Source of the DNA: Geminicoccaceae bacterium
Lineage (GTDB): Bacteria; Pseudomonadota; Alphaproteobacteria; Geminicoccales; Geminicoccaceae
Direction of reading: 5' to 3'
NCBI GenBank assembly: GCA_007694015.1
Contig: RECO01000209.1
Location: 1 to 33,087 of the forward strand
DNA length: 33,087 nucleotides
Shown: piece after piece, positions 1 through 33,087 of the stretch
Layout: every line of letters begins with the position of its first letter
Numbering within the stretch: the stretch's first letter is position 1
Notes under the pieces: model-generated
Told to the model about the DNA's origin: nothing
The model's input: the letters and a program-made list of their open reading frames with translations, nothing else
The model's database searches: none
Position numbers and translations under genes: made by a program

Positions 1-207
1 TTTCGGCTGGTGCGGGAAGAAGGGTTGATCCTCGGCGGCTCGTCCGGGATCAACATCGCCGGTGCCATTCGGGTGGCGAAGGAGCTGGGGCCCGGCCACA
101 CCATCGTCACCATCCTCTGCGATTACGGCACGCGCTATCAGAGCAAGCTGTTCAATCCGGCCTTCTTGCAGGAAAAAGGCCTTCCCACCCCCGATTGGCT
201 GGCCTGA
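1..207 (+). CDS. Cysteine synthase family protein, C-terminal fragment
   Basis: The gene enters the window from the left; only its last 68 codons are present, so no start is given. The fragment has the glycine/serine-rich stretch GGSSGINIAGA, which in PLP-dependent fold-type II enzymes lies close to the cofactor. It ends with a pattern typical of cysteine synthase/cystathionine beta-synthase proteins: LCDYGTRYQSKLFN followed by GLPTPDWL. The family makes cysteine from O-acetylserine and sulfide, or makes cystathionine; the fragment cannot decide which. The next gene starts 28 bases downstream on the same strand and also handles sulfur, which fits a sulfur amino-acid context. Family is well supported; exact substrate is not. 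Confidence 0.85.
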   Translation, partial: FRLVREEGLILGGSSGINIAGAIRVAKELGPGHTIVTILCDYGTRYQSKLFNPAFLQEKGLPTPDWLA

Positions 208-235
208 GCCTGGCCCTTCTTGGAGGACCGCACCC

Positions 236-1078
236 ATGACCTCGGCCCTGGTCTCTACCGCGTGGCTGCATGACCATCTGCAGAGCCCGGACGTACGCAT
301 CGTCGATGCCACCTACTGCCTGCCGCATCTCGGCCGCAACCCGAAGGCGGAGTTCGAGGACGCCCACATTCCGGGCGCCGTGTTCTTCGACATCGACGAC
401 GTGGCGGACGACAAGAACCCACTGCCGCACATGGTGCCGTCGGCGGCGAAGTTCGCCGCGCGCGTGCGCCGGATGGGGCTCGGCGACGGTTCGCGCATCG
501 TCGTCTACGATAGCAATCGGTTCTGCGCGAGTGCGCGGGTCTGGTGGATGTTCCGTCTGTTCGGCCATCCTGACGTTACCGTGCTCGATGGCGGCTTGGC
601 CAAGTGGCAGGCGGAGGGCCGGCCGCTCGACGACTTCGCGCGGGTGCCGACCGAGCGCCATTTCACCGCGCGGCAGAACACGCTGTTGCTGCGCGAGCTC
701 GACCAGATGCGCCGCAACCTGACCGGAAAGGCCGAGCAGGTGGTGGACGCGCGCTCGGCCGGCCGCTTTGCCGGGGTCGAGCCCGAACCGCGCGAGGGGC
801 TCCGGCCCGGCCATATTCCGGGCAGCCGCAACTTGCCCTTCGACCGGCTGATCGACCCCCAAACCCACACGCTGTTGGAGAAGGAAGCGCTGGCTCAGGC
901 CTTCGCCGAGGCGGGTGTGGACATCCACCAGCCGATCGCGACCACCTGCGGCTCGGGTGTCAGTGCCGCCGTGTTGAACCTCGCACTCTACGAGTTGGGG
1001 CGCGGTGAGGTGGCGCTTTATGACGGCTCGTGGACCGAGTGGGGCGGCCAGCCGGATACGCCGGTGGCCATGGCCTGA
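236..1078 (+). CDS. sseA: 3-mercaptopyruvate / thiosulfate sulfurtransferase (two rhodanese domains)
   Basis: The 280-residue protein has two rhodanese domains, the usual architecture and length of SseA-type enzymes. The N-terminal domain (about 5-135) lacks a catalytic cysteine loop and carries YDSNRFCASARVWWMF. The C-terminal domain has the active-site loop CGSGVSA with catalytic Cys238, close to the CG[ST]GVT signature of mercaptopyruvate sulfurtransferases. Such enzymes move sulfur from 3-mercaptopyruvate to thiol acceptors or cyanide. The ATG at 236 was chosen because GGAGGA lies at 222-227, 8 bases upstream. An in-frame opening back to 62 runs inside the cysteine synthase gene and is not needed. 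The gene follows the cysteine synthase closely and is probably co-transcribed with it. Confidence 0.92.
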   Translation: MTSALVSTAWLHDHLQSPDVRIVDATYCLPHLGRNPKAEFEDAHIPGAVFFDIDDVADDKNPLPHMVPSAAKFAARVRRMGLGDGSRIVVYDSNRFCASARVWWMFRLFGHPDVTVLDGGLAKWQAEGRPLDDFARVPTERHFTARQNTLLLRELDQMRRNLTGKAEQVVDARSAGRFAGVEPEPREGLRPGHIPGSRNLPFDRLIDPQTHTLLEKEALAQAFAEAGVDIHQPIATTCGSGVSAAVLNLALYELGRGEVALYDGSWTEWGGQPDTPVAMA

Positions 1079-1081
1079 ACC

Positions 1082-1618
1082 ATGGCCGCGGCCGAAACCT
1101 GCGTCGTCACCTATCTGGAGATGCGAGCGGCCGGGCGCGCCAAGCGGCCTTGGCCCGGTTCGGCATTTCGCATCGAGTGGGTGCGGCCGAGCGTGCGCTT
1201 CTACCGCTACCTTTACGCCAGCGTCGGCGACGGGTGGTTTTGGGAGTTGCGCAAGCGGTTCGACGACGCGGAGCTGGCGGCCATCGTCCACGACCCGCGC
1301 GTCGAGATCCATCTCCTGACCGAAGGCGGTGTGCCGGCGGGCTATGGCGAGATCGATCGTCGGGTGCCGAACGAGGCCGAGATCACCTATTTCGGCCTGG
1401 TCCCGGAGCTGGTCGGCCGCGGTCTGGGGCGCTGGTTCTTGGAGCAGATCACGGCACGGGCATGGCGCACCTGGCCGGAGCGAGTGTGGCTGCACACCTG
1501 CGACCTCGACCATCCGCGCGCCCTTGCCAATTACGAGGCCGCGGGCTTTCGGGTGTACGACCGGCAGGTGGAGCCGGCCTTGTCCCCGGCCTATGCGCGA
1601 GCCCCGATCTACGGCTGA
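1082..1618 (+). CDS. GNAT family N-acetyltransferase
   Basis: The 178-residue protein has the GNAT fold signature. Strand beta4 reads AEITYFGLVPEL and is followed by the acetyl-CoA pyrophosphate loop GRGLGRWFL (about residues 110-118). Later come HTCDLDHPRALANYEAAGFRVY, in which N and Y of the ANYEAAGF segment are typical of the GNAT C-terminal part. It should transfer an acetyl group from acetyl-CoA to an amine; the substrate cannot be read. The start lies 3 bases after the sulfurtransferase stop, so the two are probably translated from one message. The stop is 8 bases from the convergent stop of the minus-strand gene that follows, leaving no room for a conventional terminator between them. 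Confidence 0.88.
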   Translation: MAAAETCVVTYLEMRAAGRAKRPWPGSAFRIEWVRPSVRFYRYLYASVGDGWFWELRKRFDDAELAAIVHDPRVEIHLLTEGGVPAGYGEIDRRVPNEAEITYFGLVPELVGRGLGRWFLEQITARAWRTWPERVWLHTCDLDHPRALANYEAAGFRVYDRQVEPALSPAYARAPIYG

Positions 1619-1625
1619 GGCAGCG

Positions 1626-2213
1626 CTACCAGAGCCACCACTGCCGGGGCTTGCGCAGGCCCAGGACGACGTCGGGGGCGACGACCTTGGCGCCGCTCGG
1701 CGCGGGCTTCACGGCTACCGGCAGGCCGACGGCGTCGCACCAGTGGACGGCGAGCGCGTTGGTGACGGCCTCGGTGTTTTTCACCGCCACCCATTTCTGG
1801 CGCAGCGCGACGTGCGCCAGTTCGTGGGCCAGGACGAAGCCCGCGGCGATCTCGGGCGTGGCGAAACCGTAGACGACGGGGCCGCTCCGCCAGCCCTGCC
1901 GGGTGCGCGGTGCGGCGAGCGCACCCCAATGGGCGAGCCCTTGCGGGTAGACCCAGCGCTCGGTGCGCACCGCGGCGGTGATGACGTAGCCCTGCGCGCG
2001 CAGCTCGGCGCCCGGACGGTTGCCCTTCAGGGGCTTGGGATAGCGGCACTTGCCATGCACGACGCCCACCCGCTTGGGGCTCAGCGTGATGCGCTGGAAC
2101 AGGGTCGGATCGGCCCCCGGCAGGGCGAGGAGTTGGCCGGCGACCGCCTCGATCACGGCCGCCATGCCGACCCGATCGCGCACCACCAGATCGCCGATGC
2201 GAACCTCGGGCAA
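1626..2213 (-). CDS. Predicted small zinc metallopeptidase with HELAH motif
   Basis: This 195-residue protein carries HELAH at residues 130-134 (zinc-binding HExxH) within AAGFVLAHELAHVALRQ. A possible third ligand, Glu148, lies in NTEAVTNALAVHW. HExxH followed by E-x3-NA resembles ImmA/IrrE-like or other small gluzincins, but I do not recognise the family with certainty. No signal peptide is visible. No ATG is available near the beginning: the best start is TTG at 2213, which gives MPEVRIGD and lies 5 bases after the stop of the upstream M20 peptidase. GTG codons about 10 residues further in are alternatives. Tight coupling to the M20 gene suggests a shared transcript. Peptidase activity is inference from the motif. 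Confidence 0.7.
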   Translation of the reverse strand: MPEVRIGDLVVRDRVGMAAVIEAVAGQLLALPGADPTLFQRITLSPKRVGVVHGKCRYPKPLKGNRPGAELRAQGYVITAAVRTERWVYPQGLAHWGALAAPRTRQGWRSGPVVYGFATPEIAAGFVLAHELAHVALRQKWVAVKNTEAVTNALAVHWCDAVGLPVAVKPAPSGAKVVAPDVVLGLRKPRQWWLW

Positions 2214-2218
2214 GGCGC

Positions 2219-3337
2219 TCAGTCCGCCAGCAGGTCGCGGGTGAGGTCGTGGAGAAAGCCCGCGCGCTCGACCAGGGACGAGATGCGGATGTGCTCCCAT
2301 TTGGTGTGGGCGCCGTCGCCGTCGATGCCGAGGCCGTCGAGGGTGGGGGCCTTGTCGTAGGTGAAGTTGCCGTCGCTGCCGCCGCCGGTCGCCATGCCCT
2401 CGAGGGTGAAGCCGTGCCGCCGGGCGATCGGGGCGGCCCGCTGAAACAGGGCGTCGGTGGCGGCATTGGGCGCCATGGCCGGCCGGTTGAGACCGCCCTC
2501 CAGCGTCAGGGTGACGTCCACATCGTAGGCTTGGCTCGCCTCGAAGCGCCGGATGGCCTCTGCCGCCACCTCCGGGTTGGGTACCCGAATGTCGACGAAG
2601 GCGCGCGCTTCCTCCGGCACGACGTTGAAGGCGGTGCCGCCTTCGACGATGCCGACATTGACCGAAAGGTTGCGCCGGTAGTCGGTCATCGCCTCCCAGT
2701 CGAGGATTTGGCGGGCCATCTCCTTGATGGCGCTGCGGCCGTCTTGGTGCTTCGAGCCCGAATGCGCCGGGCGCCCCCGAAAGCGGGCGACGTAACGCGC
2801 CACGCCGCGGCGGGCGACGACCACCTTGCCGCCTTCGCGCGCCGGCTCCACCACCAACACGGCGTGCGCGCCCGTGGCGAGGTCCTCGATCAGCGCCCGA
2901 GAGGTCGGGCTGCCGACTTCCTCGTCGGCCGTATAGAGCAGCTTGAGCTTGCGCTGGTTGCCCAAGGCCTGCTTCGCCAATTCGCGATAGCCGACGCAGG
3001 CCAGGTAGGCGCCGCCCTTCATGTCGTAGATGCCGGGGCCATAGGCCTTGTCGCCGTCGACGCGAAAGGGGTTCTCCAGGAGCGTGCCGACGGGGTGGAC
3101 GGTGTCGATGTGGCAGAGGATGACGACCGCACCCGCCTCGCTGCCCCAGGGGCTCTCCACCAGCAAATGATCGCCGTAGCCGTCCTGCCCCGCGATCCGG
3201 CGGCAGGCGGCCCCCAACGCCTCGAACTGGCCCTCGATGTGCCGCGACAGCCGGTTCACCGCCGCCGGGTCGGAGGTGGGTGTCTCGTGCTCCACCCAGA
3301 CCCGGAGCTCGGCGAGCATGGCTTGGGCATCGAACAT
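2219..3337 (-). CDS. M20 family metallopeptidase (glutamate carboxypeptidase / ArgE-DapE type)
   Basis: The 372-residue protein has the full di-zinc set of M20 enzymes: His76 with Asp78 in CHIDTVHP, bridging Asp105 in YDMKGG, catalytic base Glu139 with ligand Glu140 in TADEEVGS, Glu164 in VVEPAR, and His344 in GAHTKWEH. A lid/dimerisation domain (about 175-290) contains GRPAHSGS. The pattern is closest to the CPG2-like carboxypeptidase branch, which removes C-terminal glutamate or acts on acyl-amino acids or dipeptides; the substrate is not readable. There is no signal peptide, so it should be cytoplasmic. The ATG at 3337 is preceded by AGAGGA. A longer reading back to 3379 has no better start. 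A predicted HExxH protein follows 5 bases after the stop. Confidence 0.88.
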   Translation of the reverse strand: MFDAQAMLAELRVWVEHETPTSDPAAVNRLSRHIEGQFEALGAACRRIAGQDGYGDHLLVESPWGSEAGAVVILCHIDTVHPVGTLLENPFRVDGDKAYGPGIYDMKGGAYLACVGYRELAKQALGNQRKLKLLYTADEEVGSPTSRALIEDLATGAHAVLVVEPAREGGKVVVARRGVARYVARFRGRPAHSGSKHQDGRSAIKEMARQILDWEAMTDYRRNLSVNVGIVEGGTAFNVVPEEARAFVDIRVPNPEVAAEAIRRFEASQAYDVDVTLTLEGGLNRPAMAPNAATDALFQRAAPIARRHGFTLEGMATGGGSDGNFTYDKAPTLDGLGIDGDGAHTKWEHIRISSLVERAGFLHDLTRDLLAD

Positions 3338-3860
3338 CGAGCGTGGTCCTCTGTGGCGAACGGGGGTGGCGGGGAGCAAGGTGCTCGGAGGGAGGCAGCT
3401 GCCGCAAGGGAGGAAGGCGAGGCGGCGGCAAAAGGCAAGGGGGGATTTGATGATCCCCCCTTGCCCCCCCCAGCGACGGTGCTGCCGCCGCTAGCCCGGC
3501 AAACCACGTTCCGAGGGGCGAGGGCAGGGGGTTGGAACGTCGCTCCGCTGCCGCAGGCGATTTGTCATAATAACTGTTATCCCCAGGGTAAGAGCTTGGC
3601 TAGAAAAGAAAGTGGGGTGGGACAGTTCGTTTTGCAGAATCGTTTTTTTTGGCCGGCCGGAGGACGGGGCTTGGGGCGGGAGATGAGGGATCGACCATGT
3701 CCAAAAAGCGGATGGAAGGGTAGCACGAAGAGGTTTGTAATCCTAGAGGCGCGGAGTCGGGCGGTGCCGCTGCGGCGGCTGCGGACGGGCGCCGATGGCG
3801 GTGGACGTCGAGCGGCGGATCGACGCTGGTCGCTGCGAGCGCAGCGGTGAATCTGCGACT
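3338..3860. other. Gene-free region between the M20 gene and tRNA-Ser
   Basis: I see no convincing gene in these 523 bases. Small ORFs here have compositions expected of shadow reading in G/C-rich DNA. The stretch contains repeat copy R1-A (3421-3491) and an AT-rich island at about 3559-3612. It also has an eight-T run next to GGCCGGCCGG near 3642-3660. A perfect 7-bp dyad lies at 3831-3846 (CGCTGCG, AG, CGCAGCG), 14 bases past the 3' end of tRNA-Ser, and could help end that transcript, although no U-tract follows it. Confidence 0.6.
3421..3491. repeat. Palindromic repeat R1, copy A (left half only)
   Basis: A perfect 13-bp stem at 3434-3446 and 3453-3465 encloses the loop TTGATG. The run of C after it leads into a segment ending CTGCCGCCGCT. 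GCGGCGGCA at 3422-3430 pairs with TGCCGCCGC at 3483-3491 as an outer arm. The stem and the C-run match the left part of copy B at 12961 almost base for base (stem CAAGGGGGGA / TCCCCCCTTG, loop TTGATG). The right-hand cap seen in copies B, C and D is missing, so this is a partial or solo half-element. Confidence 0.75.
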
Positions 3861-3948
3861 TGGCGGAGGGAACGGGATTCGAACCCGTGAGGGGTTGCCC
3901 CCAACACGCTTTCCAGGCGTGCGCCTTAAACCACTCGGCCATCCCTCC
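3861..3948 (-). tRNA. tRNA-Ser (anticodon GGA)
   Basis: Read on the minus strand, the 88-nt sequence begins GGAGGGATGGCCGAG and ends TCCCTCC, discriminator G, then an encoded CCA (bases 3861-3863). The acceptor stem GGAGGGA/TCCCTCC is perfect. The anticodon stem-loop is CACGC-CTGGAAA-GCGTG, giving anticodon GGA (codons UCC/UCU). A long variable arm (GTTGGGGGCAACC) and the T-arm GGGTTCGAATCCC confirm a class II serine tRNA. Confidence 0.97.
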
Positions 3949-3961
3949 GACGTCCGCGGTT

Positions 3962-3989
3962 GTTTAGCCGTGGCGATTGGGCCTTGCAA
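3962..3989 (-). promoter_or_regulatory. Candidate promoter for tRNA-Ser
   Basis: On the minus strand, TTGCAA (3984-3989) and CTAAAC (3962-3967) are separated by 16 bases. This would place transcription start a few bases before the 5' end of tRNA-Ser at 3948. The -10 match is modest, so this is a candidate only. The region is shared with the divergent gene starting at 4020. Confidence 0.3.
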
Positions 3990-4019
3990 CCGAACGTCGC
4001 TCGAGGCACCGACAGCGCC

Positions 4020-4328
4020 ATGCGTATCCTCTTTTCGTTTCTCGGCGGGGTGTTGGTCTTTCTCGGCGTGGCCTGCCTGGTCGCGGAAGGGCTGCACTGG
4101 GTGATTGGCGACGCGCGCGGTTTGCTGAGCCTGGAGCGGGTCTGGAACGGCGTGCATGCCGGCAGTCGCGATGCCCTGGAAGCCGCCCTGCGCAGCACCC
4201 TCGGCGCTACCCTTTGGACGCCCGTCGGCTGGGTGCTGGCGCTACCCAGTTGGCTGGTGCTGCTGGTTTTGGGTCTGCCGTTGTGGATGCTCGGCGGCCG
4301 CACGCGCGAGCGCGGCGGCTTTGGCTGA
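4020..4328 (+). CDS. Small two-helix membrane protein, conserved hypothetical
   Basis: The 102-residue protein has a hydrophobic helix at about 3-22 (ILFSFLGGVLVFLGVACLV), a short amphipathic middle (about 30-65), and a second helix at about 72-93 (VGWVLALPSWLVLLVLGLPLW). It ends in the basic stretch GGRTRERG. I believe similar short proteins sit beside the serine tRNA in other alphaproteobacteria, sometimes with misleading names, but no function is known to me. The ATG at 4020 precedes the first helix directly; the only purine-rich upstream sequence (GAGG) is rather far away. It lies upstream of copA, which has its own promoter, so a copper role is not implied. Confidence 0.7.
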   Translation: MRILFSFLGGVLVFLGVACLVAEGLHWVIGDARGLLSLERVWNGVHAGSRDALEAALRSTLGATLWTPVGWVLALPSWLVLLVLGLPLWMLGGRTRERGGFG

Positions 4329-4361
4329 TCCGGCACGTTCGAAAGTCGCTTCCCACCGCCC

Positions 4362-4392
4362 TTGACCTTCCAGGAGCCGGAAGCACGAACCT
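4362..4392 (+). promoter_or_regulatory. CueR-type promoter and operator of copA-cueR
   Basis: TTGACC (4362-4367) and GAACCT (4387-4392) are separated by exactly 19 bases, the over-long spacer characteristic of MerR-family promoters. The spacer region holds the dyad ACCTTCC (4365-4371), 7 bases, GGAAGCA (4379-4385). From memory the E. coli copA promoter has the same design, with TTGACCTTCC and a matching GGAAGGT half. Here the right half-site is degenerate in its last two bases. CueR would twist this promoter when loaded with Cu(I). Because cueR is the second gene of the operon, it would also control its own synthesis. Confidence 0.82.
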
Positions 4393-4423
4393 CGGCCTCT
4401 GATCTCATGGGCTGGGGACCGCG

Positions 4424-6823
4424 ATGGATCTGTTGGCGAACGAGGGGCGCGCCGTGCGGCTGCCGGTCACCGGCATGACCTGTGCCGGCTGTGCCCGGCG
4501 CGTCGAAACCGCCTTGCAAGCCGTGCCGGGGGTGGACGAGGCCTCGGTCAACGTCGCCCTGGAGCGGGCCGACGTGCGGTTCGATCCCCAGCGAAGCGAC
4601 CCCCAAGCTTTGATCCGGGCGATCCAGGCGACCGGCTTCGGGGTGCGCGAGACGAGCCTGCGCCTGCCGATCCGGGGCATGACCTGCGCCGGCTGTGCAG
4701 GCCGTATCGAGCAGGCGTTGCAAAAGGTGCCGGGGGTGATCGACGCGTCGGTCAACCTGGCACTGGAGCGGGCCGACGTGCGCGTCCTGGCCGATGGCCC
4801 GGCGGCGGGGACGTTGATCGGGGCGATCCGCGCCGCCGGCTACGACGTGCCGGAGGAGGGCGTCGGCACGGCGGCGGCACCGCGCGACGACACGGGCCGC
4901 CAGGATCTGATCGAGCTCGCCATTGCCGCCGTCCTGACGCTGCCCCTGGTCGTGCAGAAGGTCGCCATGATCGCGGGCTTCGGCCTGCATTTGCCGGTCT
5001 GGAGCGAATTGCTGTTGGCGGCTCCGGTCCAGTTCTGGATCGGCCGGCGCTATTACAAGGCGGCCTGGCGTGGGCTGCGCGCCCGCTCCGGCAACATGGA
5101 CCAGCTGGTCGCCCTCGGCACCACGACCGCGTTTCTCTACAGCACGTGGCTGGTGCTGACCTTGGGCGATGCCGCCCACGGCCTGCTCTACTTCGAAGCT
5201 TCCGCCGTCATCATCACCCTGGTCCTTGCCGGCAAGGTGATGGAATCCCGCGCCAAGCGCTCGGCTTCGGCCGCCTTGCGCGAATTGATGGCGCTGCGGC
5301 CGCAGCGCGCGGTCGTCCTGCGCGCTGGCAAGGAGGTCGAGGTCGGCATCGACGAGGTCGGCATCGGCGACATGGTGGTCGTGCGGCCGGGCGAACGGTT
5401 GCCGGTGGACGGCCGAATCGTACGCGGCGAGAGCGAACTCGACGAGAGCCTGTTGACCGGCGAGAGCGTGCCGGTGGTGCGCCGGGTGGGCGACGAGGTG
5501 GTGGCCGGCGCCATCAACGGTCAGGGCCTGTTGCGGCTGCGCGCCGAGCGCATCGGCCAGGACACCACGCTCGCGAGGATCGCCGAGCTGGTCGCGCGGG
5601 CGCAGACCGGCAAGGCCCCGATCCAGCGCCTGGTCGACCGGGTGAGCGGCATCTTCGTGCCGGCGGTGCTGGTGCTCGCGGCCTTGACCTTGCTCGGCTG
5701 GTGGAGCCTTGCCGGCGATTTCGGCGCCGGTTTGATCGCGGCCGTCTCCGTGCTCGTCATCGCCTGCCCCTGCGCCTTGGGCCTGGCGACGCCAACGGCG
5801 CTCGTCGCCGGCACCGGTGCCGCCGCCAAGGCCGGCATCCTGATCCGCGACATCCAGGCCCTGGAGCGGGCCCACCGGGTCGACCTCGTGGTGTTCGACA
5901 AGACGGGCACGCTGACGCGCGGCACGCCGAGCGTGCGGGACGTGCAGCCGGTGGCGGGCAGCGACGCCGACACGCTGCTGCGGCTCGCCGCCTCGGCGCA
6001 GCGGGGCAGCGAGCACGTGTTGGGGCGGGCCGTGGTGCAGGCGGCCGAAGCTGTGGGTCTGGAGCTGGCCGAGCCCTTGAACTTCCGGGCCACGGTGGGC
6101 GAGGGGATCGAGGCGACCGTGGACGGGCGCGTGATCCGCGTCGGCCGTGCGGGTTTCGCCTTGGCCACGGTCGAACGCAGTGCCGAGGCCGAACGGCTGG
6201 AAGCCGAGGGGGCCACGGTCGTCTGGGTGAGCGCCGATGGGGCCGGCTTGGGCCTGTTGGCGATTGCCGACGAAGTCCGGCCCGAGGCCAAGGCGGCCGT
6301 CGCCCGGCTCCACCGGCAGGGGGTGCGTACCGTCCTGCTTACCGGCGACAACCAGCGCACCGCCGACCACGTGGCGGCACTCCTGGGCATCGACGAGGTG
6401 GTGGCCGAGGTGCGGCCGGACGGCAAGGCCGCGTTCGTTCAGGCCCGTGTCGGCGAGGGCAAGCGCGTCGCCGTGGTCGGCGATGGCGTCAACGACGCGC
6501 CGGCCCTGGCCGCGGCCGATGTCGGCATCGCCATGGGCAGCGGCGCCGACGTCGCCTTGGAGACCGCGGGTGTCACGCTGATGCGCCCGGTCGTGGGCCT
6601 GGTGCCGGCAGCTTTGGAGGTCGCTCGTGCCACCTGGCGCAAGATCCGCCAGAACCTCTTCTGGGCATTCATCTACAACGTCATCGGTCTGCCCATCGCC
6701 GCCATGGGCATGCTCAGCCCCACCTATGCCGGTGCCGCCATGGCGCTCTCCAGCGTCAGCGTCGTCACCAACGCCCTGCTCTTGAAACGCTGGCGGCCCC
6801 GCGTCGAGGAGGCCACGCGATGA
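4424..6823 (+). CDS. copA: Cu(I)-exporting P1B-type ATPase
   Basis: The 799-residue protein pumps monovalent copper out of the cytoplasm using ATP. Two N-terminal metal-binding (HMA) domains carry GMTCAGC with Cys20/Cys23 and Cys88/Cys91. They are followed by about eight membrane helices. Transmembrane metal site residues are Cys448-Pro-Cys450 ([13 protein letters not shown]), YN in FIYNVIGLP, and MALSS near the C-terminus, the P1B-1 copper signature. Catalytic motifs are TGES (actuator), DKTGT with phosphorylated Asp492, and [13 protein letters not shown] lies just upstream of the ATG. The stop overlaps the cueR start (ATGA), and a CueR-like promoter lies 32 bases upstream. The gene is complete and of normal length. 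Confidence 0.96.
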
Positions 6824-7215
6824 ACATCGGTGAAGCCGCGCGCCAAAGCGGCCTGCCGGCCAAGACCATCCGCTTCTACGAAGAAATCGGGCTGATCCAA
6901 CCGACCCGCCGGCTCGACAACAACTACCGCGACTACGACACCCGCGACGTCCACCGGCTGCGCTTCGTCGCCCGCGCCCGTGCCTTGGGCTTCAGCGTCG
7001 AACAGTGCCGGGAACTTCTGGCGCTCTACGGCGACCGCCAACGCGCCAGCGCCGACGTCAAAGCCATCGCCCTGCAGCACATCGCCGAAATCGATCAACG
7101 CATCGCCGAACTCGAAGCCATGAAGGGCACCCTCCAAACCCTGGCCGCCCGCTGCCACGGCGACGAGCGCCCCGACTGCCCGATCCTCGAGGGCCTCGCG
7201 CGCGAGGGAGGTTGA
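6820..7215 (+). CDS. cueR: Copper-responsive MerR-family regulator
   Basis: The 131-residue protein starts with a winged helix MerR DNA-binding domain ([20 protein letters not shown]). It continues with a dimerisation helix (about 75-107). The metal loop is CHGDERPDC, Cys112-x7-Cys120, the same spacing and numbering as E. coli CueR, where the two cysteines bind Cu(I) linearly. This favours CueR over other MerR proteins. It begins inside the copA stop codon (ATGA overlap), so the pump and its regulator share a message under the promoter at 4362-4392. No truncation is seen. Confidence 0.94.
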
Positions 7216-7240
7216 AGGGAAGGTCGCAGATCGCGCCAAC

Positions 7241-7252
7241 CGGAAAACGCTC
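7241..7252 (+). repeat. Single copy of the 12-mer that ends repeat R2 copy 1
   Basis: CGGAAAACGCTC occurs here, 25 bases after cueR, and again at 8038-8049; its reverse complement is at 7927-7938. The rest of the gap between cueR and trmO (7216-7408) shows no gene I can support. Confidence 0.5.
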
Positions 7253-7408
7253 GAACGTCGCCAGCGCGTCTTGCATTCGGCCGTAGAGTGGCCGGCGCGT
7301 GGCGTCGGCCAGGCGGCTTCGATGTCGGTGCGCACGTTCATCCAAATCCGTTCGCCGAGCGTGCACGGTGCGAGCCGTGGTCCGAGCGGGGCTTGCGGCG
7401 TGACGCCC

Positions 7409-7906
7409 TCAGCCGGAACGGCGCCAGCCGACCACGGCTGCGGGGTGGCTGTCGGTGTTGGCGAGGTAGGGTTTGACGTCCAAAAGCGGCGTGCCGTCGA
7501 GGCAATCGAGGCCCTGGACTTCCAGCACATGGCCGTCGATGCGGCAGAGCGGCACGATGCCGACGCCGATGGGGTTGGGTCGGTTGGGCGAGCGCAGCGC
7601 GAAGGTGCCAAGCGGGTAAGGCGCGTGGCTCGGCGCTTGGACGAGGTAATCGCGGCGGGCCCGATCGAGCCAGTAAAGGACGATGACGTGGCTCGTGCCG
7701 GCCAAGCCGTCGAGCGCCGGTGCGAACTCGGCGGCCAGCTCCACCTGACAGAGCGCCGCACTCGAGGCCGTGTTCTTCGGACAGTCGCTGCGCGTGCGCC
7801 AGGGGGTCCGGATGCGGCCGATGAAGACGAGACCGGCATCGGGAGGGCGCTGGCCCATGTCCTCGCCGAGCCGCTCGCCGGCACGTTGCCCGACCTCCTG
7901 CTGCAT
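7409..7906 (-). CDS. trmO: tRNA (N6-threonylcarbamoyladenosine37-N6)-methyltransferase, TrmO/TsaA-like
   Basis: The 165-residue protein belongs to the TrmO (formerly VirR/YaeB) family, which methylates t6A37 in threonine tRNAs using S-adenosylmethionine. The conserved core FALRSPNRPNPIGVGIV is present, preceded by VLYWLDRA and followed by LDCLDGTPLLDVKPYL. It has the single beta-barrel domain and lacks the longer C-terminal extension of E. coli TrmO, as in many shorter homologues. The ATG at 7906 is preceded by GGAGGT with 7 bases between. Upstream in-frame codons enter repeat R2 and are not protein-like. It is isolated on the minus strand between cueR and the synthetase gene and is bracketed by inverted copies of a 12-mer (7241 and 7927). 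Confidence 0.88.
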   Translation of the reverse strand: MQQEVGQRAGERLGEDMGQRPPDAGLVFIGRIRTPWRTRSDCPKNTASSAALCQVELAAEFAPALDGLAGTSHVIVLYWLDRARRDYLVQAPSHAPYPLGTFALRSPNRPNPIGVGIVPLCRIDGHVLEVQGLDCLDGTPLLDVKPYLANTDSHPAAVVGWRRSG

Positions 7907-7925
7907 CGCGTCGACCTCCGGAACT

Positions 7926-8050
7926 AGAGCGTTTTCCGTTCGGGTTGATCGGTGCCCGTCCCGCCCCGCCGCCCGGCCACCCATGGGATCGTACACTCGT
8001 GGGCGGCCGGGTGGGGGCGCGGGATGGTCAAGCATAGCGGAAAACGCTCT
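7926..8050. repeat. Palindromic repeat R2, copy 1
   Basis: Outer arms of 13 bp are perfect inverted repeats: AGAGCGTTTTCCG at 7926-7938 and its complement at 8038-8050. Inside is a G/C-rich imperfect palindrome centred near 7990. The segment 7979-8032 matches the reverse complement of R2 copy 2 (13108-13189) with only scattered differences, including the loop TCGTACACTCG. It fills much of the gap between trmO and the next gene (7907-8234). I see no gene in that gap. Confidence 0.8.
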
Positions 8051-8234
8051 CACGCTGCGTTGACCGCGAGCGGCCGTACCGAAGAGGTGGCAGGGTCGGC
8101 AAGGCCGACAATGGGGTTCTTGGGCCGAGCGTCGCGACCGCGGCGGCCGCGCGGCGGGGGCTGCGGCCATGGATTGACGGCGGGGGACCGGTTGGTGTCC
8201 TCTTGGGCGCCGTTCCGTGCCGGGCTGGAGCTGG

Positions 8235-9842
8235 ATGACCGCGACCGACACCTACATGGCCTGGCGGCGATCGTTTCGCTGGGAGGTGCCCCGCCACTTC
8301 AACATCGCGACCGCGATCTTGGAGCGCCAGGCACCGACCGACCTCGCCTTGATCGACGCGCAGGCCGGACGGCCGTTGCGCCGCTACACCTTCGGCGAGC
8401 TGGACGAACTCTCGAACCGTCTGGCTAACCTTTTGATCGACAAAGGGCTCCTTCCGGGTGAACGGGTGGCGATCCTGTTGCCGCAGCGCGCCGACACGCT
8501 GCTCGCGCATTTCGCCGTCTACAAGGCGGCGGCGATCGCCTTGCCGCTGTTCATCGCCTTCGGCCAGGAAGCGCTGCGCTTTCGCTTGAAGGACTCGGGC
8601 ACCCGCTTCGTTTTGACCGATGCCGCCAACGCGGCGCGGGTCGAGGGCTTGGCCGACGCCTTGCCGGACCTGGAGGAGGTCATCGACGTCGACGGGCCCG
8701 CCTTTGCAAGGGCGATGCAGGAGGCGGAAAGCTGGGCGGCGCACGAGCGAACCCGGGCCGACGATCCGGCCTTGATCATCTACACCTCGGGCACCTCAGG
8801 CGCGCCGAAGGGGGCGGTGCACGGGCATCGGGTGCTGTTGGGGCATTTGCCGGGGGTGGAGATGCCGCATGACGGCTTTCCGCAACCGGGCGACCGCTTT
8901 TGGACGCCGGCCGATTGGGCCTGGATCGGCGGCTTGCTCGACGTGCTGTTGCCGAGCCTCTACCACGGCGTGCCGGTGGTGGCGGGGCCGGGCGGCAAGT
9001 TCGAACCCCAAGCCGCGGTGCGCTTCATGGCGGCGCACGCGGTGCGCAACGTCTTCATGCCGCCGACGGCGCTCCGGCTGTTGCGGGCGGCCGACGTCGA
9101 CGGGTCGGCCACCTCGCTGCGCACCATGGCGAGTGGCGGCGAGCGGCTCGGCGACGAACTGGTGGGTTGGGTCAAGACCACCTTCGGCGTCACCATCGAC
9201 GAGTTCTACGGCCAGACCGAGGCGAACCTGTTGGTGTCGGGAATGGCCCGGGCCTTTCCCCGTCGGCCTGGCGCGATCGGCCGGCCGGTGCCGGGTCACG
9301 AGGTGGCGATCGTCGATGCAGCGGGCGAGGTCCTGGAACCGGGAAAGGTCGGCACCATCGCGGTCAAGCGCCCGGACCCGGTCATGTTCCTGGGCTATTG
9401 GAACAATCCCGCGGCGACCGAGGCCCGTTTCCGGGGCGACTGGCTGCTCACCGGCGACGTCGGGCGGATGGATGCGGACGGCTACGTCACCTTTCTCGGC
9501 CGGGACGACGACTTGATCAACAGCGCCGGCTTTCGGGTGGGGCCGAGCGAGGTCGAGGCGGCCTTGGCCGAGCATCCGGCGGTGGCGCAGGTGGCGGTGG
9601 TTGGCGTGCCGGATGCCGAGCGCGGCGAGTTGGTCGTGGCCTGCGTCGTGCTGCAACCGGGCCTCGTCGCCAACGAGGCCTTGGCCAAGGCCTTGCAGGA
9701 CCAGGCGAAGGCGGTGGTGGGGCGGCACGCCTATCCGCGGCGGATCGTTTTTCGTGAGGGCTTTCCCTTGACGGCGACGGGCAAGATCCTGCGCCGCGAT
9801 TTGCGGGCGATGCTCATCGCCGAGGCTGGCGACGGCACATGA
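8235..9842 (+). CDS. AMP-dependent acyl-CoA synthetase (medium-chain/acetyl-CoA synthetase-like)
   Basis: The 535-residue protein activates a carboxylic acid to an acyl-adenylate and then to the CoA thioester. All adenylate-forming enzyme motifs are present: the ATP loop YTSGTSGAPKGAVHGH, EFYGQTEANLLVSG, the hinge region TGDVGRMDADGYVTFLGRDDD with INSAGFRVGPSEVE, and the C-terminal catalytic lysine motif TATGKILRRDLR. The opening MAWRRSFRWEVPRHFNIA resembles the medium-chain synthetase group rather than true Acs, but the acid is not readable. The ATG at 8235 has GGAG just upstream; GTG at 8217 is an alternative. The stop overlaps trkH (ATGA), which links a synthetase and a potassium transporter in one transcript. 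Confidence 0.9.
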   Translation: MTATDTYMAWRRSFRWEVPRHFNIATAILERQAPTDLALIDAQAGRPLRRYTFGELDELSNRLANLLIDKGLLPGERVAILLPQRADTLLAHFAVYKAAAIALPLFIAFGQEALRFRLKDSGTRFVLTDAANAARVEGLADALPDLEEVIDVDGPAFARAMQEAESWAAHERTRADDPALIIYTSGTSGAPKGAVHGHRVLLGHLPGVEMPHDGFPQPGDRFWTPADWAWIGGLLDVLLPSLYHGVPVVAGPGGKFEPQAAVRFMAAHAVRNVFMPPTALRLLRAADVDGSATSLRTMASGGERLGDELVGWVKTTFGVTIDEFYGQTEANLLVSGMARAFPRRPGAIGRPVPGHEVAIVDAAGEVLEPGKVGTIAVKRPDPVMFLGYWNNPAATEARFRGDWLLTGDVGRMDADGYVTFLGRDDDLINSAGFRVGPSEVEAALAEHPAVAQVAVVGVPDAERGELVVACVVLQPGLVANEALAKALQDQAKAVVGRHAYPRRIVFREGFPLTATGKILRRDLRAMLIAEAGDGT

Positions 9843-11326
9843 ACCGCCGACCGACGAGGGTGCAACGGCAAAACCCGTTCGAGCTGCGCCCCCTGCTGCG
9901 GGTGATCGGCCTGCTGTTGACGGTGCTCGCCTGTTTCATGATGCCGCCGATGATCGTCGATCTGGTCTACGGTCATCGCGATTGGCTCGTGTTTTTGTTG
10001 ACGGGCGGCGTGACGCTCTTCGTCGGCGTCAGCCTGCTTTTGGCCAATCGCGGCTCGATCATCCAGGCCCTCTCGACCCGCCAGGCCTTCATCCTGACGA
10101 CCAGCGTGTGGGTGGTGCTGACCGCTTTCGCCGCGCTGCCCTTTCTCTATGCCGATCAGCAGATGAGCCTGGCGGACGCGGTGTTCGAGGCGACGTCGGG
10201 CATCACCACCACCGGCTCGACGGTGATGAGCGGCCTCGAGGAGGCGCCGCCGGGGCTGTTGCTTTGGCGCTCGATCCTGCAGTGGCTCGGCGGCATCGGC
10301 ATCATCGTCATGGGGGTTGCCGTGCTGCCGCTGTTGTCGGTCGGCGGCATGCAGCTGTTTCGGACCGAGAATTCGGACCGCTCGGACAAGATCCTGCCGC
10401 GGGCCGGGCAGTTGGCATCGGCGATCGGCAGCGTCTATCTGCTCTTCACCTTGGCCTGCGCCGTCGCCTATGCCGTCGCCGGGATGAGCTGGTTCGATGC
10501 GATCAACCACGCCATGACCACGGTGGCGACGGGCGGGTATTCGACCCGCGACGCGTCGATGGCGGCGTTCGACAGTGCCACCATCGAGTGGATTGCCGTG
10601 GCGTTCATGTTCACGGGTGCCATTCCCTTCGTGCTCTACATCCAGGCCCTGGGCGGCGAGCCGGGCATCCTGGTGCGGGACACCCAGGTGGTGTGGTTCA
10701 CCGGTATCGTGCTCGCCGCCTGGACGCTGATGGCCGGCACGCTGGTGGTGGGGCATGGGCTCGACCCGATGACGGCGCTGCGCCACGCCGCCTTCAACAC
10801 CACTTCGATCGTCACCGGCACCGGCTATGCGACGACCGATTTCGGCGGCTGGGGACCGCTGGCGGTGACGTTCTTCTTCTTTTTGATGTGCGTCGGCGGC
10901 TGCACGGGCTCGACCACGGGCGGGATCAAGGTGTTTCGCTTCGCCGTGCTCTACGCCATTGCACGGACGCAGATCCTGCGGCTGATCCAGCCATCCGGGG
11001 TGTTCCTTGCGACCTACAACGGTCGGCTGATACCGGATGCGGTGGCGATTTCGGTGATGGCGTTCTTTTTTCTCTTTGCCTTGTCGTTTTCGGTGATCGC
11101 TTTGCTCTTGTCGGCGTTGGGCCTGGATTACTTGACGGCGATGTCGGCGGCGATCACGTCGCTCGCCAATGTGGGGCCGGGGCTGGGCCCGGTCGTGGGT
11201 CCGGTGTTGAACTTCAGCGACATTCCGGAGGCGGCGAAGTGGATCATGGCCTTTGCCATGCTGCTCGGCCGGCTGGAGATGTTCACCATCCTGGTGCTGC
11301 TCGCGCCGGCGTTCTGGCGGAAGTGA
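9839..11326 (+). CDS. trkH: Trk/Ktr potassium uptake channel subunit TrkH
   Basis: The 495-residue integral membrane protein has the four pore-loop repeats of the TrkH/KtrB family. Their selectivity segments are SGITTTGSTV, TTVATGGYST, SIVTGTGYATTDF and SLANVGPGLGP, each with the filter glycine present. About 8-10 hydrophobic helices surround them, and the C-terminus (LLAPAFWRK) is usual for bacterial TrkH. It should import K+ with a cytoplasmic TrkA gating ring; no trkA gene is in the window. It starts inside the stop codon of the synthetase gene (ATGA). The 134 bases after the stop contain no gene before tRNA-Gln. Confidence 0.94.
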   Translation: MNRRPTRVQRQNPFELRPLLRVIGLLLTVLACFMMPPMIVDLVYGHRDWLVFLLTGGVTLFVGVSLLLANRGSIIQALSTRQAFILTTSVWVVLTAFAALPFLYADQQMSLADAVFEATSGITTTGSTVMSGLEEAPPGLLLWRSILQWLGGIGIIVMGVAVLPLLSVGGMQLFRTENSDRSDKILPRAGQLASAIGSVYLLFTLACAVAYAVAGMSWFDAINHAMTTVATGGYSTRDASMAAFDSATIEWIAVAFMFTGAIPFVLYIQALGGEPGILVRDTQVVWFTGIVLAAWTLMAGTLVVGHGLDPMTALRHAAFNTTSIVTGTGYATTDFGGWGPLAVTFFFFLMCVGGCTGSTTGGIKVFRFAVLYAIARTQILRLIQPSGVFLATYNGRLIPDAVAISVMAFFFLFALSFSVIALLLSALGLDYLTAMSAAITSLANVGPGLGPVVGPVLNFSDIPEAAKWIMAFAMLLGRLEMFTILVLLAPAFWRK

Positions 11327-11460
11327 ACGCGGGTGTGGCCGACCGGGGCGTTGCCCGCGTCCGGCATCGGCGGCGGACGCAACGGGCCGTGGCGGCACCT
11401 TCGGTCTGGCCGCAAGGCTGCCCGTCGGGAGTTGTCGGCAGGGATCAGGGCTTGGCCGGG

Positions 11461-11534
11461 TGGCTGGGGGACCTGGATTCGAACCAGGACTAAGCGGTCC
11501 AGAGCCGCTCGTTCTACCGTTAAACTATCCCCCA
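11461..11534 (-). tRNA. tRNA-Gln (anticodon CTG)
   Basis: Read on the minus strand, the 74-nt sequence starts TGGGGGATAGTTTAACGG and ends TCCCCCA, G, then an encoded CCA (11461-11463). Acceptor arms pair perfectly. The anticodon arm is AGCGG-CTCTGGA-CCGCT, giving CTG (codon CAG). The T-arm is CCTGGTTCGAATCCAGG. It lies 19 bases downstream of the cyclase stop codon on the same strand, so read-through from that gene could contribute to its expression. Confidence 0.96.
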
Positions 11535-11553
11535 ACGGCAGCGTGGGCGGGTT

Positions 11554-12849
11554 CTAGGGGGTGGGGGCGGGGGCGTCAAGCGGGGTGGTGCGGACGTAGA
11601 CGTCGAGCGTGCCGTCGCGCCCGCGCAGCGCTTGGGCGGGCAGGCGTTCGTAGTGCTCGAGAAGGTCCAATCCTGCCACCGCCTTGGCAATCGTGCCGGA
11701 GACCACCACCGGCGTGTCGAGTTCTCGGGTCAGCCGTTCGAGCCGTGCGGCGACGTTGACCGCATCGCCGATGACCGCGAACTCGAAGCGCTCGCCGCCG
11801 CCGATCTCGCCGAGCACCGCCTCGCCGAGATGGAGGCCGATGCCGACATGGACGGGCGGCTCGCCGGCCTTGGCCCGTTCGACGTTCCAATGATTTAGGC
11901 TCGTGCAGATCGCTTCGGCGCAGCGCAGCGCCCTGATGGCGTCGTCGGCGGTGGCCTCGGGCAGGCCGAAAATGGCCATTTGCGCATCGCCCATGAACTT
12001 GTCGATCGAGCCGCCATGGGCGAACACCGCTTCGGCGAGCCGGCCGTGAAAGCCGCGCAGCAGCTCGATCACGCGCTCGGGCGGCAGGCTTTCCGCCGTG
12101 CGGGTGAAGCCCTGCATGTCGGCGAAGAGGACCACGAGCTGCTGCGTCCGCACCTGGCCCAGCGGCTGATCGCGGCCGGCCAACTGGTCGACCACGGTGG
12201 GGTCGAGATAGCGGGCCAGATTGGCCCGCTGCCGTGCCGCCTCGACCTGCTCGAACAGGAGCCGGCGGGCGCGCAGCGTTGCCAGTGCCAGGATGGCGGT
12301 GACGACGAGGGTGACGAAGATGCGGACGGCGGCGTCGTCAAGGTGCACGTAGGTCGCCCGGAGATAGCCCTCCAGCCAGCCCCCGGCGCTGGGCGCGGTG
12401 CCCGGCAGGAGGAGGTCGGTGACGGTGTCGGGATGGGCGACGATGAGGGCGGTGCCGACACTCCAGCTGAGCGCGATCATGAGGCCGGTCCAGAGCGTGA
12501 CCAGCGGCTGCAAGGTGAGGACGGCCAGCGCCAAGGGCAGGAACATGTAGAGAAAGGTCGGCGGGCGCAGCGCCATCTGCCAGGGCCAGTCGTCGGGATA
12601 GGCGTTGCCCGGCGCCAGGAGCGCCACCGTGAAGATGATGACGTCGAGGCTCGCAAACACCATCGGCGGCCAAAGGGCATCCGGTCGGCGTTGGCGAATG
12701 CGGAGCTGGGCGATACCGAGGGCGATGAGGACCGCCAGAATGACGAGATTCTGCCACATCACCGCGAGGTCGTAGCGCACCAGCAGCCAGACACCGATGG
12801 CGAGCAGCACGGCGGTCCGCACGATGGTGACGAGGCGGAGATTGGCCAA
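11554..12849 (-). CDS. Membrane-anchored class III adenylate/guanylate cyclase
   Basis: The protein (431 residues from this start) has about six N-terminal hydrophobic helices (roughly 12-190), a short linker, and a C-terminal class III cyclase domain (about 235-410). Metal-binding aspartates are Asp244 in LFADMQGFT and Asp288 in DKFMGDAQ. Lys284 favours ATP as substrate, and GDAVNVAARLE supplies the transition-state Asn and Arg. It should make cAMP in response to a signal sensed by or near the membrane. The start is uncertain: the frame is open upstream into repeat R1-B without any ATG or GTG, so TTG at 12849 is the first usual start codon. GTG at codon 10 is an alternative. No clear ribosome site is seen for either. 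Confidence 0.9.
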   Translation of the reverse strand: MANLRLVTIVRTAVLLAIGVWLLVRYDLAVMWQNLVILAVLIALGIAQLRIRQRRPDALWPPMVFASLDVIIFTVALLAPGNAYPDDWPWQMALRPPTFLYMFLPLALAVLTLQPLVTLWTGLMIALSWSVGTALIVAHPDTVTDLLLPGTAPSAGGWLEGYLRATYVHLDDAAVRIFVTLVVTAILALATLRARRLLFEQVEAARQRANLARYLDPTVVDQLAGRDQPLGQVRTQQLVVLFADMQGFTRTAESLPPERVIELLRGFHGRLAEAVFAHGGSIDKFMGDAQMAIFGLPEATADDAIRALRCAEAICTSLNHWNVERAKAGEPPVHVGIGLHLGEAVLGEIGGGERFEFAVIGDAVNVAARLERLTRELDTPVVVSGTIAKAVAGLDLLEHYERLPAQALRGRDGTLDVYVRTTPLDAPAPTP

Positions 12850-12960
12850 GGCCCGCTCGCGCAGCGCCCGCTCCAGCGCACGCGAACTCGTGGGCGGGAT
12901 CGGCGGCGTAAGGACGACACGGGGTTTGGCGCGGATGGACGGGCTCCGGTTGGTGGGGAA

Positions 12961-13084
12961 GGCAAGGGGGGACTTGATGGTCCCCCCTTGGACCCCCCCA
13001 GCAGCGGCGTTGCCGCTGCCACTTTTTTTAAGTGGCGCCGGCAGCGCCGGCGCTGGGGGTCCTAGGGGGCCAAAAGCCCCCTAG
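12961..13084. repeat. Palindromic repeat R1, copy B (complete)
   Basis: The left cap is a hairpin with stem CAAGGGGGGA / TCCCCCCTTG (12963-12990). The right cap is the hairpin CTAGGGGGC-CAAAA-GCCCCCTAG (13062-13084). Between them, 30-nt arms at 12995-13024 and 13030-13059 pair at 25 of 30 positions (two more as wobbles) around a TTTTT loop. The whole element can therefore fold as a cruciform with two short hairpins and one long central arm. The left module is shared with copies A and D, and the right cap with C and D. Confidence 0.85.
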
Positions 13085-13212
13085 ATCGCTTTTCGCTTAG
13101 GCAATTCCTGGACCATCCCGCACCCCCGCCCGGCCGCCCACGAGTGTACGAGGCCATGGGCGGTCGGGCGGGGGTGCGGGATGGTCCAGCCGTTCGCAAA
13201 GCCCCCTAGATC
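13073..13212. repeat. 15-bp direct repeats flanking R2 copy 2
   Basis: AAAGCCCCCTAGATC occurs at 13073-13087 (right end of R1 copy B) and at 13198-13212. The second occurrence contains the complement of the glcE stop codon (13206-13208). The 110 bases between them are R2 copy 2 with short flanks. Confidence 0.7.
13108..13189. repeat. Palindromic repeat R2, copy 2
   Basis: Two 33-nt arms (13108-13140 and 13157-13189) are inverted repeats with a single G/T-type mismatch around a 16-nt loop (13141-13156). The arms begin CTGGACCATCCCGCACCCCC. The reverse complement of the right two thirds matches R2 copy 1 (7979-8032). The flanks resemble the 12-mer arms of copy 1 only weakly. Confidence 0.85.
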
Positions 13213-14405
13213 CCTGCATACATCCGCCCAGGGTTCAGGCGTCGCTTCGGGTCGAACGTGTCTTTCAGGCGTTCCGTCATCGCCATCAGCGGCTTGGCGC
13301 GTGGCTCGAAGACGTCGATGCGGGCGCGGAGTGCAGCGGGGGCGCGGATGCAGGTGGCGTGGCCGCCGGTTTGGCGGAGGTGGTGGCGCAGCGTGGCGGC
13401 ACCGGCGTCGTCGCCGAGGGGGACGGCGAGCCAGAGGAGGCCGCCGCTCCAGTCGAGGAAGCCCGTAGCATCGAGCTCGCGGGTGAGGGTGGTGTGGAGG
13501 GTTGGGCCGTGGCTCGGGGCGACCGAGAGGCGCCAGATGGCGCGCTCGCGGGGCTCGGCCAGGAGACGCACGTCGCGAACGTCGCGCCAGAGGGTGCGGC
13601 TCGTGTCGGGGTCGAGCCGGGTGGTGGACCCTCGAGCCTGCACCAGGCGTTGGAGGGCGGTGGTACGGCGGTCGAGGAAGTCCGTAAAGGTTTGGAGGCG
13701 CAGGAGGGTGAGAGGCGCGTTGCGGCCGAGGCTGCTCGCTTCTGCCAGCTCGGCCGGCAGCCAAGCGGCGGCGGCGACCTCGAGCGGGGTGGCCATGGCG
13801 GCCTGTAGGGTGCGGGCGGCCTGGGTCGCGTCTTGGCCTTCGATCACCAGGGTGGTTTCGGTCTGGGCTTGGGGCAGGACCTTGAAGGTGACTTCGGTGA
13901 GCACGCCGAGCGTGCCGTGCGCGCCGGCGCTGAGCTTCACGATGTCGAGGCCGGTGACGTTCTTCATCACCCGGCCGCCGGAGCGCATGATTAGGCCGGT
14001 GCCGTCGACGAAGCGGACCCCGATCAGGCTGTCGCGCAAGGCACCGCGGGCGACGCGCGCCGGGCCCGAGAGGTTGGTGGCGACCAGCCCGCCGAGCGTC
14101 GGCGTGCGATCTTCGGTGCCGAGCAGGTGGCGCAGATCGGGCGGCTCGAAGGGCAAGGCTTGGCCCTCGGCGGCGAGTGCCGTCTCGGCTTCGGCGACCG
14201 GCGTGCCGGCCTTGGCCTGAAACACCAGCTCGGTGGGGCGATAGAGGGTGATTCCTGCGAGCCGCTCGAGGCTGAGCACGTCGTCGGCGGCGATGGGGCG
14301 GCCGATGCCCTCGAGGCTGCTGCCGCCCTGGATTGCCAGCGCTGTCGCCGTTTCGCGGACGAGTTCGGTGAGTTCGGCTTCGCTCGATGGTGCGTGGTGG
14401 GCCAT
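13206..14405 (-). CDS. glcE: Glycolate oxidase FAD-binding subunit GlcE
   Basis: The 399-residue protein is a FAD-linked oxidase of the GlcE type, shorter than GlcD and lacking its C-terminal HAGDGN motif. The PCMH FAD fold is seen in PTELVFQAKAGTPVAE, TLGGLVATNLSGP and SGGRVMKNVTGLDIVKLSAGAHGTLGVL. The C-terminus DPKRRLNPGRMYAGI is typical. With GlcD and an iron-sulfur subunit GlcF it oxidises glycolate to glyoxylate at the membrane. The ATG at 14405 lies 4 bases after the glcD stop; a longer reading to 14444 would overlap glcD. No glcF follows: the next DNA is the repeat cluster, whose 15-bp direct repeat covers the glcE stop codon. Confidence 0.92.
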   Translation of the reverse strand: MAHHAPSSEAELTELVRETATALAIQGGSSLEGIGRPIAADDVLSLERLAGITLYRPTELVFQAKAGTPVAEAETALAAEGQALPFEPPDLRHLLGTEDRTPTLGGLVATNLSGPARVARGALRDSLIGVRFVDGTGLIMRSGGRVMKNVTGLDIVKLSAGAHGTLGVLTEVTFKVLPQAQTETTLVIEGQDATQAARTLQAAMATPLEVAAAAWLPAELAEASSLGRNAPLTLLRLQTFTDFLDRRTTALQRLVQARGSTTRLDPDTSRTLWRDVRDVRLLAEPRERAIWRLSVAPSHGPTLHTTLTRELDATGFLDWSGGLLWLAVPLGDDAGAATLRHHLRQTGGHATCIRAPAALRARIDVFEPRAKPLMAMTERLKDTFDPKRRLNPGRMYAGI

Positions 14406-14409
14406 CGGC

Positions 14410-15861
14410 TCAAGCCGCCCGGCCGAGTGCCGTGGTCGTGGCATCCTCCAGTGGGAACACCTTGCCGACGTTCAGGATGTCGTGCGGGTCGAAGGCGGCC
14501 TTGATGCGCTTTTGCAAGGCCAGTTCGTGGGCCTCGAACTGGTAGTCCATCAGGTCGCGCTTCTCGATGCCGACGCCGTGTTCGCCGGAAAGGCAGCCGC
14601 CGACGTCGACGCAGAGCTTCAGGATTTCGGCACTGCACTGCTCGGCTTTCTCCAACTCGCCCGGCGCGTTGGCGTTGTAGAGGATGAGCGGGTGCAGATT
14701 GCCGTCGCCGGCGTGGAAGATGTTGGCCACCTCCAGGCCGTAGCTGCGGCTGATCTGGCCGATGCGGTCGAGGGTTTCGGGCAGGGCCGAGGTGGGGATG
14801 GTGCCGTCGATGCAGATGTAGTCGGGCGAGATGCGGCCGACCGCACCGAAGGCCGACTTCCGGCCCTTCCAGATGGCGGCGGCCTCGGCGGCGTTGGAGG
14901 CGACGCGGAGATAGCTCGCGTCGTGCGCCTTGGCGATCTTGGTGATGCGGGCGAGGAGGTCGTCGATCTCGGTGTCGTTGCCCTCGACCTCGGCGATCAG
15001 CACGGCCTCGACGTCGAGCGGGTAGCCGGCGTGGACGAAGGCTTCGACGGCGTGGATCGCTGGCTTGTCCATGAACTCGAGCGCCACCGGGATGATGCCG
15101 GAGGCGATGATGGCATCGACGCAGGCGCCGGCTTGGCGGTTGCTCTTGAAGCCCAAGAGCATCGGCCGCGCACCTTCGGGGGCTTTGAGGATGCGCACCG
15201 TGACCTCGGTGACGACGCCGAGCTGGCCCTCGGAGCCGCAGAGCAGGCCCAACAGGTCGTAGCCAGCGGCGTCCAGATGCTTGCCGCCGATCTCGACGAT
15301 GTCGCCCTCGACCGTGACCAGCTTCACGCCCAGGAGGTTGTTGGTGGTGACGCCGTATTTGAGGCAGTGGGCGCCGCCCGAGTTGTTGGCGACGTTGCCG
15401 CCGATCGAGCAGGCGAGCTGCGAGGAGGGGTCGGGCGCGTAGAAAAAGCCCTCGTGCTCGACCGCCTGGGTGATGGCGATGTTGGTTACGCCGGCCTCGA
15501 CCGTCGCCGTGCGGTTGGCGAAGTCGAGGTCGAGGATGGCGTTGAGCTTCATCAGGCCGAGCACGACGCCATCGGCGGTGGGCATGGCGCCGCCGGCGAG
15601 CGAGGTGCCGGCGCCGCGGGCGGTGACCGGGATCCGCTCCTGGTGGCAGTAGCGCATGACCGCTGCCACCTCCTCGGTGGTGCGGGGCAGCACCACGGCG
15701 AGCGGGATCTGGCGATAGGCTGAAAGGCCGTCGGTCTCGTAGGCGCGGATTTCGTCCTCGGCCTCGATCACGCACTCGGCGGCGGGGCAGAGGCGCTTCA
15801 GGTCGGCGACGATCAAGGCCCTGCGGGCCATCACGGCCGCGTTCGGTTCGGGCATGCGCAT
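14410..15861 (-). CDS. glcD: Glycolate oxidase subunit GlcD (FAD-linked)
   Basis: The 483-residue protein is the catalytic FAD subunit of glycolate oxidase. The PCMH domain shows RIPVTARGAGTSLAGGAMP, SIGGNVANNSGG and GSEGQLGVVTEVT. The C-terminal FAD-oxidase domain shows NIFHAGDGNLHPLI and GCLSGEHGVGIEKRD. It oxidises glycolate or D-lactate-like 2-hydroxy acids. The ATG at 15861 has GGGAGG about 9 bases upstream. An opening to 15903 is less likely. It heads glcD-glcE and is transcribed divergently from padR; a minus-strand -10-like TATAAG (15932-15937) overlaps a PadR-type dyad, so the same regulator may control it. Confidence 0.95.
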   Translation of the reverse strand: MRMPEPNAAVMARRALIVADLKRLCPAAECVIEAEDEIRAYETDGLSAYRQIPLAVVLPRTTEEVAAVMRYCHQERIPVTARGAGTSLAGGAMPTADGVVLGLMKLNAILDLDFANRTATVEAGVTNIAITQAVEHEGFFYAPDPSSQLACSIGGNVANNSGGAHCLKYGVTTNNLLGVKLVTVEGDIVEIGGKHLDAAGYDLLGLLCGSEGQLGVVTEVTVRILKAPEGARPMLLGFKSNRQAGACVDAIIASGIIPVALEFMDKPAIHAVEAFVHAGYPLDVEAVLIAEVEGNDTEIDDLLARITKIAKAHDASYLRVASNAAEAAAIWKGRKSAFGAVGRISPDYICIDGTIPTSALPETLDRIGQISRSYGLEVANIFHAGDGNLHPLILYNANAPGELEKAEQCSAEILKLCVDVGGCLSGEHGVGIEKRDLMDYQFEAHELALQKRIKAAFDPHDILNVGKVFPLEDATTTALGRAA

Positions 15862-15933
15862 GGGCTCGGGCCTCCCCTCTCGATCTTGGTCTCGATGTGG
15901 CATAGGGCGGGGCGAAAATCCAGCCGACCGCCT

Positions 15934-15985
15934 TATATCGAGCCGATATAACCGCTTCCCTATTGTATCGATCCGATATATATCG
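15934..15985. promoter_or_regulatory. Two PadR-type operator dyads between glcD and padR
   Basis: TATATCG-AGC-CGATATA (15934-15950) is a perfect 7-3-7 dyad. TGTATCG-ATC-CGATATA (15964-15980) is the same site with one base changed. Their centres are 30 bp apart, close to three helical turns, so dimers would lie on one face. CGATATATATCG (15974-15985) extends the second site as an overlapping palindrome. The region is strikingly A/T-rich against its surroundings. The position between divergent glcD and padR suggests repression of padR-MFP-RND and perhaps of glcD. Confidence 0.75.
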
Positions 15986-16010
15986 CACCGCGAACTTCGA
16001 GGTGTGTGTG

Positions 16011-16592
16011 ATGGACGTGCGGACCTTGTGCCTGGGCGTGCTCGCGCTCGGCGAAAGCTCGGGCTACGAGATCAAGAAGACGTTCGAGCAGAGCTTTCAT
16101 CACTTTTTCGGGGCGAGCTACGGCTCGATCTACCCGGCCTTGGCCGAGCTGGAACGCGCGGGCTGGGTCGAGGTGGAGGCCGTCGAGCAGTCGAAGCGGC
16201 CGGACAAGAAGGTCTATCGGATGACGCGGGCCGGCCGTTTGGCCCTCGAAGAGCGCCTGGCCGCGGAAGCCCCACGCCACCGCGTGCGCTCGGAGTTCCT
16301 GGTCTTGATGTACTTCGCCCACCTCCTGCCGCCGAACCGTCCGGCCGCCGTCCTGGATGCCATGATCGAGCGCATGACCCACACCTTGGAGGTCGAGTTC
16401 AGCACGTGCGATGCGGGTGATGCCGAGTTGACGCCGGGGCAGCGCTTTGCGCTCGGCTATGGCCGCGCGGTCTACACCGCAGCGCTCCGCTACATGCACG
16501 AGCAGCGCGACGACTTCCTGGCGGAGGTGGCGGCGACCGACGCTGCCGGGCCGGGCTGGCCGGACGGCGGCCTCGCCGTGGCCGGAGAGTGA
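16011..16592 (+). CDS. PadR-family transcriptional regulator
   Basis: The 193-residue protein has the PadR winged helix (about 1-80): LALGESSGYEIKKTFEQ, then GSIYPALAELERAGWVEVE, then KKVYRMTRAGRLALEE. A helical C-terminal dimerisation domain follows (about 95-185), the two-domain form related to Vir/AphA-like PadR proteins. Members bind palindromic sites and release them on binding phenolic or other toxic ligands; the ligand here is unknown. The ATG at 16011 has GAGG 8 bases upstream. It is the first gene of an operon with an RND pump, one base separating it from the next gene. This is the classic arrangement for a local efflux repressor. Confidence 0.9.
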   Translation: MDVRTLCLGVLALGESSGYEIKKTFEQSFHHFFGASYGSIYPALAELERAGWVEVEAVEQSKRPDKKVYRMTRAGRLALEERLAAEAPRHRVRSEFLVLMYFAHLLPPNRPAAVLDAMIERMTHTLEVEFSTCDAGDAELTPGQRFALGYGRAVYTAALRYMHEQRDDFLAEVAATDAAGPGWPDGGLAVAGE

Positions 16593-16593
16593 G

Positions 16594-17712
16594 ATGCGCG
16601 CCTCGATCGGCGTGGCGGCCCTGATCGCCTTGGGTCTCACCGGCTGGATGGCCTCGGGCCAGGAGGCGGTGCGGGCCTGGTTCCAGAGCAGCGAGGCCGC
16701 CCCGGTGGAGGCGGCAGCGCCGGCTGCGGCCGAACGGCTCGCCCGGGTGCGCGTGATGACGAGCACGGCCGCACCCGTCTCCCGCGAGCTCGTCCTGCAC
16801 GGCCGCACCGAGCCGAACCGTGCGGTGACCTTGCGTGCCGAAACGCATGGCCGGGTCGTCGAGCTGTTGGCGGCGAAGGGCGAGCGGGTCGAGGCCGGCC
16901 AGCCGATCCTGCGGCTGGATGCCCGCGAGCGGGAGGCGATGGTGGCCCAGGCGAGCGCCCTTTTGCGCCAGCGGCAGTTGGAATACGAGGCGGCCAGGCG
17001 CTTGGGCGATCGGGGATTTCAGGCTGAGAACCAGGTGGCGGCGGCGATCGCGCAGCTCGAAGCGGCGCGCGCCGAGTTGCGCTTTCGCGAGGTCAGCCTC
17101 GGCCACACCCTGGTCGAAGCCCCTTTCGCCGGCCTGTTGAACGATCGCCATGTCGAGATCGGCGATTTCGTCGACACGGGCGATGCCTTGGCCCTGCTGT
17201 TGGAGCACGATCCGATCCTGGTCACGGCGGAGGTGAGCGAGACGCGCAAGCGCCACGTCCAGGTCGGCATGGTGGCCGAGGTGGAGCTGGCGGACGGCAC
17301 CATCGGCGAGGGCGAGCTGCGCTTTTTGTCGCGCCAGGCCGATCCGAGTACGCGGACCTTCCGCGTCGAAGTGCAGGCCGCCAATCCGACCGGGGCCATC
17401 CCCGCCGGCATGAGTGCCCGCCTCCGGCTGCGCTTCGACGAGGTGCCGGCGCACGAACTCTCGGCGGCGTTGTTGGCGCTCGATGCGCAGCATCGCTTGG
17501 GCATCAAGGTGGTGGACGAGGCGGACGTGGTGCGGTTCGTGCCGATCGATCTGGTGCGGGCGGAGCGCGATGCCGTGTTCGTCGCGGGTCTGCCGCTGGA
17601 GGTGCGCGTGATCGTGGTCGGCCAGGGCTTCGTCCGGGACGGCGAGCGGGTCGTCGCCGTCGACGTCGAGCCGGGTTCGCTCACCGCCAACCTGATGGGT
17701 CTTGGCCGTTGA
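16594..17712 (+). CDS. RND efflux periplasmic adaptor (membrane fusion protein)
   Basis: The 372-residue protein has an N-terminal membrane anchor/signal segment (about 4-20, IGVAALIALGLTGWMA) without a lipobox cysteine. The first half of a lipoyl domain is RAETHGRVVELLAAKGERVEAGQPILRLD. A helical hairpin follows (about 115-165), and the second lipoyl half is TLVEAPFAGLLNDRHVEIGDFVDTGDALALL. The beta-barrel and membrane-proximal domains complete it. It should bridge the RND pump encoded next to an outer-membrane channel, which is not encoded in the window. The start lies one base after the padR stop. The stop overlaps the RND start (TTGA). Confidence 0.92.
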   Translation: MRASIGVAALIALGLTGWMASGQEAVRAWFQSSEAAPVEAAAPAAAERLARVRVMTSTAAPVSRELVLHGRTEPNRAVTLRAETHGRVVELLAAKGERVEAGQPILRLDAREREAMVAQASALLRQRQLEYEAARRLGDRGFQAENQVAAAIAQLEAARAELRFREVSLGHTLVEAPFAGLLNDRHVEIGDFVDTGDALALLLEHDPILVTAEVSETRKRHVQVGMVAEVELADGTIGEGELRFLSRQADPSTRTFRVEVQAANPTGAIPAGMSARLRLRFDEVPAHELSAALLALDAQHRLGIKVVDEADVVRFVPIDLVRAERDAVFVAGLPLEVRVIVVGQGFVRDGERVVAVDVEPGSLTANLMGLGR

Positions 17713-20700
17713 ACACCCTGATCGAGGCCAGCTTCCAGCGCTCGCGGACGGTGTTCGTGGCGCTGTTGTTGATCCTGGTCGCGGGCTCGATCGCCTATCG
17801 CTCCATTCCGAAGGAGGCGAACCCCGACGTCCAGGTGCCGATGCTGATCGTCACCATCACGCACGAGGGCATCTCGCCCGAGGACGCCGAGCGGCTGTTG
17901 GTGCGGCCGATGGAGAGCGAGCTGCGCAGCGCCGAGGGCCTCAAGGAATTGCGGGCCATCGCCGCCGACGGGCGGGCCACCCTCATTCTCGAATTCGAGA
18001 TGGGCGTTAACGTCGATCAGGCCCTGACCGACGTGCGCGCCAAGGTCGACCGCGCCAAGGGCGACCTGCCGGCGGACGCCGACGAGCCGGTGGTCGACGA
18101 GATCAACCTCGCCCTCTTTCCGGTCATCGTCGTCACGCTCGCGGGCGACATGCCGGAGCGCCAGCTGGTGCGGATCGCCGATCGGCTGAAGGAGCGCATC
18201 GAAAGCCTGTCCGAGGTGCTCGAGGTCGCCGTCGCCGGCAAGCGCGAGGAGTTGGTCGAGATCCTGATCGACCCGATGAAGGTCGAGACCTACGGCCTCA
18301 GGGCCGACGAGATCATCCAGTCGGTGCAGCGCAACAACCAGGTGATCGCCGCCGGTGCCCTCGATACGGGCCAGGGCCGCTTCGCGGTCAAGGTGCCGGG
18401 GCTGTTCCAGACCGTCGACGACATCTTGAACATGCCGGTCAAGGCCGAAGGCGACACCGTGGTCGTGTTGCGCGACCTCGGCACCGTCCGGCGCACCTTC
18501 AAGGACCCGGAGAGCTTCGCCCGCGTCAACGGTCAGCCGGCGCTGGCGCTGGAGGTCTCCAAGCGGATCGGCACCAACATCGTCGACACCGTGGCGGCGG
18601 TGCGGGCCGTCGTGGCGGCGGCGGCCCTGGAACTGCCGCCGGACGTCGAGATCGGCTTCATCCAGGACCAGTCCCGCTACATCGCCGACATGCTCAACGA
18701 CCTGCAGAACAACGTGCTCGCCGCCGTCATCCTGGTCATGATCGTGATCGTGGCGGCGCTGGGTTGGCGCTCGGGCTTGCTGGTCGGCTTCGCCGTGCCG
18801 GGGTCGTTCCTCGCCGGCATCCTGGTGCTGGCGGTGATGGGCCTGACCGTCAACATGGTGGTGCTGTTCGCGCTCATCCTTGCCGTCGGTATCCTGGTGG
18901 ACGGCGCCATCGTCGTCGTCGAGCTGGCCGATCGCCGGCTGGCCGAGGGCTACGCCAAGCGCGAGGCCTACAAGGCGGCCGCCAAGCGCATGGCCTGGCC
19001 GATCACCGCGTCGACCGCCACCACGCTCGCGGCCTTCCTGCCGCTGGTGTTCTGGCCCGGCATCGTCGGCGAGTTCATGAAGTACCTGCCGATCACGCTC
19101 TTGGCCGTGTTGAGCATGTCCCTGCTCATGGCCTTGGTGTTCGTGCCCAATATCGGGGCGTTGCTCGGCAAGGCCTCGACCACCGATCCGGGCGATCTGG
19201 CGGTCATCGACGACGCGCGGCGGGGCGATCTTGCCCGCACCCACGGCCTCACCCGCGCCTATGTCGAGCTGCTCCGCCTGGCGCTGCTGCATCCGGGCAA
19301 GGTGTTGGTGCTGGCGATCCTGATCGCCGTGGGCGTCTACACCGCCTATGGCACCTATGGGCGTGGGGTCGAATTCTTCCCGGACGTCGAGCCCGAGCGG
19401 GCGCAGGTGATGATCCACACCCGCGGCGACCTCTCGATCTACGAGAAGGACGCGCTGGTGCGCGAGGTCGAAGACCGCATCCTCGACGTCGACGGCGTCG
19501 ACGCCTTCTACACGACGACGGCGTTGACCTTCCGCGCGCAGGACGTCGACGAGGACGTCATCGGCATCGTCATGCTGGAGTTCGCCGAGTGGCGCTATCG
19601 CCGGCCGGCCTTGCAGATCATGCGCGAGATCGAGGCCCGGACCGCCGACCTGGCCGGGGTCACCATCGAAGTGCGCAAGCCCGAGGAAGGCCCGCCGGTC
19701 GGCAAGCCCGTCCAGATCCAGATCACCGGCCACGACGACGCCCTTCTGCGCGCCACGATGGAGCGGCTGCGCCGGCAGTTCGACGCGATGGACGGACTGG
19801 TCAATGTCAGCGACAGCCGGCCGGTACCCGGCATCGAATGGCAGCTTCGGGTCGACCGCGAGCAGGCGAGCCGCTTCGGTGCCGACGTCGCCACGGTCGG
19901 GCCTTTGGTGCAGCTCGTCACCACCGGCATCAAGGTCGGCAGCTACCGGCCGGACGACAGCAACGACGAGATCGACATCCGCGCCCGCTTCCCGGACGTG
20001 GACCGCGGCCTCGGCCAGTTGGAGTTGCTGCGCCTGCCCACCGCGGCCGGTACGGTGCCGATCGAGAATTTCGTCAGCCGCGTCGCCGCACCGCGGGTGG
20101 CCGAGATCGAGCGGGTCGATGGGCAGCGGGTCTACGTCGTCGGGGGCGACGTGGCCGCGGGCGTGCTCGCCGACGACAAGGTCCGCGAACTCAGGGCTTG
20201 GCTCGCCAGTGAAAATTGGCCAGCCGGTATCGAATTCAGCTTCCGCGGCGAGGACGAGGAGCAGACGGCGGCCAGGCTGTTCTTGATCAAGGCCTTCGGT
20301 CTCGCCCTGTTCTTGATGACCATGATCCTGGTGACGCAGTTCAACAGCTTCTACCAGGCGTTCTTGATCCTCTCGGCGGTGGTGTTTTCGACCGTCGGGG
20401 TGCTGCTCGGCCTGTTGGTGACCAACCAGCCCTTCGGCATCATCATGAGCGGGGTCGGGGTGATCGCCCTCGCCGGGATCGTCGTCAACAACAACATCGT
20501 CCTGATCGATACCTACAACGAGTTGCGCCGCCAGGGTTTGGAGCCGTTCGAGGCGGTCTTGCGCACCGGGGCGCAGCGTCTGCGCCCGGTGTTGTTGACC
20601 ACCATCACGACCATTTTGGGGCTCATGCCCATGGTCTTGAAGATCAACCTCGACCTGTTCACCCGCGAGATCACCTTCGGCGGGCCGTCGACCGACTGGT

Positions 20701-20876
20701 GGGCGCAATTGGCGAGTGCGGTGGCGGGCGGGCTCGCGTTCGCGACCCTGCTGACGCTCGTGCTCACCCCCTGCATGCTCTATCTGCCGACGCACTACCG
20801 CCGCTGGTGGCAGGCGCGACGCCGAGCGCCCGAACCCGCCCGGCCGTGGCCCGAAGCCGCCGATCGCGCGGTTTAA
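17709..20876 (+). CDS. RND-family efflux transporter permease
   Basis: The 1055-residue protein is a full-length AcrB-like proton-driven pump with twelve membrane helices and two large periplasmic loops. TM4 reads LILAVGILVDGAIVVVE: Asp398 matches the first proton-relay aspartate of AcrB, but the neighbouring position is Gly399, whereas AcrB has a second Asp. TM10 contains GVIALAGIVVNNNIVLIDTYNE. The subfamily with VDGAIVV occurs in other proteobacteria. The substrate is unknown. Translation starts at TTG 17709, which overlaps the stop of the adaptor gene; no ATG is near and the reading MNTLIEASFQRSRTV is typical of RND N-termini. Confidence 0.93.
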   Translation: MNTLIEASFQRSRTVFVALLLILVAGSIAYRSIPKEANPDVQVPMLIVTITHEGISPEDAERLLVRPMESELRSAEGLKELRAIAADGRATLILEFEMGVNVDQALTDVRAKVDRAKGDLPADADEPVVDEINLALFPVIVVTLAGDMPERQLVRIADRLKERIESLSEVLEVAVAGKREELVEILIDPMKVETYGLRADEIIQSVQRNNQVIAAGALDTGQGRFAVKVPGLFQTVDDILNMPVKAEGDTVVVLRDLGTVRRTFKDPESFARVNGQPALALEVSKRIGTNIVDTVAAVRAVVAAAALELPPDVEIGFIQDQSRYIADMLNDLQNNVLAAVILVMIVIVAALGWRSGLLVGFAVPGSFLAGILVLAVMGLTVNMVVLFALILAVGILVDGAIVVVELADRRLAEGYAKREAYKAAAKRMAWPITASTATTLAAFLPLVFWPGIVGEFMKYLPITLLAVLSMSLLMALVFVPNIGALLGKASTTDPGDLAVIDDARRGDLARTHGLTRAYVELLRLALLHPGKVLVLAILIAVGVYTAYGTYGRGVEFFPDVEPERAQVMIHTRGDLSIYEKDALVREVEDRILDVDGVDAFYTTTALTFRAQDVDEDVIGIVMLEFAEWRYRRPALQIMREIEARTADLAGVTIEVRKPEEGPPVGKPVQIQITGHDDALLRATMERLRRQFDAMDGLVNVSDSRPVPGIEWQLRVDREQASRFGADVATVGPLVQLVTTGIKVGSYRPDDSNDEIDIRARFPDVDRGLGQLELLRLPTAAGTVPIENFVSRVAAPRVAEIERVDGQRVYVVGGDVAAGVLADDKVRELRAWLASENWPAGIEFSFRGEDEEQTAARLFLIKAFGLALFLMTMILVTQFNSFYQAFLILSAVVFSTVGVLLGLLVTNQPFGIIMSGVGVIALAGIVVNNNIVLIDTYNELRRQGLEPFEAVLRTGAQRLRPVLLTTITTILGLMPMVLKINLDLFTREITFGGPSTDWWAQLASAVAGGLAFATLLTLVLTPCMLYLPTHYRRWWQARRRAPEPARPWPEAADRAV

Positions 20877-20913
20877 GCAAGACGCGGACGCCCTCTTTTT
20901 CGCGGCGGGGGCG

Positions 20914-20942
20914 TTGTCATGAACAGTATTTTCATGTTAAAC
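20914..20942 (+). promoter_or_regulatory. Candidate promoter with a dyad in its spacer
   Basis: TTGTCA (20914-20919), 17 bases, TTAAAC (20937-20942). The inverted repeat CATGAA-CAGTATT-TTCATG (20918-20936) fills the spacer, a usual place for a repressor operator. The -10 match is weak. It precedes a small ORF with a strong ribosome site. Confidence 0.35.
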
Positions 20943-20967
20943 CCCCGCCAACTTCAGGAGAGCCTAG

Positions 20968-21189
20968 ATGGGCAGGGCAGCGGCGGGGGAAGACGCGCGC
21001 GCGCGATGTCTATTGCGGTCGATCGGCACCGTCTTGCGGTCCATCGAACCGATGGACCCCGCCTGGGAAATCCGCGCCCACGAGCTGGCGAGACTGGTCG
21101 AACTCGCGGCCGAGGCCGACCCCGGCCAACCTTTGAGCGCGCTGATCAGCGCACAACGGCGCGCCGATTTGCACATCGTCGGCGAGTAG
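20968..21189 (+). CDS. Small hypothetical protein (73 residues)
   Basis: I do not recognise a family. The reading frame has a strong ribosome-binding sequence (AGGAGAG at 20956-20962) at good spacing from the ATG, and an A/T-rich promoter-like stretch upstream. The second half reads like a compact helical protein (MDPAWEIRAHELARLVELAAEA), followed by LSALISAQRRADLHIVGE. The first 25 residues are rich in Arg, Ala and Gly and less convincing. Another ATG at residue 29 could start a 45-residue version. No membrane segment or known motif is seen. It stands alone between the RND pump and the hairpin repeat R1-C. Overlapping ORFs on both strands are possible rivals. Confidence 0.5.
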   Translation: MGRAAAGEDARARCLLRSIGTVLRSIEPMDPAWEIRAHELARLVELAAEADPGQPLSALISAQRRADLHIVGE

Positions 21190-21502
21190 GGGCCGCTTGA
21201 ACGGTCCAACCGCACCGTCGTCGTCCGCCTTGGGGCCTGGGCGTCTTCCGTTTGCCCCCCATGATATTGTGACGAAGCCGGCTATGGGCGGGTGCCCGTA
21301 GCGGGCGGTTTGCAACGCAGCAAACGCGACCCTGGTCGAGCCCCGCCGAGACCGGAATTGGCCGCAGCGATCGGCCACCGGGCCTGCCCGGTGGCCGATC
21401 GCTGCGGCCCGGGGGTTACCAAGGGGGCCAAAAGCCCCCTTGGCCTTTGGTCACCTTGGCGTCACAAGCGGCGTGGTTCGTTCGTTTGGGGAGACGAGGC
21501 CC
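21190..21502. other. Gene-free region with hairpins
   Basis: These 313 bases hold no supported gene. They contain a near-perfect small hairpin around 21281-21305 (GCTATGGGC / GCCCGTAGC), a 6-bp hairpin GTTTGC-AACGCA-GCAAAC, then repeat R1-C (21360-21443). A purine-rich ribosome-site-like sequence lies just before the GTG at 21503. Confidence 0.5.
21360..21443. repeat. Palindromic repeat R1, copy C (central hairpin plus right cap)
   Basis: A perfect 24-bp inverted repeat (21360-21383 and 21386-21409) with only two bases between the arms begins GGCCGCAGCGATCGGCC. Nine bases later the right cap CCAAGGGGGC-CAAAA-GCCCCCTTGG (21419-21443) is identical to that of copy D. The central arms share no obvious sequence with those of D or B although each pairs perfectly or nearly so. 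No left cap is found upstream. Confidence 0.85.
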
Positions 21503-22432
21503 GTGTCCACCCGTGCTGCCGGTCGGTGGTTGCGCCGGCTGATCACCGTGCCGCTCACTTTGGCCGTCGTCGTGCTGGCTTATTTCGGCATCGGCGCGGT
21601 GGTGGTGCATCAGATCGACGACGATCCGGCCTTTGCGGTCGACGTGGCGACGCCGGAGGGTGGGCTCAGGACGGTGGCGGCCATGGCGGCCCTGTTGGAG
21701 CGCGAGATCGACCGCACCGGTTGGGTGGCGAACGATCCGGCCTTTCAGCCGGGGGCGTGGCTCGTGGCGATGCCGGCCTATCAGATCGCCATTCGCGATG
21801 CGATCGATCGGCTCGCGGCCGATTTCGCGGCCGGACGCACGGCCGATGGGCTCGAGGCCTCGCCCGAGTTGGAGGCCGCCCGGCTCAGCCTCGCCATGCC
21901 GGGCGACGTCTGGGCCTTCGACTTCACCAAGACCTGGCGCCCGCAACGCACCTCGGAGGCGTTCTACCGCGATGCGGTGGGCGCACTCAGGCGGTTCAAC
22001 GCGCGGGTCGCGATCGGCGAGGAGGGCTCGGGCCTGGGCCCGTTGACGGTCGCCTCGGTGCTGCAGCGCGTCGACGACGAACTGAACCTGATGGCCGAAG
22101 CCGCACTCGCCCATGTCGCGGCGCGGGGCGGGCACTGGCTGGACGAGGTCGGCACGCCGTCCTTCTTCACCGCCAAGGGCACGCTCTACGCCCATTTCGT
22201 CCTGCTGCGCGCCTTGGGTGAGGACGTCGAGGGCCTCGGCCGCGCCGCCGGCTGGGGCCGCTTTTTGACGTCGCTGGAAGCGGCTGCCACGCTGCATCCG
22301 GCCTGGGTGATGAACGGTCACGCCGAGGGCACGTTGCGGCCGGCGCATTTGGCCACGCAGGCGGCGCTGGTGTTGCGGGCGCAGCGCGATTTGGACCAAG
22401 TGCGGCGGGCCCTTGCCGCCATGGATGCTTGA
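21503..22432 (+). CDS. DUF2333 family membrane-anchored protein
   Basis: The 309-residue protein has one N-terminal membrane helix (about 14-36, TVPLTLAVVVLAYFGIGAVVV) and a large, probably periplasmic domain. The segments DDDPAFAVDV, GWVANDPAFQPGAWL and YQIAIRDAIDRLA followed by DVWAFDFTKTWRPQRTSE match the DUF2333 family as I know it. Function is unknown. GTG at 21503 was chosen because GAGACGAGG lies just upstream and the product then begins MSTRAAGRWLRR directly before the helix; the frame is open to 21440 but that part lies beside the R1-C cap. It precedes the nfuA-type gene by 53 bases. Confidence 0.8.
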   Translation: MSTRAAGRWLRRLITVPLTLAVVVLAYFGIGAVVVHQIDDDPAFAVDVATPEGGLRTVAAMAALLEREIDRTGWVANDPAFQPGAWLVAMPAYQIAIRDAIDRLAADFAAGRTADGLEASPELEAARLSLAMPGDVWAFDFTKTWRPQRTSEAFYRDAVGALRRFNARVAIGEEGSGLGPLTVASVLQRVDDELNLMAEAALAHVAARGGHWLDEVGTPSFFTAKGTLYAHFVLLRALGEDVEGLGRAAGWGRFLTSLEAAATLHPAWVMNGHAEGTLRPAHLATQAALVLRAQRDLDQVRRALAAMDA

Positions 22433-22485
22433 AGCGCCGCGAGGTCGGCGCCATGTTGCGGGCCAACGTCGACGAGGTGGGAACC

Positions 22486-23043
22486 ATGTTCATTCAAACG
22501 GAAGCCACGCCGAACCCGGCCAGCATGAAGTTTTTGCCGGGCCGAACCGTGATGGAGGCGGGCGTCGTCGACTTCACCGACGCCGCCAAGGCGGGCGAGC
22601 TCTCGCCCTTGGCGGCCCGGCTGTTCGCGGTCGACGGGGTGAGCGGGGTCTATCTGGGCCGCGATTTCATCACCGTGACCAAGACCGAAGCCGACGAGTG
22701 GCACGACCTCAAGGCCGCGGTGCTGGGCGCCATCATGGAGCACTTCATGAGCGGCGAGCCGGCGGTGGTGGCCGGTGCGGTCGACGACGAACCCGCTGCG
22801 AGCGAGGAGGACGACGCGGTCATCCGGCAGATCAAGGAGCTGATCGACACCCGGGTCCGGCCTGCGGTCGCCCAGGACGGCGGCGACATCGTTTTCCACG
22901 GCTTCGAGCGCGGTGTGGTCTACCTGCACATGCGCGGCGCCTGTTCCGGTTGCCCGAGTTCGGTGGTGACGCTGAAGAACGGTATCGAGAACCTGCTCCG
23001 CTACTACGTGCCCGAGGTGAGCGAAGTCCGCGCCATTTCCTGA
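22486..23043 (+). CDS. nfuA: NifU/NfuA-type iron-sulfur cluster carrier
   Basis: The 185-residue protein has an N-terminal Nfu_N scaffold domain (MFIQTEATPNPASMKFLPG, about 1-90). Its C-terminal NifU domain carries the cluster ligands Cys153 and Cys156 in RGACSGCPSS. This combination is the usual alphaproteobacterial and mitochondrial Nfu form, which passes 4Fe-4S clusters to target enzymes. MiaB, encoded downstream, is one such cluster enzyme. The ATG at 22486 has GAGGTGGG just upstream; in-frame codons back to 22429 overlap the preceding gene and are less likely. The name nfuA is used in the broad family sense. Confidence 0.93.
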   Translation: MFIQTEATPNPASMKFLPGRTVMEAGVVDFTDAAKAGELSPLAARLFAVDGVSGVYLGRDFITVTKTEADEWHDLKAAVLGAIMEHFMSGEPAVVAGAVDDEPAASEEDDAVIRQIKELIDTRVRPAVAQDGGDIVFHGFERGVVYLHMRGACSGCPSSVVTLKNGIENLLRYYVPEVSEVRAIS

Positions 23044-23064
23044 GCGGACCTAGCAACCTTGCGG

Positions 23065-23733
23065 ATGTTGGCCTTCGACTGCGCCGGCGACGAGCGCTCG
23101 GTGGCGTTGGTCGAGGGTGAGCGGTGCGTTGCCGAAGCGGCGGCCGCGGGTGCCGCCCGCCATGCGGAAGGTTTGATCGCCTTGATCGATGGCGCCTTGG
23201 CCGAGGCCGGCTGGACGCCCGCCTCGCTCGACATCCTGGCGGTGGGCGCTGGGCCGGGCAGCTTCACCGGCGTGCGCATCGCCGTGGCGGCGGGCCGCGG
23301 CCTCGCGCTCGCGCTCGATCGCCCGGTCTTGGCGGTCGATGGTCGCGACGTGCTGTTGGCGCGGCCTGCGCCGGGCCGGACGACGGTGGCCGCCATCGAC
23401 GCCCGCCGGGGCGGGCTCTACGCGGCCTGGAGCGGGGCGGCCTGGAGCGGGGATGAGGCGACCTACGCCGCCACGGCCTTGCCGCCGGGTGCGGTCGCCG
23501 CCCGGGTGCCGGGGCCGCTGGCTGTGCGCGGTAGCGGTGCGGCGTTGCTGGCGGCAGCGGCGGGCCCACGCGCCGTGGTCGAGCCCCGACACATCACCGC
23601 GGCCGGCGTTGCCGAGGTGGCACTGGGTGCCCTTGGCAATGGTGCGGTAACGCAGCCGGGGACGAGCCTCGTGCCCCGCTACCTCCGCGCCCCCGATGCG
23701 GTACCGGCGTCCGCCTCTGTCCGGGCCGTTTGA
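23065..23733 (+). CDS. tsaB: tRNA threonylcarbamoyladenosine biosynthesis protein TsaB
   Basis: The 222-residue protein is TsaB, the non-catalytic partner that with TsaD and TsaE makes t6A37 in ANN-decoding tRNAs. It has the ASKHA-type N-terminus MLAFDCAGDERSVALVEG, the family signature VGAGPGSFTGVRIAVAAGRGLA (about 52-73), and a C-terminal domain ending RYLRAPDAV. The ATG at 23065 is used; a TTG two codons earlier (23059) is an alternative. No strong ribosome site is seen for either. It lies 21 bases after nfuA and 3 bases before rimI. trmO elsewhere in the window modifies the product of this pathway. Confidence 0.93.
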   Translation: MLAFDCAGDERSVALVEGERCVAEAAAAGAARHAEGLIALIDGALAEAGWTPASLDILAVGAGPGSFTGVRIAVAAGRGLALALDRPVLAVDGRDVLLARPAPGRTTVAAIDARRGGLYAAWSGAAWSGDEATYAATALPPGAVAARVPGPLAVRGSGAALLAAAAGPRAVVEPRHITAAGVAEVALGALGNGAVTQPGTSLVPRYLRAPDAVPASASVRAV

Positions 23734-23736
23734 GCC

Positions 23737-24249
23737 ATGGCCGCACGGATCGACGAAGCGGCGGGGGACTACGAGATCGACGGCATCGGGCCCTTCGACC
23801 TCGGCCGCATCGCGCGGCTGCACAGGCGGTGTTTCGACGATGCCTGGAGCCGCAGCGATCTTGCCCAGTTGATGGCGCTGCCCGGCGGCTTCGGCCTGAT
23901 CGCCCGCACCCAGGGCTTCAACCGCCTCGGCATCGACACCCGCCGCGTCGTCGGCTTCGGTCTTTGCCGGGTGGTGCGCGACGAGAGCGAACTGCTCTCG
24001 ATCGGGATCGGCCCCGAGGCGCGCCAGCAGGGGCTCGGTCGCCGCATGTTGCGCGCCTGCATGACCCATTGCGGGGGGCTGGGTGCTGTTCGGATGTTCT
24101 TGGAGGTCGCCATCGACAACGACGCCGCGCGCGCGCTCTACGACGGCGAGGGCTTCGTCGCGGTCGGTCGGCGCGAAGGCTATTATCGGCGCGGCGATGG
24201 CGAGCGGGTCGCCGCGGTCACCATGCGAAAAGACCTGCAGTCGAGCTGA
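23737..24249 (+). CDS. rimI: Ribosomal-protein-alanine N-acetyltransferase RimI-like
   Basis: The 170-residue GNAT protein follows tsaB directly, the standard place of rimI. Features are RIARLHRRCFDDAWS at about 24-38, strand beta4 ELLSIGIGPE, the acetyl-CoA loop RQQGLGRRML (about 96-105), and FLEVAIDNDAARALYDGEGFVAVGRREGYY, which is the RimI-type ending. E. coli RimI acetylates the N-terminus of ribosomal protein S18; homologues can have broader N-terminal targets. The product is slightly longer than E. coli RimI. The ATG lies 3 bases after the tsaB stop. It converges on the tusA-like gene, with 21 bases between stops. Confidence 0.9.
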   Translation: MAARIDEAAGDYEIDGIGPFDLGRIARLHRRCFDDAWSRSDLAQLMALPGGFGLIARTQGFNRLGIDTRRVVGFGLCRVVRDESELLSIGIGPEARQQGLGRRMLRACMTHCGGLGAVRMFLEVAIDNDAARALYDGEGFVAVGRREGYYRRGDGERVAAVTMRKDLQSS

Positions 24250-24270
24250 GCGGCTTCGCTTCAGCGCTCC

Positions 24271-24501
24271 TTAGCGCTCCTTGCGCACGACCAGCTCGAT
24301 CGTGCCATCCGCCGCCGGGCGCATCGCCAATACGCTTTGACCATGGTCGCGCAAGCTGCGCGGGACGTTTTCGGCCGGCTCGGCCCCGCGCAGGCGAATG
24401 ACGAGCAGGTCGCCAACCGCCATTTGCTCGAGCTTCAGCTTGGCCTTTACGAAGGTCATCGGGCACACCAGACCCGTGATGTCGAGGCTGTATTCGGCCA
24501 T
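24271..24501 (-). CDS. TusA-family sulfur carrier protein
   Basis: The 76-residue protein has the TusA (SirA/YeeD) fold pattern: SLDITGLVCPMTFVKAKLKLEQMAVGDLLVI. The single cysteine in GLVCPMTF is the persulfide-carrying residue. The canonical motif is CPxP; here it is CPMT, as in some paralogues, so the exact member (tRNA thiolation TusA or another sulfur carrier) is unclear. The ATG at 24501 fits the family N-terminus, with GGGAG upstream. It is divergent from the mucR-like gene and convergent with rimI, so it is a single-gene unit inserted in the housekeeping block. Confidence 0.87.
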   Translation of the reverse strand: MAEYSLDITGLVCPMTFVKAKLKLEQMAVGDLLVIRLRGAEPAENVPRSLRDHGQSVLAMRPAADGTIELVVRKER

Positions 24502-24547
24502 CGCTCCCAACCATTGCCGGCGCTCGCGCACGAAACGAAAAAAAAGG

Positions 24548-24581
24548 TTGCCTTGAGCGCCGCGACAAATATAGTCGCGGC
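24548..24581 (+). promoter_or_regulatory. Promoter and dyad operator upstream of the mucR-like gene
   Basis: TTGCCT (24548-24553), 16 bases, TATAGT (24570-24575) form a good sigma70-type promoter. A perfect dyad GCCGCGAC-AAATATA-GTCGCGGC (24559-24581) has the -10 box in its loop and right arm. Protein binding here would block RNA polymerase. Autorepression is known for MucR/Ros proteins, so self-control is a reasonable inference. A further small dyad CTCTT-ATGCC-AAGAG follows at about 24584-24598. Confidence 0.55.
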
Positions 24582-24622
24582 AACTCTTATGCCAAGAGCA
24601 CGTTTTTCGGGATCGAGTGTCT

Positions 24623-25042
24623 ATGACGGAAAAGATGAGCCAAAACGAGCTGCTGGCGTTGACGACGGAAATCGTCTCGTCGCACGTCTCGAACAACGTG
24701 GTGCCGGTGGGCGACCTGCCCGATTTGATCAAGCAGACCTATGCCAGCTTGGCCAGTCTGGGGCAGCCGGCCGAGGAAGAACAGGCGGAAAAGCCGACGC
24801 CGGCGGTGCCGATCAAGCGCTCGATCACCGACGAGTACATCGTCTGCCTGGAAGACGGCAAAAAGCTGAAGATGCTGAAGCGGCACCTGAAGACCCGCTA
24901 CGACATGTCGCCCGACGAGTATCGCAAGCGCTGGGGCCTGCCCGACGACTATCCGATGGTGGCCCCGGCCTACGCCAAGCAGCGCAGCAACCTGGCCAAG
25001 AAGATCGGCCTCGGCACCAAGCCGCGCGCCCGCTCGCGCTGA
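24623..25042 (+). CDS. MucR/Ros family transcriptional regulator
   Basis: The 139-residue protein matches MucR/Ros: an N-terminal helical oligomerisation part (about 1-40, LTTEIVSSHVSNN and LPDLIKQTYASLA) and a DNA-binding domain from about 68. The finger reads VCLEDGKKLKMLKRHLKTRYDMSPDEYR: Cys, then Asp at the second ligand position, one His, and Arg where the last His is expected. The zinc site is therefore degenerate, though conserved flanks (WGLPDDYPMVAPAYA) are intact. Ros-like proteins that work without zinc are known. The ATG at 24623 is preferred to GTG at 24617. It is monocistronic, with a hairpin at 25099-25134 after it. Confidence 0.9.
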   Translation: MTEKMSQNELLALTTEIVSSHVSNNVVPVGDLPDLIKQTYASLASLGQPAEEEQAEKPTPAVPIKRSITDEYIVCLEDGKKLKMLKRHLKTRYDMSPDEYRKRWGLPDDYPMVAPAYAKQRSNLAKKIGLGTKPRARSR

Positions 25043-25098
25043 GCGCCGGGCCCGCGGCACGTCGAGGTCGCTTGACGGGGCGGGTGTGAGCCCACCAT

Positions 25099-25134
25099 AT
25101 CCAGCTCGGACCTGACATCGGGTCCGAGCTGGAT
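25099..25134 (+). terminator. Strong hairpin between mucR and miaB
   Basis: A perfect 14-bp stem, ATCCAGCTCGGACC with its complement, encloses TGACATCG. No T-run follows, so it may act as a Rho-assisted end, an mRNA stabiliser, or a leader structure for miaB, whose start is 30 bases downstream. Confidence 0.35.
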
Positions 25135-26497
25135 TACGTTGGGGCTCCCTCCCACCACGGATTTTGGTTTCGTTGTTGAAGCGACTGCACATCAAGACCT
25201 ACGGCTGCCAGATGAACGTCTACGATTCCGAGCGAATCGCCGACGTGCTGGCACCGCATGGCTACGTCACCACGGCGTCCGCCGACGACGCCGATCTGGT
25301 CGTCTTGAATACCTGCCACATCCGCGAAAAGGCCGCCGAGAAGGTCTATTCCGAACTCGGCCGGCTGCGCCAGCTCGACCGCGCGCGCCGCGCACGGGGG
25401 GAGAAGCCCTTGCAGTTGGCCGTGGCCGGCTGCGTCGCCCAGGCCGAAGGCGAGGCCATGGCCGAGCGCGCCCCCTTTCTCGACGTGGTCGTCGGCCCGC
25501 AGAGCTACCACCGTCTGCCGGAACTCCTGGCGCAACGCGCCCGGGCGCGGGGTGCCGTGGTCGACACGGCCTTTCCGGTCGAGAGCAAGTTCGACCACCT
25601 GCCGGTGGCGAGCACGCCGAGCGGCGTCAGCGCGTTCCTCACCGTGCAGGAGGGCTGCGACAAGTTCTGCACCTTCTGCGTCGTGCCCTACACCCGGGGT
25701 GCGGAGGACAGCCGGCCGGTGGCCGCCGTCCTCGCCGAAGCGCGCGCCCTGGTCGCTCGAGGGGTGCGCGAACTGACCCTCCTCGGGCAGAACGTGAACG
25801 CCTATCACGGGCATGGGCCGGACGGGCGCACCTGGGGGCTGGGCCGGCTGTTGCGCGCGCTCGCCGAGATCGACGGCGTGTGGCGGCTGCGCTACACGAC
25901 CTCGCACCCGGCCGACATGGACGACGACCTCATCCGCGCCCATGGCGAGGTGCCGGCCGTGATGCCCTACCTGCATCTCCCGGTGCAGTCCGGCGCCGAC
26001 CCGATCCTGGCAGCGATGAACCGCCGCGGCACTGCCGACGACTATCGCCGTGTCGTCGACCGGCTGCGCCAGGCCCGCCCCGACCTCGCCCTTTCGTCGG
26101 ACTTCATCGTCGGCTTTCCGGGCGAGACCGACGCCGATTTCGAGGCGACCCTGCGCCTGGTCGAAGACGTCGGCTACGCCCAGGCCTATTCGTTCAAGTA
26201 CAGCCGGCGACCCGGCACCCCGGCCGCGATCATGCGCAAGCAGGTGGCCGAGCCGATCAAGGCCGAGCGCCTGGCCCGGCTGCAGGCGTTGCTGCAACGC
26301 CAACAACAGGCCTTCAACGCGGCCATGGTCGGCCGCACCGTGCAGGTCCTGGTCGAGCGCGACGGCCGCAAGCCGGGCCAGCGGCTCGGCAAGTCACCCT
26401 ATCTGCAAGCGGTGCATTTCGACGCGCCCGAGACGGTGGTCGGGCGTCTCGTCGACGTGCACGTCCACGCGGCGCTGCCGCACAGCCTCGCCGCCTC

Positions 26498-27468
<971 letters not shown>

Positions 27469-27472
<4 letters not shown>

Positions 27473-28020
27473 ACGACGAACCTCCAAGTCCGGGCCTTTG
27501 GGCCACGCCGGTCGCGGCGATCGATCTCGACGTCGAGCCGGTGTGGGAGGCGGCCGGTCTGGGTCTCCAGGAGCTGGCCGAAGCGGCGATCGCGGCCGTC
27601 TTCGAAGAGGAGGTCCTGGCCCAGGCGGCGGGCGAGGTCGAGGTGGCGCTCCGCTTCACGAACGACGCGACCGTGGCCGAGCTGAACGCCACCTGGCGCG
27701 GCCAAGCCAAGCCGACCGACGTCTTGAGCTTTCCGGCCACCGCGGCGGACGAGCCGGCGCCGCCGCCGGGTGTGCCTTGGCTCCTGGGCGACGTCGTGCT
27801 CGCCTTCGAGACTTGTGCCCGCGACGCGGAGGCGTTGGCACGCCCCCTTGCCGCGCATGTGAGCCATCTCGTGGTGCATGGCCTGTTGCACCTCTTGCAC
27901 CACGACCACCAGGAGCCGGGCGAAGCCGCTGCCATGGAGGCGTTGGAGGTGCGGATTTTGGCGCGGCTCGGCATCGACGATCCCTATCGCGACCGTCCCC
28001 TGATCACGGAGAACCTCTGA
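27469..28020 (+). CDS. ybeY: Endoribonuclease / rRNA maturation factor YbeY
   Basis: The 183-residue protein has the UPF0054 zinc motif H-x3-H-x5-H at His137, His141 and His147 (HGLLHLLHHDHQ). It also has the family segments VALRFTNDATVAELNATWRG and PTDVLSFPA, then GDVVLAFET. YbeY is a metal-dependent RNase involved in 16S rRNA 3' end maturation and ribosome quality control. The N-terminus is a little longer than usual. ATGA overlaps join it to phoH upstream and to the CorC-like gene downstream, so it is translated as part of one coupled series. Confidence 0.95.
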
Positions 28021-28904
28021 TGCGCGGCGAACTCGCCGGCAATCGTCCCGTCGTTGGCCTCTTTCGCCGCTTGCGCGAGCTCGCGTTCGGCGGCGGCGAG
28101 GACGGCAATTCCTTGCGGGAGACCATCGAAGAGCTCTTGGAGGACGAAGCCGACCATCTCAGGAGCCTGACCGAGCACGAACGGCGTTTGCTCTTGAACG
28201 CCTTGAGTTTCGGCGAGCTGGAGGTGGCCGACGTCATGGTGCCGCGCTCCGACGTCAAGGCGATCGAGCTGGAGAGCAGCCTCGACGACGTGGTGCGGGC
28301 GATGCGCGATGCGGGCCACACGCGGCTGCCGGTCTTTCGCCAAACCCTCGACGACGTGGTGGGCCTGATCCACATCAAGGACGTGCTGCCCTTCTGGGGC
28401 GACGGCGTGACCTTTCGGCTCGAAAACCAGGTCCGCAAGATCCTCCACGTCCCGCCGTCGATGCGCGTCATCGATCTCCTGTTGACCATGCGCGACACCC
28501 GCAACCACATGGCGGTGGTGGTCGACGAATATGGCGGCACCGACGGTCTCGTCACCATCGAGGATTTGATCGAGGAGATCGTCGGTGAAATCCAGGACGA
28601 GCACGACCGCATTTTGCAGCCGAAGCTGTTGGCCATGGCGGATGGCAGCTGGGAGGCGGATGCCAGGATCGAGGTCGAGACACTCGAGAGCAAGCTCGGC
28701 GTGGAGCTGCTCGACGAGGATCGCCGCGACGACGCCGACACGCTCGGCGGGCTCGTCTTCATGCTGATGGACCGGGTGCCGGCCCGGGGCGAGGTCATCA
28801 GCCACCCGGCGGGGCTCGACTTCGAGGTGCTCGACGCCGACCCGCGGCGGGTCAAACGCTTGCGGATCCGTCACCGCACCGCCGACGACCCCGGTCCCGC
28901 GTGA
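28020..28904 (+). CDS. CorC/HlyC family CBS-domain protein
   Basis: The 294-residue soluble protein has two CBS domains: the first around VMVPRSDVKAIELESSLDDVV to VVGLIHIKDVLPF, the second around VPPSMRVIDLLLTMRDTRNHMAVVVDEYGGTDGLVTIEDLIEEIVGEI. A CorC_HlyC transporter-associated domain follows (about 210-285). The family is linked to magnesium/cobalt efflux (CorC), and some members were named hemolysin C; the true role here is unknown. It lacks the N-terminal membrane domain of larger relatives. It starts in the ybeY stop codon and ends overlapping the GTG of lnt, the usual order in alphaproteobacteria. Confidence 0.92.
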   Translation: MRGELAGNRPVVGLFRRLRELAFGGGEDGNSLRETIEELLEDEADHLRSLTEHERRLLLNALSFGELEVADVMVPRSDVKAIELESSLDDVVRAMRDAGHTRLPVFRQTLDDVVGLIHIKDVLPFWGDGVTFRLENQVRKILHVPPSMRVIDLLLTMRDTRNHMAVVVDEYGGTDGLVTIEDLIEEIVGEIQDEHDRILQPKLLAMADGSWEADARIEVETLESKLGVELLDEDRRDDADTLGGLVFMLMDRVPARGEVISHPAGLDFEVLDADPRRVKRLRIRHRTADDPGPA

Positions 28905-30442
28905 GCGCAGGCTCGAAGCGCTTGCGCTGGGCGCCGCCTTGGGTGCAGGCGCTCGTTGCCGGTGCGGTTTCGGCCCTGGCCCTGCCGCCGCTCGACCTGT
29001 TGCCGGCGCTCTTGGCCTATGGCTGGCTGGTCCTGCTCCTGCTCGATGCGCCCGGTTGGAGGTCCGCTTGGTGGCGGGCGGTGGCGTTCGTCTTCGCCCA
29101 GGCGGCGGTGGGGCTGCATTGGATCGCCATCGCCTTTACCGTCGACGTCGAGCGTTTCGGCCCCTTGGCCGTGCCGGCGGTCTTCCTGCTCTGCGTCGGC
29201 ATCGCCTTGATCCAGGGCAGCGTCGTCAGCCTGCTCAGGCTGCGTTCCTGGCACAGCCCGCTGGCGGCGGCCTTGGCGTTCGCCCCTTTGTGGCTCTTGG
29301 GCGAGTGGCTGCGCGGGGTCATCGGCCAGTTCCCCTGGAACCTCGTCGGCTACGCCTTCGCCGATTGGCTCTGGTTGGCGCAAGGGGCGGCCTTGGGCTC
29401 GGTCTGGTGGCTCGGCTGGCTGGCACTGTTGGTCGGAACCTTGCCCGTGGCCCTCCGCCTGCCGCGGCGCCAGGGGCTCGGTTGGTGCGGGCTGGTCTTG
29501 GCCGGGCTCGCGGGTCTCGCCTGGTGGGGCCACGACCGTCTGCGCGAGCCCACGGCCTTCACCGAGACCCGGCTGCGGCTCGTGCAAGCCGCCTTCGCGC
29601 TCGACCACGGCTTCGATCATATCCGCATGCAGACGTGGTTCTTCGACCAGGTCCGCTGGAGCCTGGAACCGTTGGACGCTCCGGTGGATGCCATCATCTG
29701 GTCGGAGGGGGCCTCCCCCTATCGCCTCGACACCGACGAGGTCGCCCGCGACGTCATCGCCAGCCTGCTGCGCGAACGCGGTGCGCGCTGGCTCCTCACC
29801 GGCGGCGACCGCCTGGCCTTCGCGGCCGACGGCCGGCTTTTGGGCGTCAACAACAGCCTCTTCGCGATCGATCCGGACGGTGCGGTCGGTGCGCGCTACG
29901 ACAAGGTCGATCTGGTCCCCTTCGGCGAGTTCCTGCCGCTGCGCCCGGTCTTGGAGCGCTTCGGCCTCGACAAGGTCACGGCCGGCTCGATCGATTACGT
30001 CCGCGGTCCGGGGCGGCGAACGCTGGACCTCGAAGGCCTCCCGCCGTTCAGCCCGTTGATCTGCTACGAGACCATCTTTGCGGGCCGGGTCCATGCGGCC
30101 GTGCGGCCGGATTGGCTCTTGAACGTCACCATCGACACCTGGTTCGGCGACAGCCTCGGCCCCCACCAGCATCTGGCGATGGCGCGCACGCGGGCGATCG
30201 AAGAGGGCTTGCCCTTGATCCGCGTCGCCAATTCCGGGATCAGCGCCAGTATCGACGCGCACGGCCGTATCCTGGAGCGGATGGACCTCGACGTGGTCGG
30301 CGTCCGCGACGTGGCTCTGCCCGCTCCGGTTGAAAAAACCTTCTTTGCAAGAAATCGTTGGTTATTATTGGCGATCTCGATTGCGCTCGGAGTCGTACTG
30401 GCGGTCATCATCGAGTTCACCTCCGGGCGGCAGCGGTCTTAA
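28901..30442 (+). CDS. lnt: Apolipoprotein N-acyltransferase
   Basis: The 513-residue inner-membrane enzyme adds the third acyl chain to the N-terminal cysteine of lipoproteins. Six or so N-terminal helices (about 12-215) precede a nitrilase-like periplasmic domain with the catalytic triad Glu269 (WSEGASPY), Lys335 (YDKVDLVPFGEFLP) and Cys388 (ICYETIF). A last helix lies near 486-505. The GTG start at 28901 overlaps the corC-like stop (GTGA). The 3' end (about 30330-30375) is unusually A/T-rich and contains two consecutive TTA codons (30362-30367), odd for this genome; a promoter for the next gene may be embedded there. Confidence 0.95.
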   Translation: MSAGSKRLRWAPPWVQALVAGAVSALALPPLDLLPALLAYGWLVLLLLDAPGWRSAWWRAVAFVFAQAAVGLHWIAIAFTVDVERFGPLAVPAVFLLCVGIALIQGSVVSLLRLRSWHSPLAAALAFAPLWLLGEWLRGVIGQFPWNLVGYAFADWLWLAQGAALGSVWWLGWLALLVGTLPVALRLPRRQGLGWCGLVLAGLAGLAWWGHDRLREPTAFTETRLRLVQAAFALDHGFDHIRMQTWFFDQVRWSLEPLDAPVDAIIWSEGASPYRLDTDEVARDVIASLLRERGARWLLTGGDRLAFAADGRLLGVNNSLFAIDPDGAVGARYDKVDLVPFGEFLPLRPVLERFGLDKVTAGSIDYVRGPGRRTLDLEGLPPFSPLICYETIFAGRVHAAVRPDWLLNVTIDTWFGDSLGPHQHLAMARTRAIEEGLPLIRVANSGISASIDAHGRILERMDLDVVGVRDVALPAPVEKTFFARNRWLLLAISIALGVVLAVIIEFTSGRQRS

Positions 30443-30490
30443 CAAGACTTCATCGAATGGGCATAGTCACCCGACTCCCACGAGTTCGAG

Positions 30491-30931
30491 ATGATGACCG
30501 CCGAGCCGCATTTCATCGATCGTCATGTTGGCCGCCGATTGCGTATGCGCCGGTTGCTGATGGGTATGAGCCAGGAGCGGCTGGGCGAACTGTTGGGGCT
30601 CACCTTCCAACAGATCCAGAAATACGAGCGTGGCGCCAATCGGCTGGGCGCCAGCCGGCTGTTCGAAGCGGCGCGGGCGCTCGAGGTCGACGTGGGCTTC
30701 TTCTTCGCCGAACTCGACGCCGAACCCAACGCGTCGGTGCTGGCCCCCGGGTTGGCGGAGGCAGCGCCGAGCGCTTACGAGCCCGAGCCGCTGCAGCCCT
30801 CCGGGCGGCGCGACACCTTGGAACTGGTGCGTGCGTTCGAGCGCATCGACGATCCCGAAGTGCGCCGCCGTGTGCTCGATCTGACCAAAGCCGTCGCCGG
30901 CTTCGAGACCCGCCGACGCGGCGGCTCTTGA
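30491..30931 (+). CDS. XRE-family helix-turn-helix regulator
   Basis: The 146-residue protein has an N-terminal Cro/CI-type helix-turn-helix (about 12-68: HVGRRLRMRRLLMGMSQERLGELLGLTFQQIQKYERG split across the helices, ending NRLGASRLFEAARAL). A C-terminal tail follows, with a helix at about 108-138 (RDTLELVRAFERIDDPEVRRRVLDL). Such short XRE proteins occur before metK in many alphaproteobacteria; target genes are not known to me. ATG-ATG at 30491 offers two adjacent starts, with GAG close upstream. It is 48 bases after lnt and 66 bases before metK, so it may be co-transcribed with metK. Confidence 0.9.
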   Translation: MMTAEPHFIDRHVGRRLRMRRLLMGMSQERLGELLGLTFQQIQKYERGANRLGASRLFEAARALEVDVGFFFAELDAEPNASVLAPGLAEAAPSAYEPEPLQPSGRRDTLELVRAFERIDDPEVRRRVLDLTKAVAGFETRRRGGS

Positions 30932-30997
30932 CCGGCGCTGCCCACACGACCACAACCGCGCCGGCGCACGCAGGCGCGCTCCGGAAGTGGGAAAGCG

Positions 30998-32146
30998 ATG
31001 AAAGCAGGCGAGTTTCTGTTCACCAGCGAATCGGTCTCCGAAGGGCACCCCGACAAGGTTTGTGACCGGATTTCCGATGCGGTCGTCGATGCGTTCCTCG
31101 CCGCCTTGCCCGAGGCGCGCGTGGCCTGCGAAACCCTGACGACCACGAACCGCATCGTCATCGCCGGCGAGACCCGTGGGCCGCGCGAGGTGCTCGACCA
31201 GGTGGAGGCCATCGCCCGGCGTTGCGTGGCCGACATCGGCTACGAACAGGCAGGCTTCCACCACGCCCACGCCCAGGTCGACGTGCTGCTGCACGGCCAG
31301 TCGGCCGACATCGCCCAGGGCGTCGACAAGGACGGCGCCGGCGACCAGGGCATCATGTTCGGCTATGCCTGCGACGAGACGCCGGAACTGATGCCGGCAC
31401 CAATCCTCTACGCCCACGCCATCCTGCGCCACATGGCCGAGGCCCGCCACGCCGGCAGCGAGCCGCTGTTGGGCCCGGACAGCAAGAGCCAGGTCACGCT
31501 GATCTACCAGGACGGTAAGCCCGTGGGTTGCGACAGCGTGGTCGTCTCGACCCAACATGCCGCGCACGCGCACCAGGACGACGTCCGTGCCGTCGCCCGC
31601 AAATACGTCCAGATGGTGCTGCCCGACGGCTGGATGCCGCCGGAGGATCGGTTCTACGTCAACCCGACCGGCAAGTTCGTGATCGGCGGCCCCGACGGCG
31701 ACGCCGGCCTCACCGGCCGTAAGATCATCGTCGACACCTATGGCGGTGCCGCCCCGCACGGCGGTGGCGCCTTTTCCGGCAAGGATCCGACCAAGGTCGA
31801 CCGCTCGGCGGCCTACGCCGCCCGCTACCTGGCAAAGAATGTCGTCGCCGCCGGCCTCGCGTCGCGTTGCACCATCCAGCTCGCCTACGCCATCGGCGTC
31901 GCCCAGCCGCTCGCCGTATACGTCGACACGCAGGGCACGGGCAAAGTGCCGGAAGCCCGGCTGGGCCAGCTCCTCCAGGAAATGGTGGACCTGTCGCCGC
32001 GCGGCATCAAAGGCCACCTGAACCTCGAGCGCCCCATCTACGAACGCACCGCGGCCTATGGCCACTTCGGCCGCGCGCCCGAGGTGGACGGCGGCTTCTC
32101 GTGGGAGCGCACCGACCTGGTCGAGGCGCTGCAAAAGGCGGTTTGA
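30998..32146 (+). CDS. metK: S-adenosylmethionine synthetase
   Basis: The 382-residue enzyme makes S-adenosylmethionine from methionine and ATP, the cofactor used by trmO, miaB and trmB in this window. Signatures seen are [21 protein letters not shown] (His and Asp for ATP/metal), [13 protein letters not shown], and the P-loop-like [19 protein letters not shown]. Length and ends are normal. The ATG at 30998 is preceded by a purine-rich stretch (GGAAGTGGGAAAG). No SAM riboswitch is recognisable in the 66-base leader. The gene is followed at 7 bases by repeat R1-D. Confidence 0.97.
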
Positions 32147-32152
32147 AGGTAG

Positions 32153-32300
32153 CCAGGGGGGCTTTTGGCCCCCCTGGACCCCCCGAGCAGCGGCGTTGCC
32201 GCCGCCACTTCGAAACTGTCCAACGGGCCGGCGGGCCGTGTTTGCACGGCCCGCCGGCCCGTTGGCTGGGGGTTTCCAAGGGGGCCAAAAGCCCCCTTGG
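32153..32300. repeat. Palindromic repeat R1, copy D (complete, between metK and trmB)
   Basis: The left cap is the hairpin CCAGGGGGGC-TTTTG-GCCCCCCTGG (32153-32177). A left module then contains GAGCAGCGGCGTTGCCG, as in copy B. The central hairpin is perfect: 21-bp arms (32220-32240, 32245-32265) around TTTG. The right cap is CCAAGGGGGC-CAAAA-GCCCCCTTGG (32276-32300). The left cap reads as the reverse complement of the right cap with its C-run, so the element has inverted ends. The left hairpin may also help end metK transcripts. The 208-base gap holds no gene. Confidence 0.87.
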
Positions 32301-32354
32301 CGTTCTTCTCTCCGTTCTTCTCGTTCCAGTCCGTTGGGCGACCACGACACGGGT

Positions 32355-33062
32355 ATGACCTTGACCGATGCATGCGAAGGCCGGCCGCGGCGGGTGCTCT
32401 ATGGGCGTCGGCTGGGGCCGCGGTTGAAGCCGAACCGACGCCGCCTTTTGGAAGAGAGCTTGCCCGAGGTGCGGCTGACCTTGCCGGCCAGGGGCGAAAG
32501 GTTGGAGGTCGCATCACTGCTGCGGCCCGGCACGGACCGGCTGTGGCTGGAGATCGGCTTCGGCGGGGGCGAGCACCTGGCGTTTCAAGCGGCGGCGCAT
32601 CCGGGCGTCACCCATGTGGGGGTGGAGCCCTATTTGAACGGTGTGGCCAGCCTGTTGGGGGAGATCGAGGCCCGGCATCTGACCAACGTGCGCGTCCTGG
32701 TCGACGACGCGCGGCTCTTGCTGGAGGCCCTGCCCGACGGCGCCTTGGAGCGCATTGCCGTCCTCTTTCCCGATCCCTGGCCGAAGCTGCGCCATCGCAA
32801 GCGGCGGATCGTCAACCGGGCAACGGTGGCGGCGTTCACGCGGTTGCTGGTGCCGGGCGGGGAGTTGCGCCTGGCCAGCGACGATCCGGGTTATCTGGCA
32901 TGGATGCTCGACGCCACGCTCGCCGAGCCCCGCCTTGTCTGGCTTGCCGAGCGGGCGCGTGACTGGCGGCAGCGAGCCGACGATTGGCCCGAAACGCGCT
33001 ACGAAGCCAAGGCCAAGGCGGCCGGCCGTCAGCCCGCCTTTCTCCGCTTTCGCCGCGTCTGA
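32355..33062 (+). CDS. trmB: tRNA (guanine-N7-)-methyltransferase TrmB
   Basis: The 235-residue SAM-dependent enzyme makes m7G46 in tRNA. It begins with RRVLYGRRLGPRLKPNR, a usual alphaproteobacterial TrmB opening. The SAM-binding motif is LWLEIGFGGGEHLAFQA, followed by HVGVEPYLNGV and the catalytic/tRNA-binding segment VLFPDPWPKLRHRKRRIVN. It ends DWPETRYEAKAKAAGRQPAFLRF. The ATG at 32355 fits; the frame is open upstream into R1-D but that part is repeat DNA. It follows metK as is common. The window ends 25 bases after the stop. Confidence 0.95.
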   Translation: MTLTDACEGRPRRVLYGRRLGPRLKPNRRRLLEESLPEVRLTLPARGERLEVASLLRPGTDRLWLEIGFGGGEHLAFQAAAHPGVTHVGVEPYLNGVASLLGEIEARHLTNVRVLVDDARLLLEALPDGALERIAVLFPDPWPKLRHRKRRIVNRATVAAFTRLLVPGGELRLASDDPGYLAWMLDATLAEPRLVWLAERARDWRQRADDWPETRYEAKAKAAGRQPAFLRFRRV

Positions 33063-33087
33063 AGGGCCTGGCCGTGCTTGGGGCTTG

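What the first reader, a model, noticed from the sequence alone, without database searches (positions are those of the whole stretch)
12961..13084. R1: a modular palindromic repeat family with four copies in 33 kb
Copies at 3421-3491, 12961-13084, 21360-21443 and 32153-32300 share two modules. The left module is a G6/C6 hairpin, a C-run, then AGCAGCGGCGTTGCCG-like sequence. The right module is a G5-CAAAA-C5 hairpin preceded by GGGGG. Complete copies (B, D) have the two modules as inverted ends; A is left-only and C lacks the left cap. This looks like a REP/MITE-like non-coding element that can exist as halves. All four are intergenic. I recall G/C-rich caps of this general kind in other Rhodospirillales but know no name for this architecture.
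Basis: partly seen in the sequence, partly recalled or inferred. Interest (0 to 1): 0.6.

Follow-up and report, generated by a model that had tools for sequence, protein, structure and literature searches.

The report
Lineage-private paired hairpin repeat family
A roughly 110-150 bp piece of non-coding DNA built from nested hairpins has copied itself into well over a hundred gaps between genes in this one bacterium, behaves like the known REP/REPIN class of miniature mobile repeats but without that class's usual enzyme or sequence tag, and keeps a central palindrome perfectly paired even though its letters differ from copy to copy.

Summary
The four window copies belong to a genome-wide family. 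The generic cap pattern (G5-N7-C5) occurs 428 times per strand against 37 for its reversed control, and the exact cap GGGGGCTTTTGGCCCCC occurs 278 times. A complete element is an inverted doublet. Each half is a cap hairpin, a C5-6 run and an internal hairpin, meeting at ACTT..AAGT. Halves and tandem cap arrays also occur. Copies up to 94% identical have unrelated flanks and end 8-12 bp beyond the caps. Copy D splits metK-trmB, which abut or nearly abut in 29 of 29 relatives, so it is a lineage-specific insertion. 58 of 59 sampled loci are non-coding, mostly just behind stop codons. The exact cap is absent from 31 other genomes of the order and 384 sampled from the class. No RAYT-type (Y1) transposase was found, and there is no GTAG/CGTC tag and no target-site duplication. 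In 38 copies the long palindrome is 98.4% Watson-Crick paired (48% if arms are re-dealt), with 336 two-sided changes against 14 unpaired positions. Verdict: a REPIN/BIME-like miniature mobile element, a new variant of a known kind. Mover unknown; palindrome upkeep is probably at DNA level.

The parts
12963..13084 (+). Copy B, complete doublet of beta and alpha ends
   Evidence: 92% identical to another copy (L217) with unrelated flanks
12963..12990 (+). Copy B left cap hairpin, CAAGGGGGGACTTGATGGTCCCCCCTTG (beta type)
12993..12999 (+). Copy B C-run, able to pair with the G-run at 13055-13059
13000..13020 (+). Copy B left internal hairpin AGCAGCGGCGTTGCCGCTGCC, followed by ACTT
13034..13054 (+). 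Copy B right internal hairpin GGCGCCGGCAGCGCCGGCGCT; central ACTT..AAGT at 13021-13033
13062..13084 (+). Copy B right cap CTAGGGGGCCAAAAGCCCCCTAG (alpha type, inverted)
32153..32300 (+). Copy D, complete alpha-gamma doublet between metK (30998-32146) and a Methyltransf_4 (trmB-like) gene (32334-33062)
   Evidence: (144 bits); absent from the metK-trmB junction of 29 relatives
32220..32265 (+). Copy D long perfect palindrome: arms 32220-32240 and 32245-32265, loop TTTG
21360..21443 (+). Copy C, gamma half only: 24-bp perfect palindrome (21360-21383/21386-21409), G5 run, cap CCAAGGGGGCCAAAAGCCCCCTTGG (21419-21443)
   Evidence: (I16, 100% complementary)
3436..3492 (+). Copy A, beta half only: cap 3436-3463, C-run 3464-3471, internal hairpin 3472-3492

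Best explanation
R1 is a non-autonomous, REPIN/BIME-like miniature mobile element. The mobile unit is an inverted doublet of about 88-180 bp (mostly 110-145). Each half is a cap hairpin, an unpaired C5-6 run and an internal hairpin. The C-run of one half can pair with the G-run of the other, so one strand can fold into a compact multi-hairpin structure (shown as a prediction). It has spread by copying into sites just downstream of stop codons (shown: common boundaries, unrelated flanks, an insertion absent from relatives). The likely route is recognition of the folded single strand by an enzyme acting in trans (inferred; the enzyme is not identified and a Y1/RAYT enzyme is not found). Halves and tandem cap arrays are decay or partial-copy products (inferred). 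The copy-specific palindromes are kept exactly Watson-Crick paired. Because one-sided intermediates are almost absent, this is more likely copying of one arm onto the other (template switching or hairpin repair) or selection for a perfect DNA hairpin than selection on an RNA, which would tolerate G-U pairs (inferred).
For: Copy number and spread. Doublet rule: of adjacent caps less than 260 bp apart, 31 pairs face inward, none outward and 11 are in tandem. Common boundary 8-12 nt beyond the caps, and copies up to 94% identical with about 30-60% flank identity. Placement: 58 of 59 loci non-coding; 12 of 34 convergent, 30 of 193 tandem and 6 of 68 divergent gaps; median 25 nt from the upstream stop and 106 nt from the next start. 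Insertion: the metK-trmB gap is 187 bp here with D, but no more than about 81 bp and often overlapping in 29 relatives. Structure: fold z-score -13.7 for D as RNA and -7.7 for B as DNA; 23 of 52 consensus pairs show two-sided changes. Palindrome: 38 copies, 872 pairs, 98.4% paired against 48.2% with re-dealt arms; 336 two-sided differences, 14 unpaired.
Against: No Y1 (PF01797) enzyme in the 93%-complete assembly, no GTAG/CGTC tag and no target-site duplication, so the mover is unknown. No strain of the same genus was available, so movement was not watched between close relatives. The fold is predicted only. Among the very closest pairs, two-sided (5) and one-sided (7) stem changes are about equal, so single-step arm copying is not proven.
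Confidence: 0.78

Rival explanations
1. Host-owned bidirectional transcription terminators or mRNA 3'-end stabilisers: cap hairpins followed by a pyrimidine tract on the outgoing side, placed between convergent genes and after stop codons, multiplied because they are useful.
For: Placement at 3' ends and enrichment between convergent genes. A purine tract outside each cap (78% purine over 20 nt) reads as a pyrimidine tract after the last hairpin in either direction. T-tract terminators are rare in this genome by a strict scan.
Against: Copy D sits inside a gene pair that abuts or overlaps in most relatives. The exact cap is private to one genome. Near-identical copies share boundaries with unrelated flanks. 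There is no long T-run. G-U intermediates are nearly absent. This could be a later use of a mobile element rather than its origin.
Confidence: 0.12
2. A MITE of a DDE-type insertion sequence, moved by a transposase that recognises the inverted cap ends.
For: Inverted termini, non-coding, short, dispersed.
Against: No target-site duplication in 72 elements. The ends are themselves hairpins. No compact autonomous parent in the sample: the only two inward-facing cap pairs 0.26-3.5 kb apart enclose three or four genes (contents not annotated, one search failed).
Confidence: 0.06
3. A conserved structured RNA (sRNA or riboregulator) family amplified in this genome.
For: Strong covariation and very stable fold.
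Against: No Rfam family at gathering threshold. Stems show almost no G-U: 14 non-Watson-Crick among 872 pairs, of which 5 are G-T or T-G and 4 A-C or C-A. Both orientations relative to the upstream gene are equal, 6 to 6.
Confidence: 0.04

Closest known systems
REPINs of Pseudomonas (REP doublets forming hairpins; PMC3116915)
   Same: Inverted doublet of a short palindrome, extragenic, hundreds of copies, variable spacer with compensatory changes. The GI core GGGGGCTTGCCCCC resembles the cap GGGGGCTTTTGGCCCCC.
   Different: No RAYT gene found. Each half carries a second internal hairpin of up to 24 bp. Longer unit (mostly 110-145 bp). The tag is AAGG-like, not GTAG.
CGTC-tagged REPs (PMC3733652)
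   Same: Paired palindromes, common in alphaproteobacteria and said to lack a dedicated transposase.
   Different: No CGTC tag; cap hairpins are longer (17-32 nt in all, against stems of 8-9 bp and loops of 4-5 nt); long internal palindromes.
BIMEs (mosaics of REPs in inverted order)
   Same: Mosaic of interchangeable end types (alpha, beta, gamma), halves and tandem arrays.
   Different: The interior is a hypervariable perfect palindrome rather than a fixed linker. Comparison with enterobacterial BIMEs is from general knowledge, not tested.
Template-switch-maintained hairpins (PMC8794818)
   Same: Multi-base two-sided changes that keep stems perfect.
   Different: Described there for RNA genes; here in a dispersed repeat.

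Membership tests
REPIN/RAYT system | Inverted doublet of short palindromes, high copy, extragenic | tested here: met
REPIN/RAYT system | RAYT (Y1/PF01797) transposase in the genome | tested here: not met
   none at E<=0.001 in a 93%-complete draft; it could lie in an assembly gap
REPIN/RAYT system | GTAG (or CGTC) tetranucleotide at one end of the palindrome | tested here: not met
   GTAG 3 and CGTC 0 of 144 ends; AAGG-like purine tract instead
REPIN/RAYT system | Excision or transposition intermediates | not testable with these tools
   needs raw reads or experiment
MITE | Terminal inverted repeats, no coding capacity | tested here: met
MITE | Target-site duplication | tested here: not met
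   direct repeats no more frequent than with shuffled flanks
MITE | Autonomous parent element in the genome | tested here: inconclusive
   no compact candidate in 775 kb; rest of genome not scanned
Integron attC site | RYYYAAC and GTTRRRY core boxes at the ends | tested here: not met
   0 of 72
Intrinsic terminator | Hairpin followed by a T-run | tested here: not met
   caps are followed by mixed C/T tracts; 4 of 42 tandem or convergent gaps with an element carry a T-tract terminator
Known Rfam RNA family | Score above a curated gathering threshold | tested here: not met

The most novel reading that the evidence does not exclude
A REPIN-like population that spreads without a RAYT-type transposase, and whose internal palindromes are rewritten arm-to-arm by template switching during copying. 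Each copy would then carry its own freshly perfected 21-24 bp palindrome, and covariation would arise from the copying mechanism rather than from selection on an RNA.
Probability: 0.3. Interest if true: 0.62.

Novelty: new variant of a known kind. Interest (0 to 1): 0.42.

Why it matters
The family shows strong structural covariation with almost no one-sided intermediates in a dispersed, apparently non-genic repeat. That warns against reading covariation alone as proof of a functional RNA. It also gives dozens of paired natural replicates for measuring arm-copying in palindromes. A burst confined to one lineage, with no RAYT found, is a test case for how REP-like repeats spread or persist once that enzyme is missing.

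Tried and rejected
attC sites: core boxes absent. Target-site duplications: none above shuffled flanks. Autonomous parent: none compact in the 775 kb sample; a Pfam scan of the genes between the two wide cap pairs failed on coordinates and was not repeated. Insertion of R1 into R2 repeats as empty/filled pairs: the interrupted R2 copies carry a different hairpin of about 38 nt and form an R2 subtype, so not usable. Orientation bias relative to genes: none, 6 to 6. Plasmid and viral collections: no match. Literature searches on double-hairpin elements and on a six-term palindrome query found nothing.

Full report
WHAT WAS CHECKED. A covariance model built from 22 copies across the genome, one of them window copy D, recovers exactly these four places in the window. 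The window is contig 35 of a 3.81 Mb draft genome in 322 contigs, 93% complete; GC is 68.5% in the sample taken.

ANATOMY. A complete element is an inverted doublet. From the outside inwards each half has: a purine tract (often AAGG); a cap hairpin with G5-6/C5-6 stem, usually two to four further variable but complementary base pairs, and loop CTTTTG or ACTTGATGGT; a short spacer (GA, GAA, AAA); a C5-6 run; an internal hairpin; and ACTT, which meets AAGT of the other half. The two caps are inverted copies, and the C-run of one end can pair with the G-run of the other. Three main end types (called here alpha, beta, gamma) are combined freely: alpha-gamma 41, gamma-gamma 8, beta-gamma 7, alpha-beta 7 of 72 listed. 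Some loci are counted once per orientation in that list; a stricter collapse leaves 49 distinct loci. Gamma ends usually carry a 21-24 bp internal palindrome. In the window B is beta-alpha, D alpha-gamma, C a gamma half and A a beta half.

CHANCE AND COPY NUMBER. In a 775 kb sample there are 115 G5-N4-12-C5 hairpins against 4 in a third-order Markov simulation. Over the whole genome G5-N7-C5 occurs 428 times per strand against 37 for the reversed-pattern control, while 40 other genomes show 0-22, at or below the level of their own controls. The exact cap occurs 278 times (144 and 134 on the two strands) here and never in 31 other genomes of the order or 384 sampled genomes of the class. The covariance search scored 73 candidates in this genome and lists 72 matches, one locus being counted on both strands; the rest were not scored, so this is a floor. 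No relative matched. Adjacent caps less than 260 bp apart face inward 31 times and outward never; 11 are in tandem, including arrays with 36-39 bp spacing.

MOBILITY. Copies up to 94% identical have unrelated flanks, and identity falls to background 8-12 nt outside the caps on both sides. No target-site duplication exceeds shuffled controls. Copy D fills most of a 187-bp gap between metK and a trmB-like gene. In 29 relatives in which both genes were found side by side, the corresponding gap is at most about 81 bp and usually close to zero or an overlap, with no element. Small and negative gaps are approximate because gene starts were taken from alignments. This is a lineage-specific gain. The closest relatives by metK (84% and 79% identity) have no R1 but do have the separate repeat R2, so R1 looks like the younger expansion.

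PLACEMENT. With a simple codon-usage gene caller, 58 of 59 sampled loci are not in coding sequence (10 of these at contig or stretch edges). Elements sit in 12 of 34 convergent, 30 of 193 tandem and 6 of 68 divergent gaps of at least 40 bp. In tandem gaps the median distance is 25 nt from the upstream stop codon and 106 nt from the next start. Orientation relative to the upstream gene is even, 6 to 6. Part of the sample was chosen because it held known copies, which raises the density but should not create the preference for gene ends. Contig ends carry caps or long G/C runs in 17 of 93 cases against 34 of 1080 interior windows, so the assembly probably breaks at these repeats and under-counts them.

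PALINDROMES. In 38 long palindromes (872 base pairs) 98.4% are Watson-Crick; re-dealing the arms among copies gives 48.2% (s.d. 2.5). Relative to the commonest pair at each position, 521 positions are the same, 336 differ on both sides and only 14 are not Watson-Crick. RNAalifold finds two-sided changes at 23 of 52 pairs. The scarcity of G-T and A-C intermediates argues against simple selection on an RNA hairpin. It is compatible with arm-to-arm copying by template switching, a mechanism documented for hairpins (PMC8794818), or with selection for perfect DNA hairpins. In the closest pairs two-sided and one-sided stem changes are similar in number (5 and 7), and the stem assignment there is rough, so the choice between these is open.

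MOVER. No Y1 transposase (PF01797), the RAYT family, was found in this genome, although 10 of 40 relatives that lack R1 have one. The ends lack GTAG and CGTC tags. The draft is incomplete and breaks at R1, so a RAYT gene flanked by R1 could be missing from it.

COMPARISON. R1 works like a REPIN or BIME. REPINs are inverted doublets with variable hairpin-forming spacers and compensatory changes, and the Pseudomonas GI core GGGGGCTTGCCCCC is close to the R1 cap (PMC3116915). CGTC-type REPs are also said to lack a dedicated transposase (PMC3733652). R1 fails two defining tests of the RAYT-linked family (enzyme and tag), so it is filed as a new variant of a known kind and not as a REPIN proper.

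Noticed in passing
window 13089-13210 and about 7927-8032; L046:5924-6058, L048:7223-7430, L054:10399-10557: A second dispersed palindromic repeat (R2, about 120 bp, 28-nt arms CCATCCCGCACCCCCGCCCGGCCGCCCA) with at least 40 copies here; copy B of R1 directly abuts one. Divergent copies occur in two sister-genus genomes that lack R1.
   Followed up: partly
L048:7223-7430, L037:about 8817, L083:about 41, L072:about 189: A subtype of R2 carries an extra hairpin of about 38 nt (CCCCAAGCTGCAAAGCAGCTTGGGGACCCC) in one arm, breaking its symmetry; itself cap-plus-ACCCC-like.
   Followed up: partly
L031:10273-10317, L033:10198-10259, L057:43: Contig ends run into long G or C homopolymers next to caps, probably assembly or sequencing artefacts at hairpins.
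   Followed up: partly
L067:15834-15933: A divergent R1-like half with a G4/C4 cap (CCAGGGGACGTTGGGTCCCCTGGAACCCC) between convergent genes; an older or sister subfamily missed by the strict patterns.
   Followed up: no
window 4455-4578 and 4659-4782: Direct repeat of 124 nt (79% identical) at the start of the P-type ATPase gene 4424-6823, probably duplicated metal-binding domains.
   Followed up: no

Follow-up and report, generated by a model that had tools for sequence, protein, structure and literature searches.

In the window, by which we mean the whole 33,087-nucleotide stretch of Geminicoccaceae DNA analysed here, a padR gene is followed on the same strand by genes for an RND periplasmic adaptor (membrane fusion protein, MFP) and an RND permease, and it faces a divergent glcD-like gene (Table 1). 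The padR product belongs to the PadR family by Pfam (PF03551), its N-terminal winged helix scoring above cut-off, and has relatives of solved structure in the PDB (3l9f, 6jyi, 5x11 and 1yg2). Its length and the helices of its structure model (residues 92–105, 110–129 and 142–178) agree with PadR-s1 proteins, defined in the accessible text of PMC3506622 as having about 180 amino acids and a C-terminal domain of about 80–90 residues made of several helices. The model (mean pLDDT 79.4, pTM 0.70) matched long PadR structures across nearly the whole chain in Foldseek; the best TM-score was 0.63 (Rv1176c), and most others were about 0.4 with an rmsd near 18, so the orientation of the domains is uncertain. 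The adaptor ATG lies 1 bp after the padR stop codon and the permease gene overlaps the adaptor gene, and the three genes are predicted to form one unit, with operator-like sites in padR's own promoter. PF00873 spans most of the permease, whose nearest solved relatives are MexK (6vej) and MdtB (7wlv); its scores against the curated NCBIfam models for MdtB, MdtC, AcrB, AcrD and OqxB all fell far under cut-off (275.3 against 1774 for MdtC). Directly behind the pump, at 20877–23043, no outer-membrane channel gene was seen; a frame at 21440–22432 without a Pfam match is followed there by a NifU-like gene.

On the other side, TIGR00387 and NF008408 (GlcD; 575.9 bits against a cut-off of 897) are the two best matches of the divergent gene though both lie under cut-off, and we therefore call it glcD-like. 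Its likely start at 15861, an ATG behind AGGGGAGG, was chosen by comparison with two related genomes, G009 and G019. Behind the glcE-like gene comes a frame (11554–12849) that encodes an adenylate/guanylate cyclase domain. The sole glcF-like gene above cut-off (NF008434, 463 bits; L206, G000:C299:6154-7410) lies on another contig, away from glcDE.

Table 1 Features of the padR–efflux locus and its divergent neighbour in the window
Feature	Position	Strand	Basis or remark
glcE-like FAD-binding protein, downstream of glcD (name putative)	13206..14444	-	PF01565, 54.1 bits
glcD-like FAD-linked oxidase, divergent neighbour	14410..15861	-	TIGR00387, 494.7 bits vs equivalog cut-off 567.9
TATAAG, -10-like hexamer proposed earlier for glcD	15932..15937	-	sequence
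Outer (glcD-side) dyad TATATCGAGCCGATATA	15934..15950	.	14/14 vs TATATCG-N3-CGATATA
Putative padR -35 place, CTTCCC (weak)	15955..15960	+	counterparts TTGTCA (G019), TTGCTC (G009)
Inner dyad TGTATCGATCCGATATA	15964..15980	.	13/14; 47 bp 5' of padR start codon
Putative padR -10, TATATA	15977..15982	+	16 bp after -35 place; overlaps inner dyad
Third, half-complete dyad TATATCGCACCGCGAAC	15979..15995	.	10/14; left arm perfect
padR, 193 aa, PadR-s1-type regulator	16011..16592	+	PF03551, 67.4 bits vs cut-off 27, residues 8-81
RND periplasmic adaptor (membrane fusion protein)	16594..17712	+	TIGR01730, 147.7 bits vs 94.9; PF16576
RND efflux permease (AcrB/AcrD/AcrF family), 1055 aa	17709..20876	+	PF00873, 571.5 bits, residues 5-1025

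A preliminary description of this DNA had reported two near-identical 17-bp dyads with centres 30 bp apart between the divergent genes, and this is what we find: the outer and inner dyads are identical at 15 of 17 positions and their centres, at 15942 and 15972, are exactly 30 bp apart. A third dyad, missed in that description, lies 15 bp beyond the inner one in the same 15-bp register, so that the window holds three sites at 0, +30 and +45; the slot in the middle of the pair (15949–15965) is degenerate, with 4 of 14 positions matching. The surroundings are A/T-rich, again as described, with 48–50% GC in three 60-bp segments (15920–16019) against 53–83% in the other segments of 15500–16400. 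The genome-wide search for the 17-mer that the description had proposed, run on 3,808,475 bases in 322 contigs (93% complete), found a dyad with at most one mismatch at two places, both of them the window pair; the sole further place with two mismatches (L003) lies within an open frame.

To place these sites in a wider context, upstream DNA was collected at 123 padR loci. A padR search of genome contigs had returned 14 loci, eight in Sneathiella and others in Oceanibacterium (like Sneathiella, Alphaproteobacteria), Minwuiaceae and unclassified Alpha- or Proteobacteria; 24 genomes were matched among 60 relatives, and 90 among 385 genomes of the class, at 97 places. The 123 loci comprise the 14, the stronger ones among the 60 relatives and all 97 class places; seven weak relatives (L053-L059) were left out of locus counts, L043 was replaced by L185, and six near-duplicates (L134, L096, L097, L128, L161, L163) were dropped before counting, which left 117. 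A search of 398 genomes of the phylum matched 10, every one of them a member of the window's class, in a sample for which the share of other classes is not given.

A dyad matching at least 11 of 14 positions lies within 320 bp upstream of padR at 105 of the 117 loci (nine of them perfect), compared with 0.5% of shuffled regions, and at 96 of 102 padR loci with a detected pump gene. Twelve loci lack such a dyad (L104, L105, L121, L155, L159, L171, L176, L177, L178, L179, L181, L182). Over the 105 best sites, strands pooled, the motif reads TATATC, each base at 85–98%, followed by G at 73% (otherwise mostly A), and the dyad centre favours purine-any-pyrimidine. Strong padR orthologs (E below 1e-50) are present in 13 genomes of the window's family, and in every one of them a dyad scoring 12/14 or better lies upstream of the gene; nine of these dyads differ from TATATCG-N3-CGATATA at no more than one position, those of G001, G007, G017 and G004 being weaker. 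In the 18 family genomes that lack a strong ortholog, no dyad within one mismatch was present in any part of the sequence. In G009 (L033) the identical outer 17-mer stands at -77 and the inner counterpart at -47, the same distances as in the window, and in G019 (L034) the inner counterpart is kept at -46 and the outer dyad is absent. Between the window and G009, 31 of 34 dyad positions are identical, compared with 49 of 115 positions elsewhere between the two divergent genes; dyads kept while their background changed argue for selection on them, in a comparison that does not tell apart the gene served.

The spacing of the dyads is conserved as well. Partners of at least 10/14 were counted relative to the best dyad at every locus and compared with shuffles; they occur at -15, +15, +30 and -30 bp in 30, 25, 8 and 5 of the 105 loci, where 0.24, 0.17, 0.01 and 0.02 were expected, at +45 in one locus, the window, and at -45 in none. 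Offsets of +13 and -13 gave five partners each (expected 1.5 and 1.8), and offsets such as 2, 4, 13, 17 and 28 also exceed the shuffles in mean score; we read these as TATA repeats sliding on themselves, and in the partner counts no offset but 15 and 30 stands out strongly. The excess survived thinning of the loci by PadR identity to 78, 68 and 37 clusters, and one locus per 50%-identity cluster still gave partners at -15, +15, +30 and -30 in 10, 9, 5 and 2 of 37. Altogether, 60 of the 105 loci have a lattice partner, meaning a dyad of 10/14 or better at a distance of 15, 30 or 45 bp, and the other 45 have none. Dyads 30 bp apart occur at 13 loci; the middle site is skipped at six (L028, L032, L033, L103, L111, L112) and kept at seven. 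On this lattice the 30-bp pair of the window is two steps of 15 bp with the middle slot skipped. What sequence comparison shows is the motif and where it lies, that it is kept together with padR genes of this type, and that it recurs in 15/30-bp phase. With a helical repeat of about 10.5 bp, adjacent dimers on such a lattice would occupy approximately opposite sides of the DNA, and a dimer would share much the same side with one two steps away.

A sigma-70-type scan of 15820–16060 returned no promoter-like site on either strand, and the putative padR promoter was therefore positioned by alignment. At the aligned place G019 reads TTGTCA-N16-TATATC, G009 TTGCTC-N16-TATACC and the window CTTCCC-N16-TATATA. 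The inner dyad covers the spacer and -10 of this place in both G019 and G009, and the putative -35 place of the window falls within the vacant lattice slot. Across the 105 loci, a TTG-type -35 at a fixed place is weakly enriched (at -9 in 11 loci). The preliminary description had also assigned a -10-like TATAAG to glcD under the left dyad. The overlap is real, but a role as the glcD -10 finds no support, in that the scan detected no promoter and the hexamer is not conserved: the same place reads TATACG in G009 and nothing TATA-like in G019, from which we read TATAAG as mostly the dyad's own TATA end.

Which protein would read the dyads can be approached through the regulators encoded beside them. 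Among 122 aligned proteins, a dyad accompanies 72 of the 76 that have the exact helix and wing signature (GSIYPAL plus RPDKK) and 38 of the 46 with another form; the link between protein and motif is therefore a tendency. Six of the twelve dyad-less loci have an adjoining pump, and four of those six keep the full signature. Twelve padR relatives without a pump match in about 2 kb downstream split evenly by recognition helix or wing. Six that keep the helix GSIYP(A/S)L have dyads of 11–13/14 (L106, L141, L146, L151, L156, L163), amounting to about four independent cases since L151, L156 and L163 share one site and look near-identical; six that depart in helix or wing reach at most 10/14 (L171, L176, L177, L178, L181, L182). 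Pump-less relatives with an intact helix keep the dyad, indicating that it goes with the PadR type even without the pump. The earlier label of PadR-type dyads is thus upheld by comparison, the dyads tracking this PadR type and its RND pump, but not by the known PadR consensus: the dyad lacks the inverted ATGT/ACAT repeat spaced by about 8–10 and instead holds ATAT-N7-ATAT inside TATATCG-N3-CGATATA.

Exact dyads occur in the 385 class genomes at 16 places in 16 genomes, eight upstream of a padR ortholog and eight not, and none of these latter eight loci has a GlcD match. Among the genomes concerned, G193, G373 and G242 have no padR match at 1e-25, and G309 and G216 have differing neighbours. 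Three related genomes (G226, G112 and G318; L195, L196 and L197) have the exact dyad at apparently the same place and padR elsewhere in the genome; a Pfam scan of the first two found the dyad beside an NADH-pyrophosphatase-type NUDIX gene. A lattice partner was present at one of seven scanned off-padR sites (L197), L191 being left out. Away from padR loci, the 31 family genomes hold dyads with no more than one mismatch on G004:C74, where the site falls within an open frame that we take to encode an endonuclease/phosphatase-type protein, and on G020:C186; the site on G011:C170 belongs to that genome's padR locus, which is cut by the contig end. The G020 site (L186, G020:C186:6084-6100) is a single 13/14 dyad; about 40 bp separate its end from the start of another adaptor–RND pair, possibly a second target of PadR.

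A/T-rich DNA can give rise to TATA-rich dyads, and the pair might in principle represent chance palindromes in an A/T-rich promoter island. In 20,000 dinucleotide shuffles of 15920–16010, however, a dyad of at least 13/14 arose 18 times and two such dyads never; together with conservation at 105 of 117 loci and a fixed 15/30-bp phase that outlasts cluster thinning, this contradicts a chance origin, whose probability we regard as negligible. That a regulator other than PadR binds the dyads, PadR merely lying downstream, is conceivable from the three genomes of one family (f83) with an exact dyad away from padR, but those genomes also carry padR, many genomes have dyads upstream of this PadR type, including loci with no pump gene behind padR, and the pump-less relatives with an altered helix or wing have none; we consider another binder very improbable. 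As to what the outer dyad does, the preliminary description proposed that one repressor links glycolate oxidation to the RND pump, the outer dyad also repressing glcD in this lineage, and that the pump substrate or inducer may be related to glycolate or another hydroxy acid. The outer dyad does lie 73–89 bp before the glcD start, overlapping TATAAG, and it is letter-identical in G009, where glcD is divergent too and most of the intergenic DNA has changed. Against this, a GlcD match adjoins padR at only three of the 123 loci (L032, the window's own, L033 in G009 and L034 in G019), judged mostly from at least 1.5 kb of upstream DNA and at two loci from 0.7–0.8 kb; G019, with the same gene order, is without the outer dyad; and TATAAG is not conserved. 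Of 20 glcD loci scanned (weak paralogs L093 and L094 left out), the window's own and that of G009 carry dyads, while all 18 orthologs elsewhere have none in the 350 bp that precede the matched start (best 9/14), and eight of these 18 genomes (G001, G004, G007, G008, G011, G015, G031, G034) also have a padR ortholog. Moreover, a GlcD match is absent from 11 of the 13 loci that carry a 30-bp pair.

We reject glycolate coupling as the main function in view of this rare adjacency, the dyad-less glcD orthologs among those scanned and the GlcD-free 30-bp pairs, and dual control within the present lineage appears unlikely; no result points to a substrate or inducer related to hydroxy acids. The glcD gene is probably a neighbour outside the system, and any effect of the dyads on it would be lineage-specific at most, limited to the present genome and G009. 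Most simply, the outer dyad is read as a site serving the pump operon. We consider it likely that it acts as an auxiliary site for the padR operon alone, a cooperative upstream operator whatever the neighbour, which refines the operator model set out below: a partner dyad exists at 60 of 105 padR loci, and only two of those 60 (the window's own and G009) adjoin glcD. The missing outer dyad of G019 speaks against this role too, as does the presence of the middle site at seven of the 13 loci with 30-bp pairs, only six of which skip it. More generally, regulation of a divergent neighbour should not be read from one genome.

Taken together, the paired dyads very probably constitute the autoregulatory operator of a padR–MFP–RND efflux operon, bound by PadR on a 15-bp lattice and keeping the operon repressed until a ligand releases the protein. 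PadR as the binder, repression, cooperativity, the promoter position and ligand induction are what we infer from the arrangement. PadR dimers would bind the 17-bp dyads on the lattice upstream of padR, the inner dyad lying over the putative padR -10 region and the outer one just upstream of the putative -35, an arrangement in which bound PadR would block expression of padR and both pump genes. The pump would be induced when a ligand, probably one of its substrates, loosens PadR. A bolder generalisation, which we put forward as speculative and rather doubtful, is that an Alphaproteobacteria-wide PadR-s1 repressor, undescribed in the literature searched, controls an RND pump through a fixed 15-bp lattice, its dimers standing side by side on roughly opposite faces as a cooperative array in which lineages slide, skip or add steps, the added outer step having here reached the glcD promoter.

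With these predictions, what began as a pair of palindromes becomes a regulatory code for an RND pump that can be put to the test, comprising the motif, its register and about 100 loci. Links between PadR proteins and drug export seem to be rare in Gram-negative bacteria, to judge from the accessible text of PMC10812688, and the operator would for that reason offer a direct handle on compounds that induce the pump. In a search of open papers we recognised no description of a PadR–RND system or of this motif, which may nonetheless be in print; in the accessible part of PMC2774856 the motif is part of a primer. Judged from sequence, the dyads are real and conserved, and they look functional; autorepression of a drug pump by PadR is already known in kind, and the distinctive part is the conserved 15-bp register.

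The predicted system resembles LmrR of Lactococcus lactis, which, as far as the accessible text of PMC4534193 goes, represses itself and lmrCD and binds two motifs, with more than one dimer proposed to load. The window would hold a counterpart to a PadR-type, self-repressing repressor of a multidrug exporter. LmrR, however, is a short PadR-s2 protein with an ABC exporter, whereas the window encodes a PadR-s1 protein with an RND pump; the LmrR motif, ATGT/ACAT with a spacer of about 8–10, the consensus given for PadR proteins in the available part of PMC3506622, differs from TATATCG-N3-CGATATA, and we found no 15-bp register for LmrR in the accessible sources. For cdPadR1 of Clostridioides difficile, the portion of PMC5050560 that was available describes two inverted repeats upstream of the gene, at 25 and at 52 bp; the latter covers the predicted -35/-10, an arrangement that its authors read as autoregulation. 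Extra shifted complexes described there suggest more molecules on longer DNA. The two repeats in a padR promoter are shared with the window, but cdPadR1 is a PadR-s2 protein with a TACT/AGTA motif, and that portion mentions no RND pump. Vsr1 of Elizabethkingia anophelis, reported in 2024, is a Gram-negative PadR repressing its own operon, as proposed here, and in the available part of PMC10812688 its authors describe it as the first PadR tied to drug resistance in a Gram-negative bacterium; it differs in being a 112-aa PadR with the membrane protein ORF551 instead of an RND pump, and the authors, in that part, found no PadR site. Among PadR-s1 proteins of solved structure, B. subtilis PadR (5x11), B. 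cereus BC1756 (6jyi) and Rv1176c (8ioi) have the same winged helix and helical C-terminal domain that sequence and predicted fold indicate for the window protein. B. subtilis PadR controls a phenolic acid decarboxylase. By their entry titles, two of its structures contain p-coumaric acid (5x13, 5y8t). The difference lies in what is controlled, there the decarboxylase and here, by prediction, a pump.
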